DNA of 64,000 nt, taken from contig NZ_LZYB01000008.1 of assembly GCF_001677335.1 (NCBI RefSeq), positions 124,001 to 188,000 of the forward strand. Reading direction: 5' to 3'. Source of the stretch: Erythrobacter dokdonensis DSW-74. GTDB taxonomy: Bacteria; Pseudomonadota; Alphaproteobacteria; Sphingomonadales; Sphingomonadaceae. Numbering within the stretch: the first letter of the stretch is position 1; each line of letters opens with the position of its first letter. The notes beneath the pieces were generated by a model that was given only the letters and a program-made list of their open reading frames with translations, ran no database searches and was not told the DNA's origin. Position numbers and translations under genes: made by a program. Shown in pieces: positions 1 to 64,000 of the stretch.

Positions 1-2856
1 CTATTCCCCGGCTTCCATCTCGCGCTGCTCGATCGGCAGGCCGAGACCTTCGAGTTGCGGCCTCACCTTTTCACCATCGCCGACCACGACCCACACGAAA
101 TCATCGACATCGAGCGCTGCACGCGCAACGGCATCGAGCGATTCGCGGGTTTGTGTCCGGTACATGCCGGCCAGCTTTTCCTGATAGTCGTCCGGGCGAC
201 CGAAAAGAGCATTGCTCTGCATTGCATTGAGCACAGCTGGCGAGGTTTCAAATCGGCCCGGGAGAGCGCCGACCTCTGAGGCGATGGTGCGTTCGAGTTC
301 CTCGGGGGTGACCCCCTTGGTGGTGAGGAACTCGGTGGTCTCGCGAATCATCTCGGCCAGCGAGTCGCCGGTTCGGTCGGCCTGCACGCCGCCCGAAATG
401 CCGTAGATTACCGCATTCTCGCGGGCCTGGGTGCCCCCCCGCACACCGTAGGACCAGCCCTTGGTCTCCCGCAGGTTCATGTTCAGACGCGCGAGGAAGT
501 TGCCGCCCAGCGAATTGTTTGCGCTGTTGAAGGCGACGAATTCAGGTTCTCCCGCATCGAGCGGCGTGATCTGCGCGCCGAAGATGATGCTTTGCGGCGA
601 GTTGGGACGGTTGACCAGAATAATGCGCTGACCCTTGGCCGCAGCGGCCGTATCGAATCGCTTGCTGCCCTTTGCAGTCTGGGGCGCGCGCCAGTCTCCG
701 AAGGCGCCATTGAGTGCCTCGACGATTTCGGACAGCGGCCTGTCGGAGATAACAAAGACCTCGCCATTGTCGGGCCGGATCCAGGTGTCCTTGAAGGCAA
801 CGAGGTCATCGCGCGTAATCGCGCTTACGCTCGCAACCGTGCTGACTTCGCCATAGGGGCTCTGCGGGCCGAACAGTTCTGCGGTAAGCGTGCGCTGCGC
901 GATGCCTTGCGGCGACTTCATGGTCTGGCGAATGCGGGTCACCGCCTGGGTCCGCACGCGCTCCAGATCTTCGGGCTTGAATGCCGGCTCGCGCATGATC
1001 TGGCGCATCAGCTCGAGTGAGGGCGCAAGGTTCGCACTCAGCGCAGACATGGTGAAGGTCGAGCGGTCATCATCGCCATTGGCATTGATGCTCACGCCCA
1101 GACGTTCGCTTGCTTCGGCGATTTGCTGGCCGGTCAGCGATGCCGTACCCTCGGTAAACAGATCCATGGTCAGGCTTTCAAGCCCGGCTTTGCCGCTCGG
1201 ATCAGCGGCGCTGCCGGCGTTGAAGCTCATTGCCACATAAGTCGCCGGGACAGCTGTCCGCCCGGCGTAGGTCACCTTCATGCCATTCACCAGCGTGGCG
1301 CGTTCGATGTCCGGAAAATCGAGCTCGGCAATCGTGCTAATCGGAGGCTTCGGCCTTTCCAGCGTCACGGTGAGCGTTTCGGCGCTGCGGTCGCGTTCGC
1401 TGGCGTTGGCACTGGCCGCGCCGACAGAGGCCGCTTCCTCGTAATTGGCATCGCGTTCGCCCGGCTCGAGGACCAGCGTGAAGGCCGGTCGATTCATCCA
1501 GCGGGCCATTGCCTGCCTGACATCTGCCGGTGTGACCTTGGCCAGCCGGTCGAGCTGGGTGGCATAGAACGAGGCATCACCCGCGAGCACTTCGCCATTG
1601 GCCAGCGTCACCGCCTTGCCGCCGAAACCGCCAACCTGCTCCAGCCCGCGAATAGTCCGCGCGAGACCGCTGGTGGCGGCGCGACGGACCTCGTCCTCGG
1701 TCGGGCCTTCGGCAATGAACTTGGTAACAAGAGCGTTGAGCCGCTCCTCAAGGACTGCGATATCGACACCCGGCTTGGCCGTAGCGCTCACTGAAAGCAG
1801 GCCGACGCGCTGGAAATTGCTGCTGTTGGCCGACACGCTAACCGCCAGTTGCTCGTCACGCACCAGGACTTCATCGAGGCGGCTGGAAGCGAGCCCGCCG
1901 AGGATCGCCGCTCCGACATTGAGCGCGGTAAGCTCGGCATCGGTGATGCCGGGGGCCGGCCAGTAGCGGGTGATGGTCGTGGCGGCGACTTGATCGCGCA
2001 TCACCTTGCGAACGTTTTCCTTGAGAGTCGGTACTTCGGCAGCCGCCGGGCTATTGACGGGCCCGCGCTTGATTCCGCCGAAATACTTCTCGGCCAGCAC
2101 GCGGGCCTCGGCCGCCGAAACATCGCCTGCCATGACAAGCGTCGCATTGTTGGGGCCGTACTTGTCGGTGAACCACTTGCGCACGTCCTCCATCGAAGCT
2201 GCGTCGAGGTCGGCCATCGAACCGATCACCGAATGGTGATAGGGGTGACCTTCGGGAAACAGGGTCTTGAGGATTTCATAAAACACCAGCCCGCCCGGCT
2301 GGTTATCGCCCTGGCGCTTCTCGTTCTGGACAACGCCGCGCTGGTTATCGAGCTTTTCCTGCGTTACCGCGCCGAGCAGATAGCCCATGCGGTCACTTTC
2401 CAGCCACAGTGCGCGCTCTAGTGCCGGGCGCGGCACGGTCTGGAAGTAGTTGGTACGATCGAAATTGGTGGTGCCGTTGTAATCGGTGGCACCCATTTCG
2501 GCGAGGTACTGGAAATAGTCCTGCGGGGCGTTTTCGGACCCGTTGAACATCAGGTGCTCAAACAGGTGGGCAAAGCCGGTCTTGCCCTCAGGCTCGTCCT
2601 TGGAACCCACGTTGTACCAGACCGCAACGCCCACAACGGGGGCCTTGCGGTCTTCATGGACGATCACGGTCAATCCGTTGTCGAGCTGGAATTCCTCATA
2701 AGGGATCTTTACCTGCGCAACCAGTGATGACAGGTCGGCCGTGGCCTGCTGCCCGGCAGAAGCGGCGGAATGATTGTCGGCAAGAACCGGGGTGGTCGGG
2801 GCGGCAAGCGCGAGTGCCAACGCTGTAAGGCTTGCGGCGGCAATACGGTGGGTCAT
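1..2856 (-). CDS. Two-domain M16 zinc metalloprotease, exported
   Basis: A 951-residue pitrilysin/insulinase-family (M16) peptidase, expected to degrade peptides in the periplasm. The N-terminus is a signal peptide (hydrophobic stretch about 8-26, Ala-rich cleavage region). The inverted zinc motif HxxEH is seen as His97-Leu-Phe-Glu100-His101, with the distal ligand probably Glu179 in VVQNEK. The second half (about 510-950) repeats the fold without HxxEH, the usual active/inactive pairing in this family. The stop codon is the first triplet of the window, so the gene is complete. It lies 45 bases downstream of the acylase gene on the same strand and is probably co-transcribed. A GGAG-type ribosome site precedes the ATG. 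Family assignment is firm; substrate is unknown. Confidence 0.95.
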   Translation of the reverse strand: MTHRIAAASLTALALALAAPTTPVLADNHSAASAGQQATADLSSLVAQVKIPYEEFQLDNGLTVIVHEDRKAPVVGVAVWYNVGSKDEPEGKTGFAHLFEHLMFNGSENAPQDYFQYLAEMGATDYNGTTNFDRTNYFQTVPRPALERALWLESDRMGYLLGAVTQEKLDNQRGVVQNEKRQGDNQPGGLVFYEILKTLFPEGHPYHHSVIGSMADLDAASMEDVRKWFTDKYGPNNATLVMAGDVSAAEARVLAEKYFGGIKRGPVNSPAAAEVPTLKENVRKVMRDQVAATTITRYWPAPGITDAELTALNVGAAILGGLASSRLDEVLVRDEQLAVSVSANSSNFQRVGLLSVSATAKPGVDIAVLEERLNALVTKFIAEGPTEDEVRRAATSGLARTIRGLEQVGGFGGKAVTLANGEVLAGDASFYATQLDRLAKVTPADVRQAMARWMNRPAFTLVLEPGERDANYEEAASVGAASANASERDRSAETLTVTLERPKPPISTIAELDFPDIERATLVNGMKVTYAGRTAVPATYVAMSFNAGSAADPSGKAGLESLTMDLFTEGTASLTGQQIAEASERLGVSINANGDDDRSTFTMSALSANLAPSLELMRQIMREPAFKPEDLERVRTQAVTRIRQTMKSPQGIAQRTLTAELFGPQSPYGEVSTVASVSAITRDDLVAFKDTWIRPDNGEVFVISDRPLSEIVEALNGAFGDWRAPQTAKGSKRFDTAAAAKGQRIILVNRPNSPQSIIFGAQITPLDAGEPEFVAFNSANNSLGGNFLARLNMNLRETKGWSYGVRGGTQARENAVIYGISGGVQADRTGDSLAEMIRETTEFLTTKGVTPEELERTIASEVGALPGRFETSPAVLNAMQSNALFGRPDDYQEKLAGMYRTQTRESLDAVARAALDVDDFVWVVVGDGEKVRPQLEGLGLPIEQREMEAGE

Positions 2857-2901
2857 AAATCTGTTTCTCCGGTGCGGATGATTGGCGGAAAGCCGGCAGC
2901 C

Positions 2902-5121
2902 TCAGCTGGCGTTGGTGACGTTGGTGCGTTTGATGGCATTCGCCATCACATCGTCGCGCCAGAAGTGAACCGGTTTCAGCTTGTGTTCGACAAACAGCTG
3001 CATCTGGTCGGTGTAATGCGGACTCTCTGGGCGCGTGGTGGCCGAGCCGAACGGCTGGATGGAACGCGAGAATACCCGCTTGCCTTTCTGCCATTCGACC
3101 CACTGGATGAAGCTGTCGCCGTGCTTGAGGCTCAGGCGGCCGTCATCGTCGACATCCCATGTGGTCGAGGCGCGCAATGTGTCCGAACCACCGTCGAGCG
3201 GAAGGTCGAGATCACCCTGCCGCAGGCGCAGCAGCTCGGCCATCGGCGGATCGAGCCGACCGAAATGGGTCACTAGGTGGTCCGCAGCGGCTTGCACCTT
3301 CTCGCGGACATCGGGAAAGGGCCTGTTGCCGTAATCGGCCGACATGAAGTCGCGGATGACCAGCAGCGCCAGCGCATCGGCGCGGCCTTGCCCGTCGGCG
3401 GTGAAATCCCATGTCCTGAGCAATTCCACCGCCTCGCCGAATTCCTTGGCTTCGGCCGGAATAACGTCAACGGTGTCGAGCGCATCGAACAGCCGCGCGA
3501 CATAGCCTTCGCGCGCATATCCGGTATCGTACTTGATGCGCTCGAGCGCCGCGCGGTCGAGCACGCCCGCCTCCGTCAGCAGTTGGTAGGCGCGGCGCGA
3601 GCGGTTGGTCTGCTTCAGTTCGATTCCCATCACCGGCGAGAACGCGTCAGGATCGAGATCGCTCCCGGCGCCTGCTGCGGTGAAGGGTGTGTTGTTGGAA
3701 TTGTAGAGCCAGCCCGATGCCGGGTTCACGATCCGGGGCAGAGCCTCGTAATCGACCGCGCCCTGCCAGACGAGGTCGCTGCGGTCGCCCGGCAGCACGC
3801 TGCGCCAGTTCGCCTCCACGCCCTCGGGCCGGTTCGGGAGCGCGGCATTGTAGACATAGGCGATGGTGCCGTCCTGGTCGGCATAGATGAAGTTGGTCGA
3901 GGGGATCGCCAGCCGGCTGATCTGCGCTTCCCACTCGGCAAAGCTGGTGGCCTTGTTGAGCCGGTAATAGGCATCAAGCTGTTCAAGCCGGCCAATCCCG
4001 CCATAGCGCACTGCGAAGGCGCCCTTGTCGTTGCGGATCACCGGCCCGTGAACCGAACGCAGCACCTCGCGGCGGATCGGCAGCACCACGGGGCCGAGTT
4101 TGACCGGCAGCGTCACCCATGCGGATTCTAGATCGCGCCATTCGCCGTCGAGCTTGTAGCGGGTGCCGGTCTCGTCGAGTTCGAGCTGGTACACGTCGAT
4201 CATGTCGGGCGTGTTGACCGTGTTGGTCCAGCCCAGATGCTCGTTATGGCCCAGGAAGGGAAAGGGCGATCCGGGAAAGTTGGCGCCCGCAAAGTGCCAG
4301 CCTTCCTCGCTTTCCACCACCAGCTCATACCACGCGACCCCGCCGCGCAGGGGCTGGTGCGAGTTGGAGATGAGGGTCGTCGTGCCGCCGCCCTTTTCCG
4401 GCGCGACGGCAAAAGCGTTGGAGCCCATGTGCTCGGCATCTTCGCCCAGCGGCAGAACGAGAGTGCGGCTGGCTTGTGCGGGCGCGGACTGTTTCTCTGG
4501 CACTGACCCCGGCAGTTGCTCGCGCGGGAAGCCGGGGATGTCGGGGCCATGTTCACGGCGAAGGTCTTCACCCGCCACCAGCGGACCGATCACGCTGTCG
4601 AGCCCGAAGAAGAACGGCTGGCGCAGCGCAAAGCCCGCCGCCACGTCGATCCCCGCCACCGGGAAGAGATTGGCGAGTTTCACCTCGTCCGGGCGCTGCT
4701 GGGCATAGTGGTTCAGCCCTGCCGCATAGGCTTCGAACAGGGCGCGGGTGTCTTCGGGCAGCTTGGGATAATTCGCCTCGGCGGTGCCGCGCGCGTCTAT
4801 CAGGTGGTAAACGTAATCGATCTTCGCTCCGTCTTCGCCTGCGATCGCCCCGTAGCGTCCACGCGCCATGGCAACCACATCCTGAAGGGTGAAGAAATCG
4901 TCTTCCGCATGGGCAACAGCGACTCCGAAGGCGGCGTCGGCATCGGTCTTGCCGTAAATGTGCGGCACGCCGAAATCGTCGCGGATGATCTCGGCCGAAT
5001 AGACGCGGCCAGCAGGCGGATTGGCGGCGCTGGCGAAGAACGGCTCCCAGGTAGCGAGCACCGTAAACGCCAGACAGCCGACCGCTACCAGCGCAATACC
5101 GCCACGCTTCAACCATTTCAT
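2902..5121 (-). CDS. Penicillin acylase-family Ntn hydrolase (acyl-homoserine-lactone acylase-like)
   Basis: A 739-residue member of the penicillin amidase/aminoacylase family (Ntn hydrolases), which cleave amide bonds after self-processing into alpha and beta chains. An N-terminal hydrophobic segment (about 8-24) indicates export. The N-terminal alpha-chain motif is seen around RDDFGVPHIYG (47-57). The processing site is Gly233-Ser234 in HMGSNAFAV; Ser234 would become the catalytic N-terminal nucleophile of the beta chain, and the downstream NTVNTPD supplies the usual oxyanion Asn. Relatives include PvdQ/QuiP acylases that degrade N-acyl homoserine lactones, so signal quenching is possible, but penicillin or other acyl-amide substrates cannot be excluded. 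A GGGGAGAG ribosome site precedes the ATG. It is first gene of a probable operon with the M16 protease. Confidence 0.93.
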   Translation of the reverse strand: MKWLKRGGIALVAVGCLAFTVLATWEPFFASAANPPAGRVYSAEIIRDDFGVPHIYGKTDADAAFGVAVAHAEDDFFTLQDVVAMARGRYGAIAGEDGAKIDYVYHLIDARGTAEANYPKLPEDTRALFEAYAAGLNHYAQQRPDEVKLANLFPVAGIDVAAGFALRQPFFFGLDSVIGPLVAGEDLRREHGPDIPGFPREQLPGSVPEKQSAPAQASRTLVLPLGEDAEHMGSNAFAVAPEKGGGTTTLISNSHQPLRGGVAWYELVVESEEGWHFAGANFPGSPFPFLGHNEHLGWTNTVNTPDMIDVYQLELDETGTRYKLDGEWRDLESAWVTLPVKLGPVVLPIRREVLRSVHGPVIRNDKGAFAVRYGGIGRLEQLDAYYRLNKATSFAEWEAQISRLAIPSTNFIYADQDGTIAYVYNAALPNRPEGVEANWRSVLPGDRSDLVWQGAVDYEALPRIVNPASGWLYNSNNTPFTAAGAGSDLDPDAFSPVMGIELKQTNRSRRAYQLLTEAGVLDRAALERIKYDTGYAREGYVARLFDALDTVDVIPAEAKEFGEAVELLRTWDFTADGQGRADALALLVIRDFMSADYGNRPFPDVREKVQAAADHLVTHFGRLDPPMAELLRLRQGDLDLPLDGGSDTLRASTTWDVDDDGRLSLKHGDSFIQWVEWQKGKRVFSRSIQPFGSATTRPESPHYTDQMQLFVEHKLKPVHFWRDDVMANAIKRTNVTNAS

Positions 5122-5269
5122 CGCTTTTGCTCTCCCCGCATGGTGCGTGCGGCTTCATTGCCCGTGCATGATAAGAGGTCAAGCAGCGCGGTCCCTCTTG
5201 CCTTGGGTCAAAGACGAACCCACCTAGTCCGGTAACACACCTGACGGCATCATTTTTTCGCCACAGGAA

Positions 5270-5298
5270 CTTGTGTTGCAAATTCGCAACACTATTTG
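5270..5298 (+). promoter_or_regulatory. Heat-shock-like promoter with an embedded inverted repeat upstream of clpB
   Basis: CTTG at 5270-5273 and CTATTT at 5292-5297, separated by 18 bases, resemble the alphaproteobacterial RpoH (sigma-32) -35 and -10 elements. The spacer is an inverted repeat, TGTTGC (5274-5279) and GCAACA (5286-5291) with a 6-base loop, so a repressor could bind between the promoter elements. It lies about 32 bases before the clpB start codon, and clpB is a classic RpoH target. The match is by eye; the -10 is weaker than consensus. Confidence 0.5.
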
Positions 5299-5329
5299 AT
5301 CAGGGCAACCGTTGGAGGGGTTAGACCAA

Positions 5330-7906
5330 ATGAATCTCGAAAAGTTCACAGACCGAGCGAAAGGCTTTCTGCAATCCTCGCAGACTGTCGCGATCCGGAT
5401 GAACCATCAGCGTATCACGCCCCTTCACATCCTGAAGGCGCTGCTGGAGGATAATGAAGGCATGGCCTCCGGCCTGATTCAGCGCGCCGGCGGCGAGCCT
5501 GCGTTGGCTGTATCCGCTGTGGACGCGGGCCTTGCCAGAATTCCTGCGGTAACCGGGAGCGGCGCACAGGCAACGCCCGGCCTTGATAATGACGCAGTGC
5601 GGGTGCTCGATCAGGCCGAGCAGATCGCCGACAAGGCAGGCGATTCCTACGTCACCGTGGAACGCCTGCTGGTCGCGTTGGCCCTGTCTCAGGGTGGCGC
5701 CGGCGAGGCGCTGAAGGCCTCAGGGATCACGCCGCAGAGCCTCAACGCCGCGATCGAGCACCTGCGTGGTGGCAAGCGTGCCGACAGCGCCAACGCCGAG
5801 GCCAATTACGACGCGATGGAGAAGTATGCCCGCGACCTGACCAAGGCGGCGCGCGACGGCAAGCTGGATCCGGTCATCGGCCGCGACGAGGAAATCCGCC
5901 GCACCATCCAGATTCTCGCACGCCGCACCAAGAACAATCCGGCGCTCATCGGCGAGCCCGGTACCGGCAAGACCGCTATTGCCGAAGGTCTTGCGTTGCG
6001 CATCGCCAATGGCGACGTGCCCGACAGTCTCAAGGGCCGCACCCTGATGAGCCTCGACATGGGCGCTTTGATCGCGGGTGCGAAATATCGCGGCGAGTTC
6101 GAGGAACGCCTCAAATCCGTGCTCGACGAGGTCAAGGCCGCCGAGGGCAACATCATCCTGTTCATCGACGAGATGCACACATTGATCGGGGCGGGTGCCT
6201 CGGAGGGCTCGATGGACGCCTCGAACCTCCTGAAGCCGGCCCTTTCGCGCGGCGAGTTGCACTGCATCGGTGCGACCACGCTCGACGAATACCAGAAGTA
6301 TGTCGAAAAGGATCCCGCGCTCCAGCGGCGGTTCCAGTCCGTCTATATCGACGAGCCGACCGTCGAGGACACGATTTCGATCCTGCGCGGGATCAAGGAC
6401 AAGTACGAGCTGCACCACGGCGTGCGCATCACCGACGGCGCGATCGTCGCTGCGGCCAAACTGTCCGACCGGTATATCTCGAACCGCTTCCTGCCTGACA
6501 AGGCGATCGACCTGATGGACGAGGCCGCGTCCCGTATCCGCATGGAAGTGGAGAGCAAGCCCGAGGAAATCGAGGCACTCGACCGGCGTATCATCCAGCT
6601 CAAGATCGAGGAGCAGGCGCTCCAGAAGGAAACCGACCAGAACTCGAAGGACCGCCTCGTAGCTTTGCGCGAGGAACTGGCGAACCTTGAGCAGCAGTCG
6701 AGCGAGCTCACCACCCGCTGGCAGAACGAGCGGGACAAAATCGAGGCCGAAGGCAAGATCAAGGAGCAGCTCGATGCCGCGCGGCTGGAGCTTGAACAGG
6801 CCCAGCGCACCGGCGACCTCGCCAAGGCGGGCGAGCTGTCCTACGGTACGATCCCGGCACTCGAAAAGCAGCTCGCCGAGGCCCAGAGCCACAGCGAGAA
6901 CGCGCTGCTGCGCGAGGAAGTGACCGAGGAGGACATCGCCGGCGTCGTCAGCCGTTGGACGGGTGTGCCGGTTGACAAGATGATGGAGGGCGAGCGCGAG
7001 AAGCTGCTCGACATGGAAAACATCCTCGGAAAGCGTGTGATCGGCCAGACCCAGGCGATCGAGGCGGTCTCGAAGGCCGTCCGCCGGGCGCGCGCTGGGT
7101 TACAGGATCCAGGCCGGCCGTTGGGCTCTTTCCTGTTCCTCGGTCCTACGGGCGTCGGCAAGACCGAACTGACCAAGGCGCTCGCCGGGTTCCTGTTCGA
7201 CGATGACAGCGCGATGGTGCGCATCGACATGAGCGAGTTCATGGAGAAGCACGCCGTCGCCCGCCTGATCGGCGCGCCTCCGGGCTATGTCGGTTATGAA
7301 GAGGGCGGGGTGCTGACCGAAGCCGTGCGCCGCCGTCCCTATCAGGTGGTGCTGTTCGACGAAGTCGAGAAGGCGCACAGCGACGTGTTCAACGTGCTGC
7401 TGCAGGTGCTCGACGATGGTCGCCTGACTGACGGGCAGGGCCGAGTAGTGGACTTCAGCAACACGCTGATCATCCTCACCTCCAATCTCGGCAGCCAGTA
7501 TCTCGCCAATCTGCCCGACGGCGGCGATGTCGCCAGCGTCGAGAAGGACGTGATGGATGTGGTGCGCGGACATTTCCGGCCCGAGTTCCTCAATCGTCTG
7601 GACGAGATCATCCTGTTCCACCGTCTGGGTCAGGAGCACATGGCGCCGATCGTCGAAATCCAGGTCAAGCGGGTCCAGAAGCTGCTGGCGGATCGCAAGA
7701 TCACGCTCGATCTGACCGATGCCGCGCTGCGCTGGCTTGGACGCGTCGGCTATGATCCGGTTTACGGTGCGCGGCCATTGAAGCGTGCGGTGCAGCGCTA
7801 TCTGCAGGATCCGCTTGCAGAAATGCTGCTTGAGGGCAAGCTGCCCGACGGTGCGACGCTGCGTGTGGACGAGGGCGACGGGCAACTCTCCATGACGGTC
7901 TCGTGA
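5330..7906 (+). CDS. clpB: ATP-dependent disaggregase ClpB
   Basis: An 858-residue cytosolic AAA+ chaperone that rescues aggregated proteins with DnaK. Features in order: N-terminal Clp repeats (about 1-145), first Walker A GEPGTGKT at 208-215, a long coiled-coil middle domain (about 400-530, Glu/Lys/Leu-rich), second Walker A GPTGVGKT at 605-612, and the C-terminal D2-small domain. Length matches E. coli ClpB (857). The ATG at 5330 is chosen because GGAGGGG at 5314-5320 sits 9 bases upstream and the protein then begins [13 protein letters not shown] as in relatives; an upstream in-frame TTG at 5312 lacks a ribosome site. Probably heat-shock regulated, given the promoter at 5270-5298. Confidence 0.98.
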
Positions 7907-7957
7907 GCCGCTTCAGGCTGGGCGTTCGATCCTGATCGCCGCAACCCATCGCAGTCC

Positions 7958-7999
7958 AACAAAAAAAGGCCCCGGTTTCCCGGGGCCTTTCTTTTTTGT
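7958..7999. terminator. Bidirectional rho-independent terminator
   Basis: A GGCCCCGG / CCGGGGCC stem with a TTTC loop, flanked by seven A on the left and a T-rich tract on the right. It terminates clpB and, from the other strand, the convergent TonB receptor gene. Confidence 0.9.
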
Positions 8000-8014
8000 T
8001 GGCGTCTTGTCGAC

Positions 8015-11000
8015 TTACCAGCGCTTGGTCGCGCTCACCGAGAAGGTGCGGCCAAAGGCATCGTTGATGCCGGTGCCCGGGATACAGAAGCCGAAGGTGC
8101 GCTGGCACTGGCGGTTGAACGCGTTGTTCACCACGAAGTTGAAGCGCATGTCGTCATCGGTTTCGAAGTACACGTTGAAGTCGACGGTGACGAAGTCTTC
8201 AAGCTGGTCGAACAGACGCTGGTCCGGGGTCCGGTTGAACCGCGAGAACAGCTGTTCGCCGGTGTAGTTCACAACCGAACCGAAGCCCCAGTTGTCGCCG
8301 AGGTAGTTGGCGGTGAACTGGCCGGCCCAAGTCGGGTCACCCAGCGTCGCGTCCGACCGTGCCGGAGCAACCCCGGTGATGTCGGTCTGACGGAACAGCA
8401 CCACCGACAGGTCGCCGCGAAGCTGCAGCGTGCCCGGGATGCCGAGACCGTCAAGCGAGGTCGCATAGTTCGCCGAAGCCTGAATACCTTCGTAATCGAT
8501 GGCATTACCGTTTACGAAGCCCGTACGGACACCCGGGTTGGCCGGGTTCGACACAACTTCACCGATCGCGTCACGCTGGATGAGCGAGCAGAACTGGTTC
8601 CCGTTGGCCGGGTCAGCCGTGTTGAAGTTGTCGTTGTCGAAGCAGCCCGAGTTGATCTGGGCAGTGGTGAGCTGCGCGATCGGGTTCGAGATCGAGATGT
8701 CGATGTAGTCGACGGTCAGGTTGAAGTTCGGCAGGAACCACGGACGCAGGATCACGCCGATGCTCCAGCTGTCAGCCTGCTCGTTATCGAGGGTGGGGTT
8801 ACCACCAACGATGATCGGCACCGAAGCCTGCGCCGCGGTCTGCGGACGCGGGATGTTCGGGAATGCCGCGAGGAAGGCGTTACAGTTGTTTTCACGCGCC
8901 GTCGGGTTCGGACCGCCGGTGATCGCCGGACCGAAGCACAGGTCGGGAATGAAGCCGAACGCGTTGGCCTGCGGGAGGAACAGTTCGGTCAGCGCCGGAG
9001 CACGGAACGAACGGGTGAAGTTGCCGCGGAATTCGATGTCCCGCACCGGAGCGATGCTGCCGCCCGCGGCCCAGGAGAAGAACCCGCCGTTCACGGTGTT
9101 GTCGACGTAACGACCACGGCCATAGACGATCGCGCTCTCGATGAACGAGTCGTTTTCCGGCGTGATGATCGGCACGTAGAGTTCGCCGAACACTTCGTTC
9201 AGGGTGAACGAACCCGAGATCGGGGTCACCGCAGCACCACGGCCAAGGCCCTGCTGTTCGAATTCGGACGGGTTGAACCGGCCCGATTCCTTGCGGTGTT
9301 CGTAACCGACGTTGACGCCCACTTCGTTGCCGAACAGCTCGAAAAGGGTGCCACCGACGTTGGCGTTGAACACGGTCTGTTCAAGCACCGAGCGGGACTG
9401 GTTGTCGGAGATGACGTAGTCGATCGCTTCCGGGCTCGCCTGAAGACCGAAGAAGTTGAACGGCACGCAGCGCGGGTCGGCCACGGGCAGGAACCCGGAC
9501 TGCGATGGGGTCGCCGGGGTCGCGTCGCAGACGATCTGGCCAGAGGCGTTCGTCGTCACGTTGGTCGCGTTGACGAAGTTCTGGACGTTGATGTCCTGGC
9601 GGAAGTCGTTCACTTCGGTCTGACCATAGGTCAGCGAGGTTTCCCAGTTCCAGCTCCGACCGCCGATTTCGAAGTCGCCACGTGCGCCGATGACGCCGCG
9701 CAGCAGTTCGGTTTCGGCAAAGCCGGTGAGGTCAGCGAAGCCGACGTTGGCGCGCGAGATGGTGAAGCGGTTCACGCCGGCGGCAGTAAGAACGCCACGC
9801 GCCTGATCGTTCAGGAACGGGTTGGTGACGTCGAACGACAGCGCGCTGCTCGCCCCGCCGAACAGCGGCGTGTTGAAGGTCGGCTGCTGCACGAGTTCGT
9901 CAGCGCGGGCATCGTAATACTGCGCTTCGACGAAGACGTTGATGTGATCGGTGACGTCGTAGTTACCGAAAACGTTCGCGCCGAAGCGACGCAGGTCCGA
10001 AGTCAGCTGGCCGAAGTCCGAGAACTGGAAGCCCTGACCGCCGAAACCGCGGATACCGACCGCAGAGGTGCCGGCCACGTTGGTCGGACGCACGCCCGGG
10101 TTGAACGGCACGAGGTTGCCATTGGCGTCGAATTCGAACGCGCCGGTCCCGCTGAGGCCGTTGAGAGCCGCGCTCGAGCTGGTCACGCCGAGCGGACCGC
10201 CGAAGATCACGCCGTTGTTCGACAGCACGAAGATACGCGAAGGCGAGAACAGCACGGTATCGGGAATGCCGTCGTTCGGGCCGGTGTCGAGCGGCAGGTT
10301 CGGGTTCACGCGGTTGCTGAGAACCGTGTTGTTCTGCGTTTCGACTTCGTCGAGGAAGAACTGGCGGCTGCGCTGCAGCAGGCCATCGGTCTGGGTGTAG
10401 AACGACGAGACCTGAATGTGGCCGCGGCCATCGGCAAAGCTGGTGCCGTACACGCCTTCGAGGCGGTACTGGAAGCCGTCACCGGCTTCGGTGATGGTGC
10501 CGGTGGCGTTGAGCGTGAGGCCTTCATAACGATCATCGAGGATGATGTTGATGGTGCCCGCGATCGCGTCCGAACCGTAAACCGGCGCACCAGCGGTCGA
10601 GGCGATGTCGATCTGCTTGATCAGCGCGGTCGGGATGACGTTGAGGTCAACCTGCAGACCCGGAGCGCCCGGACCGAACAGCGAGGGGGTGTTCGACGAC
10701 ACCATACGACGACCGTTGACGAGGGTCAGGGTCCGGTTGGTGCCGAGGCCGAAGTTGTTGACGAAGTTCACGCCCTGCCCGAATGCGGACTGGCCGCCCT
10801 GCGGGGTCACCGAGCCGCGGATCTGCGGCAGATCGTTGAGCGCGTCGGCGACGTTGATGAAGTTCCGCTGTTCGATGTACTGCGCATCGATCGTGGTGGT
10901 GGGCTCGGTCGATTCAAGGTTGGGCAGGCGAATACGCGAGCCGGTAACCGTGATGCCGCGCGATTCCTCGGCAGCTTCAGATGTGGTTACAACCGCTTCT

Positions 11001-11107
11001 TCTTCGTCTGCATCCTGCGCCATCGCAGGCGACGCAACCGCAAGCGCGACCACGCCGACGCTGGTAAAAAGTCCGATACGGCGATCGGAACCGAAAAACG
11101 TCTTCAT
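8015..11107 (-). CDS. TonB-dependent outer-membrane receptor
   Basis: A 1030-residue TonB-dependent receptor for energy-driven uptake of an unidentified large substrate (siderophore, oligosaccharide or peptide). The signal peptide ends near ASPAMAQ (about 30). The plug domain follows an acidic N-terminal stretch: VTGSRIRLPNLESTEP, then the YIEQRNFINVADALNDLP region and a VNGRRMVSSNT segment typical of the large OmpR-CUT-like receptors of sphingomonads and xanthomonads. The remainder is a 22-strand barrel ending in SVSATKRW, with the usual terminal aromatic residue. No N-terminal FecA-type signalling extension is visible. An AAGGGG ribosome site precedes the ATG. The gene upstream on the same strand is a TPR/2OG-Fe(II) oxygenase, a recurrent partner of such receptors. 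No repressor or riboswitch was recognised in the 261-base upstream region. Confidence 0.95.
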   Translation of the reverse strand: MKTFFGSDRRIGLFTSVGVVALAVASPAMAQDADEEEAVVTTSEAAEESRGITVTGSRIRLPNLESTEPTTTIDAQYIEQRNFINVADALNDLPQIRGSVTPQGGQSAFGQGVNFVNNFGLGTNRTLTLVNGRRMVSSNTPSLFGPGAPGLQVDLNVIPTALIKQIDIASTAGAPVYGSDAIAGTINIILDDRYEGLTLNATGTITEAGDGFQYRLEGVYGTSFADGRGHIQVSSFYTQTDGLLQRSRQFFLDEVETQNNTVLSNRVNPNLPLDTGPNDGIPDTVLFSPSRIFVLSNNGVIFGGPLGVTSSSAALNGLSGTGAFEFDANGNLVPFNPGVRPTNVAGTSAVGIRGFGGQGFQFSDFGQLTSDLRRFGANVFGNYDVTDHINVFVEAQYYDARADELVQQPTFNTPLFGGASSALSFDVTNPFLNDQARGVLTAAGVNRFTISRANVGFADLTGFAETELLRGVIGARGDFEIGGRSWNWETSLTYGQTEVNDFRQDINVQNFVNATNVTTNASGQIVCDATPATPSQSGFLPVADPRCVPFNFFGLQASPEAIDYVISDNQSRSVLEQTVFNANVGGTLFELFGNEVGVNVGYEHRKESGRFNPSEFEQQGLGRGAAVTPISGSFTLNEVFGELYVPIITPENDSFIESAIVYGRGRYVDNTVNGGFFSWAAGGSIAPVRDIEFRGNFTRSFRAPALTELFLPQANAFGFIPDLCFGPAITGGPNPTARENNCNAFLAAFPNIPRPQTAAQASVPIIVGGNPTLDNEQADSWSIGVILRPWFLPNFNLTVDYIDISISNPIAQLTTAQINSGCFDNDNFNTADPANGNQFCSLIQRDAIGEVVSNPANPGVRTGFVNGNAIDYEGIQASANYATSLDGLGIPGTLQLRGDLSVVLFRQTDITGVAPARSDATLGDPTWAGQFTANYLGDNWGFGSVVNYTGEQLFSRFNRTPDQRLFDQLEDFVTVDFNVYFETDDDMRFNFVVNNAFNRQCQRTFGFCIPGTGINDAFGRTFSVSATKRW

Positions 11108-11368
11108 GTGTAAACCCCTTAGTTATGGGCAGATTCCGCCCTTTGTCGGTAGAAACCTGACAAGGCGGCAGGTTAGACTACATTCCACGGAGCCGCGCAA
11201 CCGCAACGCCGCAATGGTGACATTTTGGGGACAATAAAGTTGCCGGTCGTGGCACATATGCAACATTCGACCGCGGGGAGCCGCAAGCGTCTCGAAGCAA
11301 CCAACGGCGTGTTGCAGACTGCGTTCATGTACCTTTCGTTCCAAACCTTGGGAAGGAGGTTTGAAGGG

Positions 11369-12679
11369 CTATCGTGCCGCCACAACATCAAACGCCACGG
11401 TCATCCGCTCCGCCAGCGCACCGCGCCCGCTGCTGAAGGGAGTAGTCCCGTGATAGAGCGTCGAGGGGAACAGCGCCAGATGCGCCTTTTTCGGGCGGAT
11501 CGCCATCAGCGGTTCGAGGTCGAGTCCGAGATCTGACGGCGGACGCCCTAGCTCGAGCCAGCCGCGTTGCAGCGTTTCGTCGCCGGCTTCCTCCGGCACC
11601 ACCAGGTAGAGCGCCGAGGAGACGATCCCCTGCGGATGGATGTGCGCGGTGTGATAGTCACCGCCCTGGCCTTGAACATCCCCTTCGCCTCCGTGCAACC
11701 GGACCGACCACGAGCCGCGGAGCTGCCACGGGGTATCCCTATGGCGCAGCAGCGGATGGGTGTCGTCGCGCAGTGGCAACTCGGCACGATAGCCTTCCAG
11801 CGTCGCGCGGATCGACTCTTGCAGTTCGCTGAAAACCGGCTCGCTCCGGTGGAACAGGATGCCCCGGGTCTGGGTGCCGCCCCGCAGGCTCTGGCCGAGC
11901 GGCATCGAAGAGGCGGCGTGCAGCTTGTGCAGTTCGGCAATAGCATCGCTCACCAGTCCTTCGCGTCCGCCCATCAGGGGGCGCAGTTGCACCAGACCCG
12001 GCTGGCCGTGCAGCCAATCCGCCCGCGCATCGTCCGCCAGTCGCCAAGCTATGCCGCGCAGTGCCCAGGCCGAGATATCCCACGGGTCGATCGCCAACAC
12101 CCGCGCCAGCAGAGCTTCGGCCGCTGCGGGATCGCGTCCGCGCAGCCGGTGCCGGGCTTCGTGTCGGTGGCGCAGGGGACGGTCATCCGAAAGGGTGGCG
12201 AAGATCGCCTCGGCCCGCGCAAGATTTCCCGCCGAACCTGCATGGATCGCTTCGAGCAAAGCAAAATGCGGCTCGTTCGGGAACCGTCGGCGGGCCTCGG
12301 CAGCCACTTCGGCGGCTTCGGCGGCATGGCCGATCCCGGCGAGTGTCTCGATATGGGCAGCAGGGATATTCGGATCAATCGGTGCACGGGCGGCAGCGGA
12401 ACGAAACGGCGCGGCAAAGTCCGCCTCGCCCGCCGCCAGTCGCAGCCTCGAAAGAAAGGTCAAGCCGTCGAGATAGCCCGGTGCCTGCCGCGCGATCTGT
12501 TCGGCAATCAATCGCGCGCCCGCTGTATCGCCCCTTGCTTCAAGGGCCTGCGCCTTGCCCAGCCAGAGTCTCGCATCGCCCGGATCACGTGCAAGCAAAC
12601 GGTCGAACACGTCCAGTGCCGCAGCATCACCTTGCGCCAGCAGGTGTTGGGCGTGCTCGTATGTCAATGTATCGCTCAT
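11369..12679 (-). CDS. TPR protein with C-terminal 2OG-Fe(II) oxygenase-like domain
   Basis: A 436-residue cytosolic protein. Residues about 1-215 are tetratricopeptide-like helical pairs (AQHLLAQGDAAALDVFDRLLARDPGDARLWL and later units). The C-terminal half resembles the putative 2OG-Fe(II) oxygenase family: HTAHIHPQG supplies the first iron-binding region, LFPSTLYHGTTPF the distal histidine and ERMTVAFDV the 2-oxoglutarate-binding arginine. Such proteins in sphingomonads and Caulobacter often neighbour TonB receptors or tryptophan halogenase-like genes; hydroxylation of a cell-surface or nutrient-linked substrate is inferred only. It ends 261 bases before the receptor gene on the same strand. 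No strong ribosome site is seen before the ATG. Confidence 0.8.
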   Translation of the reverse strand: MSDTLTYEHAQHLLAQGDAAALDVFDRLLARDPGDARLWLGKAQALEARGDTAGARLIAEQIARQAPGYLDGLTFLSRLRLAAGEADFAAPFRSAAARAPIDPNIPAAHIETLAGIGHAAEAAEVAAEARRRFPNEPHFALLEAIHAGSAGNLARAEAIFATLSDDRPLRHRHEARHRLRGRDPAAAEALLARVLAIDPWDISAWALRGIAWRLADDARADWLHGQPGLVQLRPLMGGREGLVSDAIAELHKLHAASSMPLGQSLRGGTQTRGILFHRSEPVFSELQESIRATLEGYRAELPLRDDTHPLLRHRDTPWQLRGSWSVRLHGGEGDVQGQGGDYHTAHIHPQGIVSSALYLVVPEEAGDETLQRGWLELGRPPSDLGLDLEPLMAIRPKKAHLALFPSTLYHGTTPFSSGRGALAERMTVAFDVVAAR

Positions 12680-12861
12680 GGTGGGAGTAGGGGCTATGCA
12701 TCACCTGCTGTCGAGGCAAGCCTATCCCGAGACCAACCATCATTTTGCCCGCTTGATTTGCCCCGCGGGCTTGAATAGGCGGGTCGCGTAAAGGCGAGTG
12801 GCGATGTGAAACTGATCTTGCGCCCGCGCCCTGTCGGACAACGGATTGCAAGGAGAGAGCA

Positions 12862-14031
12862 ATGAGCACTGCCTATATCGTCGAAGCCGTCCGCACCGCC
12901 GGGGGGCGGCGTGGCGGGCGTCTGGCCGGGGTTCACCCGGTCGACCTGCTGGCGAAGTCGCTGGACGCCATTGTGGAACGCAGCGGCATCGATCCCAAGG
13001 CGATCGATGATGTGGTAACCGGCTGCGTCAGCCAGGCAGGCGAGCAGGCCATGCAGGTCGGGCGCATGGGCGTGCTGGCATCGAAGCTGCTGCCCCAGTC
13101 AACGCCTGCCGTCACCATCGACCGCCAGTGCGGCTCCAGCCAGCAGGCGATCCAGTTTGCAGCCCAGGCGGTTATGAGCGGTACGCAGGATGTGGTGATT
13201 GCCAGCGGCGTGGAAAGCATGACCCGCGTGCCGATGGGCTCCAACGTCACGCTGCACATGAAGGAAGGCCTCTACAGCAAGGCGGCCGGGATCGAGGAGA
13301 AGTTCCCGGGTATCAACTTCAGCCAGTTCATGGGCGCTGAGATGATCGTCAAGAAGCATGGCTTCAGCAAGGACGACCTCGACCGTTTCGCGCTTTCGAG
13401 CCATGAAAAGGCGATTGCCGCGACCAAGGCCGGTGCGTTCGAGCGCGAGATTGTGGCCGTCGAGATCGAAACCCCCGAAGGCGCTCAGATGCACACTGTC
13501 GATGAGGGCATCCGCTTCGATGCGACGCTGGAAGGCATCGCGGGCGTCAAGCTGCTCTCGCCCGACGGGGCGATCACGGCTGCTTCGTCGAGCCAGATTT
13601 GCGATGGTTCCTCGGCGGTGCTGGTAGTGTCGGAAGCCGCGCTCAAGGCCCACGGCCTGACCCCGCTCGCCCGTATCCACAACCTGACCGTCACCGCGGG
13701 CGACCCGGTGATCATGCTCGAAGAGCCCCTGTTCGCGACCGACCGCGCCTTGCAACGCGCGGGACTGTCCATCGAAGATATCGACCTGTTCGAAGTCAAC
13801 GAGGCATTCGCTTCCGTCCCGCTTGCCTGGCTCAAGCACACCGGGGCCGACCCGGAAAAGCTCAATGTCCACGGCGGCGCGATTGCGCTCGGCCACCCGC
13901 TCGGCGCATCCGGCACCAAGCTGATGGCGACGCTGGTTCACGCATTGAAGCGCCACGGCAAGAAGTATGGCCTTCAGACGATGTGCGAAGGCGGCGGCGT
14001 CGCCAACGTTACCATCGTCGAAGCGCTTTAA
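12862..14031 (+). CDS. Acetyl-CoA C-acyltransferase (thiolase)
   Basis: A 389-residue thiolase that cleaves 3-ketoacyl-CoA (or condenses acyl-CoAs) in fatty-acid beta-oxidation or related degradation. All catalytic elements are present: nucleophile Cys90 in DRQCGSS, VNEAFAS, GHPLGASG with His345, and acid/base Cys375 in MCEGGG. AGGAGAG lies just before the ATG. It is followed after 26 bases by an SDR dehydrogenase and then by a crotonase and a MarR regulator, together a beta-oxidation-like set. Chain-length preference cannot be read from sequence. Confidence 0.95.
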   Translation: MSTAYIVEAVRTAGGRRGGRLAGVHPVDLLAKSLDAIVERSGIDPKAIDDVVTGCVSQAGEQAMQVGRMGVLASKLLPQSTPAVTIDRQCGSSQQAIQFAAQAVMSGTQDVVIASGVESMTRVPMGSNVTLHMKEGLYSKAAGIEEKFPGINFSQFMGAEMIVKKHGFSKDDLDRFALSSHEKAIAATKAGAFEREIVAVEIETPEGAQMHTVDEGIRFDATLEGIAGVKLLSPDGAITAASSSQICDGSSAVLVVSEAALKAHGLTPLARIHNLTVTAGDPVIMLEEPLFATDRALQRAGLSIEDIDLFEVNEAFASVPLAWLKHTGADPEKLNVHGGAIALGHPLGASGTKLMATLVHALKRHGKKYGLQTMCEGGGVANVTIVEAL

Positions 14032-14057
14032 GTCATTTCAATCTGAGAGGAAAACCA

Positions 14058-14843
14058 ATGGAAGTTTCTGCCAATACCCCCGCCGTCGTCACTGGCGGTG
14101 CCTCTGGCCTCGGGGCCGCCACCGCCCGCGCGCTGGCCGCGAAGGGCGCCAAGGTCGCGATCTTCGACATGAACGAGGAAAAGGGCAACGCCATGGCCGC
14201 GGAAATCGGCGGCATCTTCTGCAAGGTCAACGTGACCAGCGATGAAGACGTCGACGCCGGTTTCGCCGCCGCGCGCGCGGCCCACGGGCAGGAGCGCATC
14301 CTCGTGAACTGCGCGGGCATCGGCAACGCGATCAAGACCGCCAGCCGTTCGAAGGAAGACGGCTCGATCAAGCACTTCCCGATTTCGGCGTTCGACTTCG
14401 TCATCCAGGTCAACCTGATCGGCACGTTCCGCTGCATCGCCAAGTCGGCGGCGGGAATGCTGACCCTCGATCCGATCGACGAATTCGGCGAGCGCGGGGC
14501 GATCGTCAACACCGCGTCCGTCGCGGGCGAGGACGGCCAGATCGGCCAGGCGGCCTACTCCGCCTCGAAGGCCGGCGTTATCGGCATGACGCTGCCCATC
14601 GCGCGCGACCTCATGAACGAGGGCATCCGGGTGAACACGATCCTGCCCGGCATCTTCGACACTCCCCTGCTCGCCGCTGCGCCCCAGAACGTGCGCGATG
14701 CGCTGGCCGCATCCGTGCCGTTCCCCAAGCGGCTCGGCATCCCGACCGAATATGCCAAGCTCGCCATGTGCATGATCGAGACCGGCTATTTCAACGGCGA
14801 GGACGTACGCCTCGACGGCGCGATCCGCATGGCCCCGCGCTAG
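14058..14843 (+). CDS. SDR-family dehydrogenase, 3-hydroxyacyl-CoA dehydrogenase type 2-like
   Basis: A 261-residue classical short-chain dehydrogenase. The nucleotide-binding motif is TGGASGLG (12-19), followed by Asp37 (FDMNE), which favours NAD over NADP; NCAG is at 84-87, and the catalytic triad is Ser154, Tyr167, Lys171 (YSASK). The insertion around SRSKEDGSIKHFP resembles the type-2 3-hydroxyacyl-CoA dehydrogenase (HSD10-like) group, consistent with oxidation of 3-hydroxyacyl-CoA before the upstream thiolase step. The open frame extends far upstream inside the thiolase gene, but the ATG at 14058 preceded by GAGAGG at 14045-14050 is the credible start. Confidence 0.92.
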   Translation: MEVSANTPAVVTGGASGLGAATARALAAKGAKVAIFDMNEEKGNAMAAEIGGIFCKVNVTSDEDVDAGFAAARAAHGQERILVNCAGIGNAIKTASRSKEDGSIKHFPISAFDFVIQVNLIGTFRCIAKSAAGMLTLDPIDEFGERGAIVNTASVAGEDGQIGQAAYSASKAGVIGMTLPIARDLMNEGIRVNTILPGIFDTPLLAAAPQNVRDALAASVPFPKRLGIPTEYAKLAMCMIETGYFNGEDVRLDGAIRMAPR

Positions 14844-14858
14844 GCTCGAAAGCTGCCC

Positions 14859-14874
14859 TGTTTCACGTGAAACA
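14859..14874. other. parS: parS centromere site (ParB-binding)
   Basis: The 16-bp palindrome TGTTTCACGTGAAACA is an exact match to the bacterial chromosomal parS consensus bound by ParB/Spo0J. It is extended by flanking symmetric CCC/GGG to 22 bp (14856-14877). It lies between the SDR stop codon and a terminator, in non-coding DNA. A random 64-kb sequence would almost never contain it. parS sites cluster near the replication origin, so this window probably lies in the origin-proximal region. parA and parB are not in the window. Confidence 0.93.
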
Positions 14875-14946
14875 GGGGTCAAGAGAGGGCCAAGAGGGGT
14901 CTGGAGGGGGTCAAGCGCCTTCTGGACCCGGTTGAAGCCCTGCCAG

Positions 14947-14979
14947 GAAAGCCCTCGCTTTTGCGGGGGTTTTCTTTTG
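14947..14979 (+). terminator. Rho-independent terminator after thiolase-SDR operon
   Basis: Stem CCCTCGC (14952-14958) and GCGGGGG (14963-14969) with one G-T wobble and a TTTT loop, followed by TTTTCTTTT. It would end the thiolase-SDR transcript just downstream of parS. Confidence 0.75.
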
Positions 14980-15021
14980 CGCCGCGCATGGCATCACGGT
15001 CGGCAAAGGAGAGACAGACCC

Positions 15022-15894
15022 ATGACCGACTACACCCAGATCATCGTCACCAAGGCCGGCGGCATCGCCACCATCACCCTCAACCGGCCCGACAAGATGA
15101 ACGCCTATACCCGCACCATGGGGCAGGAGATCATGGCGGCGATGGACGATATCGACGCCGACGACAGCGTGAGGGCGGTGATCTTTACCGGCAGCGGCGA
15201 GCGCGCTTTCTGCGCGGGCGCGGACCTGACCCCGGAAGGGGGCGGGCAAGTATTCTCCGATCCGACCGAGGTAACCGACCTGTCCGATCCGAAGGTGCGA
15301 GACGGCGGCGGTCTGCTGACGCTCAGACTGTTCGAGAGCAAGAAGCCGCTGATCTCCGCCTGCAACGGCGTTGCGGTGGGCGTGGGCGCGACGATGCAGC
15401 TGGCGATGGACATCCGCCTTGCAGCGTCCCACGCGCGCTACGGTTTTGTCTTTGCACGGCGCGGGATCGTGCCGGAGGCGGCCTCGAGCTGGTTCCTGCC
15501 GCGCATCGTCGGGATCAGCCAGGCGCTGGAATGGTGCTATACGGGCCGGATCTTCGACGCCGAGGAGGCGAAGGCGGGAGGCCTCGTGCGCTCGATCCAC
15601 GCTCCAGACGACCTGATGATCGCGGCGCGCACGCTTGCCAGCGAGATTGCCGAAAGCACCTCGGCGATTTCGGTCGCCATGACGCGGGCGATGATGTGGC
15701 GGCTGATGAGCGCCGATCACCCGATGGAAGCCCACAAGATCGATTCCCGCGCGATCTACCGGCTCAGTCGCGGGGCCGACGCGAAAGAGGGCATCGCCAG
15801 CTTCCTCGAAAAGCGCCGCGCCGCGTATCCGGGCAAGGTCAGCGCCGACATGCCCGATTTCTACCCGTGGTGGGACGAACGCCCCTATGAGTGA
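15022..15894 (+). CDS. Enoyl-CoA hydratase/isomerase (crotonase) family protein
   Basis: A 290-residue crotonase-fold enzyme, probably hydrating enoyl-CoA. It shows the acyl-CoA binding region ITLNRPDKMNAY, the oxyanion-hole segments GERAFCAGADL and GVAVGVGATM, and RRGIVPEAASSWFLPR carrying the probable catalytic Glu. The ATG at 15022 is selected over upstream in-frame codons because GGAGAG sits 8 bases before it and the protein then begins at the family's usual N-terminus. Its last bases overlap the start of the MarR gene (ATGAGTGA), implying translational coupling. Exact reaction (hydratase, isomerase or other) is unresolved. Confidence 0.92.
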   Translation: MTDYTQIIVTKAGGIATITLNRPDKMNAYTRTMGQEIMAAMDDIDADDSVRAVIFTGSGERAFCAGADLTPEGGGQVFSDPTEVTDLSDPKVRDGGGLLTLRLFESKKPLISACNGVAVGVGATMQLAMDIRLAASHARYGFVFARRGIVPEAASSWFLPRIVGISQALEWCYTGRIFDAEEAKAGGLVRSIHAPDDLMIAARTLASEIAESTSAISVAMTRAMMWRLMSADHPMEAHKIDSRAIYRLSRGADAKEGIASFLEKRRAAYPGKVSADMPDFYPWWDERPYE

Positions 15895-16363
15895 CGACGA
15901 CACGGGTGCGACCGACGGGGCAGGGCGGCTGGCCGGGTTCCTGCCCTACCAGCTTTCGGTCACCTCCAACGCGGTCAGCGATCTCATCGCCGAGCGTTAC
16001 CGCAACCGCTTCGCGCTAAAGATCCCCGAGTGGCGGGTGATGGCGGTGCTTGGCGATACCGGCGCGATGACCCAGCGCGGGCTGACGGCGGCGACGCTGA
16101 TGGACAAGGTCGCGGTCAATCGGGCGGTCAAGGTGCTTGAAGATCGCGGTCTGGCGGCGCGGGTCGCCAATCCGGTCGACGGCCGCTCGCACCTGCTGGC
16201 GCTGACCGAAGACGGGCGCGCAATCCATGCCGAGATCATGCCCCTGGCCCTGGCGATGGAGGCCGAGTTGCTGAGCAGTTTCCCGCCCGATCAGCAGACC
16301 ATGCTGCGCGACATGCTGGCGGTTATCAGGCTGAAAGCCGGAGAATTGTCACGCGGTGCGTGA
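15887..16363 (+). CDS. MarR-family transcriptional regulator
   Basis: A 158-residue winged-helix regulator. The helix-turn-helix region spans about 45-85 (TAATLMDKVAVNRAVKVLEDRGL) and the wing carries VDGRSHLLALTEDG, the usual MarR signature. It overlaps the crotonase gene by 8 bases and so probably controls this acyl-CoA gene set in response to an acyl or aromatic ligand. No clear palindromic operator was identified upstream of the crotonase gene, apart from the parS palindrome, which is better explained otherwise. Confidence 0.93.
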   Translation: MSDDDTGATDGAGRLAGFLPYQLSVTSNAVSDLIAERYRNRFALKIPEWRVMAVLGDTGAMTQRGLTAATLMDKVAVNRAVKVLEDRGLAARVANPVDGRSHLLALTEDGRAIHAEIMPLALAMEAELLSSFPPDQQTMLRDMLAVIRLKAGELSRGA

Positions 16364-16394
16364 CAGCGGGCCGGCCTTCTGGGCCGACCCGCTG
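16364..16394. terminator. GC-rich hairpin between convergent genes, no U-tract
   Basis: CAGCGGG/CCCGCTG arms continue inward, past one mismatch, with CGGCC/GGCCG and a 5-base loop. It begins directly after the MarR stop codon and ends 10 bases before the tadC stop codon. It lacks a T run on either side, so intrinsic termination is uncertain. Confidence 0.45.
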
Positions 16395-16404
16395 CCTTGC
16401 GCCG

Positions 16405-17415
16405 TCAGAGCGCCCCGTCGGGACCCATCAGCGCGTCGCTGATGGAGCAGGCTGCCGGGCCGAGAATGACGATGAACAGCGTCGGCAGGATGAACAGGAT
16501 GAGCGGCACGGTCATGATCGCCGGCAGACGCGCAGCCTTTTCCTCGGCGCGCATCATGCGCTCGTTGCGGAACTCGGCCGACAGCACGCGCAGCGCGGAG
16601 GCAAGCGGCGTACCGTAACGCTCGGTCTGGATCATGGTGGTCACCACGCCCTTCACCGCTTCCAGATCGACACGATAGGCCAGGTTGTTGAAGGCCAGCC
16701 GGCGTTCGTTGAGGAACGACAGTTCGATCGCGGTGAGCGCGAATTCGTCGCCCAGTTCGGGATAGGCGCGGCCCAGTTCCTTGGCGACGCGGTTGAAGGC
16801 AGCGTCGACGGTCAGGCCGGCCTCGGCGCAGATCACCAGCAGGTCGAGCGCGTCGGGCAGGCCCTTCTGGATTTCCTTGGTGCGCTTGTTGGCCTTGTTG
16901 CTAAGATAGAGTTCAGGCCCCTTGTAGGACAGGATCAGCGTCACCGCGAAGGCCCCGAACCGGGTCATCGGACCCCAATCCGGCCAGTATTCGATACCGT
17001 AGATCATCAGCGCGGCAATACCGCCCAGCACGATCGGCATGATCGCCCGGGCACCGATGATGAAATAGGCCAGTTCCTTGTTGCGGTAGCCGGCATGGGC
17101 CAGCTTTTGCTGGATGACCTTGATCTGGCTGTCCTGCAGGACGTTCAGCTTGCCGAGGTTTTCCTTGACCTTGTCGGTGCTGTTGCTGCGCCGGATAAGG
17201 CGGGTGCGCTTCTTGGTGGCCGAGGTGACGATCCCGGCCTTGAGCTGTTCGCGCCGGGATTCAAGCACCTTGACGCGCTTGGCCATGGGATCGCGGATGG
17301 TGACCGCAGCATAGATTGCCAGCACCATGGCGAAGGCGGCAAGCCCTGCCAGCACGGTGCCAACCATGATGACATCGAAACCGAGCAGGGTGGGGCCGGT
17401 GGGTTGATCAAGCAT
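16405..17415 (-). CDS. tadC: Tad pilus inner-membrane platform protein TadC
   Basis: A 336-residue type II secretion F-domain protein, the second inner-membrane platform subunit of the Tad (Flp pilus) machine. It has an N-terminal membrane segment (about 13-35), a pair of mid-protein segments (about 105-150) and C-terminal hydrophobic segments (about 300-325). The T2SSF core includes KGLPDALDLLVICAEAGLTVDAAFNRVAKELG, a motif shared with TadB. It is last in the locus and begins 16 bases after tadB ends. In complete systems TadB and TadC sit on the CpaF/TadA ATPase, which is not encoded here. Confidence 0.93.
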   Translation of the reverse strand: MLDQPTGPTLLGFDVIMVGTVLAGLAAFAMVLAIYAAVTIRDPMAKRVKVLESRREQLKAGIVTSATKKRTRLIRRSNSTDKVKENLGKLNVLQDSQIKVIQQKLAHAGYRNKELAYFIIGARAIMPIVLGGIAALMIYGIEYWPDWGPMTRFGAFAVTLILSYKGPELYLSNKANKRTKEIQKGLPDALDLLVICAEAGLTVDAAFNRVAKELGRAYPELGDEFALTAIELSFLNERRLAFNNLAYRVDLEAVKGVVTTMIQTERYGTPLASALRVLSAEFRNERMMRAEEKAARLPAIMTVPLILFILPTLFIVILGPAACSISDALMGPDGAL

Positions 17416-17431
17416 CGCTCAGGTTCCCCAA

Positions 17432-18403
17432 TCAGATTTCGAAACTGACCATCTTGGCCATGATGAACACACCGATGCTCATCCACGTCAGGCCGCCGAG
17501 GCCCGCCACGATCAGGCGATCGTCGGTGAAGAAGCCGCCGATATAACCGGGGTTAACCCAGAAAATCAGGCCGAAGACGATGAACGGGAGCGAGCCCACG
17601 ATATAGGCCGAGGCCTTGGATTCCGAGCTCATCGCCTTGATCTTGAGCTTCATCTGCCCGCGCTTGCGCAGCACGTCGGCAAGGTTCGAGAGCGTTTCGG
17701 CAAGGTTGCCGCCGGTCTCGCGCTGGATCGCAAGGGTGATGGTGAAGAAGTTGAATTCGGGGATGCCCAGCCGGTCAGCGGTGTCCTGGAGCGAATCCTC
17801 CATTGTCTTGCCGACCTTGATCCGGTCCACGATGCCGCGGAATTCCACCCCGACGGGGCCGGGCACTTCCTGTGCGACCACGCTCAGTGTCTCGGTCACC
17901 GGCAGGCCCGAACGCAGGCCGCGCACCAGAAGTTCGAGTCCGTCGGGAAACTTGGAGACGAATTCATTGGTGCGGCGCTTGATGAAGTAGCCCACGACCA
18001 GGTGCGGCAGGCCCACACCGACCGCGGCGCCAACCCCCAGCGACAGCAGCAACGCGCCGCTCTGGATGAAAACGATCACCGCGACCGCCAGCGACAGGCC
18101 CAGCGAGGTGTAGATATATTGCGAGACGCTCCACGACTTGCCGGAGCGGTTCAGACGCACCGCAAGCGCTTCCATCCGCGAACCCGATCCGGCCACGCGG
18201 TAGGTCTTCGGCTTGCGTGCGGCGATCGCGCGCTTGAATTGGGCATCGACCTTGGCATCGACGCTTTCCGAGTGGCGGTAGCGCAGCGACTGCATCCTGC
18301 GCTTCTGCGCTTTCGCGGCGCCCGACCCGGTCACCAGCAAATAGCCGACGACCAGTGCGGTGAAGATCACCAGGGTGATCAGCAGGGTTTGGAGAATGTC
18401 CAT
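17432..18403 (-). CDS. tadB: Tad pilus inner-membrane platform protein TadB
   Basis: A 323-residue T2SSF-family protein. There are membrane segments at about 7-25, 100-135 and the C-terminus. The core FPDGLELLVRGLRSGLPVTETLSVVAQEVPGPVG precedes GIPEFNFFTITLAIQRETGGNLAETLSNLADVLR, both characteristic of TadB. The canonical neighbour upstream would be cpaF/tadA, but here cpaE lies 111 bases upstream with no ATPase between. The intervening 111 bases show no recognisable remnant of an ATPase. Confidence 0.94.
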   Translation of the reverse strand: MDILQTLLITLVIFTALVVGYLLVTGSGAAKAQKRRMQSLRYRHSESVDAKVDAQFKRAIAARKPKTYRVAGSGSRMEALAVRLNRSGKSWSVSQYIYTSLGLSLAVAVIVFIQSGALLLSLGVGAAVGVGLPHLVVGYFIKRRTNEFVSKFPDGLELLVRGLRSGLPVTETLSVVAQEVPGPVGVEFRGIVDRIKVGKTMEDSLQDTADRLGIPEFNFFTITLAIQRETGGNLAETLSNLADVLRKRGQMKLKIKAMSSESKASAYIVGSLPFIVFGLIFWVNPGYIGGFFTDDRLIVAGLGGLTWMSIGVFIMAKMVSFEI

Positions 18404-18514
18404 GCCGTTGCTTCCTGCCTTGTACCGCGCAGTTGCGGCACGCGTTCTCGTTCATGCCCGGACCGAGGGGCGGCGAGGGCGTTTGCCCTGCCGGCCCTGC
18501 GGTTTCGTGCGGTC

Positions 18515-19795
18515 TCAGTCGGCTTCTTCGGGTTCGGGCTTGGTCTTCTTGGCGAGCAGCGCCTTGAAGTCGAACCCTCCGAGCAGCGATTTCTTCTCGC
18601 CGCTGGTGGCGGCAAGATCGTCCATGTCCGCGCCGACGATGCGCTCGGCGATCTGGCGGATCGCCGCAGTCGCCTTGCTCGCGCGGTTGGCGTCGACGAA
18701 CACCTGGCCCAGCTTCGCCGCGTTCGATGCCGCCTTGATGTCGTAAGGCACCACGAAATCGACCTTGCGTTCGATCGAGGCCTCGAAATCGGCCTTGCTG
18801 ATCTCGGCAAGGGCCGGCTGGACCTTGTTGGCGACGATCATCGGATGGGCATGCGCGGCATTGGTCTTGAGCCACGACAGGATCCGGATGGTGTCGCGCG
18901 CCGAGGCGAGGGTCAGCTCGCAGGTCACCAGCACCACGTTCACGTCCGCCATCAGCTGGGGGAAGTTGATCAGCATGTTGCGCGGCAGATCGATGACAGT
19001 CATTTCGAACGCCTGGCGGAACTCGTCCTCCAGTTGCACGAAGGCCGCGCCATCGGTCATCAGCGGTTGAGTGATCGGTGCTTCGGCCGAAAGGATCGAC
19101 AGATTGTCATTGGCGCGCACCATGGCGCGTTCGATGAACAGCGGGTCGATGCGGCTCGGGTTCTCGATCGCATCGGTCAACCCGCGGCCGGGCTCGAGGT
19201 CGAGCGCGAGGGCGCCGGTGCCGAAATGCACGTCGAGATCGAGCAGCGCGGTCGGCGACTTGTGCTGCTCGCTGAACAGCCACGCCAGCGAGGTTGCCAG
19301 CGTCGAGGCGCCCACGCCTCCGCGGGTGCCCACGATTGCCGTCGAGATGTGCCGCTTGGCCGCATCACTGTCACCCGCCTTGGGGGCCATGAACACCGCC
19401 AGCGCCTGGTTGAGTGTGTCATGCACCGCCTGCGCCGAAAGCGGCTTCAGCAGGTAGTCGTGGATGCCGCTTGCGAGCAGGTCGCGGTAGAGGCGCACAT
19501 CATTGACCTGACCGATGGCGATCACCACCGTGCCCGGCTCGCACACTTCGGCCAGCGCGTTGATATCGTTGAGCGGATCGCCGCTTTCCGACAGGTCGAC
19601 CACGAGGATCGCGGGAGAAGCACTGACCGAGAGCGATTGAACCGCGTTGCGCAGGCCGCCCTTGTTGCACTTTTCCGGAGCCCAGCCGAGTTCGACCACC
19701 ACCGGACGCAGAACGTCGAGGGCATTGTCGTCGCAGATATAGGCTGCGAACGGATCACGATTTCCGGGCAAGCCCGATTTCCAGGGAGCGTTCAT
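18515..19795 (-). CDS. cpaE: Pilus assembly ATPase-like localisation factor CpaE/TadZ
   Basis: A 426-residue protein with an N-terminal receiver-like domain (about 15-130; VVDLSESGDPL and the LKPL lysine are visible) and a MinD/ParA-type ATPase domain. The deviant Walker A is GTRGGVGASTLA, without the signature lysines of MinD, as in many CpaE/TadZ proteins. CpaE positions the Tad machine at a cell pole. The C-terminus is a charged tail (KTKPEPEEAD). It is 3 bases downstream of cpaD, so tightly coupled in the operon. Confidence 0.94.
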   Translation of the reverse strand: MNAPWKSGLPGNRDPFAAYICDDNALDVLRPVVVELGWAPEKCNKGGLRNAVQSLSVSASPAILVVDLSESGDPLNDINALAEVCEPGTVVIAIGQVNDVRLYRDLLASGIHDYLLKPLSAQAVHDTLNQALAVFMAPKAGDSDAAKRHISTAIVGTRGGVGASTLATSLAWLFSEQHKSPTALLDLDVHFGTGALALDLEPGRGLTDAIENPSRIDPLFIERAMVRANDNLSILSAEAPITQPLMTDGAAFVQLEDEFRQAFEMTVIDLPRNMLINFPQLMADVNVVLVTCELTLASARDTIRILSWLKTNAAHAHPMIVANKVQPALAEISKADFEASIERKVDFVVPYDIKAASNAAKLGQVFVDANRASKATAAIRQIAERIVGADMDDLAATSGEKKSLLGGFDFKALLAKKTKPEPEEAD

Positions 19796-19798
19796 GGA

Positions 19799-20488
19799 TC
19801 AGTTACCTCCTCCGCCGCCGCCGCTGCCGGCGGTTGCATCCATCAGACCGCCAGCGCCCGTCGGCGTGGCTTCACGCAGGGTGGCGATGGCCTTGTTCGA
19901 CGTGGCGATGACGGTTTCGCCAGTGCCCTTCTTGCCTTCCAGCAGATCCTGGGGATCGGCGACCATGGCAGCCAGATTGCTGTTCACGCCGCAGCCGAAG
20001 TTGGGGCTCATCGCGTTCTTGTAGTTCATGTCGGAACGCTCCGACCAATCCGGGCAACCGGGCACCGAGGCGGTCGAGCGGGTAATCACCACGCGCGCCT
20101 GTCCGGGCTGGAGCATTCCGGGGGTGGCCGGTGCCGCATCGGCAATCATCAGGCCATAGCGGGCGGCCAGATCGCGGATTGCAGCCGTCACGGCCGGGTT
20201 CTGGCCCGGGTTCTCGATCGCGACACGGTCACCATAGCGCAGGTCCATCGTTTCGAACCACCCGTTCAGACGCTGCTGTTCGGAGATCGGCAGGCCCGAG
20301 GCGTTGGTGTTGACGTCCAGCGTGAAGTTGGTCCGCTCGACCACCGGCTGCTTGGTGCTGTACAAGCTGGTGTTGGTCGGCATCCCGCCACATCCGGCAA
20401 GGCCAAGGCCAAGCGTCAGCGCAACGGCGAGCGCAGGCGCGCGCCCCAGACGCCCGGTCAAAGATTTGGGTCGTGCAACAGGCATCAT
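19799..20488 (-). CDS. cpaD: Pilus assembly lipoprotein CpaD
   Basis: A 229-residue CpaD-family protein thought to aid secretin function at the outer membrane. It has a basic N-terminus, a hydrophobic stretch and a lipobox-like LGLAGC, giving an acylated Cys near residue 33. Conserved CpaD segments include RVVITRSTASVPGCPDW and NFGCGVNSNLAAMVADPQDLL. The start is placed at tandem ATG codons (20488/20485) preceded by AAAGGTGAG; a longer upstream reading frame lies inside cpaC and has no signal peptide. The glycine-rich C-terminal tail (GSGGGGGGN) is unusual but low complexity. Confidence 0.9.
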   Translation of the reverse strand: MMPVARPKSLTGRLGRAPALAVALTLGLGLAGCGGMPTNTSLYSTKQPVVERTNFTLDVNTNASGLPISEQQRLNGWFETMDLRYGDRVAIENPGQNPAVTAAIRDLAARYGLMIADAAPATPGMLQPGQARVVITRSTASVPGCPDWSERSDMNYKNAMSPNFGCGVNSNLAAMVADPQDLLEGKKGTGETVIATSNKAIATLREATPTGAGGLMDATAGSGGGGGGN

Positions 20489-20504
20489 ACTCACCTTTCT
20501 CACG

Positions 20505-22091
20505 TTAGAGGCTGAAGCCCGGGGCCGCTGCCTTGGCCTCGCGCTCGTCCTTGCGGTTCTTCTTGTCGGCCCGGCGCGGCTTTTCCGGCGCATTCGGGAC
20601 GATCGCGGCGGGATCGGCATCGCTGACCCGCGGCTGCGGCGCATCGGGCTGGCCCGAGGTCGGACCCGGACGTTCTTCGCCCGAAACACCCGAGTTGTTC
20701 TGGTAGCCCAGGAACTGCTCAAGCTCGCTCGAAGAGCGATAGCCGTCGGTCGGCAGCTTGATGTCCTTGGCGTCGACCGGCTTCACCAGATAGGGGGTGA
20801 CGACGATCACCAGCTCGCTCTCGCCGCGCCGGAACTGGCGGCTGCGGAACAGGTTGCCGAGGATCGGAACGTCTCCCAGACCCGGAGCCTTATCGAGCTG
20901 GTTCTGCGAGTTGGCGCTCATCAGGCCGGCGATCATGAAGCTCTGGCCGGAGCCCAGCTCGACCGTGGTCTCGGTACGGCGGGTCGTCAGCGCGGGCACC
21001 TGGAAGCCGTTGAGCGTGATCGAGCCCTGGCTCGACAGCTCGGACACTTCCGGGCGGACACGCATCGAGATGCGACCGTTCGAGAGCACCGTCGGCGTGT
21101 AGGCGAGGCTGACCCCGAACTGGCGGAACTGCACGGTCACCTGGCCGAGGCCCTGGGCGATCGGGATCGGGAATTCGCCGCCCGCAAGGAACGTCGCGGT
21201 TTCGCCCGACAAGGCGGTAAGGTTGGGTTCGGTCAGGGTGTTGACGAGGCCAAGACGCTCGGAGAGGTCAAGCGCGCCCAGCATGTCCATGCCGAACAGC
21301 CGCCCAAGACCCGAGATCGTCGATCCGCCACGCGAATCCACCGCCGGCCCGGGGATCTCGGTCCCGTCGGGCAGGATGAAGGCCGATTGCGCAACCTGGT
21401 TGCCGACCCCGAGCGGACCGTCGACGCGGTAGCTTTCGCCGCCGATGGGGCGACCGGTGCCGACCCCGAAGCGGAAACCGCTCGATCCGTCGAAGGTGTT
21501 GAGATTGCCGCCGATCTCGCGCAGCAGCGAGCGGCTGACTTCGGCAATGGTCACCTTCAGGTTGACCTGCAGCGGAGTAGCGGTGCGCAGCCGGCTGATG
21601 ACGTTGGTTCCCTCGCCGGTGAAGGCCTGGACCAGACGCTCGGCCTCGGCGGCATCCTCGGGAGCGCCCACGGTGCCGGTCAGCAGCACGGTGTTGGTTC
21701 CCATGGTCGCCACGCTGATCTGGGCATCGGGCATCGCCAGCGCCAGCATCTGGTCGACGCTGCCGATGTTCGAACCGACCCGGATGTTGGCCGAGAAGAT
21801 CACGTCACCGCGTTCGTTGCTGGCATAGATCGTGGTCTCGCCGCCGGCACGTCCGAAGACATAGAGCTGGCGCTGCGACTTGATCTGCACGTCGGCAACG
21901 TTCTCGTTGGCAACGAAGACGTCGGCCATGGTGCCGGGGACCGTCACCAGTTCACCGCGACCGATCGAAAGGACGATTTCCTGGTTCGGCTTGACCACCT
22001 GTTGGGCGGTGGCGGTGGCGGTAGGCACTGCCGCCAGCGGCGCAACCATGACGGCGGCGAGCAGCAGCTTGGCTTTGACATTCAGTTTCAT
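20505..22091 (-). CDS. cpaC: Tad outer-membrane secretin CpaC
   Basis: A secretin-family protein (528 residues from this start) forming the outer-membrane pore of the Tad pilus. It has a typical signal peptide ending near PTATATAQQ, an N-terminal pilus/BON-like domain (VFVANENVADVQIKSQRQLYVFGRAGGETTIYA) and a C-terminal secretin core (VGLANTL-type region, LTALSGETATFLAGGEFPIP, LGDVPILGNLFRS). The tail after the secretin core is Pro/Lys-rich. The ATG at 22091 is preferred because it begins at the signal peptide and follows GAGGGGAG; an in-frame ATG at 22169, only 5 bases after cpaB and also near a GAGGGG, would add 26 residues and cannot be excluded. Confidence 0.93.
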   Translation of the reverse strand: MKLNVKAKLLLAAVMVAPLAAVPTATATAQQVVKPNQEIVLSIGRGELVTVPGTMADVFVANENVADVQIKSQRQLYVFGRAGGETTIYASNERGDVIFSANIRVGSNIGSVDQMLALAMPDAQISVATMGTNTVLLTGTVGAPEDAAEAERLVQAFTGEGTNVISRLRTATPLQVNLKVTIAEVSRSLLREIGGNLNTFDGSSGFRFGVGTGRPIGGESYRVDGPLGVGNQVAQSAFILPDGTEIPGPAVDSRGGSTISGLGRLFGMDMLGALDLSERLGLVNTLTEPNLTALSGETATFLAGGEFPIPIAQGLGQVTVQFRQFGVSLAYTPTVLSNGRISMRVRPEVSELSSQGSITLNGFQVPALTTRRTETTVELGSGQSFMIAGLMSANSQNQLDKAPGLGDVPILGNLFRSRQFRRGESELVIVVTPYLVKPVDAKDIKLPTDGYRSSSELEQFLGYQNNSGVSGEERPGPTSGQPDAPQPRVSDADPAAIVPNAPEKPRRADKKNRKDEREAKAAAPGFSL

Positions 22092-22174
22092 GGAGGAGCT
22101 CCCCTCGGGCTTGCCTGTTGCCGCCTTTTGCAAAAGCGGTCGGAACGTGTTGCGCGTCAGCATGTCCATTCCCC

Positions 22175-23275
22175 TCAGAAGACCATCGTCGAACCGGCGG
22201 CCGGGACGGTCTGCCCGGCGCGGCGCAGGCCGTTCGCCTGGCTGCCGACCATGCCACCGACTGCGGCCTGCGGGCTGACCGGGGTTTCCTGGGTCGCCTT
22301 GCCACGGGTCACGCGGACGCTGGGACCCTTGTAGACCGGCTCGTTGTTGACGCGGGCCGAAACACCGGGCGCAGGCGGGGTGTAGTCGTTACGGTCCCGG
22401 TCCTGCGGCGGCACGGTCTTGCGCTGGAAGCGCGAGACATCGCCACCGGTCACGTAGGTCGTGCCCTTGTCGACCGGACGGGTTGCAGCAGCCTTGAGCA
22501 GCTTTTCTTCCTGCTCGGGGGTGGCGTTGGCCGGGATTTCGATATCCCCGGCGGCAATCGCCCGCTCGAGTTCGGCCTCGTTGTCGGCCAGCGAGCGCAG
22601 CGCCAGGCTGAGCGTGCCGATGGTCTGGGCGACCGCCACCTTCTCCGCGATCTTCGGCGTCACTTCGAGGGTGACGGTGCGGAAGGCCCGGACAACGGTC
22701 TTGCCGTTCTCGTCGGTGGTGCTTTCGGTGGTCTGGTCGGTGGCGAGCACGCGCAGATTGCGGATCACCGTTTCGGCAGCCTTGAGATCGGGGCCGTCAC
22801 CCTTGACCGACTGGGTCAGCACCAGGTCGACCCGGTCGCCCGGGAACACGAAGCCCGCAACCCCGGTCATCGCCGACACCGGAACGGTGACCGCACGCAT
22901 GCCCGGCCCGAGCGCCGCCGCAAGGAACCCGCGGTCGCCCGGAGCAACCAGCGTGCCTTGCGTCACCGGCTCACCGGCCGTGATCGGGAAGCGCACAACC
23001 GTTCCGAGCAATTGCTCCATGTTGGCTTCGCCGTCGATGAAGTAGGCGTCCTTCACCAGCTCTTCCGGCCAGGGCTGGAAGCCCAGGGCGTCAGCGGTGA
23101 TGATGGTGCCGGCGGTCAACGCGCGCTTGGCGACGAGGACCCTCGGGCCTGTCGGCTGCGGCGCAGCCTCGGCTGTCGGGGCACCGCCTCCGGCGAAGAT
23201 GCTCCGTGCGGCAAAGGCAGTTCCGATCGCGATGATCAGAGCGCCGATCAGCAGAACCAGTTTCTTCCTATCCAT
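22175..23275 (-). CDS. cpaB: Pilus assembly protein CpaB
   Basis: A 366-residue CpaB/RcpC-type periplasmic protein, membrane-anchored by one N-terminal segment (about 5-24). It has a SAF domain (VLVAKRALTAGTIITADALGFQPWP, about 46-75), followed by the RcpC domain with VTVPVSAMTGVAGFVFPGDRVDLVLTQ. CpaB helps secretin assembly and periplasmic pilus passage. The last 100 residues are low complexity. It lies between cpaA (90 bases upstream) and cpaC. Confidence 0.95.
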   Translation of the reverse strand: MDRKKLVLLIGALIIAIGTAFAARSIFAGGGAPTAEAAPQPTGPRVLVAKRALTAGTIITADALGFQPWPEELVKDAYFIDGEANMEQLLGTVVRFPITAGEPVTQGTLVAPGDRGFLAAALGPGMRAVTVPVSAMTGVAGFVFPGDRVDLVLTQSVKGDGPDLKAAETVIRNLRVLATDQTTESTTDENGKTVVRAFRTVTLEVTPKIAEKVAVAQTIGTLSLALRSLADNEAELERAIAAGDIEIPANATPEQEEKLLKAAATRPVDKGTTYVTGGDVSRFQRKTVPPQDRDRNDYTPPAPGVSARVNNEPVYKGPSVRVTRGKATQETPVSPQAAVGGMVGSQANGLRRAGQTVPAAGSTMVF

Positions 23276-23364
23276 GGCTGAAATAGCCCCCTCGTAATCG
23301 CCCTAGGTTGGTTAGCGGGCAGGTATGGTTTCGATGAGTAAGCCCCGACTGGTTAAAATCAGGT

Positions 23365-23856
23365 TCACGGCGTTGGCGCTGCCATTGCGGCGGCGGGAAG
23401 GTAGTTGACGGCGAGCACCCAGAGCCCCCCGAAAGCGATGGCCACGCCATAGGGTATGGCCAGGCGCTCGCGCTGGCGGCGCATCACGTGCCACATGCCC
23501 ATCGCGATGGTCAGGACTCCGCCGGCGAGCGCCATGATCACCAGCAGCTGGATGAAAATCTCGGGGCGCACCCAAAGGGCCAGAACTGTCAGGAGCTTGA
23601 CGTCCCCTCCGCCCATCATCTTGAGCGCGAACAGGCCTGCCAGCAAAGCGAATGCGGCCGCGGCCACGCCAATCTGGATCGCAACATCCGGCCACAGCGA
23701 CAGGCCGCTCGACCACCAGAACAGCGGCGCGCCCAGTGCGATCGCGCCGTTCAGCCAGTTGTCGATCTGGCGCCTGCGGATATCGGTGAATGCCGCGAAA
23801 ACCAGCGCGATTGCCAAGGCAACCAGCAGCCCGTAGTGAATGGTCATCATCAACAT
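23365..23856 (-). CDS. cpaA: Prepilin peptidase CpaA (A24 family)
   Basis: A 163-residue polytopic aspartyl peptidase that removes the leader of Flp-type prepilins. The first conserved Asp is in FAAFTDIRRRQI (about 24) and the second in MMGGGDVKLL (the GxGD motif, about 82-87). Five to six membrane segments fit the small CpaA/TadV class. Alternative starts are the clustered ATG codons at 23856, 23850 and 23847. It is the first gene of the locus; no flp pilin gene precedes it, since the opposite-strand alpha/beta hydrolase begins about 120 bases away. Confidence 0.92.
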   Translation of the reverse strand: MLMMTIHYGLLVALAIALVFAAFTDIRRRQIDNWLNGAIALGAPLFWWSSGLSLWPDVAIQIGVAAAAFALLAGLFALKMMGGGDVKLLTVLALWVRPEIFIQLLVIMALAGGVLTIAMGMWHVMRRQRERLAIPYGVAIAFGGLWVLAVNYLPAAAMAAPTP

Positions 23857-23982
23857 CGTGCCCCCGAAGTAACCGTGCGCGTGGTGCGGACAGTCCTGCT
23901 TCGGGACGGTGCTACAGGTGTTTGCTTACCAAAAAGTAACCAAGCTCGGAGGCTCCAGATTCACGAAAAGACCGACGATGCG

Positions 23983-24924
23983 GTGATCGACCGCCGGGCC
24001 ATTCCCCCCGCTGCGCGCGAGAGCATCTGGCGCGCCGCCGATGGCCATGAATTGCGCCGGATCGACTGGCCGAGCGCTGACGGGCAAGTCCGCGGCGCGA
24101 TCCTGTTCCTCCCCGGACGGGGCGACAATTACGAGAAATATCTCGAAACGCTGGAACAGTGGCACCGTGCCGGCTGGCGGGTCACGGCGGCCGACTGGCG
24201 CGGGCAGGCCGGCTCCGGGCGGCTCGGCAAGGACGCGGTCACCGGCCATATCGAGGATTTCTCCATCTGGATCGATGATCTGGCCCACTTCTGGGAAAGC
24301 TGGGTTGCCGAAACGCCTGGGCCGCATGTGCTCGCGGGCCATTCGATGGGAGGGCATCTGGTGATGCGCGCTCTGGCGGAACGGCGCGTCGCCCCCGATG
24401 CGGTGGTGCTGTCCGCGCCGATGCTCGGCGTCAACGGCCCGCCGCTGCCGCTTGGGGTGCTGCATACCGTTGCACGGCTGATGACGGTGGTCGGCGATCC
24501 TGCGCGGCAGGCGTGGAAGTGGAGCGAAAAGCCGGGGGAACTCCCGGCAGCGCGCGCGAACCTTCTCACCCATGACCCCGATCGCTACGCCGACGAGCAA
24601 TGGTGGCGCGACCACCGGCCCGAACTGGTCATGGGTCCGGCGAGCTGGCGCTGGGTCGAACAGGCCTATGCCTCGGCCCGCGGACTGGAGCGGGCCGGCG
24701 TGCTGGAGCAGGTCGACGTGCCGGTGCTGATCCTCTCGACCAGTTCCGACAAGCTGGTGAGCCATCCCGCCAACCTGCGCGCCGCGCGGCGCCTGCCCAG
24801 GGGCGAGATGGTCGCGTTCGGGGCCGAGGCCCATCACGAGATACTGCGCGAGGTCGATCCCGTGCGGGACCGGGCAATGGCGGCGATTGCCGATTTTCTC
24901 GACCGCGTGGTGCCTGCGGCATGA
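23983..24924 (+). CDS. Alpha/beta hydrolase (lysophospholipase-like)
   Basis: A serine hydrolase of about 313 residues with nucleophile elbow GHSMGG, an early oxyanion region LFLPGRGDNYEKY, acid residue probably in STSSDKLVSHP and the catalytic His in EAHHEIL. The family includes monoacylglycerol lipases and lysophospholipase L2. The start is uncertain: GTG at 23983 is the first ordinary in-frame start with conserved sequence after it, but a good ribosome site CGGAGG (23947-23952) is spaced for an in-frame ATT at 23959, which would add 8 residues. It overlaps the next gene by ATGA. Confidence 0.85.
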   Translation: MIDRRAIPPAARESIWRAADGHELRRIDWPSADGQVRGAILFLPGRGDNYEKYLETLEQWHRAGWRVTAADWRGQAGSGRLGKDAVTGHIEDFSIWIDDLAHFWESWVAETPGPHVLAGHSMGGHLVMRALAERRVAPDAVVLSAPMLGVNGPPLPLGVLHTVARLMTVVGDPARQAWKWSEKPGELPAARANLLTHDPDRYADEQWWRDHRPELVMGPASWRWVEQAYASARGLERAGVLEQVDVPVLILSTSSDKLVSHPANLRAARRLPRGEMVAFGAEAHHEILREVDPVRDRAMAAIADFLDRVVPAA

Positions 24925-26036
24925 CTTATGATTTCGCGGTAATCGGGGCCGGAATGGCCGGGGCGAGCATTGCGGCCGAACTGGCCAGCGAGGCCCGGGT
25001 CCTGTTGCTCGAAGCCGAGGATGCGCCGGGCTATCATGCCACGGGGCGTTCTGCTGCGTTCTGGGACGAGTGCTACGGCGGGCCGGGCGTGGTGCCGCTG
25101 ACGCTCGCCTCGGGGCCCTACCTGCGCGATCATGGGTTTCTGACCACGCGCGGCGCGCTTCATCTCGGGCGCGCTTCGGATCGCGCCGCAATGGATGCCT
25201 TCGTCGCTACTTTCGCGGGCACGGGGGTGACCATTGAGCGGCTTGACCGCGCGGCGATCGAACCGCGCGTGCCGGGGCTGCGGTCCGGATGGTGCGAGGC
25301 GATCCACGAACCGGCCTGTGCCGATATCGACGTGGCCGGGTTGCACCAGCATTATCTGGGGCAGGCGCGCCGGAGCGGGGTGGAACTGGTGTGCCGTGCG
25401 CAGGTGGCAGCTCTGGTGCGGGAGCCGGGCGGCTGGCGGATCGTGACCGAAGCGGGGGGCGAATATCGCGCGTCGAAGATTGTCAACGCGGCAGGTGCCT
25501 GGGCCGATCCGGTGGCCGCTCTGGCGGGGATCGCCCCGCTCGATATCCGGCCGCTGCGCCGCACGGTGGTGCAATTGAGGGTCGATCCGCCGGCCCCTGC
25601 CGATCTGCCGCTCGTGCTCGACATCAACGGCCACTTCTATTTCAAGCCCGACAATGGCCGCTTGTGGCTCAGCCCGCATGACGAGATCCCCGCCGAGGCC
25701 GGCGATGCCGCACCCGAGGAACTGGACGTCGCGATCGCGATCGACCGCTTCGAACAGGCGACCAGCTGGCGCATTGAAGCGGTCGAGCGGCGTTGGGCAG
25801 GCCTGCGGAGTTTTGCGCCTGACCGGCTGCCGGTTTACGGGGCCGATCCTGCAGACGGGAGCTTCTTCTGGTTTGCAGGGCAGGGAGGGTTCGGAATCCA
25901 GACGGCCCCGGCCGCTGCCCGATTGGGCGCGCAGCTGGCCCTTGGGCAAGGGCGGGACGCAATGACGCGAAACATCGATCCGGCCGCCTATTCGCCTGCC
26001 CGCTTCCATCACGAAAACAAGCTACGCACGGCCTAG
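24921..26036 (+). CDS. FAD-dependent oxidoreductase (DAO family, D-arginine dehydrogenase-like)
   Basis: A 371-residue flavoprotein with an N-terminal dinucleotide-binding motif VIGAGMAGASIAAEL, then EAEDAPGYHATGRSAAFW, which resembles the DauA-like branch of D-amino-acid/glycine oxidases. The C-terminal FAD closure is FWFAGQGGFGIQTAPAAARL. It probably oxidises an amine or D-amino acid. Start chosen at the ATG overlapping the hydrolase stop (ATGA), since the motif must be N-terminal; the frame is open much further upstream without sense. Substrate unknown. Confidence 0.9.
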   Translation: MTYDFAVIGAGMAGASIAAELASEARVLLLEAEDAPGYHATGRSAAFWDECYGGPGVVPLTLASGPYLRDHGFLTTRGALHLGRASDRAAMDAFVATFAGTGVTIERLDRAAIEPRVPGLRSGWCEAIHEPACADIDVAGLHQHYLGQARRSGVELVCRAQVAALVREPGGWRIVTEAGGEYRASKIVNAAGAWADPVAALAGIAPLDIRPLRRTVVQLRVDPPAPADLPLVLDINGHFYFKPDNGRLWLSPHDEIPAEAGDAAPEELDVAIAIDRFEQATSWRIEAVERRWAGLRSFAPDRLPVYGADPADGSFFWFAGQGGFGIQTAPAAARLGAQLALGQGRDAMTRNIDPAAYSPARFHHENKLRTA

Positions 26037-26109
26037 CCAAGCGCGGTTCGATCTGTATGGTTAGCGACGTGGTCGCATTGTGAACCACGCCAGATCAGGA
26101 GGGGCCGAC

Positions 26110-26286
26110 ATGGCGCACAAGTTCGAAATCTACAAAGACAACGCAGGCGAGTTCCGCGTGCGCTTCAAGTACAATTCGGAAGTGATGTTCTCGACGCAGG
26201 GCTATTCGAGCAAGTCCAGCGCGCAGAACGCGATCGACTCGATCAAGAAGAACGGCCCCGAAGCGCCGGTCGAAGACAACAGCTGA
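26110..26286 (+). CDS. YegP-family (DUF1508) small protein
   Basis: A 58-residue protein with one DUF1508/YegP repeat: KFEIYKDNAGEFRVRFKYN followed by STQGYSSKSSAQNAIDSIKKN. This alpha/beta mini-domain is common and of unknown function; E. coli YegP carries two copies. AGGAGG at 26097-26102 sets the ATG at 26110. It converges with rnhA after 22 bases. Confidence 0.9.
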   Translation: MAHKFEIYKDNAGEFRVRFKYNSEVMFSTQGYSSKSSAQNAIDSIKKNGPEAPVEDNS

Positions 26287-26296
26287 ATTCGGCGAG

Positions 26297-26323
26297 GCGG
26301 CGGGGGACCTAACCTCCCGCCGC
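26297..26323. terminator. GC-rich hairpin between YegP-family gene and rnhA, no U-tract
   Basis: GCGGCGGG (26297-26304) pairs with CCCGCCGC (26316-26323), with two further pairs including a G-T wobble and a short loop. It overlaps the rnhA stop codon. No T run on either side, so only a possible bidirectional terminator. Confidence 0.4.
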
Positions 26324-26752
26324 AATCCGCTCTGCCTCGGCGCTGGCGAGGGCATCGACCCGCTCGTTTTCCGGGTGCCCGTTATGCCCGCGCACCCAGT
26401 GCCAGGTGACATGGTGAGGCCGGGCGGCCTCGATCAGGTCGTGCCACAGATCGGCATTGCGAACCGGCTTCTTGCTGGCATTGACCCAGCCGTTGCGCTG
26501 CCAACCGTGGATCCATTTCTGCATCCCGTCGAGCACGTATTTGCTGTCGGAATAAAGCTCCACCGCGCAAGGCTCGATCAGGGCGTTGAGACCGCGAATG
26601 GCTGCGGTCAGTTCCATTCGGTTGTTGGTTGTCTCAGCCTCGCCGCCCGACATTTCCTTCTCATGGCGTCCCATCCTTAGCAGAACGCCCCAGCCGCCGG
26701 GGCCGGGATTGCCCTTGCACGCGCCGTCGGTGAAGATTTCGACCTGTTTCAT
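26309..26752 (-). CDS. rnhA: Ribonuclease HI
   Basis: A 147-residue cytosolic nuclease degrading RNA in RNA-DNA hybrids. The catalytic acids align with E. coli RNase HI: Asp9 in [14 protein letters not shown], Glu47 in NNRMEL, Asp69 in YSDSKYV and Asp133 in NERVDALA; His123 lies in the flexible RGHNGH loop. Full length. Last gene of the ispH-thrB-rnhA operon, starting 29 bases after thrB. Confidence 0.97.
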
Positions 26753-26781
26753 CGGCTAAGCCCTAAAGCGCTGCAGGCCTT

Positions 26782-27750
26782 TCAGGCAAGCAGACCATCG
26801 CCTGCCTCGTCATAAAATCGCCAGCGCTTCACGAACTGCATCGGATCCTTGCGGGTCACCAGCGCATCATCGGGCGTGTCGAGCCAGTCTTCGGCGCGGG
26901 ATGCGACAAACCGCAGGCAGGCACCCTTGGCGACATCGGCAAACAGCGCGCGCTCCGCCGGTTCGAGCGGCCGGACGCTTTCATAGCCTTCGACCAGCGC
27001 CGCGCCGCAATCGGCGCGATAGCGGTTGTCGGCATCGAAACACCACGCCGCGTGCGTCACCGCCAGGTCAAGCAGGGTCGGCCCGGTGCAGGCGAAGTAG
27101 AAATCGATGAGGCCGGTTACCGCATTGCCGCGCATCAGCACATTGTCAGGGAACAGGTCGGTGTGTGTCTGCGATTGCGGCAGGCCGGACAAATCCAGCG
27201 CCGCAGCGGCGCGCGCATGGGCCAGCATCTCCGGCAGGCCGGGATCAATGGTCGCCAAACGTTCGGCCCCGCACAGCTCGAGGATCGCGGTGCTGGCGGC
27301 AAAATCCATCGCGTTGGCGCGGGTCAGCGGATAGTCGCTCGCAGCCAGATGCATTTGCGCCAGCACCGCACCGATGCTGCGGGCCTGCGTTGCCGTTGGC
27401 CGTCCGGGAGACACGCCGGGCAGGAACTCGATCAGGGCCGCCGCCTTGCCGTGCTCCATGCGGAAAGCGGCGCCTTCGCGGTCATGTATGGTGCGCGGCA
27501 CCGGGCAGCCCTTGTCAGCGAGGTGATCGAGTAATCCGAGGAAATAGGGCAGGTCGGCATAGTCGATCCGCCGCTCGTAAAGCGTAAGAATGAAGCGCGC
27601 GCCGGCACCGTCCTTGCCCGTCGTCTCCACCAGCCAGTTCGAATTGGACACGCCCTCGGCAATGCCCTTGGCCGACACGAGCTCGCCTACGTCATAGTGC
27701 GAGATCAGCCGGGCCAGATCTTCGGCTCCGAGATGCGTGTAGACCGCCAT
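26782..27750 (-). CDS. thrB: Homoserine kinase (APH-fold)
   Basis: A 322-residue kinase of the aminoglycoside-phosphotransferase fold that phosphorylates homoserine in threonine synthesis, the form found in alphaproteobacteria rather than the GHMP form. Visible features: N-terminal GVSNSNWLVET loop, catalytic HTDLFPDNVLM and the metal-binding GLIDFYFACTGP. It is 22 bases downstream of ispH. The ispH-thrB-rnhA order is widely conserved in this class, supporting the assignment over other APH-fold kinases. Confidence 0.93.
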   Translation of the reverse strand: MAVYTHLGAEDLARLISHYDVGELVSAKGIAEGVSNSNWLVETTGKDGAGARFILTLYERRIDYADLPYFLGLLDHLADKGCPVPRTIHDREGAAFRMEHGKAAALIEFLPGVSPGRPTATQARSIGAVLAQMHLAASDYPLTRANAMDFAASTAILELCGAERLATIDPGLPEMLAHARAAAALDLSGLPQSQTHTDLFPDNVLMRGNAVTGLIDFYFACTGPTLLDLAVTHAAWCFDADNRYRADCGAALVEGYESVRPLEPAERALFADVAKGACLRFVASRAEDWLDTPDDALVTRKDPMQFVKRWRFYDEAGDGLLA

Positions 27751-27772
27751 CTTCGCGCGCGGCCCGGCGAGC

Positions 27773-28765
27773 CTATTCGGTAAGCTGCCGGGGCAGCTTG
27801 AACACCATCTTTTCTTCCGCAGCGGTAATGGTCTTCTCGCTGATCGGGCGATAGCTCGCCAGCGCCGCGACCACTTCGCGCACGAGGATTTCGGGCGCCG
27901 ATGCGCCCGCTGTCAGACCAAGGGTCGTGACCCCGTCGAGCCAGGCGAAGTCGATTTCCTCGGCACGCTGGATCAGCTTGGCGGGCGTTCCGAGCCGCTC
28001 CGATACCTCGACCAGCCGCAGCGAGTTCGAGGAATTGGGCGCGCCGATTACCAGCACCAGATCGCAGTCATGCGCCAGTTCCTTGACCGCCGCCTGACGA
28101 TTGGAGGTGGCGTAACAGATATCCTCCGCGCGCGGCCCCTTGATATTCGGATAGCGCCATTCGAGCGCCTCGATAACCTCGCGCGTGTCGTCAACCGAAA
28201 GCGTGGTCTGGGTGAGGTAGGCCAGTTCTTCATCTGCATCGAACGGCAGCTTGTCGACATCCTCGATCGTCTCGACCAGCGTCATCTGCCCGTCTTCGAC
28301 CTGGCCCATGGTGCCGATCACTTCGGGATGGCCTTCGTGGCCGATGAAGATGATGTGGCGGCCCTTTTCGATCTGGCGCTCGGCCTGGCGGTGGACCTTG
28401 CTCACCAGCGGGCAGGTGGCATCGACATAGAGCAGCTTGCGCCGCTTGGCCTCGGCCGGGACTGCCTTGGGCACGCCATGGGCGCTGAACACCACCGGGG
28501 CATCGTCAGGTACTTCATCGAGTTCCTCGACGAAGATCGCGCCCTTGGCCTTCAGTCCTTCGACGACGTATTTGTTGTGGACGATCTCGTGACGGACATA
28601 GACCGGTTTGCCATAGCGTTCGAGCGCGCGCTCGACGATTTCGATGGCCCGGTCCACCCCTGCGCAGAAGCCGCGCGGGGCGGCGATCAGCAGGTTGAGT
28701 ACAGGGCGGCTGGCGATGGTCGCGTCGCTCGCGGCGACTTCGGAAGGGGGAAAGGGCGCGTTCAT
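27773..28765 (-). CDS. ispH: 4-hydroxy-3-methylbut-2-enyl diphosphate reductase
   Basis: A 330-residue iron-sulfur enzyme making IPP and DMAPP in the last step of the MEP isoprenoid pathway. The three cluster-binding cysteines are Cys34 ([11 protein letters not shown]), Cys118 ([11 protein letters not shown]) and Cys217 ([10 protein letters not shown]). The catalytic EE-type loop and HEGHPEV segment are present. A poorly conserved leader of about 20 residues precedes the core. It is the first gene of the operon with thrB and rnhA. Confidence 0.97.
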
Positions 28766-28855
28766 GTCACTTCCTCTAGCGCTTTGCGATGCGTCTCGCT
28801 AGGGCGTGCTTGCGCATTTGCGCAACTGGAACCGGATTTCGAGGACGGCCATTTG

Positions 28856-29509
28856 ATGATTTTCCGCACCCGCGCCCTTCCCGTTCTTGCCGCTGTGGCG
28901 GCAACGCTGTCAGGCTGCGCTGGCGAAGGTGAACTGGTGCTCGATCAGGGCGTCGGTATCACCTCGGTCCTGAGTACCTGCCCGGCGGTGGGCATTCCCG
29001 ATTACACCGGGGATGTCACCACCTTCCGTTCCGGAACCGATCGCAGCACAGCCAGCCTCGATGTCAGCGCTGCGATCACCAACATGCGCTCGACCTGCAA
29101 CGACAGCGGAGCGCAGGTCTACAGCGAAGCCGTGTTCGAGGTGCATGCCCGGCGCGCGGATGCACGTGGCGCCCGTACGGTGACGCTTCCCTATTTCGTC
29201 ACCGTGCTGCGCGGCGGAAGCGCTGTGGTGAGCAAGCGGATCGGCGAAGTCACGCTAACCTTTGGGGACGGGCAGGACCGCGCGGTGGCGACCGGCAAGG
29301 CCGGCGCGTTCGTGAACCGCGCCGATGCCGCTCTGCCTGAGGACATCCGCGAGAAGATTACCCGACGACGACGTCCGGGCGAAGTCGACGCGGCGCTCGA
29401 TCCGCTGGCCGATCCCGAAGTCAAGGCGGCCATTGCCCGCACCCGATTCGAGATGCTGGTCGGTTTCCAGCTGACCGAGGACCAGCTGGCGTACAACGTG
29501 ACGCGCTGA
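28856..29509 (+). CDS. Putative lipoprotein of unknown function
   Basis: A 217-residue protein with a lipoprotein signal: MIFRTRALPVLAAVAATLSGC places a lipidated Cys at residue 21. The mature part is rich in beta-type sequence with repeated Thr/Val (VTTFRSGTDRSTASLDVSAAITNMRSTC), conserved-looking Cys pairs and a C-terminal helix. Comparable lipoproteins are common in sphingomonads but I know no function. ATG at 28856 follows GAGGA at 28841-28845; a TTG one codon upstream is an alternative. The 90 bases shared with divergent ispH hold no recognised operator. Confidence 0.8.
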   Translation: MIFRTRALPVLAAVAATLSGCAGEGELVLDQGVGITSVLSTCPAVGIPDYTGDVTTFRSGTDRSTASLDVSAAITNMRSTCNDSGAQVYSEAVFEVHARRADARGARTVTLPYFVTVLRGGSAVVSKRIGEVTLTFGDGQDRAVATGKAGAFVNRADAALPEDIREKITRRRRPGEVDAALDPLADPEVKAAIARTRFEMLVGFQLTEDQLAYNVTR

Positions 29510-29735
29510 TCTTGTTGCGAAGGCGCCTGTGCGCCTTTGTCCTCGGTGCCGTTCCGTCACTTTGGGAAGGGTACCTGCGGGCGGCCGTTCGGCCTTGCGG
29601 TGCCTGTGGCACCGCGCCGGTTGCCCGAACGCAGTTGCAGACGTTGCCATCCTTTATCGCCTTCCCGGGCTTGACCCGGAACCCCGCTTCCTTCTTTGCA
29701 CGCGCGAATAATCGCGCACAGCGCACGAGAAACCG

Positions 29736-31484
29736 ATGACCCAAACCAAAACCCTTTATGCCGCCTATGCGGCACTGATAGAAAGCGTGCTGACCGAACT
29801 GGTCGGCGAGGGCGTGCTGCCCGCCGGCACCTCCCTTGCCAATGTCACCCTGGAGCCGCCACGCGATCCCGCGCATGGCGACCTTGCGACCAACGCGGCG
29901 ATGGTGCTGGCGAAAGCGGCAGGGATGAACCCGCGTGCCCTGGCTGAAGCTATCACCGCCAAGCTGGCGAAACTTCCCTCCATCACCAGCGTCGACATCG
30001 CAGGGCCGGGCTTCATCAATCTACGTCTCGCACCTGAAATCTGGCTCGATGAATTGCGTGCCATTGCAAGGCTCGGCGCGGAGTACGGTCGCTCTGCGAT
30101 GGGGGGCGGCCGGGTGGTCAATGTCGAATATGTCTCGGCCAACCCGACCGGGCCCATGCATATGGGGCACTGTCGCGGCGCGGTGGTGGGCGATGCGCTG
30201 TCCTCGCTGCTGGAGTTTGCCGGCCACAGGGTCATCCGGGAATACTACGTGAATGATGCCGGCGCGCAGGTCGATGTGCTCGCCCGCTCGGTGCACATGC
30301 GCTACCGCGAGGCGCTGGGAGAAAGCATCACCATTCCCGAGGGGCTTTATCCCGGTGACTACCTCGTGCCCGTAGGCGAGGCGCTCGCCGCCGAATTCGG
30401 TGACCGTTACGCCGCTGCGCCCGAAAGCGAATGGCTGGTGCTGTTCCGCACCCGCGCCGTCGCGGCGATGATGGACATGATCCGCGCCGATCTCGCCCAG
30501 CTCGGTATCCGGCACGACCTGTTCTCCTCGGAGGCCGAATTGCAGGCCTCGGGCAAGGTCGATGCAGCGGAGAAGTGGCTGCGCGACCACGATCTCGTCT
30601 ATGACGGCGTTCTCGAAGCCCCCAAGGGCAAGGCCCCGCCCGAGGACTGGGAGCCGGTGGAACTCCCGCTGTTCCGTTCCACGAGGTTCGGTGACGATCA
30701 GGATCGCCCGATCAAGAAGTCGAACGGCGCGTGGACCTATTTCGGCGCAGACCTCGCCTACCACTTCCAGAAGGCGCAAGATGCCGATGCTCTGGTGGAT
30801 ATCTGGGGCGCGGATCATGCGGGCACGGTCAAGCGGATCAAGGCCGCGGTCGCCGCGCTGACCAGCGCCGACGGGGGCGAGCCCAAACCTTTCGAGGTCA
30901 AGCTCGTCCAGATGGTGCAGCTCATGAAGGGCGGCCAGCCCTTCAAGATGTCGAAGCGTGCGGGAAACTTCGTTACCCTCGCCGATGTCGTCGAGATGGT
31001 GGGCAAGGACGTGGTGCGCTTCACCATGCTCACCCGCAAGCCTGATGCGCAGATGGATTTCGACTTCGACAAGGTGGTTGAAGCCTCGAAGGACAATCCG
31101 GTTTTCTATGTGCAATATGCGCATGCCCGTATCCGCTCGACCTTGCGCAAGGCCGCCGACATGGGGCTGACCCCGTCCGATGCCGCGCTTGACCGGCTTG
31201 GCCCGGAGGAACTGGCGCTGGTTGCCCGCGCCGCGCAGTTCCCGCGCGAGATCGAGGCTGCGGCGCGCGCGCGTGAGCCGCACCGGGTTGCCTTCTATCT
31301 CTATGATCTGGCGGCTGACCTTCATTCCTTCTGGAACCTTGGTAATGACCGGCCCGAAAAACGCTTCATCGTGGAACAGGATGCAGGCCTTACCGCCGCG
31401 AGGCTTTTCCTTGCCGATGCAATCGGGCAAGTGATCCGGGGCGGTCTTGGCGTGCTCGGTGTCGAGGCCGTCGAGACGATGTGA
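29736..31484 (+). CDS. argS: Arginyl-tRNA synthetase
   Basis: A 582-residue class I aminoacyl-tRNA synthetase. It has the N-terminal additional domain (about 1-115), the HIGH-type motif [17 protein letters not shown] with HMGH, the KMSK loop [12 protein letters not shown] and a C-terminal DALR anticodon domain (about 460-582, [15 protein letters not shown]). Full length for alphaproteobacteria. It begins the conserved argS-SPOR-nagZ-scpAB-tatABC run. The 226 bases before it hold a weak AAGGCGC-CTGT-GCGCCTT hairpin at 29520-29537 and nothing else recognised. Confidence 0.98.
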
Positions 31485-31512
31485 CCGCCGGGGAAGGGTA
31501 GAAGGTTTCGTC

Positions 31513-32193
31513 ATGATCGACGCCGAATACGAGGAACTGGACGAAGGTGACGGCGAGCTAGACCTTGCCGATACCGACAACCTGCCGTGGCTCGAATCCG
31601 ACGAGGAGGACGAGGACTCCGGCGGGCTCGATATCGCTCAGATCCTTGGCTTTCTCGCCTTGCTGCTGGTGCTTCTGGCCGCGGTGGTCGGAGCGGTCTG
31701 GTATGTCTCGAACCGGGCGACCGGAAGCGAGGCGGTTGCCGACGGCAGCGTGATCGAAGCTCCCGAAGGCCCGATCAAGGAACGGCCCGAGGATCCTGGC
31801 GGCAAGACCTTCGCCGGCACGGGCAATGTCGCGCCGGTGGTTGGCGAGGGCGGGACGCGCGAGGCGGTGGTGGCCAGCAAGGATAGCGCCCCCGCGCCCA
31901 AGCCCGAACCGTCGGCCAGTCCGTCGGCTGCGCCAGCACCCGCGCCAGCGGCGGACATGTCGGGTGTCGGCGTGCAACTCGCCGCCTATTCCTCGCGCGC
32001 ACGGGCCGAGCAGGGGTGGAGCGAACTGTCGCGCCGCACCGATGTGCTTGCCGGTATCCGGCACCGCGTGGTCGAGGGCAAGGTCGATATCGGCACCGTC
32101 TATCGCCTCCAGGCCATCGCCGCGACCCGGGCGGAGGCGGAGGCGCTGTGCGCGGCGCTCAAGTCCGACGGGCTCGACTGCCAGGTCAAATAG
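31513..32193 (+). CDS. SPOR-domain cell-envelope protein
   Basis: A 226-residue single-pass inner-membrane protein. It has a very acidic cytoplasmic N-terminus (about 1-40), one membrane segment (about 43-66, ILGFLALLLVLLAAVVGAVW), an Ala/Pro-rich periplasmic linker (about 125-150) and a C-terminal SPOR domain beginning at GVQLAAYSSRARAEQGWSEL and ending CAALKSDGLDCQVK. SPOR domains bind denuded septal peptidoglycan, so a role in division-site wall metabolism is likely. It follows argS by 28 bases and precedes nagZ, as in other alphaproteobacteria. Confidence 0.93.
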   Translation: MIDAEYEELDEGDGELDLADTDNLPWLESDEEDEDSGGLDIAQILGFLALLLVLLAAVVGAVWYVSNRATGSEAVADGSVIEAPEGPIKERPEDPGGKTFAGTGNVAPVVGEGGTREAVVASKDSAPAPKPEPSASPSAAPAPAPAADMSGVGVQLAAYSSRARAEQGWSELSRRTDVLAGIRHRVVEGKVDIGTVYRLQAIAATRAEAEALCAALKSDGLDCQVK

Positions 32194-32270
32194 CGCGCAC
32201 GTCGCCGTTTTCCCCGTTGCGGATGGTCGGCGCGCTTGCCTGAGGCGGACTTGCCTGCAAACCTGCACGG

Positions 32271-33293
32271 ATGATTCCGGCGATCTTCGGTTTGAGCGGC
32301 CCGCACCTTACGGCCGACGAACGCGACTTCTTTCGCGAGGCCGATCCGGCGGGCTACATCCTGTTCGGTCGCAACTGCATCGACCCGCAGCAATTGCGCG
32401 CGCTGACCGATGATCTGCGCAGCATCCACGGGCGCGATGGGCTGCTGGTCTCGATCGATCAGGAGGGCGGGCGAGTGGCCCGCCTGCGCCCGCCGCACTG
32501 GGCTGCCTATCCTTGCGGCGATGCCTTCGCGAAGCTGTACGATCTTGCTCCTGCCAGCGCCATCGAGGCGGCACGCGCCAATGCGACAGCCATGGCGCTG
32601 GAGCTGTCGGCCATGGGGATAACGGTCGATTATCACCCGCCGCTCGATCTGCGCGTGCCGGGCGCGCATGATGTGATCGGCGACCGTGCTCTCGGGCCGG
32701 AGCCGATGCAGGTCGCCGCGATCGGGCGAGCCATCCTTGAGGGGCTGGGCGCGGGGGGCGTGACCGGCTGCATCAAGCACATGCCCGGGCACGGGCGCAG
32801 CGATGTCGATACGCACAAGTCCTTGCCGACGGTCACCGCGAGCGCCGAGGAACTGGAAGCCGATCTCGCGCCGTTCCGCGCGCTCAACCATGCGAAGATC
32901 GGCATGACGGGGCACCTTGTGTTTACTGCATGGGATGCCGAAAACCCCGCCACCCTGTCGCCAACCGTGATCCGCGAGGTGATCCGGGGGGCCATCGGCT
33001 TTGACGGCCTGCTGCTGACCGACGATATCGATATGGAGGCATTGGGCGGCGGGATTCCCGTGCGCGCGGCGCGCGCCCATGCAGCAGGATGCGACATAAT
33101 ATTGAATTGCTGGGCGAAAATGGAGGACATGGAAGGTATCTGTAACGTGCTGCCTGCCATGTCCCAGGTTACTGCCGCGCGACTTGATGCAGCACTGGCA
33201 GGCACCCGGATCGCACCTGCGCTCGCGCCTGAAGCGGAAGACTTGCTTGCCAAGCGCGATGCGCTGCTGGCGCTTGCCGGGGCTGCGGCATGA
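32271..33293 (+). CDS. nagZ: Beta-N-acetylhexosaminidase (GH3)
   Basis: A 340-residue cytoplasmic glycosidase that removes N-acetylglucosamine from anhydro-muropeptides in wall recycling. It shows SIDQEGGRVARL, the KHMPGHGRSDVDTHKSLP loop carrying the Asp-His acid/base pair, and LLTDDIDMEAL with the nucleophile Asp. No signal peptide, as expected. It overlaps scpA by 4 bases. Confidence 0.96.
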   Translation: MIPAIFGLSGPHLTADERDFFREADPAGYILFGRNCIDPQQLRALTDDLRSIHGRDGLLVSIDQEGGRVARLRPPHWAAYPCGDAFAKLYDLAPASAIEAARANATAMALELSAMGITVDYHPPLDLRVPGAHDVIGDRALGPEPMQVAAIGRAILEGLGAGGVTGCIKHMPGHGRSDVDTHKSLPTVTASAEELEADLAPFRALNHAKIGMTGHLVFTAWDAENPATLSPTVIREVIRGAIGFDGLLLTDDIDMEALGGGIPVRAARAHAAGCDIILNCWAKMEDMEGICNVLPAMSQVTAARLDAALAGTRIAPALAPEAEDLLAKRDALLALAGAAA

Positions 33294-34081
33294 ACGATAG
33301 TGCACAGCCCTTCATGTTCCCGCCGTCGGACAGCGCGCGGCCCGATGCCGATGCGCTCTATCTTGCGATTGACGGGTGGGAGGGGCCGCTCGACCTGCTG
33401 CTCGATCTCGCGCGGCGGCAGAAGGTCGATCTCAGGCAGATCTCGATCCTTGCGCTGGTCGACCAGTATCTCACCTATATCGAGCGGGCCGGTGCACTGA
33501 AGCTTGAACTGGCCGCCGACTACCTCGTGATGGCGGCGTGGCTGGCCTATCTCAAATCTGCGCTGCTGCTGCCCAAGGACGAGCAGGAAGATCCTTCGCC
33601 GGAAGAGCTCGCGCTTCGGTTGCAACTGCGCCTGCAGCGGCTGGGCGCGATGCGCGAGGTGGCGGCGCGGCTGATGGCACGCGACCGGATCGGGCGCGAT
33701 GTGTTCCTGCGGGGCGCGCCCGAGGGCCTTCGGACCGACCGCAAGATCGTGTGGCGCAGCGACATGTTTTCGCTGATCCAGGCTTACGGACAGGTCAAGG
33801 CGCGCACGGCACCGCGCATCTACCATGTCGCCAACCGCCCGGTGATGACGCTCGATTCGGCACTGGAGCGGGTGTCGGCGATGCTCGGGGTGACGCTCGA
33901 ATGGATGGAGATCCGCGATTTCCTCCCGCCCCATGCCTCCCCCGAACTCAAGCGCTCGGCGCTGGCGTCAAGCTTCGTGGCGGCGCTGGAGCTTACCAAA
34001 CGCGGGCGGGCGGAGCTGGAGCAGGACGGCGCCTTCGCTCCTCTGCGTATCCGCCGCCTGAAGGACAGCACATCAGCATGA
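33290..34081 (+). CDS. scpA: Segregation and condensation protein A
   Basis: A 263-residue kleisin that bridges the SMC heads with ScpB in the chromosome condensin. The N-terminal kleisin region is LAIDGWEGPLDLLLDLARRQKVDLRQISILALVDQY; the C-terminal winged helix includes LTKRGRAELEQDGAFAPLRIRR. It overlaps nagZ (ATGA) and scpB (ATGA), indicating coupled translation. Its presence in the same window as a parS site fits known ParB-SMC loading, although the two lie 19 kb apart. Confidence 0.97.
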   Translation: MNDSAQPFMFPPSDSARPDADALYLAIDGWEGPLDLLLDLARRQKVDLRQISILALVDQYLTYIERAGALKLELAADYLVMAAWLAYLKSALLLPKDEQEDPSPEELALRLQLRLQRLGAMREVAARLMARDRIGRDVFLRGAPEGLRTDRKIVWRSDMFSLIQAYGQVKARTAPRIYHVANRPVMTLDSALERVSAMLGVTLEWMEIRDFLPPHASPELKRSALASSFVAALELTKRGRAELEQDGAFAPLRIRRLKDSTSA

Positions 34082-34695
34082 ACACCCAGCCGGCCACGCT
34101 CGAACGTGCGCTCGAGGCGACGCTGTTCGCCGCCGAGGAGCCGATGACGGTGGAGGCGCTGGCGACCCATCTCGGCGTGCTGGAACATGCCGAAGTGCGC
34201 GCCGCGCTTGCCGCGTTGCAGGCGCACTACATTGCCCGCGGCGTGCATCTGGTCGAACGCGGCGGGCGCTGGCATTTCGAGACCGCGCCTGATCTGGCCC
34301 ACCTGCTGCGGCGCGAGAAGGAGCAGGTGCGCCGTCTCAGCCGCGCCGCGACCGAAGTGCTTGCAATCATTGCCTATCACGAGCCGGTAAGCAGGGCAGA
34401 GATCGAATCGATCAGGGGCGTGCAGACCAGCGCGGGGACGCTCGACGTGCTGATGGAAGCGGGGTGGGTGCGCCCCGCGGGCCGCCGCGAGGTGCCGGGC
34501 CGTCCGGTGATCTATGCCACCACACCCGTATTCCTCGACCATTTCGGTCTCGAATCCCGCCGCGACCTGCCCGGCATCGACGAACTGCGTGCTGCCGGCC
34601 TGCTCGATCCGGTCGACGAGGCGATGGAAGCCGCGATGCGCTTCGAGCCGGACGAAGCGGACGAAGCGGACGATGAAAGCTCCGAGGCGTCCTGA
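34078..34695 (+). CDS. scpB: Segregation and condensation protein B
   Basis: A 205-residue tandem winged-helix protein that dimerises and binds ScpA. The first winged helix is at about 8-75, the second begins at SRAATEVLAIIAYHEPVSRAEIESIRG. The C-terminus is an acidic tail with a short EADEADE repeat. Start taken at the ATG overlapping the scpA stop; the frame is open further upstream only as a shadow of scpA. Confidence 0.96.
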   Translation: MNTQPATLERALEATLFAAEEPMTVEALATHLGVLEHAEVRAALAALQAHYIARGVHLVERGGRWHFETAPDLAHLLRREKEQVRRLSRAATEVLAIIAYHEPVSRAEIESIRGVQTSAGTLDVLMEAGWVRPAGRREVPGRPVIYATTPVFLDHFGLESRRDLPGIDELRAAGLLDPVDEAMEAAMRFEPDEADEADDESSEAS

Positions 34696-34789
34696 CGATA
34701 CTGCTTCTTTACCGACATCAGACAGGCGGGTGGCGCAGCGCCGTGAAGGCTCCTATATAGGGAGTGCACACGAACAAGAGTCTCGCCCC

Positions 34790-35026
34790 ATGAATATCGG
34801 TATCTGGCAAATCCTCATCGTCGCTCTGGTTGTCCTCGTCCTCTTCGGGCGCGGGCGCATTTCGGAAATGATGGGCGATTTCGGCAAGGGCATCTCCAGC
34901 TTCAAGAAGGGCATGAACGAGGCGGACGAGCCTGCGTCCAAGGGCCGGATCGAACCGCCCGCGACCCCGGCTGCACCTGCCGAAACCCCTTCGGTAGCCG
35001 ACAAGAACGAAACCTCCGGCAACTGA
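34790..35026 (+). CDS. tatA: Twin-arginine translocase subunit TatA
   Basis: A 78-residue Tat pore subunit: N-terminal membrane helix (about 4-21, IWQILIVALVVLVLFGRGRI), the conserved hinge FG, amphipathic helix MMGDFGKGISSFKKGM and an acidic/Pro-rich tail. Start at 34790 by position of the helix. It is 94 bases after scpB and could have its own promoter, which I did not identify. Confidence 0.96.
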   Translation: MNIGIWQILIVALVVLVLFGRGRISEMMGDFGKGISSFKKGMNEADEPASKGRIEPPATPAAPAETPSVADKNETSGN

Positions 35027-35063
35027 TCCTCGCACCACAGGAGGCGGCGCGTCCGCACCTTCC

Positions 35064-35414
35064 ATGTTCGACATCGGCGCTGCGGAACTGCTGGTTATCA
35101 TCGTCGTCGCGGTCATTGTGATCGGGCCGAAGGATTTGCCGCTCGCCATGCGCACGGCGGGGCGCTGGATCGGCAAGGCGCGGCGCGTTTCGGCCCATTT
35201 CCGCTCCGGCATCGACACGATGGTGCGCGAGGCCGAGCTTGAAGACATGGAAAAGAAGTGGAAGGCGCAGAACGAGGAAATCATGCGCCGCTCCGCCGCC
35301 CTCACCGAGGCGGAGGAAGGCGCACCGGTGATGACGGGGCCGCCGCCGGTAGAGGCCGCGCCGTCCGCCGACAAGGATGATGTTTCCGCGCCAAAGGGCG
35401 GCGGCGATGTTTGA
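35064..35414 (+). CDS. tatB: Twin-arginine translocase subunit TatB
   Basis: A 116-residue Tat receptor subunit. N-terminal helix MFDIGAAELLVIIVVAVIVIGPKDLP carries the Glu8 typical of TatB, then a long amphipathic region (RTAGRWIGKARRVSAHFRSGID) and a Pro/Ala tail. The gene overlaps tatC by 8 bases. Confidence 0.97.
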   Translation: MFDIGAAELLVIIVVAVIVIGPKDLPLAMRTAGRWIGKARRVSAHFRSGIDTMVREAELEDMEKKWKAQNEEIMRRSAALTEAEEGAPVMTGPPPVEAAPSADKDDVSAPKGGGDV

Positions 35415-36204
35415 GATCGAGGATCTCGACGAGACTCGCGCGCCTCTGCTCGACCACCTGATCGAGCTGCGCACGCGGATCATCCGCTCGCTGCTGGCGC
35501 TCGCGGTCGGCTTCGGGGCGTGTTTCTATTTCGCCGACGAAATTCTGGGCTTTCTCGTGCTGCCGCTGAAGCAGGCCTTCCCGCAGGGCGAAGGCCAGCT
35601 GATCTTCACAAAGCTTCCGGAAGTGTTTTTCGTCGAGTTGAAGGTCGCGCTTTTCGCGGGCTTCATGGTCAGCTTCCCGGTAATCGCCAACCAGCTCTGG
35701 GCGTTCGTCGCGCCGGGGCTCTATGCGCGCGAGAAGCGCGCCTTCCTGCCCTTCCTGATTGCGACCCCCGTGTTGTTCCTAGGTGGTGCGGCGCTGGCCT
35801 ATTTCGTCGTCATGCCGACCGCGTTCCGCTTCTTCCTCGGCTTTGGCGGCGAGGCGGGGGGCCTGCAGGTACAGGCCCTGCCGAGCGCGGGCGAATATCT
35901 GGGGCTCGTGATGCAGTTCATCCTCGCCTTCGGGATGACTTTCCTGCTGCCGGTGCTGCTGCTGCTGCTTCACCGTGCCGGGATCATCACCCGCGCGCAG
36001 ATGGCCGGGGCGCGGCGTTACGTGATCGTCGGCATCTTCGCGGTCGCGGCGATTGTCACCCCGCCGGATCCCGGTTCACAGGTCATACTTGCCCTCCCGC
36101 TGCTTCTCCTGTTCGAGATTTCGCTGCTGCTGATGCGGCTCCAGGAGCGCAAGGTCGAAGCCGAGCGCGCAGCCGACAAGGCCGAGCAGGTGGCGGCGGA
36201 GTAA
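35407..36204 (+). CDS. tatC: Twin-arginine translocase subunit TatC
   Basis: A 265-residue polytopic receptor for folded Tat substrates with six membrane segments. N-terminal PLLDHLIELRTRIIRS includes the conserved HL.ELR motif, followed by the FTKLPEVFFVELKVALFAGF and TPPDPGSQ(V) segments. ATG at 35407 sits within the end of tatB. Its stop TAA (36202-36204) directly abuts the stop of the convergent amidohydrolase gene, leaving no intergenic sequence. Confidence 0.97.
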   Translation: MFEIEDLDETRAPLLDHLIELRTRIIRSLLALAVGFGACFYFADEILGFLVLPLKQAFPQGEGQLIFTKLPEVFFVELKVALFAGFMVSFPVIANQLWAFVAPGLYAREKRAFLPFLIATPVLFLGGAALAYFVVMPTAFRFFLGFGGEAGGLQVQALPSAGEYLGLVMQFILAFGMTFLLPVLLLLLHRAGIITRAQMAGARRYVIVGIFAVAAIVTPPDPGSQVILALPLLLLFEISLLLMRLQERKVEAERAADKAEQVAAE

Positions 36205-37863
36205 TTACTCCCCGCGCACCCTGACCCCGCCGATCCACACCTGCATGATCTTGGTCTGGCGGATTTCATCGGGCGAGGCGAACAGCGGGTCGCGGTCGAC
36301 CAGCAGGAAATCGGCACGTTCGCCGGGCACCAGCCTGCCGAAGCGGCCCTCGGCAAATCCGGCGAAAGCGGCATCGGCAGTGAACCCTGCCAGCGCCGTC
36401 TCGCGGCTCACCGTCTCCTGCGGAAGCCATCCACCGAAAGGCTCGCCCTTGGCATCGGTGCGGCTGATTGCGGCGGCCATTCCGGCAAAGGGATCGGCCG
36501 GCTCCACCGGCGCATCCGAGCCGAAGGCCAAGCGCCCGCCGACCTTGAGCACGCTGCGCCAAGGATAGGCGCCCTCGAGCCGGTCCGGCCCCAGCCGCAC
36601 TTCGGCCATCAACCGGTCTGAGGTCTGGTGCAGCGGCTGCATCGAGGCGATCACGCCATGCTTGCCTAGCAGCGGCAGGTCTGCCGGATCGACGATCTGC
36701 GCATGTTCGATCCGCCAGCGCCGGTCGCCGTCATAGGTCTCGGCCAGTTCCTCGACCGCAGCCAGCACCTCGGCATTGGCGGCATCGCCGATAGCGTGCA
36801 CGGCGGTCTGGAAATTGTCCATCGCGGCGCGACTCATCAGGTTTCTGAGCTGTGCGGGCGTGAGCAGCGGGAGGCCCTTCGCACCCGGATCATCGTGATA
36901 GGGCTCCTTCAGGCTCGCCCCGCGCGATCCCAGAGCACCATCAAGATAGAGCTTGATCCCGCCCATGCGCAGGCGATCGTCATAAAGCCATCGCGAGGGA
37001 CCGGAGCCGGCGACAAGTTCGAGTGTCTCGAACCCGTCGGCATAGGCCATGATGCGGATTTGCAGCCGCCCCGCATCGCCCGCGCGGCGGAAGGTGGTCC
37101 AGTCGGCCATTTCGGTGCCCATGTCGGCAACCGCCGTCACGCCGTAGCCCAGCAGCACTTCCTGCGCCTTGGCGAAGGCAAGATCACGGTCTTCGGGGCG
37201 GGGCGGGGGGACGACCTCCTCGATCAGCGCCATCGCCTTGTCCACGAACACACCCGAAGGATTGCCTCTGGCATCGCGGATTACCTTGCCGCCCGCCGGA
37301 TCGGGCGTTTTTGCAGTCACCCCGGCGGTCTGGATTGCGAGGCTGTTGGCCCACTTGGCGTGATTATCCGCGCGCTCGAGCCACACCGGACGATCGGCCA
37401 CCACGGCATCGAGCTCGGCAGCGGTCGGAAAGCGCCCGAGGCCCCATTTCTCCTGGTTCCAGCCACGTCCGAGGATCCACGGGCGACCCGGGTTCTCCCC
37501 GGCAAACGTTCGGATCCTTGCCAGTGCGTCCTCGAGCGAGGTCGTGTCCGACAGGTCCAGCGTCAGCGCGGCAAAGCCGATATCCATGACATGCACATGG
37601 GCATCGATCATGCCGGGCAGCATCACCCGCCCTTCGCCATCGAGGCGGTAATCGACCCGTGGGCGCTCTTCGCCACGCGCCAGCACCTGCACGACCTTGC
37701 CGTCATCGTCGAATACAAGGCCGGTAAAGCGTAGGACCTTGCCTTCCGCGTCGATGGTCACCCCGTCGACATTGTCGACCAGCGTGTCGGCCAGGGCAGG
37801 CGCGGCGAGAGCAAGAAGCGAGGTGGCGAGAACAGCTCTGAGCGTGAGACGAAGCATGATCAT
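36205..37863 (-). CDS. Exported amidohydrolase (YtcJ-like)
   Basis: A 552-residue metal-dependent amidohydrolase of the YtcJ/imidazolonepropionase-like group with a signal peptide (about 1-25, ending APALA). The first metal motif is GMIDAHVHVMDIG; later HAIGDAAN, RIEHAQIV and FGSDAPVEPADPF complete the metal and substrate sites. Substrate unknown. The start at 37863 overlaps the stop of the upstream dehydrogenase gene (ATGA-type overlap), giving a two-gene operon; a second ATG two codons in is an alternative. Confidence 0.92.
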   Translation of the reverse strand: MIMLRLTLRAVLATSLLALAAPALADTLVDNVDGVTIDAEGKVLRFTGLVFDDDGKVVQVLARGEERPRVDYRLDGEGRVMLPGMIDAHVHVMDIGFAALTLDLSDTTSLEDALARIRTFAGENPGRPWILGRGWNQEKWGLGRFPTAAELDAVVADRPVWLERADNHAKWANSLAIQTAGVTAKTPDPAGGKVIRDARGNPSGVFVDKAMALIEEVVPPPRPEDRDLAFAKAQEVLLGYGVTAVADMGTEMADWTTFRRAGDAGRLQIRIMAYADGFETLELVAGSGPSRWLYDDRLRMGGIKLYLDGALGSRGASLKEPYHDDPGAKGLPLLTPAQLRNLMSRAAMDNFQTAVHAIGDAANAEVLAAVEELAETYDGDRRWRIEHAQIVDPADLPLLGKHGVIASMQPLHQTSDRLMAEVRLGPDRLEGAYPWRSVLKVGGRLAFGSDAPVEPADPFAGMAAAISRTDAKGEPFGGWLPQETVSRETALAGFTADAAFAGFAEGRFGRLVPGERADFLLVDRDPLFASPDEIRQTKIMQVWIGGVRVRGE

Positions 37864-38768
37864 CCTTCCTCGGGAACACGGCGCGGCAGGCGGGTGATGA
37901 GCGCGCTGGTATCCTTGCGCCCGCCGCCTGCGGCCTGCACGTCGGCATAGAACTGGTCGACCAGCGCGGTAACCGGTGCGGCAAGGCCCAGCCTGCGCGC
38001 CTCGGCCAGCGCATAGCCCAGATCCTTGCGCATCCAGTCGACCGCGAAGCCGAAGTCGAATTCGCCTTTTGTCATCGTCGTCCAGCGGTTGTCCATCTGC
38101 CAGCTTTGTGCAGCGCCGCCGGAAATGGCTTCGTATGTCCTGTCGACATCAAGCCCCGCCGCCTCCGCTAGTCGCACCGCTTCGGAAAGCCCCGCGAGCA
38201 CGCCCGCGATTGCCATCTGGTTGGCCATCTTCGCGGTCTGTCCCGCGCCCGCAGCGCCGACATGGACAATGGCCTTGGCGTAGGCTTCCATCACCGGACG
38301 CGCGCGGGCAAGGTCGTCAGCGCTGCCGCCGCACATGATCGCGAGCTGTCCGTTGACGGCGCCTGCCTCTCCGCCGCTGACCGGGGCATCGACGAATCCG
38401 ATACCCCTGGCAGCGCAGGATCGGGCCAGGCTTCGCGCCATGTCCGCCGAAGTGGTGGTATGATCGACCAGCAGGCTGCCCGGTGCCATGGATGCCAGCA
38501 CGCCCGCCTCGCCGGTTGTGACTTCGGCCAGATCCTCATCGTTACCCACGCAGGTAAACACGATATCCGAACCGGGTGCACTGTCGGCCGGGCTTGGAGC
38601 GAAGGCAATGTCCAGCCCTTCAGCCGCCCAGATTTCGCGCCATTTGTCGGCGCGCTCAGGCGAGCGGTTATAGGCGGTGACACGGTGTCCGGCGCGGGCG
38701 AGGTGGCCTGCCATCGGCCCTCCCATGACCCCGAGCCCGATAAAGGCGATGCTGATCGGTGCGCTCAT
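37860..38768 (-). CDS. NAD(P)-dependent beta-hydroxyacid dehydrogenase (3-hydroxyisobutyrate dehydrogenase-like)
   Basis: A 302-residue dehydrogenase. N-terminal Rossmann motif FIGLGVMGGPMAGHLARAGH, substrate-binding DAPVSGGEAGAVNGQL and the catalytic lysine region GAGQTAKMANQM are the family signatures. Candidates are 3-hydroxyisobutyrate dehydrogenase (valine breakdown) or tartronate semialdehyde reductase-like enzymes; the context does not decide. Start at 38768 leaves the Rossmann motif about 6 residues in, as usual. Operon with the amidohydrolase downstream. Confidence 0.92.
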   Translation of the reverse strand: MSAPISIAFIGLGVMGGPMAGHLARAGHRVTAYNRSPERADKWREIWAAEGLDIAFAPSPADSAPGSDIVFTCVGNDEDLAEVTTGEAGVLASMAPGSLLVDHTTTSADMARSLARSCAARGIGFVDAPVSGGEAGAVNGQLAIMCGGSADDLARARPVMEAYAKAIVHVGAAGAGQTAKMANQMAIAGVLAGLSEAVRLAEAAGLDVDRTYEAISGGAAQSWQMDNRWTTMTKGEFDFGFAVDWMRKDLGYALAEARRLGLAAPVTALVDQFYADVQAAGGGRKDTSALITRLPRRVPEEG

Positions 38769-38902
38769 GCCGCGAGGCCCTAATCGCAATTGCGCGCTGT
38801 GCCAATGCAAAGGAGGGGCAGGGGCAAGGCAAGCATTTCTTGGGCGGGGGGATGTGTTTGGAATTGCCCTTGCCGCAGGGGAAGGCTAGCGCGGCGCGCA
38901 TC

Positions 38903-40168
38903 ATGACTGCGCCTGCAACCTCCGCCGCTTCGCCGGTACGGCCCGCCGCCACCCCGGCCGATCTCACCCTTGATGACGTGCGCGCCGCCGCTGCTCGCAT
39001 AGCAGGCGCGGTGGTCGAAACGCCGATGATGCATTCGATCACCCTGTCCGAGATCACCGGCGCCGACATCTGGCTGAAGTTCGAGAATCTCCAGTTCACC
39101 GCTGCTTACAAGGAACGCGGCGCGCTGAATGCCTTGCTCCAGCTGACGGACGAACAGCGCGCACGCGGTGTGATCGCGGCTTCGGCGGGCAACCATTCGC
39201 AGGGGCTTTCCTATCATGGCACCCGGCTCGGCGTGCCCGTCACCATCGTCATGCCGCGCACCACACCGACGGTGAAGGTGATGCAGACCGAAAGTGTCGG
39301 CGGCAAGGTGGTGCTGGAGGGCGAGACATTCGACGAGGCCTACGCCCACGCTCGCCGGCTGGAGGGTGAGATGGGACTGACCTTCGTCCATCCCTTCGAT
39401 GATCCGCATGTGGCCGCGGGCGCCGGCACGGTTGCGCTTGAGATGTTCGACGTGAAGAGCGATCTCGATTGCATCGTCACTCCGATCGGCGGAGGGGGGC
39501 TGATTTCCGGCATGGCGACGGTCGCCAAGGCGCTCAATCCGGCGATGGAAGTGGTTGGCGTGCAGGCCGCGCTGTTCCCGAGCATGTTCGACCGGATCAA
39601 GGGCCAGAACTTGCCGTGCGGCGGCGATACGCTGGCAGAAGGCATCGCGGTCAAGAAGCCGGGCGAATTCACCGCTCAGGTGATCGCCGATCGCGTCGAC
39701 GACATCCTGCTGGTCGATGAGCCTGCGCTGGAAAAGGCAGTGGCGCTGCTTTTGCAGATAGAGAAGACCGTGGTCGAAGGCGCGGGCGCGGCGGGCCTTG
39801 CGGCGGTGCTCAGCAATCCCGCGCGCTTCGCGGGCAAGAGCATCGGGCTGGTGCTGTGCGGCGGCAATATCGATACCCGCCTGCTCGCGAACGTGCTGCT
39901 GCGCGATCTTGCCAGGCAGGGTCGCCTGGCGCGGCTGCGCATTACCTTGCAGGACCGTCCGGGCGCGCTGTTCAAGGTGATGCGCCTGTTCGACGAGCAC
40001 AATGTCAACATCATCGAGATCTATCACCAGCGCATCTTCACCACCCTGCCGGCCAAGGGTCTTATCACCGATATCGAATGCGAGGCGCGCGATGCGGAGC
40101 AGGTCGAGCGGCTGGTCGAAGGCCTGAGGGCCAAGGGCTATTCGGTTCAGATGGTCGAACTGGGCTGA
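38903..40168 (+). CDS. ilvA: Threonine ammonia-lyase with ACT domain
   Basis: A 421-residue PLP enzyme converting threonine to 2-oxobutanoate, the entry to isoleucine synthesis. The PLP lysine is Lys70 in AAYKERGALNALL, the phosphate-binding loop is TPIGGGGLISGM, and a C-terminal ACT-like domain (about 340-421, LRITLQDRPGALFKVMRLFDEHNVNIIEI) provides the regulatory site. The single ACT domain and length fit the shorter (catabolic-type) form. Start at 38903 is chosen from the family N-terminus; earlier in-frame codons encode non-conserved sequence. Confidence 0.94.
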   Translation: MTAPATSAASPVRPAATPADLTLDDVRAAAARIAGAVVETPMMHSITLSEITGADIWLKFENLQFTAAYKERGALNALLQLTDEQRARGVIAASAGNHSQGLSYHGTRLGVPVTIVMPRTTPTVKVMQTESVGGKVVLEGETFDEAYAHARRLEGEMGLTFVHPFDDPHVAAGAGTVALEMFDVKSDLDCIVTPIGGGGLISGMATVAKALNPAMEVVGVQAALFPSMFDRIKGQNLPCGGDTLAEGIAVKKPGEFTAQVIADRVDDILLVDEPALEKAVALLLQIEKTVVEGAGAAGLAAVLSNPARFAGKSIGLVLCGGNIDTRLLANVLLRDLARQGRLARLRITLQDRPGALFKVMRLFDEHNVNIIEIYHQRIFTTLPAKGLITDIECEARDAEQVERLVEGLRAKGYSVQMVELG

Positions 40169-40353
40169 TCCTGGCGGACGCAGCAAGGCGCCTTTGCACC
40201 ATTCCGGCCCATGTTGATGCGACAGGGTGTGCCGGCTGCGGCATTATTCGCATGATTTCGTGGTTAAGGGACTTTTACCGCGGGCCGCGTGCAGGCATAA
40301 CCTTTCGGTAACACTTGCCCGAACGATTCACGCCAAGAGGACAGAGCCCGCCA

Positions 40354-41199
40354 GTGACGGCCCCGATCCGCTTTCCCCGGTTTTTCGTGACCAGCCCGGC
40401 CCCGTGCCCCTATCTGCCGGGCCGGAGCGAGCGCAAGGTCTTTACCGAGCTCAAGGGCGCGCACGCGGATCAGCTTAACGAGGCGCTCGGGCGAATCGGT
40501 TTCCGCCGTAGCCAGACGGTCGCCTACCGGCCTTCCTGTCTTGATTGTCAGGCCTGTGTTTCCGTGCGGGTCGTGGCGGGCGAATTCCGTCCCTCGCCGA
40601 GCCAGAAGCGCGATCTGAAGCGCAACAGCGATCTGATTGTGACCGAATGTCGCCCCTGGGCCACCGACGAGCAGTTCGAGCTGCTGGCGCGCTATCTCGG
40701 CCAGCGACATCCGGATGGCGGGATGGCGGCGATGGACGAGCTCGACTACGCCGACATGATCGAGCATACCCCGGTCAACAGCGTGGTGACCGAGTATCGC
40801 GAACCTGATGCGCGCGGCCGGCCGGGGCGACTGGTTGGGGCCTGCCTGACCGATCGTCAGGGTGACGGTCTGTCGATGATCTATTCCTTCTACGAGCCCG
40901 ACCATAAGACCCGGGTGGGCCTTGGCAATTTCATCATCCTCGATCACATCCGGCGCGCTGCGGCCGAAGGTCTGCCCTATGTCTATCTCGGCTACTGGGT
41001 GGAAGGCAGCCCGCGGATGCAGTACAAGATCCGCTACCGCCCGATGGAGCGGTTGACGCGAGAAGGCTGGCAGCTGATGGATCCCGACGAACAGCACCGG
41101 TTGATCGCCGCGGCAACAGCGCCGCGCCAGCCGCAGGATGCGCCGCTGGCCGGTGCCCGAGGCAAGGATGGGCAGCCTGTCAAGTTCCCGGGCAGCTGA
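40354..41199 (+). CDS. bpt: Aspartate/glutamate leucyltransferase (N-degron tagging)
   Basis: A 281-residue GNAT-fold transferase that adds Leu to N-terminal Asp/Glu, marking proteins for ClpS/ClpAP. It has the N-terminal Cys-rich ATE domain ([24 protein letters not shown], then [16 protein letters not shown]) and the C-terminal domain [21 protein letters not shown] and [19 protein letters not shown] start at 40354 matches the usual family N-terminus ([14 protein letters not shown]); a TTG at 40315 is a weaker choice. The preceding 185 bases contain no recognised element. Its 3' end overlaps tamA by 32 bases. Confidence 0.93.
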
Positions 41200-43531
41200 G
41201 CCAAGCCATCGCCTGAAACATGGTTTCGTGCTCGCGACCGCTCTGAGTCCGGCAGCACTGCTGCTGTCCATGCAGCCTGCATGGGCGCAGGCTCCAGCGC
41301 CTGAAACGCTCGCCACGCAGGCGGGGCCCGATGTTCCGGCTGATGGTGGCGCACCGTCACCGCAACCAGTCGAACCGCTGCCCGAACCCGCGCCGGTGCC
41401 TCGTACGCTGGACGAGTTGATACCGCCCGCTGCGGTCGATGATCCCGAAAGTTGGGCAACATTGGGAGCGCCCGATCGCCCCGGCGTTTCACCCGAAACA
41501 GGCGACAGCCAGCCCGAAACCGCAGGAAATGTGGTTGAAATGCCCGAAGCCGGTGCCGAATTCCTGCCTCCGCCTGCCGAGAGGCTGCAGCCCGCGCTCG
41601 ACGCCGCCTTCACCGATTTCACCGTTGCGGTGCCCGAACCGCTCGCGCCTGACCCGGAAGTGGAGGCGCTGGCGAGCCTTGCCCAGCAGTTGATCGGAGA
41701 ATCGCCAGAGCTAGAGGATGTAAGGGTCGGTAATACGCTGGTGCTAGGCTTCCCAGCCGCACCCGATGCCTTTCCCGAACGCCGCGAATTCATCGAGCGC
41801 TTCCGCGAATTGTCCACCCTGCGCCAGCTTGACGGTGACAAGGACGGTGCTCCCCAGGTCGCGGCGCGCGCGCGGGCCGACGAGGAATTGCTCGGCGAGA
41901 TGTTGCGCACCTATGGCTATTATGGCGGCGAGGTTGTCCGGCAGCTTTCCGGTGGACGGCGGGCGCGCGGTGACGAGGGCGATGCCAATGGCAGCGTCGC
42001 AAGCGAGCCGAGCGTGCGCTACGATCTCCTCCCCGGCACGCGCTACGCCTTCGGATCAATCAACTTCGGCCCGCTCGAACGCCTATCGGAAACCGATTCC
42101 AAGCGGCTGCGGGCAGCATTCGGCATTGCGCCGGGCGATCCGCTCTACGCCGACCGTATCGTCGACCGCGAGCTGGAACTGCGCGTGGCGCTGGGAGAGA
42201 CCGGCTATCCCTTCGCCACGGTGGCCGAACCCGAATTGCTGATTGATCATGCCCGCCAGGAGGGGGACCTGACGCTGGCGGTGGAGCCGGCCGGACAATA
42301 TGCGTTCGGCCAGGTCGTCAGCGGCGATCCTTCCTTCCTCTCCGGTCGCCACCTGGCCCGCATCGCCCGATTCGCGCCGGGGGACATCTATCGCCAGAGC
42401 CTCGAGACCGATCTGCGCCGCGCGATCATCGCCACGGGCCTCGTCTCCAGTGTTACCGTCACTCCGCGCGAAGTCGCTCCCCCGGCCGATGGTGAGCCGG
42501 GCGAAGTCGCGCTCGACGTGGACTTCGAACGCGCGCCGGTGCGCACCATAGCAGGTGCGATCGGTTACGGTACCGAGGACGGCTTCAAGGTCGAGGGCCG
42601 CTGGGAGCACCGCAACCTGTTCCCGCCGGAAGGTGCGCTGCGGCTGCGCGGCATTCTCGGCACGCGCGAGGCGCTCGCCAGCATCGGCGTGCGGCGCAAC
42701 AACTTCCGCGGTCGTGACCAGGTGCTGACGGCCGATCTGTTCGCCAGCGACATCAAGACCCTGGCCGTGGACTCGCGCGGGTTCGGGATGCGTGCCACCT
42801 TCGAAAAGGTATCGAACATCCTGTTCCAGAAGCCGGTTAGCTGGCAGCTGGGCGGCGAATTGCTCTACACTGACGAGCGCAACCGGCTGGCGCGCAATTC
42901 CACGATCCAGCTGCCGCGCCAGGCCTTCCTCATCGGCGGCGTGTTCGGCAGCCTGACCCTCGACGAAAGTGACGATCTGCTTGACCCTTCGAGCGGCTAC
43001 CGCGCCACCATGTTCGTTGCGCCCGAGGTTTCACGGTCCGAGGGGCGCGAGGTGTTCTACCTGCGCGCCCAGGCCGATGCGAGCTATTACAAATCGCTAG
43101 GCGCCGCCGTGCTCGCGGGGAGGGTGCGCGCGGCGACCATTCAGGGCGCCCGGTTCTTCGAAATCGCGCCATCGCGCAGGCTCTATGCCGGTGGCGGGGG
43201 ATCGGTGCGCGGTTACGGTTTTCAGGGTGTCGGTCCAGTCAATGATCGCGGAGAGCCGACCGGCGGCGGCTCGCTGGTCGAGGTCTCGGTTGAAGCGCGG
43301 ATCGAGACCCCGCTGCTGGGCGGCGCCGTCGAAGTGGTGCCTTTTTTCGATGCCGGTACGGTCAGCCTCGGCAGCACGCCCGATTTCCGTTTTATCAAGT
43401 ACGGCGCTGGGCTCGGCGTACGCTACAAGACCACCTTCGGCCCGATCCGCGTCGATGTGGCAACCCCGTTGAACCCCGGGCAGTTCGATAGCCCTGTGGT
43501 AGTCTATGTCAGTCTCGGGCAGGCGTTCTGA
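41168..43531 (+). CDS. tamA: Outer-membrane translocation/assembly protein TamA (BamA family)
   Basis: A 787-residue Omp85-family protein. The signal peptide follows a basic stretch ([14 protein letters not shown], cleaving near AWAQA). A Pro/Glu/Ala-rich region of about 150 residues follows, then POTRA-like domains (about 170-420; [48 protein letters not shown]) and a C-terminal 16-strand barrel with the conserved [16 protein letters not shown] motif, ending YVSLGQAF. Downstream overlap with tamB (TGATG) supports the TamA assignment over BamA. The start lies inside bpt; it is favoured because it keeps the basic n-region of the signal peptide. The long Pro-rich insert before the POTRAs is larger than usual. 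Confidence 0.9.
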
Positions 43532-46500
43532 TGAGCGTGGCTGACGATCTTTCCCCCGACCTTGCAAGCGACGATCCGCCCGCGCGCGCCAAGCGCGTCT
43601 GGGCCAAGCGGCTGGGCTGGGCGCTGGCGCTGCTGCTTGCCCCGCTGGTGCTGGTGGCCGGCTTTCTCTCCACTCCCATCGGCAAACGTTTCATCGCCGA
43701 CCAGATCGCAGCGGTGGCCCCTGCTTCGGGATTGCGCTTCACCGTCGGCCGGATCGAGGGCGACGTCTACCGCACGGCGATGCTGCGCGACGTGCGGGTG
43801 AGCGATCCCCAAGGCGTGTTTCTCACCATTCCGGAAGTGGCGCTCGACTGGCGTCCGCTCAACTGGCTGTGGAGCGGGCTCGACATCCGCGAGGTCACCG
43901 CGCGGCGCGGTCGGCTGACGCGTCTGCCCGAATTGCTCCCCGGTGATCCCGATGCGCCGCTGCTGCCCGATTTCGACATTCGCATCGATCGGCTCGCGAT
44001 CGAGGGTCTCGTGATCGGAGAGGGGGTCGCCACCTCACGGGCCGAACAGGCCGACCTGCAGGCGAGAGTCGATATCCGCGCAGGCCGTGTGTTGATCGAT
44101 GCCAAGGCGAAATTTGGCGCGCGTGACCGGTTTGCCCTGCTGCTTGATGCCGAGCCGGATGGCGACCGCTTTGATCTGGAGGCCGATTACCGCGCGCCCG
44201 CAGGAGGGGTGCTGGCAGGGCTCGCCGGTTTGGATGCCGGATATGATGCACGGGTAGCAGGTGACGGGACATGGCGGCGCTGGCGCGGCACAGCCGTCGC
44301 GCGGCAGCTGCCAAGCGAGGGCTCGGGGCCTGAGAGCCAGCCTGCCGTTGCCGCCTTCCGGATCAGCAATGATGCCGGCAAGTATGGCGTGCTCGGCCAG
44401 CTGCGGCCCCGCTTTGCATCCGACGATCTGGGCGCGCGCGCCTTGGGCGAGCGGGTGTCTCTCGCCGCCAGCTTCACGCTCGAGGACAGCGTGATGGAGG
44501 GCAAGGCTGCGCTGATCACGCGCGCTTTTGATCTGCGCGGGGCGGGCGTCGTCGACCTTGCCGAAAACGCGGTCGACGGCGCGCGCACCAGCCTGACGCT
44601 GCGCGATCCGGGGCTGCTGGGCGAAGACTGGCGCTTTGAGGATGCGCGCCTCGCCGCCGATCTGTCGGGGCGTTTCCGTGATCTCGCAATCGATCACCGT
44701 CTCTCGCTCGGACGGCTGCTGGCACCTGGAGTGGAGGCCGAAGACCTGGTGCAGGAAGGGCTGGCGCGCTTTGATGGTGACACCCTGTCCGTGCCTCTCG
44801 CGCTTACCGCCGCGCGGATCGTTACCGGCAACGCCCTTGCCGACCCGAGGCTGGTCAAGGGACGTGTGACAGGCACGCTGGTCTATGATCTCGCACGCCA
44901 GCGCCTCAGCGCCGATGCCGCGCGCATCGCCTTTCCGGGCTTGGAGGCCACGCTGGCGCTGCGCGGGGACATTCCCGCCGGCGCATATGCGCTGGCCGGA
45001 CCTGTCACCGCGCGCGGCCTGAAGGTCGACAAGGCGGGCGAAGTAACAGCCAATGCCAAGATCCTCGCCAAGTTCGGCCCAGCTGTCCCGTGGAGCCTGC
45101 GCGCCAATCTTGCCGGCGTATTGTCGAAGGTGAGCAATGCGACCCTCGCCGATCTGGCCGGGGAGCAAATCCGCTTCACGGGCTCGCTGGGCACGGGCGC
45201 GGACCAGCCGCTGGTGTTGCGCGACGTGGTGATCGCAAGCGCGAAGCTCGACGCGCGGCTCGACAGCAAGGTTGTTCCCGGCAGCGACGGCGCGCGGACC
45301 ACGCTCGCCGGCAGCGGGCGGCAGGCGCAGTATGGCCCCTTCACCATCGATGCCGAACTCGCCGCCGATGGACCGCGCGCCGTGCTGGTGCTGGCCGATC
45401 CCTATCCTGCGGCCGGGCTGCAGGATGTCCGCATCGCGCTCGCCCCCAGCGCTGAGGGTTTTGCACTCGACATCGAAGGCGGCTCGCTGCTCGGGCCGTT
45501 CGAGGGAAGGCTGGGCCTTATCCTCCCCGAAAGCGGGCCGACCCGGATCGGCATCGAGCAATTATCAGTTTACCGCACCAGGGTCTCGGGCGACGTGGTC
45601 CTGGACGAGGCCGGCGTCTCGGGCGATCTGGCGCTGGCGGGCGGCGGGCTCGACGGGACGGTGTCGTTCCGCCCGCAGAGCGGCGGCGCGCTGGGTTTTG
45701 CGGTCGACCTTGACGCCGACGATGCCGCCTTCGGCGGCAAGGTTCCAATCAGCATCGCGCGCGCCAGCATCCGCGCCACCGGTCGCTATGCCGAGGGCGA
45801 CACCCGCATCGATGCCGATATCAGCGGCGAGGGTCTGGCTTACGGTGCGCTCTACATTGCCAGCTTCACCGCCGATGCGAAGATCGCCGGAGGCAGGGGC
45901 AAGGTTACTGGCGGTATCGCCGGACGCCGGGCCGACCGGTTCGCGCTTACCTTCGATGCCGACGTGGCCCCGGACCGGATCGCCGCGGTGGCACGCGGGC
46001 AATATGCCGGAACTGCAATATCGATGCCGCGCCGCGCCGTGCTGACCCAGCAGGAGGGCGGCGGTTGGCGACTGGAGCAGACCCAGTTCGGCTTCGGCCG
46101 CGGCTATGCCATCGCCGAGGGGGTTCTGGGTGGGCAGGAGACCGCGCTGGAGGTCAAGTTCGCCCGTATGCCGCTGCGCCTGCTCGATCTAGCGGGGGGC
46201 GACCTCGGGCTTGGCGGGCAGCTTTCCGGCATCATCGACTACCGCCAGTTCGGCGACGGTCCGCCAAGCGCAAAGGCCCGGGTGCGCATCGACCGCTTCA
46301 GCCGCGCGGGACTTGTGCTCTCGTCCAAGCCGGTCGGCGTACTCGGTGTGATCGATCTCAACGCCGAACGGTTGACCGCGGCGGCCCGCCTCACCGAGGA
46401 TGACGCGCGGCTCGGCGATATCGCGGTCAGAATCACCGACTTTCCCGAGGATGGCAACATCGGCACGAAGCTGATGAACGGTCGCCTTGTGGCGCGGCTG

Positions 46501-47781
46501 ATGTTTGACGGCGCGGCCGAGACGCTGTGGCGGCTCGCGGCGATCGAGGCATTCGACCTTACCGGCCCGGTCAACATAGCCGCGCGGGCGACAGGTACGC
46601 TGGCCGATCCGCGTATCGTCGGCACGCTCGCGACCGAGGACCTGACCGTCTCCAGCGCATTGACCGGCACCCGGATAACCGGGGTAAGCGGTACCGGGCG
46701 ATTTGCCGGCTCGCGGCTCGAGCTGACCCGTTTTAGCGGCGCTACGCCCGGCGGCGGCACGGTTTCCGGCAGTGGGACGATCGACCTTGCCAGCCTGAGC
46801 GCGACTCGCGGTCCCGGGATCGATCTGCGCGCATCGGTCAAGGGTGCACGACTGCTCGACGCCAATGGGCTGGAGGCGACCATTACCGGGCCCTTGCGGA
46901 TCGTCTCGAACGGTCTTGGCGGCACCATCGCCGGACGGGTCAAGATCGACCGCGCACGCTGGGCGCTGGGGATTGCCGCCGAGGACGTCGCGCTGCCGCA
47001 GATCGCCACGCGCGAGATCAACGGCGGGGATGGCCGTGCGCGCGAACGGGTGTCGGCGCGCGATGCGGCGTGGCGCTATCTCGTCAATGCCTCGGCCCCG
47101 AGCCGCGTTGCAGTGGAGGGCATGGGCCTTGACAGCGAATGGGGCATCGACATCGCCCTGCGCGGCACAGTGGACGATCCGCGTATCGGCGGTACTGCGC
47201 GGCTGGTGCGCGGTGACTATACTTTTGCGGGCAATCGCTTCGAACTGACTCGCGGCCGTATCCTGTTCGACGAGAACGAACCGATCGATCCGCGGCTCGA
47301 CATTCTTGCCGAAACCTCGCGCAACGGCACCAATGTCGACATCGCGATCACCGGCAATGCCCAGTCGCCCACCATTGCCTTCTCCTCGGAACCGGCGCTG
47401 CCGGAGGAGGAGATTCTCGCGCGGCTGCTATTCGGCGGGTCGGTTACCTCCTTGTCGGCAACAGACGCGCTGCAACTGGCCGCCGCGCTTGCCGCCTTGC
47501 AGGGCGGGGGCGCGGGACTCGATCCGATCGGCGAGTTGCGCAAGTCGATCGGGCTTGACCAGCTGCGCATCGTCGGCGCCGACCCACTGATCGGACGCGA
47601 GACCGGCGTGGCGCTGGGCAAGAATATCGGCCGGCGGGTCTATGTCGAACTGGTGACCGACGGACAGGGCTACAGCGCCACGACGGTGGAATATCGCATA
47701 ACCAGCTGGCTGGCGCTGCTCGGCACGGTCTCGACCATCGGGCGCGACAGCGTATTGGTCGAAGTCAGCCGCGATTACTGA
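43531..47781 (+). CDS. tamB: Translocation and assembly module protein TamB
   Basis: A 1416-residue AsmA-like/bridge-type protein spanning the periplasm. One N-terminal membrane anchor (about 28-46) is followed by more than 1000 residues of beta-helical repeats, and the C-terminal DUF490 domain (GDYTFAGNRFELTRGRILF, DPRLDILAETS, IAFSSEPALPEEEILARLLFG, then VGADPLIGRETGVALGKNI). It partners TamA in outer-membrane protein insertion and may carry phospholipids. Its ATG overlaps the tamA stop. The 43 bases after the stop hold no evident terminator. Confidence 0.95.
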   Translation: MSVADDLSPDLASDDPPARAKRVWAKRLGWALALLLAPLVLVAGFLSTPIGKRFIADQIAAVAPASGLRFTVGRIEGDVYRTAMLRDVRVSDPQGVFLTIPEVALDWRPLNWLWSGLDIREVTARRGRLTRLPELLPGDPDAPLLPDFDIRIDRLAIEGLVIGEGVATSRAEQADLQARVDIRAGRVLIDAKAKFGARDRFALLLDAEPDGDRFDLEADYRAPAGGVLAGLAGLDAGYDARVAGDGTWRRWRGTAVARQLPSEGSGPESQPAVAAFRISNDAGKYGVLGQLRPRFASDDLGARALGERVSLAASFTLEDSVMEGKAALITRAFDLRGAGVVDLAENAVDGARTSLTLRDPGLLGEDWRFEDARLAADLSGRFRDLAIDHRLSLGRLLAPGVEAEDLVQEGLARFDGDTLSVPLALTAARIVTGNALADPRLVKGRVTGTLVYDLARQRLSADAARIAFPGLEATLALRGDIPAGAYALAGPVTARGLKVDKAGEVTANAKILAKFGPAVPWSLRANLAGVLSKVSNATLADLAGEQIRFTGSLGTGADQPLVLRDVVIASAKLDARLDSKVVPGSDGARTTLAGSGRQAQYGPFTIDAELAADGPRAVLVLADPYPAAGLQDVRIALAPSAEGFALDIEGGSLLGPFEGRLGLILPESGPTRIGIEQLSVYRTRVSGDVVLDEAGVSGDLALAGGGLDGTVSFRPQSGGALGFAVDLDADDAAFGGKVPISIARASIRATGRYAEGDTRIDADISGEGLAYGALYIASFTADAKIAGGRGKVTGGIAGRRADRFALTFDADVAPDRIAAVARGQYAGTAISMPRRAVLTQQEGGGWRLEQTQFGFGRGYAIAEGVLGGQETALEVKFARMPLRLLDLAGGDLGLGGQLSGIIDYRQFGDGPPSAKARVRIDRFSRAGLVLSSKPVGVLGVIDLNAERLTAAARLTEDDARLGDIAVRITDFPEDGNIGTKLMNGRLVARLMFDGAAETLWRLAAIEAFDLTGPVNIAARATGTLADPRIVGTLATEDLTVSSALTGTRITGVSGTGRFAGSRLELTRFSGATPGGGTVSGSGTIDLASLSATRGPGIDLRASVKGARLLDANGLEATITGPLRIVSNGLGGTIAGRVKIDRARWALGIAAEDVALPQIATREINGGDGRARERVSARDAAWRYLVNASAPSRVAVEGMGLDSEWGIDIALRGTVDDPRIGGTARLVRGDYTFAGNRFELTRGRILFDENEPIDPRLDILAETSRNGTNVDIAITGNAQSPTIAFSSEPALPEEEILARLLFGGSVTSLSATDALQLAAALAALQGGGAGLDPIGELRKSIGLDQLRIVGADPLIGRETGVALGKNIGRRVYVELVTDGQGYSATTVEYRITSWLALLGTVSTIGRDSVLVEVSRDY

Positions 47782-47824
47782 TGTTCTGCCGCACGCGTTC
47801 TCCTGGCCGCCGCGACTGTTTCCG

Positions 47825-48457
47825 TCACTCGGCCCCGCTCATGTAGAGTGCGGCCTCGGCGGCGCGTCTGCGCACCAGACCCTTGAGCACCCGGCCACCC
47901 GCGCGGTTCCAGCGGGCAAATTCGCGCACCGCACCTGCGTAGTCGAGGGCGCGGTGCCTTTGGGTCAGAGTCGCGCGGGCGATCGCGCCGGTGTTGTAGT
48001 GGAAGCTGACCAGCGCATCGAATTGCGGCTGCGTGGTGGGCGCATCGCCAATGGCCGTGCGGACCTCGGCAGCGTAGCGGACCAGATCATCGGCCAGCCG
48101 CGCGTCGCACTGGTCCTGTGTCCAGAGAGTGCCGGGACCGATCCGCCCGCCATGGACATGATCGCGGCCCGTCGCGCCCCAGCCGATGGTCCACGGCTCT
48201 GCCCCGGTACCGGGATCGGGATAGGCTTCCACCAGTCCGTCGGTGCGCAGCCGTGCGCAGCCTTCAAAACGCTTGATGAGCGCGATCCCGGCGGAACCGA
48301 CCATGCGCTGGGCAGCCGGGTCAGAGGCCGTTGCAAAACCATCGGGAATACAACGCTCGTCCTTTTCGCGAGGGGCAGGCGTGCCACCATCGGCGGCAGA
48401 TATGGCGAACAGGCGGCGGACAACGGCCAGCAGGGGAGAGGGGAACTGATATTGCAT
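47825..48457 (-). CDS. GH24 lysozyme-like muramidase
   Basis: A 210-residue phage-type (RrrD/endolysin-like) lysozyme. The catalytic core begins IALIKRFEGCARL with Glu65, then YPDPGTGAEPWTIGWGAT with Asp81 and Thr90, fitting the Glu-Asp-Thr arrangement of GH24. It would cleave peptidoglycan. The 55 residues before the core include a moderately hydrophobic segment (about 7-20) that could be a weak signal or signal-anchor. There are no other phage genes near it, so it is probably domesticated. It is divergent from an XRE regulator and convergent with tamB. ATG at 48457 is preferred over one 18 codons earlier. Confidence 0.88.
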   Translation of the reverse strand: MQYQFPSPLLAVVRRLFAISAADGGTPAPREKDERCIPDGFATASDPAAQRMVGSAGIALIKRFEGCARLRTDGLVEAYPDPGTGAEPWTIGWGATGRDHVHGGRIGPGTLWTQDQCDARLADDLVRYAAEVRTAIGDAPTTQPQFDALVSFHYNTGAIARATLTQRHRALDYAGAVREFARWNRAGGRVLKGLVRRRAAEAALYMSGAE

Positions 48458-48557
48458 GACAGCACCTCGAAACAGGGAAGGGAGCGGACGAGGTGCGGGA
48501 ATTAGGCACAATCTGGGCGAGTAGGAAAATACTTCGGGTCTTCGCGTGCCGACAGCG

Positions 48558-48611
48558 CTGTAAAGAGCTCTTGACTGACAAGAGCTCTTTACAGTAAAGA
48601 ACTCTTGTCAG
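48558..48611. promoter_or_regulatory. Operator cluster: 16-bp inverted repeat plus third half-degenerate copy, over a promoter
   Basis: CTGTAAAGAGCTCTTG (48558-48573) and its exact reverse complement (48579-48594) are separated by 5 bases; each arm holds the self-palindrome AAGAGCTCTT. A third copy, GTAAAGAACTCTTGTCAG, follows at 48594-48611. TTGACT (48571-48576) and TAAAGA (48595-48600), 18 bases apart, could form a + strand promoter for the XRE gene embedded in the sites. Most simply these are operators of the XRE regulator, placed also to control the divergent lysozyme. Confidence 0.7.
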
Positions 48612-48695
48612 GCCCGAATCGCCTAAGGAAAAGTCCCTCAGGCGCGGTGGGCGGGACGCAGACACCGAACAACTCTCTCTGGCAAAGCCCGAAAC

Positions 48696-48902
48696 TTGGA
48701 AAATCGCGTGAAATCCTTTCGTGAAAGCCGCGGCTGGAGCCAGGGCGAACTCGCCCGCCGGCTCGGGGTATCGCGCCAGACGATCAATGCGGTGGAGACG
48801 GACAAATACGATCCCTCGCTACCGCTCGCGCTGCGCATGGCGCGGTTGTTCGGTGTTGCCGTGCCGGAACTGTTTATCGATCACTGGGAGCCCGATGAAT
48901 GA
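48696..48902 (+). CDS. Small XRE-family transcriptional regulator
   Basis: A 68-residue helix-turn-helix protein, almost all DNA-binding domain: FRESRGWSQGELARRLGVSRQTINAVETDKYDPSLPLALRMARLF. The TTG at 48696 is chosen because MENRVKSFRE matches the usual N-terminus of this short subfamily; GTG at 48708 is an alternative. It overlaps the membrane protein gene by 4 bases, a common pairing in which the regulator controls its own operon. Operators at 48558-48611 are probably its targets. Confidence 0.92.
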   Translation: MENRVKSFRESRGWSQGELARRLGVSRQTINAVETDKYDPSLPLALRMARLFGVAVPELFIDHWEPDE

Positions 48903-49555
48903 TGACCGAACAAGAAACTCCACCGTCAACCCCGTGGCTGCGCAAGCTTGTCATTCCCGGACTGATCGGGGGAGTTGCGGGCTTCACCGCGAGTTTTGCG
49001 CTCATGCGGTTCATAGACAGCGAAACCGTAGGCGGACTCGATACCTCCGCAACCGTCGCCGCATTGGTCGGGGCGCTCTATCTTTTGGCTGCTTTCAGCA
49101 TCCTCGTCGGAACGGCCAACCCCGGACTGGGGGCCCGGTTCCTCAATGTCGAGGATGCCGACGAACTGCGCGAACAGAAGCGGGTCTTGCTGTACTCGGG
49201 GGGAGCAATGCTGTTGTGGGGGATAGCGCTGCTGGCGCTGGCGCTTGCGGCGCCTGACGGTCCGCTGCCGCAGGGCGTTGCGCTGGTGCTGGGCGGTGGC
49301 GGCCTGGTGCTTGGCACGGCGTTTTCGGTGCTGGTCTATCGCGGGTCCGACGAACTGATGCTGGCGGTCAATCTGGAGGCCAGTGCGCTGACCTATGGTC
49401 TGGTGCTGCTGGTCGTGGGGTTCTGGGCGATGCTCGCGCATCTCGGATACGTGACCGGTCCGCAGCCGCTTGACTTGCTGACGACGTTCTATGTGCTGGT
49501 GCTGGTGGCGAGCTTCGTCGTCATCGGGCGGCGTGGGATGCTGGCGATCCGCTGA
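48899..49555 (+). CDS. Multi-pass membrane protein of unknown function, paired with XRE regulator
   Basis: A 218-residue inner-membrane protein with about six hydrophobic segments (about 16-36, 48-67, 97-115, 121-141, 160-180, 190-210). A short loop LNVEDADELREQKR between segments is acidic. The arrangement of a short XRE regulator followed by such a membrane protein recurs in bacteria, but I know of no proven function. Start at tandem ATG codons (48899/48902). It ends at a strong terminator. Confidence 0.85.
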   Translation: MMTEQETPPSTPWLRKLVIPGLIGGVAGFTASFALMRFIDSETVGGLDTSATVAALVGALYLLAAFSILVGTANPGLGARFLNVEDADELREQKRVLLYSGGAMLLWGIALLALALAAPDGPLPQGVALVLGGGGLVLGTAFSVLVYRGSDELMLAVNLEASALTYGLVLLVVGFWAMLAHLGYVTGPQPLDLLTTFYVLVLVASFVVIGRRGMLAIR

Positions 49556-49571
49556 TCATTCGTACCGGGAC

Positions 49572-49614
49572 AAAGAAAAGGGGGCGCCTGCGGATTGCAG
49601 ACGCCCCCATTTTC
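49572..49614. terminator. Bidirectional rho-independent terminator
   Basis: GGGGGCG/CGCCCCC, one mismatch, then CTGC/GCAG with a GGATT loop; A-rich on the left and ATTTT on the right. It serves the membrane-protein operon and the convergent autotransporter gene. Confidence 0.9.
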
Positions 49615-49631
49615 GTTCCCGGAGAGCGCGA

Positions 49632-52600
49632 TCAGAAGCGGTAGGACGCCTTGGCGCTTACCACCTGGGCGCTTGCGGTGTCGCGACCGATGGTGGTGTC
49701 AAAGCCGACACCGACCTGGACCGGACCCTGGCCAGCATGTGCCCATACGCCCAATTCGACCCAGTTCGAATCAGCCTGGTCGATCACGAAGTTCGCATTG
49801 GGCCCGATGCCCTGGGCAAAGTTGGCTCCCAGAAGCTGCGGACCATCCTCGAATTCGTGGACATATTGCGCGGTGGCATTGATCGAGATGCCAGAGCTCT
49901 TGCGCGCGAAGTCCACACCCGCGCGGGCCTGGGTGCTGGTGAAGTTCTGACGATCGATCACCAGACCGAGCGACCCGCCGGTTTCGCGCACGGTCGAAAG
50001 ATCGACGCTCGCATAGCGACCTTCGACACCGGGCGAGAAGGTCCCGATGCCGGTTTCCAGATCCCACGACACGCCAAGTGCACCCGAAATCAACAGATCA
50101 TCGGTGGAGGATTCGAGCGTCTGGCCGCCGGTCAGGAACGATACCTGGCGGTTGATGTCGAAGCCCATAGTGCCCATGCTGAACTGGCCGTCGATGGTCG
50201 GGCCGTTTTCGAGGCGATGACGCGCATACAGCGAGGCTGCATAGGTGTCGCTCTTGACCTGCTGTCCACGCGGCGCGGTCGCTTCAACCGAGTTGAAGAA
50301 GCCCGAAAGACCGATCATGGTGCTGTCGCTGGGATAGAACTCGATACCACCCGACACGTAGACACCGGTAACGTCGCTCTGCGCCGCAAAGCCCGGGTAG
50401 GAGTCGAACTCGCCCGCCACAAGGCCGCCAGCCAGGAAGATGGCAACGTTGTCGGGCAGGTCAGCCTCGGTCATCTCGGTTTCGGTGCCGCTCTGCAGGG
50501 CCATCACATCGGCAGCCAAGGGCTGGCCAAAGGGCGACAGACCAACCTGAACGGCGTTCAGCGGCGCACCGATCATGGCAATCTTGCCACCTGCTTCGCT
50601 GCGATCCGAAATGCGCATCCGGGTGTCGTTGAAGTTCTGCAGGGTGTTGATCGTCTGGGCCGACAGCGAACGGACAGTCTGTTCGGTGAAGGGCGCCAGA
50701 TTGGTGAAGGTGCTCCGGATCGTGTCAGTATCGGCGAAGTCGAGTGCGTAGATATCCGACACAGCACCATTCGAACGGTTCTGGTCGAACAGCTGGGCAT
50801 AGGCGCGCTGGCTCGGATCCGTATTGTCGATCACCGAGGTGTAGCTCGCCGCCTCGATTTCCATCAGCACGGCGTTCTCTTCGTAGATGAAGGTCTGGCT
50901 GAGGATGGCCGAGATGGTGGTCTCGGTGAAGGCACCGGTCACCCCGCCGTCAGCGGTGAGGATGGTGAACTGGCGACCGTTACCGTTGACCTGCTGGCCC
51001 AGACCGATGCCGAGGCCGACTACGCCGCCGACATTGGCGATGCCGGTCACCGCGATGCGGTCCGAATCGCCGCTGGCGGTGATGTCGGCAAGGAAGGTGC
51101 TTCCCGAGGACATCACCAGGTTACCGTCGATGGTGAGCGTGCCGGTGGTGCCCATGGTCGCAGGCGACAGGATTCCGGTGATGCTGGTCACGAAGGGCGC
51201 GGTGACTGTCCCGGTACCGCCCAGCATGCCGGCGAACAGCGTGTAGTCACCGACCGAGTTCAGCTCACCATTGACCGTCGTGGTGCCGCCGAACTGGTTG
51301 ATGTCGATCAGCGAGGTCAGATCGCCGCCGCTGGCGACGTTGAGACCGGCGTTGCCGCGGATCGTCAGCTTGTCGATCGTCACCGCGCTGGAGAGCGTGG
51401 TGGTGCCGTTCTGGCTGAGGGTCACGTCGAAATAGCGCGGGTCGACATTGACCGCCGCATCGGCACTGACCACCGGGTCGATGTTGTTCGGAACAAAGCC
51501 GCTCGCGCCCGGCAGGCCGTTGGCGAGGGTCGGGGCGGGCAGGCCGTCGACGCCGTTGGCTTCGCCGTTCTGGGCCGCTTCTTCGGGCTGGTCGAGCATC
51601 ACCAAACCGCGGCCGGCATTGTCGGCGTTGGCGAGATCAAAGGTCGCCGGGCTTGCGGCGTTTTCGCCGCCGGCGATCGCGGTGATGTCCAGTTCGCCGC
51701 GGTTGTTGGTCACAGTCACCTCGCCCGCGGTGGAGGACGGGGTTGGCGTCGGCGTCGGGAAGGTACCTTCGGTGACGCCGGTGGCAAGATCGGTGCAGAA
51801 ATCGCCCGGGCTTTCAAACTCGACACAGACTGCGCCCCAATCGCCCTCGGTGCCGTTAAGGCCCTGCTCCGGCGTGGTCGGCAGGCCGTTGACGATCTGC
51901 CCGTCGGCATTGATCACGCGGTACATCGGGTCGAGCAGCGTCACCCAGTGATCCGGGTCTTCCCAATCGCCGTTGCCCGCCTTGGCGCCGACATAGCGAT
52001 AGGGATTGGTTTCGACGATATACTGCCAGTAGAGCGACAGCGGCTGGTAGAAACTGGTAGTGCCGATCGAGCTGAACGGCACGTTGAACAGGCGCGAACC
52101 GCCCGACAGCACGCCGATGATCAGGTCTTCGTTGGTGATCGCGTTGTTTGCCGCGTCGAGCACCAGCGGGCCGCCCGAATCGCCGCCGGCCGTGGTCCCT
52201 TCATTGGGCAGGGCATCGTCACGGAAAACGTTGATGTCCTGAACGAAATTCCGCTCCTGCGAGTCGAAGTCGAGCTGGTAGAGGTTCTGCGTCAGGCTGT
52301 TGCCGGCACCGAACAGCACCGCATTGCGGTCCGACAGCGAGAAAAATCCGCCGAGCATATTCTCGGCCGCGCGGCGGCGGAAATCGATGCCTTCGACCGA
52401 GCCCTGGAAGGCATTGCCCGTGCCGCCGTAGCCGACGATGTTGACATGATAGCCAGTGCCCGTGACCGGATCGATCGCTTCGGGCGCGGGCAGGGTGCTG
52501 AACAGCATCGCCCACATCGGGATGCCCACGGCCGGCGTGTCGAGGCTGGCAAGCGCGATGTCGGCCTCGATGAAGCCTCCCGCCGCCGGGTTCTGCAGCG

Positions 52601-53018
52601 AGCGCGGATCGTAGAAGATGCGGTTGATGTTGAACACCTTGAGCGCCGGATTGCTCTGGCCGGTGCCGAACCAGTTGAGAATGCCCGGGAACGCATCGAA
52701 GTTGAACCCGACCGCGGCCCGGAACGTCTCGCCATCATAAGCAGTGTCGGGGCGCGTGTTCACGCAGTGGGCCGCGAACAGTACGGTGCGCGGATTGATA
52801 AGCGAGCCGGTGCAGATCCCGATCCCGCCGCTTCCCACCTGGTTGGTGATGATCATGCCGACGCCTTCGAACGCTTCCTCGTCGTCGACGATTTCCTCGG
52901 AGTCCGTCGTTTCGTTGGGAACGATGGCAAGCGCCGGGGTCGCCGTGGCAGCGGCGGCCAAAGCGAGCGTGGCCGAGCCGGCGAGCAAGATGCGGCGGCT
53001 AGTGTCGGTAATTTTCAT
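49632..53018 (-). CDS. Autotransporter with trypsin-like serine protease passenger
   Basis: A 1128-residue type V secreted protein. A signal peptide ends near TPALA (about 31). An N-terminal chymotrypsin-fold protease follows with His84 (FAAHC), Asp153 (EADIALASLD) and Ser281 (TTAGGDSGGPL); Cys69 and Cys85 likely bridge. A PTPTPTP linker leads to a beta-helical passenger with autotransporter-associated repeats (about 560-760; VNVASGGDL, GTLTIDGNLVMSSGSTFLADIT). The C-terminal barrel (about 850-1128) ends AKASYRF with terminal Phe. ATG at 53018 follows AAGGGG; an upstream in-frame extension has no signal peptide. The protease may act at the surface or release the passenger. Substrate unknown. 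Confidence 0.93.
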   Translation of the reverse strand: MKITDTSRRILLAGSATLALAAAATATPALAIVPNETTDSEEIVDDEEAFEGVGMIITNQVGSGGIGICTGSLINPRTVLFAAHCVNTRPDTAYDGETFRAAVGFNFDAFPGILNWFGTGQSNPALKVFNINRIFYDPRSLQNPAAGGFIEADIALASLDTPAVGIPMWAMLFSTLPAPEAIDPVTGTGYHVNIVGYGGTGNAFQGSVEGIDFRRRAAENMLGGFFSLSDRNAVLFGAGNSLTQNLYQLDFDSQERNFVQDINVFRDDALPNEGTTAGGDSGGPLVLDAANNAITNEDLIIGVLSGGSRLFNVPFSSIGTTSFYQPLSLYWQYIVETNPYRYVGAKAGNGDWEDPDHWVTLLDPMYRVINADGQIVNGLPTTPEQGLNGTEGDWGAVCVEFESPGDFCTDLATGVTEGTFPTPTPTPSSTAGEVTVTNNRGELDITAIAGGENAASPATFDLANADNAGRGLVMLDQPEEAAQNGEANGVDGLPAPTLANGLPGASGFVPNNIDPVVSADAAVNVDPRYFDVTLSQNGTTTLSSAVTIDKLTIRGNAGLNVASGGDLTSLIDINQFGGTTTVNGELNSVGDYTLFAGMLGGTGTVTAPFVTSITGILSPATMGTTGTLTIDGNLVMSSGSTFLADITASGDSDRIAVTGIANVGGVVGLGIGLGQQVNGNGRQFTILTADGGVTGAFTETTISAILSQTFIYEENAVLMEIEAASYTSVIDNTDPSQRAYAQLFDQNRSNGAVSDIYALDFADTDTIRSTFTNLAPFTEQTVRSLSAQTINTLQNFNDTRMRISDRSEAGGKIAMIGAPLNAVQVGLSPFGQPLAADVMALQSGTETEMTEADLPDNVAIFLAGGLVAGEFDSYPGFAAQSDVTGVYVSGGIEFYPSDSTMIGLSGFFNSVEATAPRGQQVKSDTYAASLYARHRLENGPTIDGQFSMGTMGFDINRQVSFLTGGQTLESSTDDLLISGALGVSWDLETGIGTFSPGVEGRYASVDLSTVRETGGSLGLVIDRQNFTSTQARAGVDFARKSSGISINATAQYVHEFEDGPQLLGANFAQGIGPNANFVIDQADSNWVELGVWAHAGQGPVQVGVGFDTTIGRDTASAQVVSAKASYRF

Positions 53019-53148
53019 GTTAACCCCTTTGTGATTTCGTGCGCCGAGGCATGGCGCCAAGGGGCGGCACGTTAACGTTTCAATCCCGCATGACAATTGG
53101 AAAAAACGCAATTTTCCGGGATTGTCTTTAAGGCGTTGCAGCGCAGCC

Positions 53149-54111
53149 TCAACGCACGGCAAGAAACGTCGTGTAGGCCGCATAAAGCACAAGCAAAAGT
53201 GCAGCTTCGAGCCGTGACAGCTTCCAGCCGCTGCGCAATTGCACGATCAGCAGCATTGTCACGCCAGCCAGGACCCAGATATCGATCCGCGCGATCTCGG
53301 CTGGTACCGCGATCGGATGGATGGTTGCAGTGACCCCCAGGATGCCGCACAGATTGTAGATGTTCGAGCCGACCACGTTGCCGAGCGCCACATCGCCATG
53401 TTTCCGGAAGACTGCGACAACACAGGCGATGAGTTCGGGCAGGGAGGTGCCGATCGCGACCACGGTCAGGCCGATAACGCTTTGCGATACCCCTGCTGCT
53501 GCGGCGAGCACCACCGCGCCGTCAACCAGCAGCCGCGCACCGAAAATTGCCGCCGCCAGTCCAGCGAGGATCATGCCGCCGAGAACCACAGGGCCGGTAT
53601 CGGGCGGCACCGGGCGATCCTCGGCTTCGGCCTCGTGGCGGCGTGCTTCGTCGTCATGTGCGGCGCTTTCCGACTTGTAGGCCCACCAGATGTAACCCGC
53701 GAGCGCCGCCGCCAGCACCAGCCCCGGCACCAGACCTATCACTCCGAGCATCACTGCCCCGGTCGCCAGCAGGGTCGCACCGCCCATGGCCAGTGCATCC
53801 CGCTTGAACGAGGCCGGATTGACCGCAATCGGCGCGACAAGCCCCGCGACCCCCAGGATCAGCAGCATGTTGGCGATATTCGAGCCCACGACATTGCCGA
53901 CCGCGATCCCAGGCGCACCTTCGAGCGCGGCCTGGACGCTGGTTGCCAGTTCGGGCATCGAGGTGCCGAAGCCGACGATGGTCAGCCCCGCGAGCAGCGG
54001 CGAAATTCCGATCCGCGCCGCCATCCCGACCGCGCCGCGCACCAGCAATTCGCCGCCCAGCGCAAGCAGGACAAGGCCTCCGGCCACCAGCAGGATCGAA
54101 TTGGTCATCAC
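53149..54111 (-). CDS. Calcium/sodium antiporter (CaCA family)
   Basis: A 320-residue inner-membrane cation exchanger. Two inverted repeats carry the hallmark alpha motifs: GLTIVGFGTSMPELATSVQAA (about 42-62) and GLTVVAIGTSLPELIACVVAV (about 215-235). Ten hydrophobic segments and an acidic, His-containing cytoplasmic loop (KSESAAHDDEARRHEAEAEDR) between the halves. YrbG-like. Probably exports Ca2+ in exchange for Na+ or H+. The 130 bases between it and the autotransporter start hold no strong element. Confidence 0.94.
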   Translation of the reverse strand: MMTNSILLVAGGLVLLALGGELLVRGAVGMAARIGISPLLAGLTIVGFGTSMPELATSVQAALEGAPGIAVGNVVGSNIANMLLILGVAGLVAPIAVNPASFKRDALAMGGATLLATGAVMLGVIGLVPGLVLAAALAGYIWWAYKSESAAHDDEARRHEAEAEDRPVPPDTGPVVLGGMILAGLAAAIFGARLLVDGAVVLAAAAGVSQSVIGLTVVAIGTSLPELIACVVAVFRKHGDVALGNVVGSNIYNLCGILGVTATIHPIAVPAEIARIDIWVLAGVTMLLIVQLRSGWKLSRLEAALLLVLYAAYTTFLAVR

Positions 54112-54184
54112 GTCCCCAAGCGTTGCCTTTGTCGCAGGCCCCTAGCGCAGCGCGGTAGACGGCGAAAGGCGCGGCCCTTGCAAA

Positions 54185-54223
54185 AAAAGCGGAGCGCAAA
54201 AGCGGGGTGCAAAAGCGGGACGC
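54185..54223. repeat. Three 13-bp tandem repeats
   Basis: AAAAGCGGAGCGC, AAAAGCGGGGTGC and AAAAGCGGGACGC lie in direct succession between the antiporter start and the end of the next gene. Possible slippage product or weak binding array; no function recognised. Confidence 0.8.
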
Positions 54224-54246
54224 AGGCAAGCGCTCCTTCGCGCAGG

Positions 54247-55674
54247 TCAGGCCTCGAAAGCGAGATGTTCGGCCACCCACCACGCGACAAAGCTGACATA
54301 GGAGGGCCACATTTCCTTGCCGGGCCGCGCGCCCGCGGTGGCGGCCGCGGGATCGCCCCAGTCCTCGCGCTGCACCGAATAGACGCGCTTGTCCTTCTTC
54401 CAATAGACGTACCAGGCGTCTTGGGGATCACGGTAGTCGGGCTTGTTTTCGCTTTCGACGACGGGGATGAAATCGGGATGCAGGCCGAACTCGTCGACGA
54501 ACAGCTCGGTCCAGCCTTTCATGCCCGTCCACTTGTCGCCCAGGGGATCGGCGAGGAAGACATGGGTGCTGTCATTCAGGATTTCGTTCATCTTGTAGGT
54601 GCGCATCAGATCGAGCGTCGCCTTGTCCGCATTCCAGCCCAGTTCCTTTAGCGCGCCCGACACTTTGGAGCGGTCTTTAGCGGGGCGGGCGGGATCGAAG
54701 AACTCGTTCTCCCACTTGTCGCGCTGGTCCTTGACGTGTTCGTCGATGAAGCGTCGCGCTTCCTGCGCGTCGATTATTATCCCCGTTTCTGCGTCGGGCG
54801 CAGGCGGGGGCGCGGCGATGATGCCAAGGTGGCGGTCGGCTGGCCGGGTGGTCGTGGCCTCGCCGCCCAACGGTGTGGAGTTGGGCCATGAGTGGCGATA
54901 GGTCCCTTCCCAGCCGATGCGTTTGAGAACGCAGGCGAAGGTGTAGTCGACCACATAGGCGTTGAACTCGTCATAGCCATCGAGCGTTCCAGCATCGGGG
55001 TTGCGCTTGGCCTTGCCGGCCCACATCTTCCGGTGCGCCTCGAGCATTTCGGCGTCGCTCGCGTACTGCCCGGTGAGCGCCTTCACATAGACCATCTTCT
55101 CTTCGATCATGTATTTGGGAAAGCGGTTCTTGAGCCATTCGTCTTCGAGCGATTGCCAAAGACCCATGTCGAAATCGTGCGTTCCGATGCAGGCGTCGAG
55201 GATAGTGTTGGCGAACATAGGCGAATAGCCCGGTTTGGAGGCGATGGTGAGCGCCGGACCATCAAGCGGTTCGCCAAGCAGGATGGCGGCTGCCTTGATG
55301 TAAGCCTCACCAATATCACTTCGCGCATCCAATCGCCGGTCGTGTTCGGCCGCAGCTGTGACCATGCGCTGGTAGCGTTCCAGCGTCATGCGCAGATATT
55401 TCTCCGCTTGCGCCCGATTGCCTTTCGCCCAGTAGAGCACCGCCAGTTCGAGGCAGGATTTCACCTGAGTGCTGATATTCCTCAGCGCGAGATCGACCCT
55501 GCCTTCCTTCAGCTGTTTTTCGACCAGCTCGAGGAAGGTCAGCCCGTCCCGCGAATCCTTGGTTTCCTCGAGACGATCGTGCCGAAGCGCGATCAGATAT
55601 TCATCGCGAGGCAGCTTATCGAGCCTTGCCCAGAAGCGCCTGTCGCGATAACGCTTTATGAGCTTGCCAAACAT
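54247..55674 (-). CDS. Hypothetical protein, 475 residues
   Basis: Not recognised. No signal peptide or membrane segment, so probably cytosolic. The N-terminus is basic (MFGKLIKRYRDRRFW). Residues about 60-115 are TPR-like helices (VDLALRNISTQVKSCLELAVLYWAKGNRAQAEKYLRMTLERYQRM). The C-terminal half is Trp/Tyr/Asp-rich (DKWTGMKGWTELF, DAWYVYWKKDKRVYSVQREDWGD, MWPSYVSFVAWWVAEHL). Codon use matches neighbours, so it is a real gene. It is divergent from a Sel1-repeat protein gene across a 190-base region with an inverted repeat. An effector-immunity protein or uncharacterised enzyme is conceivable, but nothing specific supports either. Confidence 0.75.
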   Translation of the reverse strand: MFGKLIKRYRDRRFWARLDKLPRDEYLIALRHDRLEETKDSRDGLTFLELVEKQLKEGRVDLALRNISTQVKSCLELAVLYWAKGNRAQAEKYLRMTLERYQRMVTAAAEHDRRLDARSDIGEAYIKAAAILLGEPLDGPALTIASKPGYSPMFANTILDACIGTHDFDMGLWQSLEDEWLKNRFPKYMIEEKMVYVKALTGQYASDAEMLEAHRKMWAGKAKRNPDAGTLDGYDEFNAYVVDYTFACVLKRIGWEGTYRHSWPNSTPLGGEATTTRPADRHLGIIAAPPPAPDAETGIIIDAQEARRFIDEHVKDQRDKWENEFFDPARPAKDRSKVSGALKELGWNADKATLDLMRTYKMNEILNDSTHVFLADPLGDKWTGMKGWTELFVDEFGLHPDFIPVVESENKPDYRDPQDAWYVYWKKDKRVYSVQREDWGDPAAATAGARPGKEMWPSYVSFVAWWVAEHLAFEA

Positions 55675-55713
55675 GATGCGGGGCTAATCGCGCAATCTTT
55701 TTGAAGCAAGAGC

Positions 55714-55754
55714 GGCAGGCCCAAATATCCGGCCTGCCCCCCGAACAGGGGATG
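55714..55754. promoter_or_regulatory. Inverted repeat and shared 15-bp motif in divergent intergenic region
   Basis: GGCAGGCC (55714-55721) and GGCCTGCC (55731-55738) form an 8-bp inverted repeat with a 9-base spacer. Directly after it is CCCGAACAGGGGATG (55740-55754), which recurs exactly at about 60680-60694 in another divergent intergenic region. Regulatory role inferred from position. Confidence 0.4.
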
Positions 55755-55864
55755 TGCGCAAGCCCTGACGCAATCTATCTTGCTACCTCGCAAGGCTTGG
55801 CGGCATCATGTCGCGAAGCTTCTTGAAGCGATGGGTCGCCGCATCTGCTCTTGGGGAGACTGCC

Positions 55865-57118
55865 ATGTTCCGCTGGTTGCTTGTTCTGTGTGCCGCCCTG
55901 CTTGTGCTGCCCGCCGGAGAGGCGTTCGCGCAATCGAAAGAGGTTGCCGAGGCGAAGAAGGCCTATGCCCAAAAGAAACCGGACAAAGCGAGAGCCCTCT
56001 TGGCCAAGGCCTGCGAGAAGCGATCGGGCGAGGGGTGCGATCTGCTTGCCCTCATGCAACTTGATGGCGAAGGCGGCCCGCAGGATATCCCCGCGGCGAC
56101 AGCCAATTTGGTCAAGGCATGCGATATGACCTATGCCCTTTCCTGCGAAACGGCCACCCAGATCTATCTGGGCGGAGCGAGGGGCAAGGGCCAGATACCT
56201 GTCGATGACAAGAAGGCTGTCTCGCTGGCCCATTTCGGGTGCCGCTGGGGCTCTGCCGGATCATGCACCGACATGAGCTTTTTCTATGCTAATGGCCGCG
56301 GGGTCGAAAAGGACCCCGTAAAGGCCCGTGAATATGCCTATAAGGCGTGCAGCGCAGGCCACGCCACCGGGTGCAGCAATTATGGCTACTTCTTGCAGGT
56401 CGGGACAGGCGGGCCGGTCGACAAGGCGGGCGCCTATCTCTACCTCGACAAGGCCTGCAAGGCCGGGAACAAGGGCGGGTGCGACAATCTCGCCCAGTAC
56501 TTCCCCAATGGCGCGCCGGGCGCAGGACAAGGTTCGGGCGGCGCCGGGCAGCTTGCGCGCGGTCTCCAGTCCTTCAATTCCAAGCTCTATGCCGACGCCT
56601 ATTCCCTGCTGCGCCCCTTCGCCGAACAGGGTGAGGTCAAAGCGGAATACACGGTCGGCTGGATGCTGGCCTACGGGCAGGGGACGAACCGCGATTACCT
56701 CGACGCGGCGCGCTTCCTCGCCTCGGCTGCGCGCAAGGGCGACAAGGAATCGCTCTCGGTCCTCCAGACCATCGCCCCCAAGGTGCGCGAGGCGGAATTC
56801 GTCTACATGATCGACAGCGTCGGCCCCGACATGTCGACCCTTGCCAATTTCGCCTACGAGGTCGAGGTCTATTGCCGCTTCGGGGGCAGGAACTGCACCA
56901 CGTGGAAGCAGCGCTACAATCAGGCCGAGCGGGCGAACAATCAGCGGGCCTTTGCCGAGCAGATGGCCCGTGCCTGGGCGCCGCTGGCGGAGCCGCGCGC
57001 GGGCTTCGGCAACGACCCGCGCCGCGGCGGTGAGACCTTCGGCGCGTGCATCCGCCGCCAGACCCGCACCCGCGGGGTGACGGCGGGGACGACGCTGCTC
57101 GATTTCGACTGCTACTGA
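55865..57118 (+). CDS. Exported Hcp-like cysteine-rich Sel1-repeat protein
   Basis: A 417-residue exported protein with signal peptide (MFRWLLVLCAALLVLPAGEA, cleaving near AFAQ). Residues about 40-215 hold five Sel1-type helical pairs, each with a CX7C spacing: CEKRSGEGC, CDMTYALSC, CRWGSAGSC, CSAGHATGC, CKAGNKGGC. This resembles the disulfide-linked repeats of Helicobacter Hcp proteins. A further Sel1 unit without Cys follows (VKAEYTVGWMLAYGQGTNRDYLDAARFLASAARKG). The C-terminal 120 residues, ending in LLDFDCY, are unrecognised. ATG at 55865 is chosen for the signal peptide and upstream GGGGAG; a longer in-frame start at 55808 is less likely. Confidence 0.85.
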   Translation: MFRWLLVLCAALLVLPAGEAFAQSKEVAEAKKAYAQKKPDKARALLAKACEKRSGEGCDLLALMQLDGEGGPQDIPAATANLVKACDMTYALSCETATQIYLGGARGKGQIPVDDKKAVSLAHFGCRWGSAGSCTDMSFFYANGRGVEKDPVKAREYAYKACSAGHATGCSNYGYFLQVGTGGPVDKAGAYLYLDKACKAGNKGGCDNLAQYFPNGAPGAGQGSGGAGQLARGLQSFNSKLYADAYSLLRPFAEQGEVKAEYTVGWMLAYGQGTNRDYLDAARFLASAARKGDKESLSVLQTIAPKVREAEFVYMIDSVGPDMSTLANFAYEVEVYCRFGGRNCTTWKQRYNQAERANNQRAFAEQMARAWAPLAEPRAGFGNDPRRGGETFGACIRRQTRTRGVTAGTTLLDFDCY

Positions 57119-57139
57119 AAAGAGGGAGGAAGGCGTGCC

Positions 57140-57156
57140 GGGGGCGCTCCGCCCCC
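57140..57156. terminator. GC-rich hairpin between convergent genes, no U-tract
   Basis: GGGGGCG/CGCCCCC with a CTC loop, 21 bases after the stop of the Sel1 gene. No T run. The remaining 200 bases up to the next gene hold only a small minus-strand frame (57202-57273). Confidence 0.35.
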
Positions 57157-57361
57157 CCCCAGTGGCCCCCTTCGCAGCCCTGCGCGCGCGACTCTCCCGT
57201 CCTACTGCACCAGCCGTTCCAGCCCGGCGCGCGCCTTGTCCATCTGGTCGGCGGTGACGGCTTCGAGACACATCCCGACTGGCAGCGGCAATTGCGTATG
57301 GGCTGCTGTAGCCCCCGCGCGGCCGGAGCCGGGAGGCACAATTGCGAACGCATCGTCGCTC

Positions 57362-58270
57362 CTAGAACTCGCAGGTGCCGAGCGTGCGGAAGAACCGGCC
57401 CAATTCCTCGGGTGTCTGCGCGGCCTGGATCTTCTGGTATTGGGCTTCGGTTTTGGTCTGCAGTTCGCGCTCCATCCGCGCGGCGGCTGCCTCATCCTCG
57501 CCGATGTCCTGCCTGAGCGAGATCGCCCAGTCCTGCGCCATCGCCTCGGCGCTCGCCGGGCCAAGATCGGCGGGCAGGCGCGACCAGAAACGGTCGTTGG
57601 CGTTATTGTCATGCATGGTGAGCAGCGCGACCCAGTGCGCAAAGCACATCACCTTTTCCCCCCGGGTCAGCGGCGTCGTGCCGGAATTCGCGCCGATTTC
57701 GTATTGCTCGCCGGCATTCTGGACAGTGAAGCCCTGCGCAGACCCGGCTTCTGCCGCCTGCTTGGCGGCGGTGCGCTTCACGCAATCATCGAGCAGGCCA
57801 TAGGCCATGCCCGGCGCTTGCAGCGAGATCGGCCCCCAGCTTTCCCGGTCGGCGACGAAGGTCACCGCGCCGGACGATTTCAGCTCCTCCAACGCGCGGT
57901 TGGCCTTGGCCGTGTCGTCCCAGCCGCCGACCGCGCGATAGGTGAAGCCCGCGACATATTCGCCCCATTCCAGATCATGCCGCCGCTTGCCGTCGAAGAC
58001 GAGCGCAAGCTTCGGCTTGCGGCCCGCATCAAGCGCGGCGTTGACGATCTCGCCGTCGATATTGTGCATCGACACGTTGGTATTTCCATCGCTCACCCGG
58101 ACGGTGAACTCCACCTTCAGCCCCTGCGCGCCCGCCGGAATGCCGACCGAGCAGATGCCGTTCTTTTCGCTGAACTCGAAATTGAATGATTGTTTCTGCT
58201 GGGCTGCCGCCGGATGCGGGGCAAGCGCGACCAGTGCGGCGGCGAGGCATAGGGACAGACGCGGGATCAT
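57362..58270 (-). CDS. Exported protein of unknown function
   Basis: A 302-residue exported protein; signal peptide LCLAAALVALAPHPAAAQQ. The mature N-terminus is beta-rich (KQSFNFEFSEKNGICSVGIPAGAQGLKVEF), the centre contains AYGLLDDCVKRTAA, and the C-terminal 100 residues are predicted helical with AAAARMERELQTKTEAQYQK and end LGTCEF. Four or more Cys suggest disulfides in the periplasm. No family recognised. It is the last gene of a three-gene operon with the large Sel1 protein (37-base gap). Start at 58270 from the signal peptide. Confidence 0.78.
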   Translation of the reverse strand: MIPRLSLCLAAALVALAPHPAAAQQKQSFNFEFSEKNGICSVGIPAGAQGLKVEFTVRVSDGNTNVSMHNIDGEIVNAALDAGRKPKLALVFDGKRRHDLEWGEYVAGFTYRAVGGWDDTAKANRALEELKSSGAVTFVADRESWGPISLQAPGMAYGLLDDCVKRTAAKQAAEAGSAQGFTVQNAGEQYEIGANSGTTPLTRGEKVMCFAHWVALLTMHDNNANDRFWSRLPADLGPASAEAMAQDWAISLRQDIGEDEAAAARMERELQTKTEAQYQKIQAAQTPEELGRFFRTLGTCEF

Positions 58271-58307
58271 CGGCAGGCTCCTTGTCGGATGAGAAGAAAT
58301 ACCATGT

Positions 58308-60077
58308 TCAGCAATAGCTTGACCGGCAGACGGTGGTGGCGCCGGTCGCATAGCGCACGAAGCTGTCGAAATCGCGCTGGGAGGCTCCGGCGACATAATT
58401 CGCCCAGCCTCCGCCCGAGGATGACGGGCGCGAAGAATAGCTCGGCTGATAACTGCTCACCGACGCGGCGAGCCCGGCCATGACCTCGCCCCAGAAGCTG
58501 CGCGGGCGGTAGCTGGCGGCAAGGCGGCGGTCATATTCGGCCTTCTGGCGGTCGCGCTCGATCGTGCCGACCATCGAGCGGTAGAGCGCCTCGTCGAGCG
58601 GATCGCCGCTTTTCATCGCCACCTGCATGATGCGCTTGGCCTTCTCGCGGTTGACCGGCACGCCGTCGCCTTCCCAATAGGCCATGCCGACCCAGCGCGC
58701 GGCGGCAGTATGGCCTTGCGCGGCGGCGTTTTCCGCCAGCGCGATGGCCTGTGCGCGGTTGGGGGTGTCGATCACGCCGGGTTCGCCATAGGCCAGCCAG
58801 CCCGCCAGCACCCAGCTGGCATCGGCATGGCCTTCCTCCATCAGCCGGGCGATGACCTCCAGCCCATCTTGCCCGCGCCCGGCTTTGACCAGCGCGAGGG
58901 CGGCGGCGATCTGCTCGCTTGCCGGGTATGCCGGGTGGACGGGGTGAACACGGCGCCGCGCCGCATCGGCTGCCGGGCCAAGCGCGCGGGCGCGTCCGCA
59001 GGCGGGTTCGTCGCCCAGCGCGCAAGCGTGGTCAATCAGCGCGATGGCGCGGTCGGGCCAGCGCCCGACCTGTCCGTTGCCTTGCAGGTAGAGCGCGCCC
59101 AATTCGCGGCATGAAGGCGCGTGGCTCTTGTCGCAGCCGTCGCGGTAGGACAGCGCGACTTCCCAGCGCGCTATTTTCGATCCGGCCGGATTGCGGCGGC
59201 CCAGTTCGCCCGCCTCGAAACACCCGGTCGCTGACCCGGCAAGGCAGGAGCGGGTCAGCAGGCGCGAGCCGCGCTCCAGGTTCGCGGCATCACCCGTGCG
59301 TGCGAGGTAGTAGCCATGATGCGCGCAGGCATCGGCATCGCTGGTCGAAGCGCTGCCGCATCCGCGCTCGGCAAAGCGCGCGGCGGCGGCTTCGTCGGCG
59401 GTGACCCCGTCGCCCAGGCGATAGGCGCTGGCAAGCTGGCCGCAGCCCCATGCCGCGCCGCCATCGCAGGCCTTGCGCGCCAGCACGAGCGCGCCCGCCA
59501 GGTCGCCCGCCTCGCGCAGGGCGCTCGCCTGAAGGCGGCAGGCTTCCATCCCGCCCGAGGCGCAGCCCGCCTGCCACATCGCGAGCGCGCGCGCCGGGTC
59601 GCGCGCGGTGCCTTGGCCGCGATAGAGGCCGAGCCCCATCAGCGCGCAGGCTTCCGCATCGCGCGCGCTCTCGCATCCGCTCTGCGCGGTGCGGAAGGCG
59701 AGGTCGAAATCGACATAGCCCGCGCTGCCATTACGAATGATCGCCGCCGCCTCGCCGCAGGCAGCGCCATCGCCCGCGCGGCATCCGGCGAGCCAATAGC
59801 CGACCGCAATGCGCAGGTCGGTGCGGATATCGCCGCTGCCATTGGTGAAGGCCTCGGCCAGCTTGCGGCAATCGGCTGCCTTCTTTCCTGCGCATCCGCC
59901 CGCCCAGTCCCGCGCCACGCCGGGCAGGATGACCGGCATGTTCTGCTTGCCATTATGGATCGCGCCGTGCCGCCAGCCATCGCGGTTGAGCGGCACGCGC
60001 TCGCGCGCGGAGGCAGACTCCGTAAGCAGCATGAGGGTGGCCAGAACCAGTCCGCACAGACAGAGCAGCGCGCGCAT
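58308..60077 (-). CDS. Exported Hcp-like Sel1-repeat protein, nine Cys-paired units
   Basis: A 589-residue exported protein; signal peptide MRALLCLCGLVLATLMLLTE, cleaving near ASARE. The body is tandem Sel1 helical pairs, mostly with CX7C pairs: CAGKKAADC, CRAGDGAAC, CESARDAEAC (CX8C), CASGGMEAC, CDGGAAWGC, a CX10C unit, CLAGSATGC, CDKSHAPSC, CALGDEPAC. Two Cys-free Sel1 units follow (ASWVLAGWLAYGEPG, AARWVGMAYWEGDGVPVNREKAKR). The tail is Ser/Tyr-rich and ends TTVCRSSYC. Same architecture as the 55.9-kb gene. It starts 4 bases after the upstream gene, so the operon is tight. Start set by the signal peptide. Confidence 0.85.
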   Translation of the reverse strand: MRALLCLCGLVLATLMLLTESASARERVPLNRDGWRHGAIHNGKQNMPVILPGVARDWAGGCAGKKAADCRKLAEAFTNGSGDIRTDLRIAVGYWLAGCRAGDGAACGEAAAIIRNGSAGYVDFDLAFRTAQSGCESARDAEACALMGLGLYRGQGTARDPARALAMWQAGCASGGMEACRLQASALREAGDLAGALVLARKACDGGAAWGCGQLASAYRLGDGVTADEAAAARFAERGCGSASTSDADACAHHGYYLARTGDAANLERGSRLLTRSCLAGSATGCFEAGELGRRNPAGSKIARWEVALSYRDGCDKSHAPSCRELGALYLQGNGQVGRWPDRAIALIDHACALGDEPACGRARALGPAADAARRRVHPVHPAYPASEQIAAALALVKAGRGQDGLEVIARLMEEGHADASWVLAGWLAYGEPGVIDTPNRAQAIALAENAAAQGHTAAARWVGMAYWEGDGVPVNREKAKRIMQVAMKSGDPLDEALYRSMVGTIERDRQKAEYDRRLAASYRPRSFWGEVMAGLAASVSSYQPSYSSRPSSSGGGWANYVAGASQRDFDSFVRYATGATTVCRSSYC

Positions 60078-60081
60078 CGCT

Positions 60082-60618
60082 TCAGCGCCCCTGAGCCCTG
60101 GGCTGTTCCGGCGGCGGGGTGCGGCCATACTTGGCCTCGCAGGCGGCGATCCCGGCGGCGACTTGCTGGCCCGCGGCTCTTTCCCGGCCCTGCCATTCCT
60201 GCCGCCGTTGCTCCAGATCGGCGCGGCGCGCATCGGCATCTGGATAATCCGCCGCATCGCGCCACGCTTCGGAAATCCTGGTGCCTTCCGCGATCAGCGC
60301 CTCGAAGCCCTTGAGCCGGCGGGTGACTTCGGCGTTGATCCGCTCGCTGATAGCGGCCTGGGTCTCGGACGGGTTGGCCTGCTGATGCGCCTGGGCGGAC
60401 AGGTTTGCCCGCTCCATCGCTCCGACACGGTCTTGCGGCGCAAGCTGTCCGCCCACCACATAGCGCACCGCACATTCGAAATCGGGTGGCGGTGCGGCGG
60501 TCTCGCCCTGCGCCATTGCCATCGGCGGGTTGGATGCTGCGGCCAATCCTGAAATCGCCGCCGCAAGCAGGAGCCAGCCGTTCCACGCCGGCTTTATGTG
60601 CCCCTCGCAGCCTTGCAT
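60082..60618 (-). CDS. Small exported helical protein of unknown function
   Basis: A 178-residue exported protein with signal segment WNGWLLLAAAISGLAAASN. The mature part has DFECAVRYVVGGQLAPQD, then a long charged helix region (ERINAEVTRRLKGFEALIAEG, ADLEQRRQEWQGRERAAGQQ) and ends with a Pro/Arg tail; Cys residues flank the helical part. No family recognised. First gene of the operon with the large Sel1 protein. ATG at 60618 keeps the signal peptide; upstream in-frame ATG at 60699 is unlikely. Confidence 0.75.
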   Translation of the reverse strand: MQGCEGHIKPAWNGWLLLAAAISGLAAASNPPMAMAQGETAAPPPDFECAVRYVVGGQLAPQDRVGAMERANLSAQAHQQANPSETQAAISERINAEVTRRLKGFEALIAEGTRISEAWRDAADYPDADARRADLEQRRQEWQGRERAAGQQVAAGIAACEAKYGRTPPPEQPRAQGR

Positions 60619-60679
60619 CTTATCGCTCCCCCCTGTGCGCGATCTTGCCGATACTTCGTCGATGCAACAAAAGACAATT

Positions 60680-60694
60680 ACCCGAACAGGGGAT
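60680..60694. promoter_or_regulatory. Second copy of the CCCGAACAGGGGATG motif
   Basis: Exact copy of the motif at 55740-55754, here between the divergent starts of the Sel1 operon (minus) and the secreted protein/response regulator operon (plus). In both copies it lies about 60-66 bases upstream of the minus-strand start codon. Coordinates could be off by one base. Function unproven. Confidence 0.35.
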
Positions 60695-60751
60695 GGCATC
60701 GCTGTGCCATCGGTGCTTTTGTCTGCGCTCGGACAACCACGGAGAGCATAG

Positions 60752-61267
60752 GTGAAACCATCCTGCTGCCCTGCCGCTGTGCTGTTCGCCGCGCCGTTGC
60801 TGGCGCCCTTGGCGCCTGTCGCGGCGCGGGCCGGGTTGCCCGCCGACCCGCCGGGCCTGACCGGGTTTTATGGCGGAAGCCATGTCTGCGAGAGCGGCGA
60901 GCATGGCGCGCTGCTCGAAATCACCCGCGTCGTTGCCAGCGAGACGCCGGAATATCCCTGGCGGCTTGAGGGCAGCTATGCTGTCTTCCCGGTGATCGGC
61001 GGACGGGCCGGAGTCTATGGCGAGATCGCCGGGAGCTTTGCGCTGTTGGGCGAGATCCGCGCGGACGGGCAGGTCACGCTGGATGCGCTCGGCTGGCTCA
61101 TCATGCCGCCTGCAGGTGAGGGCGCGGGCGATCTGGCGGGACGCTTTACCGTGCGCGGCGACGGGTTGGTGCAGTTCGAAGGGCGGATCGAAACCGAGGT
61201 CGCGGACGAATGCGGCGCGGTGCTGTTGACGCGGGCGCTCCCGGCTCCCGAAAGGACGGAGCCATGA
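60752..61267 (+). CDS. Exported protein of unknown function, co-transcribed with response regulator
   Basis: A 171-residue exported protein starting at GTG after GGAGAG. Signal peptide with hydrophobic AAVLFAAPLLAPLAPVAARA. The mature part is a predicted small beta-barrel (GFYGGSHVCESGEHGALLEITRV, SYAVFPVIGGRAG, GSFALLGEIRADGQVTLDALGWLIMPP, GRFTVRGDGLVQFEGRI) with two Cys. No family recognised. Its stop overlaps the response-regulator start (ATGA), so the two proteins are probably functionally linked, for example an envelope sensor or target. Confidence 0.75.
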   Translation: MKPSCCPAAVLFAAPLLAPLAPVAARAGLPADPPGLTGFYGGSHVCESGEHGALLEITRVVASETPEYPWRLEGSYAVFPVIGGRAGVYGEIAGSFALLGEIRADGQVTLDALGWLIMPPAGEGAGDLAGRFTVRGDGLVQFEGRIETEVADECGAVLLTRALPAPERTEP

Positions 61268-61893
61268 ACCTGCGCACGCTGATCCTCGAAGATCTTGCTG
61301 AAATGCGCCTCTGGCTGTCGGAGGTCATGCGCGAGGCCTGCCCTGATGCCGAGATCACCACCGCGCCCGATATCCGGACGGCGCTGGCGATTGCCGGACA
61401 TGAGGTGTTCGATTTGGCGCTGATCGATCTCGGCCTGCCCGACGGTTCGGGGCTCGAGGTGCTGCGCGCGCTCAAGCAGGCCAATCCCGCCGCGCTGTGC
61501 GTGGTGGCGACGATCATGGGCGATGATGCCTCGGTGGTGGGGGCGCTGGCCGCCGGTGCGGATGGCTATCTGCTCAAGAACCAGCCCTCCGCCCTCTTGG
61601 TGCGCCAGATCCGCCAGACGCTTGACGGGGTGCCGCCGCTGTCACCGGCCATCGCCCGGCGGATCATGACCCATTTCCGCCAGACGGGGCCGGTTGTGGC
61701 CGACGCCAATCTCACCCCGCGCGAGCGTGAGGTACTGGGCCATATCGGCAAGGGGCTGCGCAATCACGAAGTGGCCGCCACGCTGGGGATCGGCACCAAC
61801 ACGGTCGCGGCGCACATCAAGTCGGTCTACGCCAAGCTCGGCATATCCTCGCGCGCCGAGGCCGCGTGGCACGCGACGAAGCTAGGTCTGTAG
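61264..61893 (+). CDS. LuxR-type (NarL/FixJ) response regulator
   Basis: A 209-residue two-component regulator. Receiver domain: acidic pocket Glu9-Asp10, phosphoacceptor Asp55 in LIDLGLPDGSG, and conserved Lys in YLLKNQP. C-terminal LuxR helix-turn-helix LTPREREVLGHIGKGLRNHEVAATLGIGTNTVAAHIKSVYAKLGI. ATG at 61264 overlaps the preceding gene. The cognate kinase is almost certainly the convergent histidine kinase gene, whose 3' end overlaps by 12 bases. Confidence 0.95.
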   Translation: MNLRTLILEDLAEMRLWLSEVMREACPDAEITTAPDIRTALAIAGHEVFDLALIDLGLPDGSGLEVLRALKQANPAALCVVATIMGDDASVVGALAAGADGYLLKNQPSALLVRQIRQTLDGVPPLSPAIARRIMTHFRQTGPVVADANLTPREREVLGHIGKGLRNHEVAATLGIGTNTVAAHIKSVYAKLGISSRAEAAWHATKLGL

Positions 61894-63771
61894 CGGCAGG
61901 CCTGCGACGATCCGCGTTCCCTGCGGGTCGCTTGTGAGGGCGAAGCTGCCACCAAGTCCCTCGATCCGGCGCCGCATGTTCCCCAGTCCGCGGCCGTCAC
62001 AGCTGACGGCGGGGTCGAACCCCGTGCCGTCGTCGGCAATGGTGAGGCCCAGAAGGCCATCGTCTGGCGCAATCGTGATCGCGATCCGCGAGGCTGCGGC
62101 ATGGCGTAGCACATTGCTGACCGCCTCGCGAAGCAGGGCTCTGAGCGCGCGCACCGTTTCGCGCGGGGGCGGGGCATCCGGAAGCTCGGGCATGGTCCAT
62201 TCCAGTTCCAGCCCGGCCAGTTCGACCCGGTCGGCGGTCTCGATGCGCAGATCGGCGAGCAGCGCGTCGAGCGCCAGCGGCTCGTCCTCGGCATTGCGGA
62301 TCACGTCGCGCAGGTCGCCGATGGTCTCGCGGATCAGCTCGTCCTTGCGCGCATTGCTGGGGGCATGGAGCGCGGTCAGCAGGTGTGCGCCGATATTGTC
62401 GTGGATGTCCTGCGCAATCCGCGCCCGCTCGAACGCGACACCCCGGTCATAGGCACTGCGCGCCTCGCCCAGCTGGGCCACCAGCGCCCCCAGTTCGCGC
62501 GCCAGCGCCAGATCGGCCGGGCTGAACAGGCGCCGCCCGCGGTTCCGGTCGCGCAGCCGCAGGGCCGCAAACCCATCGGGGCCGGGTACCAGCAGCGAGC
62601 GTCCCTCCTCGTCGATCACGGCCTCGCCGTAGCGCTCGGCGACCGGCTCGATCGCCAGCGGATCGAAGCTCTCTGCCAGCAGATCGCGCCATGCCCGTTC
62701 GCGCTCCGGCCCGGTCGGTGCCAGCGCGACCCCCGCCGCCTCGCGCAGCAACACCGAGCCATCGCTGCGGGGCGGGGCGATCAGCTTTTGCCACAGCCAC
62801 GCCCGCGCCGGGAGATAGGCAAGCGCCACCAGCAGCAGCGCAATCCCGGTTGCCCGCGCCGCGTCCATCGCCAGCACCACGATAATCAGCGCATCGACCG
62901 CAAGCACCGCAAGCCCCGCAGCGACGATGAACAGCAGCTGGAAGGCCCAGCGCCCCAGTCCGAAGATCCGGTAGCGCACCAGCGCAATCGCCAGCGCGAT
63001 GTAGATGATGACGAAAAACAGGAAGCCGAATTCCTCCGGCACCAGCGCCGGACGCAGGATCGCATTGGGAAGCGCCACCAGCGCGATGAACCCGCCAGCA
63101 CCGATCCCGACCGCAGCCCCCAGCCAGATGGCGATGGCCCGGGCGACGGGGTCTGCGCGGGCGACGACGATCTGCGCCGCTGCAAGGGCAAGGATCACCA
63201 CCATCTCGGCAAGGGTGATGCGGTGGATTTCGATCAGGATTTTGACCGGGCCGAAAAACGCCGCAATCGTCCAGGCGCCGAACAGCAGCAGCGCAGCAAG
63301 GGTGATCGTCTGCGCCCCGGGGAGGCGGCTTGGATAGCGGGCGAACAGGGCGATCATGACGATCCCGAAGGCGCTCGCGCCAATCACATTGACCGCAATC
63401 GCCGCCGTCACGACCGGGTCTGTCAGCGGGCCGGGCAGGCTGAAGACAGCAGCGCCGAGGCAGAAGGCATAGGTCGCAGCCCCGCTGGCGCAGAACAGCC
63501 GTGCTGCGCTTTCGCCCGCGCGCAGCGACCAGATCCACGCGCAAAGCACGCCCGCCACGCTGGCGGTGACAAGGCAGGGCCACAGCCGGATGGCGGGCAG
63601 GGCGGGGCCGCTGTCGCTGCCTAGCCCGGTGCCGAGCGCCAGCATGCCCAGCACCGGCACCATCAGCGCCGTTGTAAGCACAGCAAAGGTGACGGCCGCG
63701 GGAACGGGCCGAAAGTGCATGGCTTGGTATAGTCGCTGCTGCGCCAAGTTTGCTGGCAACCCAGTCGGCAT
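61882..63771 (-). CDS. Multi-pass membrane histidine kinase (NarL-type partner)
   Basis: A 629-residue sensor kinase. The N-terminal half holds about ten hydrophobic segments (about 25-335), so sensing is probably within the membrane or lipid-facing. A soluble GAF-like section (about 365-440) follows. The HisKA_3 domain has phospho-His in ERARIAQDIHDNIGAHLL; HATPase motifs are EAVSNVLRHA (N box), IADDGTGFD (G1) and GRGLGNMRRRIEGLGG (G2). It overlaps the response regulator end convergently. ATG at 63771 is preferred; ATG codons at 63822 and 63720 are alternatives. It begins 19 bases after the upstream gene, suggesting an operon. Confidence 0.92.
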   Translation of the reverse strand: MPTGLPANLAQQRLYQAMHFRPVPAAVTFAVLTTALMVPVLGMLALGTGLGSDSGPALPAIRLWPCLVTASVAGVLCAWIWSLRAGESAARLFCASGAATYAFCLGAAVFSLPGPLTDPVVTAAIAVNVIGASAFGIVMIALFARYPSRLPGAQTITLAALLLFGAWTIAAFFGPVKILIEIHRITLAEMVVILALAAAQIVVARADPVARAIAIWLGAAVGIGAGGFIALVALPNAILRPALVPEEFGFLFFVIIYIALAIALVRYRIFGLGRWAFQLLFIVAAGLAVLAVDALIIVVLAMDAARATGIALLLVALAYLPARAWLWQKLIAPPRSDGSVLLREAAGVALAPTGPERERAWRDLLAESFDPLAIEPVAERYGEAVIDEEGRSLLVPGPDGFAALRLRDRNRGRRLFSPADLALARELGALVAQLGEARSAYDRGVAFERARIAQDIHDNIGAHLLTALHAPSNARKDELIRETIGDLRDVIRNAEDEPLALDALLADLRIETADRVELAGLELEWTMPELPDAPPPRETVRALRALLREAVSNVLRHAAASRIAITIAPDDGLLGLTIADDGTGFDPAVSCDGRGLGNMRRRIEGLGGSFALTSDPQGTRIVAGLPLQT

Positions 63772-63790
63772 GGTCCGTCCGGCCCTGCTT

Positions 63791-64000
63791 CTATTCGGCG
63801 GCGTCGGCCTTTTCCTCGGCATAGACGAGTTCTGCAGCGAGCGTCACGGATTTCTCGAAGGCACGGACATTGCGAACGAACACGGTCTCAGGGATCCCTT
63901 CGCCCAGGTAGAGGTCCCAATGGACGAAGGGATCGCCTTCCTGATCGAGCCTCACGGCCAGGAACGGATACTCGGCGCTCAGCTGCATCGCCTCGACCGG
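63791..64000 (-). CDS. Unrecognised protein, C-terminal part (continues past window end)
   Basis: At least 69 residues, possibly starting at an ATG at 63988 (65 residues) but open to the window edge. Sequence AVRLDQEGDPFVHWDLYLGEGIPETVFVRNVRAFEKS suggests a small alpha/beta domain; C-terminus VYAEEKADAAE. No family recognised. It sits immediately upstream of the histidine kinase on the same strand. Confidence 0.6.
   Translation of the reverse strand, partial: PVEAMQLSAEYPFLAVRLDQEGDPFVHWDLYLGEGIPETVFVRNVRAFEKSVTLAAELVYAEEKADAAE

Follow-up and report, generated by a model that had tools for sequence, protein, structure and literature searches.

Seven neighbouring genes in the window (the whole stretch of DNA that was analysed, 64,000 nucleotides) appear to form a regulon-type module, in which an operator of the response regulator RR links the regulator's own unit, the D-C-B operon and gene A, and in which the histidine kinase HK activates RR. 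We give this reading a probability of roughly 60%. In such a module HK, with its many transmembrane helices, would activate the NarL-type RR, which would bind an 18-bp site and control A, the D-C-B operon and, divergent from the latter, the E-RR unit to which RR itself belongs. Secreted, disulfide-stabilised proteins would be the output, the Sel1 solenoids A and C together with the small partners B, D and E. Under a condition sensed by HK, this exported set may act by binding other proteins, either periplasmic or at the cell surface.

Gene organisation of the module

All seven genes are open reading frames. At the level of sequence, the gene anatomy, the predicted signal-type N-termini, the paired cysteines and the recurrence of the site before module genes and paralogous regulator genes could be established. 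The features are as follows.

54247-55674, weakly TPR-like gene, divergent from A across one predicted operator
55736..55753, predicted RR operator GCCCCCCGAACAGGGGAT, between the TPR-like gene and A
55865..57118, + strand, A, exported Hcp-like Sel1 protein of 417 aa, C-terminal region conserved (alternative start 55808)
57362..58270, - strand, B, exported, IalB-fold N-domain (model) and helical di-Cys C-domain
58308..60077, - strand, C, exported Hcp-like Sel1 protein of 589 aa
60082..60618, - strand, D, small, exported, one Cys pair, opens D-C-B
60677..60694, predicted RR operator ATTACCCGAACAGGGGAT, in the D/E divergent gap
60752..61267, + strand, E, exported, without Pfam match, GTG start, coupled to RR by ATGA
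61264..61893, + strand, RR, NarL/FixJ-type response regulator
61882..63771, - strand, HK, multi-pass membrane histidine kinase (alternative starts 63822 or 63720)
63791..64000, - strand, 3' end of a gene for a YbjN-like exported protein, upstream of HK (reaches 64339 beyond the window)

A sequence-only reading of this DNA had described B and D as exported proteins in an operon with C, and E as coupled to RR with HK converging on it. Both descriptions are borne out by the signal-type N-termini of B and D (judged by eye), by the gaps of 4 nt (D stop to C start) and 37 nt (C stop to B start) in the tight D-C-B operon, by the ATGA overlap of E with RR and by the tail-to-tail overlap of 12 bp between RR and HK. 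Past the cleavage sites, placed by eye, the number of cysteines is even in every exported protein (A 14, B 4, C 20, D 2, E 2).

Two neighbours had been omitted from that reading, the YbjN-like gene next to HK and the TPR-like gene next to A. The former passes the gathering score of the YbjN family (PF10722; 27.2 bits, cut-off 22), differs from this family in carrying a signal-type N-terminus and is found at the same position in G045 and G047. The latter stays below the cut-off for TPR_10 (21.2 against 27.5 bits).

The exported proteins

Both A and C match Pfam Sel1 (A 73.6 bits, 1.2e-20; C 48.4 bits, 1.1e-12; cut-off 30.7) and have hydrophobic N-terminal segments, a predicted secretion-type N-terminus. 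A contains five CX7C pairs spaced 36-40 residues apart (shuffle mean 0.5, maximum 4 in 2000), and C contains seven together with one CX8C and one CX10C (shuffle mean 0.75, maximum 4). Among solved structures, HcpC (1ouv) is the closest to both (A 1.5e-22, C 2.8e-16), so the label Hcp-like is valid. They share secreted Sel1-type repeats with CX7C pairs with Helicobacter HcpB (1klx) and HcpC, and differ from these in having additional Cys-free repeats and C-terminal regions. The earlier assignment of A and C as Hcp-like Sel1 proteins therefore stands, but the pairs are not near-universal as had been supposed, because the later Sel1-like repeats lack them (about 240-296 in A, about 405-490 in C). 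A had no match among plasmid sequences at E<=1e-20.

Structure prediction had been suggested for the exported unknowns. The model of B, of moderate confidence (pLDDT 62, built from 2 sequences), places its N-domain close to invasion associated protein B (IalB, 3dtd; Z 10.5, rmsd 2.6, 123/143 residues, 9% identity), with the runner-up at Z 5.7. Judging from this model only, B may be an IalB-fold domain fused to a helical domain. In contrast to the IalB family itself, homologues of the N-domain showed no match to the IalB Pfam models (0/9, E<=1), and Foldseek with the B model returned nothing at E<=0.001. The two parts of B are separate genes on either side of C in G296 and G236. Fold comparison of the helical domain listed Wzc and others. 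We had considered the helical domain of B and D as one family, and this idea was dropped because no relation between them could be detected.

The predicted structure of E alone (pLDDT 40.5) gave no usable model. Neither D nor E matched a Pfam family. A homologue of D lies beside the RR locus of G045 and is 75% identical over residues 41-178. For E, the top solved structure was streptavidin, which is not significant (E-value 0.058), and plasmid sequences gave no match at E<=1e-5. A search of 41 genomes had suggested that E is an orphan, and relatives were afterwards found in G047 and G071.

Regulator and kinase

RR carries Response_reg (1e-15, 58.3 bits, cut-off 30.2) and GerE domains (5.9e-16, 58.3 bits, cut-off 23.5), and its homologues in G045 and G047 are 79% identical. 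HK matches HATPase_c (39.8 bits, cut-off 26.4), and its HisKA_3 score of 22.5 bits lies slightly below the cut-off of 24. In the hydropathy plot, membrane segments separated by short gaps only extend from residue 22 to 327, followed by the kinase part. Judged by this plot rather than by a topology experiment, HK probably has no large extracytoplasmic domain.

An exported Sel1-repeat protein is also tied to a two-component system in the ExoR-ExoS-ChvI (RSI) switch of Rhizobiales, as described in PMC4550343. According to that source, ExoS-ChvI is an EnvZ/OmpR-type pair and ExoR binds to the periplasmic domain of ExoS, residues 68-278, whereas RR is of NarL type, HK shows membrane segments only without a large loop, and the link here would be a DNA site instead of a kinase-binding protein. 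Moreover, A (18.3 bits) and C (14.8 bits) are far under the cut-off of 450 of an ExoR-specific HMM. The module may represent a second way, besides ExoR-ExoS, of tying secreted Sel1 proteins to two-component signalling. Within the open-access literature, Sel1 together with Sphingomonadales retrieved only the ExoR paper (PMC4550343) and a paper on rabbit gut microbiota, and "Sel1 repeat" combined with Erythrobacter and response regulator retrieved none. Of two sequence strings searched there, CCCGAACAGGGGAT had no match and ACCTGATCAGGT was found only in a mushroom rDNA paper.

Co-occurrence in other genomes

The window lies in genome G000. That the genes belong together had been proposed from their density, to be checked by co-occurrence, and the outcome is mixed. 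None of the 10 other C homologues that we read adjoins an intact homologue of this RR/HK; C-B stands without this two-component system at nine loci and beside an RR/HK remnant at one. We therefore discarded the idea that C-B is always accompanied by this system. In G042 an intact C-B-A lies beside a deletion remnant of RR/HK, and in G070 an OmpR-like regulator and kinase of another type are found three genes downstream of C. A is present in G053 and G071, where no HK-profile match was found at E<=1e-40, which also counts against. On the other side, each of the three genomes with the close RR/HK (G000, G045 and G047) has A. It is a neighbour in two of them and lies some 49 kb off in the remaining one. 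At both G047 loci, E-family genes are found together with CX7C Sel1 genes.

This distribution bears on the possibility that the genes are chance neighbours in a variable region, that is, an independent C-B, an independent two-component system and dispersed Sel1 genes, the site being there for RR autoregulation only. We consider this unlikely. The free-standing C-B loci fit it, as does the patchy distribution: searches with the profiles of HK, A and E found nothing in G055 and G120, which are close relatives by GlnA (97%). Against it, the partners of E are Sel1 genes in G047 and RR in the window.

The gene content rotates between loci, C/B being exchanged for X/Y and E for E', and three Sel1-type genes follow in series in G047. 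Such rotation would also be expected if the Sel1, D and E genes were an immunity-type or adhesin-type array and not a signalling output, and the Y protein of G045 comes marginally close to the Adhesin_E cut-off (23.6 against 23.7 bits). We hold this to be very improbable: no toxin was recognised in the loci that we read, and A-E had no PADLOC match at E<=0.01.

The ATGA overlap of the E slot with RR is kept in 3/3 genomes despite the dissimilarity of E and E' (profile comparison, probability 0.15%, a weak test with 2 sequences per profile). Tentatively, and with more doubt than belief, we suggest a kind of signalling in Sphingomonadales that is previously undescribed. A NarL-type two-component family with its own palindromic operator would command interchangeable secreted, disulfide-rich Sel1 scaffolds and small partners. 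Partners such as B would arise by fusion of scaffold-flanking genes, and the regulator-coupled slot could be refilled by the unrelated exported E or E', which may serve as reporters on the membrane kinase or exert feedback on it.

A candidate operator shared by the module genes

The site matrix was built on seven sites, and leave-one-genome-out scans exclude the genome tested. When trained without the host genome, the matrix ranked the D/E-gap site (60677-60694) first in the 64-kb window with a score of 24.5 and the site before A (55736-55753) second with 19.6; the third-best score was 14.1, and shuffled sequence of 120 kb reached at most 15.6. The two regions have the 15-mer CCCGAACAGGGGATG in common, which is more than chance. 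The D/E-gap site lies about 60 bp from the start codons of D and E alike, in a region with a 27-bp exact match to the corresponding gap of G045. The other site is 111 bp upstream of A and 65 bp upstream of the divergent TPR-like gene. Both are self-complementary at 10/18 positions, a value reached by 7.4% of window 18-mers; the predicted consensus is about ATYACCYGAWCRGGKGAT and is palindromic in the cleanest copies. No site was found upstream of HK or YbjN in G000. A further G000 site, inside an unrelated coding sequence elsewhere, scored 19.9, slightly above the A site, which favours chance neighbours.

In relatives, leave-one-out scans place the site before the E-slot-RR unit, X and E/Sel1 genes, and before A in some genomes. 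The scores were 16-25 bits in G000, G045, G047, G042, G071 and G097, with shuffled maxima of 11-16. The E-slot-RR unit is preceded by the site in G000, G045 and G047, and the RR remnant in G042. In G045, the 7-site matrix recovered sites outside its training set upstream of X and 209 bp upstream of YbjN. It likewise recovered such sites upstream of A and a neighbouring exported gene in G047, and upstream of an E fragment (G071), the RR remnant (G042) and an HK-RR pair (G097). A is preceded by a site in G000, G042 and G047, and in G045 by the pattern alone, where the A site is absent from the best six rows when G045 is left out. Some sites are weak (G042 A site 16.2, shuffled maximum 14.0; one G047 site 17.2, shuffled maximum 16.0), a G047 site scoring 22.0 precedes an unrelated-looking gene, and the leave-one-out scan found no site in G053 although A is present. 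At the 9 other C loci without RR/HK remnant, site scores stayed at or below 14.3, and C itself had no site immediately upstream.

A degenerate pattern gave 57 matches (51 distinct sites, 36 genomes) in 114 genus genomes, compared with 18 for the reversed pattern. Counts were highest in the genomes with close RR/HK or a remnant (G047 5, G000 4, G045 4, G042 3). These counts are partly circular, as the pattern was written from sites in those genomes, and we therefore placed weight on the leave-one-out scans and the paralogue loci. In G000, G045, G047, G042 and G071, 15/18 sites are intergenic, compared with 6/27 of the sites that remain once these 18 and the 6 upstream of RR paralogues are taken out (Fisher 7e-5); when the 7 training sites are removed, the figure is 8/11 (p 0.008).

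In six other genomes the site lies 57-104 bp upstream of a paralogous RR-HK operon. These six were not sources of the search pattern and are self-complementary at 16-18 of 18 positions (at least 16 in 0.02% of window 18-mers); sites in module genomes reach 8-14 of 18. We read the conserved 18-bp site as a candidate operator of this RR family. Alternatively, another dimeric regulator, a second one of LuxR/NarL type, might own the site and control the Sel1 genes and the two-component system, with RR as a target. G071 would suit this view: it has two pattern matches, one before the E fragment, and weaker sites in the vicinity of A, yet searches for HK gave no match there at E<=0.001 or E<=1e-40, so the site can exist without an HK of this kind. 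Similarly, G042 keeps A and its site despite the loss of RR/HK. We nevertheless find a second regulator improbable, since a palindromic version directly upstream of six paralogous RR-HK operons is what one would expect if members of this RR family regulate their own genes. The paralogous loci with their almost perfect palindrome also provide a ready second test system.

Genes other than RR are preceded by the site as well (A; X in G045; the E-Sel1 pair in G047), which argues against chance neighbours with mere autoregulation and for the regulon-type module. Because the conserved site stands before A, D/E-RR and related genes, a common regulon of the module genes is likely; E-RR and A would belong to it, and D-C-B probably too. 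Density alone is weak evidence for the single pathway proposed earlier; what the conserved site predicts is shared regulation, which is less than one biochemical pathway. We infer that RR binds the site as an activator and that D-C-B responds, as we infer the roles of the exported proteins. Our best guess is that these are protein-binding scaffolds of an envelope response; a role in envelope-stress sensing is a guess. For exported proteins without families, a concrete candidate operator and target list are now at hand.

Three further matrix matches were set aside: one of 21.4 bits that falls within the reading frame of an HK, directly before its RR (G401, L105), one of 16 bits in G319 (L102) and one of 16.5 bits in L069 at 3893.

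Architecture of the locus

The sequence-only reading had proposed one candidate pathway comprising two Sel1 proteins, three exported proteins and a two-component system, and its layout of all seven genes was confirmed:

55865-57118, + strand: A, exported Hcp-like Sel1 protein
57362-58270, - strand: B, exported protein, operon D-C-B
58308-60077, - strand: C, exported Hcp-like Sel1 protein, operon D-C-B
60082-60618, - strand: D, exported protein, operon D-C-B
60752-61267, + strand: E, exported protein
61264-61893, + strand: RR, NarL/FixJ-type response regulator
61882-63771, - strand: HK, multi-pass membrane histidine kinase
55736-55753 and 60677-60694: shared 18-bp site, before A and in the gap between divergent D and E

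E and RR overlap as ATGA on the + strand, HK converges on RR with an overlap of 12 bp, and the next gene, outside the window, encodes a YbjN-like exported protein. A and C both match Pfam Sel1 and have HcpC as best solved relative, while B, D and E matched no Pfam family above cut-off. Past the signal region, placed by eye, the cysteine count is even in all five exported proteins, and two cysteines of the B N-domain are invariant across nine homologues. Two genes from A lies an autotransporter with a trypsin-like passenger (49632-53018; Autotransporter 100.1 bits, Trypsin 31.5 bits).

A predicted operator

Comparison of upstream regions revealed an exact 15-mer common to the region before A and the D-E gap. 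This gap also shares a 27-bp exact match with the relative G045, although the genes in the E slot (E and the unrelated E') differ. A matrix built from seven sites found further sites at places outside training, and it was retrained without each tested genome in turn. With the window's genome (G000) left out, the two window sites, at 24.5 and 19.6, still rank first and second in 64 kb, ahead of a third at 14.1 and of a shuffled maximum of 15.6. Such scans placed sites before E'-RR and before X, a Sel1 gene, in G045; before E'-RR, A, A's exported neighbour and E2 in G047; about 200 bp from YbjN in both; before A and an RR remnant in G042; before an E fragment in G071; and before HK-RR in G097.

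Predicted operator of this NarL-type RR family is the most economical reading of the site. It would serve autoregulation within the family and, in the window lineage, also control A and, via the divergent D-E site, D-C-B. Against this reading, G071 has sites without a detected HK, G053 has A but gave no site in the leave-one-out scan, and no site lies directly before C in nine other C loci lacking a remnant of this two-component system. The case is further weakened by the G045 A site, which falls outside the best six once G045 is left out, by a 19.9 coding-sequence site on another G000 contig and a further G000 site of 15.9, and by a G047 site of 22.0 that precedes a gene which looks unrelated.

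Across the 114 genus genomes, the degenerate pattern MCCYRAWCRGGKRATD gave 57 matches in 36 genomes vs 18 for the reversed-pattern control, or 51 distinct sites after merging overlapping palindromic pairs. Eighteen of these fall in G000, G045, G047, G042 and G071 (15 intergenic), and six of the other 33 lie 57-104 bp before the RR-HK operon of a paralogous lineage, whose RRs are 33-37% identical to the window RR. Among the remaining 27, 21 lie inside called genes, as chance would predict; the intergenic share of the 18 against that of these 27 gives a Fisher p of 7e-5, or 0.008 without training sites. Of 18 positions, 16-18 are self-complementary in the six paralogue-locus sites but only 10 in both window sites, a level that 7.4% of window 18-mers reach; the support for a palindrome thus comes from relatives and paralogues.

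Several neighbouring genes were also noted. The weakly TPR-like gene at 54247-55674, divergent from A, may belong to the same regulon because its start is 65 bp away from a predicted operator. In G071 a site stands 18 bp before the gene for a 293-aa exported protein (L196:2865-3779) that carries a bacterial SH3 domain (30.6 bits); by eye this protein resembles the one that G070 encodes two genes beyond C (L071:4814-5617; SH3_3 20.2 bits, under cut-off). In the paralogous operons (L197-L202; G102, G009, G097, G043, G001, G017), the upstream gap holds an 18-bp palindrome that is nearly perfect, and five of six have a large gene (488-849 aa) divergent across it; the 849-aa protein of L199, the only one tested, contains a MACPF domain (39.2 bits against a cut-off of 21.5).

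Possible function

Sel1 solenoids generally bind proteins, and the model of the B N-domain resembles IalB (Z 10.5; moderate confidence, pLDDT 62). Hence, we favour a role for the exported proteins in an envelope response, as secreted scaffolds for protein binding and partner proteins.

The nearest precedent is ExoR-ExoS-ChvI, where a Sel1 protein is likewise tied to a two-component system and binds the periplasmic domain of the kinase (PMC4550343). Unlike ExoS, HK has no such domain by hydropathy, so the likeness is one of theme, not of membership.

Distribution and origin

Counts among relatives include G000. C has a full-length match in 4 of 100 genus genomes examined (G000, G042, G070, G106) and occurs in 8 of 347 family genomes at E<=1e-30. 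HK was found in 4 of 114 genus genomes (E<=1e-40) and 10 of 347 family genomes (1e-60), A in 7 of 114 (1e-25, some matches partial), E in 3 of 114, and E' in 4 of 114, two weak and none in G000. By GlnA, G045 and G047 are 97% identical to G000 and G042 is more distant (86%); G055 and G120 are as close as the former, yet lack HK, A or E matches.

G045 keeps the window frame (A', X, Y, divergent D, E'-RR, HK, YbjN), with X-Y in place of C-B and E' in place of E. In G047, E'-RR, HK and YbjN stand together, and 47-49 kb away is a group made up of an exported gene, A, X, a Sel1 gene with CX7C pairs and one E homologue. A further E homologue shares an ATGA overlap with a gene that has three CX7C pairs and no Pfam Sel1 match. 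G097 has a more distant HK-RR pair, the other module genes being absent. In G319, which belongs to another genus, a gene at L102:5975-6370, roughly 1.1 kb away from an HK homologue, encodes a small protein that has no Pfam match; by eye its Cys pair resembles that of D.

The proposed co-occurrence of the Sel1 operon with RR/HK held only in part: none of ten other C homologues has an intact RR/HK homologue beside it, while in G042 an intact C-B-A adjoins an RR/HK remnant. There, HK residues 7-113 abut RR residues 110-24, which from sequence is a deletion remnant; D, E and YbjN were not found at this locus. Near it, a DDE transposase (L067:6872-9437; DDE_Tnp_1_4, 554 bits) sits between two near-duplicate small genes. 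In G070, two small genes separate C from an OmpR-type regulator and a kinase that come after them (L071:2360-7794), so a Sel1 neighbourhood with a different type of two-component system exists there.

A B N-domain gene adjoins C in eight of the ten (seven were identified by BLAST, G251 from its position and an alignment) and none was found beside C in G070 and G220. Because its halves are separate genes in G296 (L095) and G236 (L096), one either side of C, B in the window has the look of a natural fusion. In L098-L101, C lies near a trmFO-like gene and, in L100 and L101, also near gyrA, which suggests an older chromosomal home of C-B; both neighbours were tested in L100 alone (312 bits to the GIDA family for the trmFO-like gene) and recognised by eye elsewhere.
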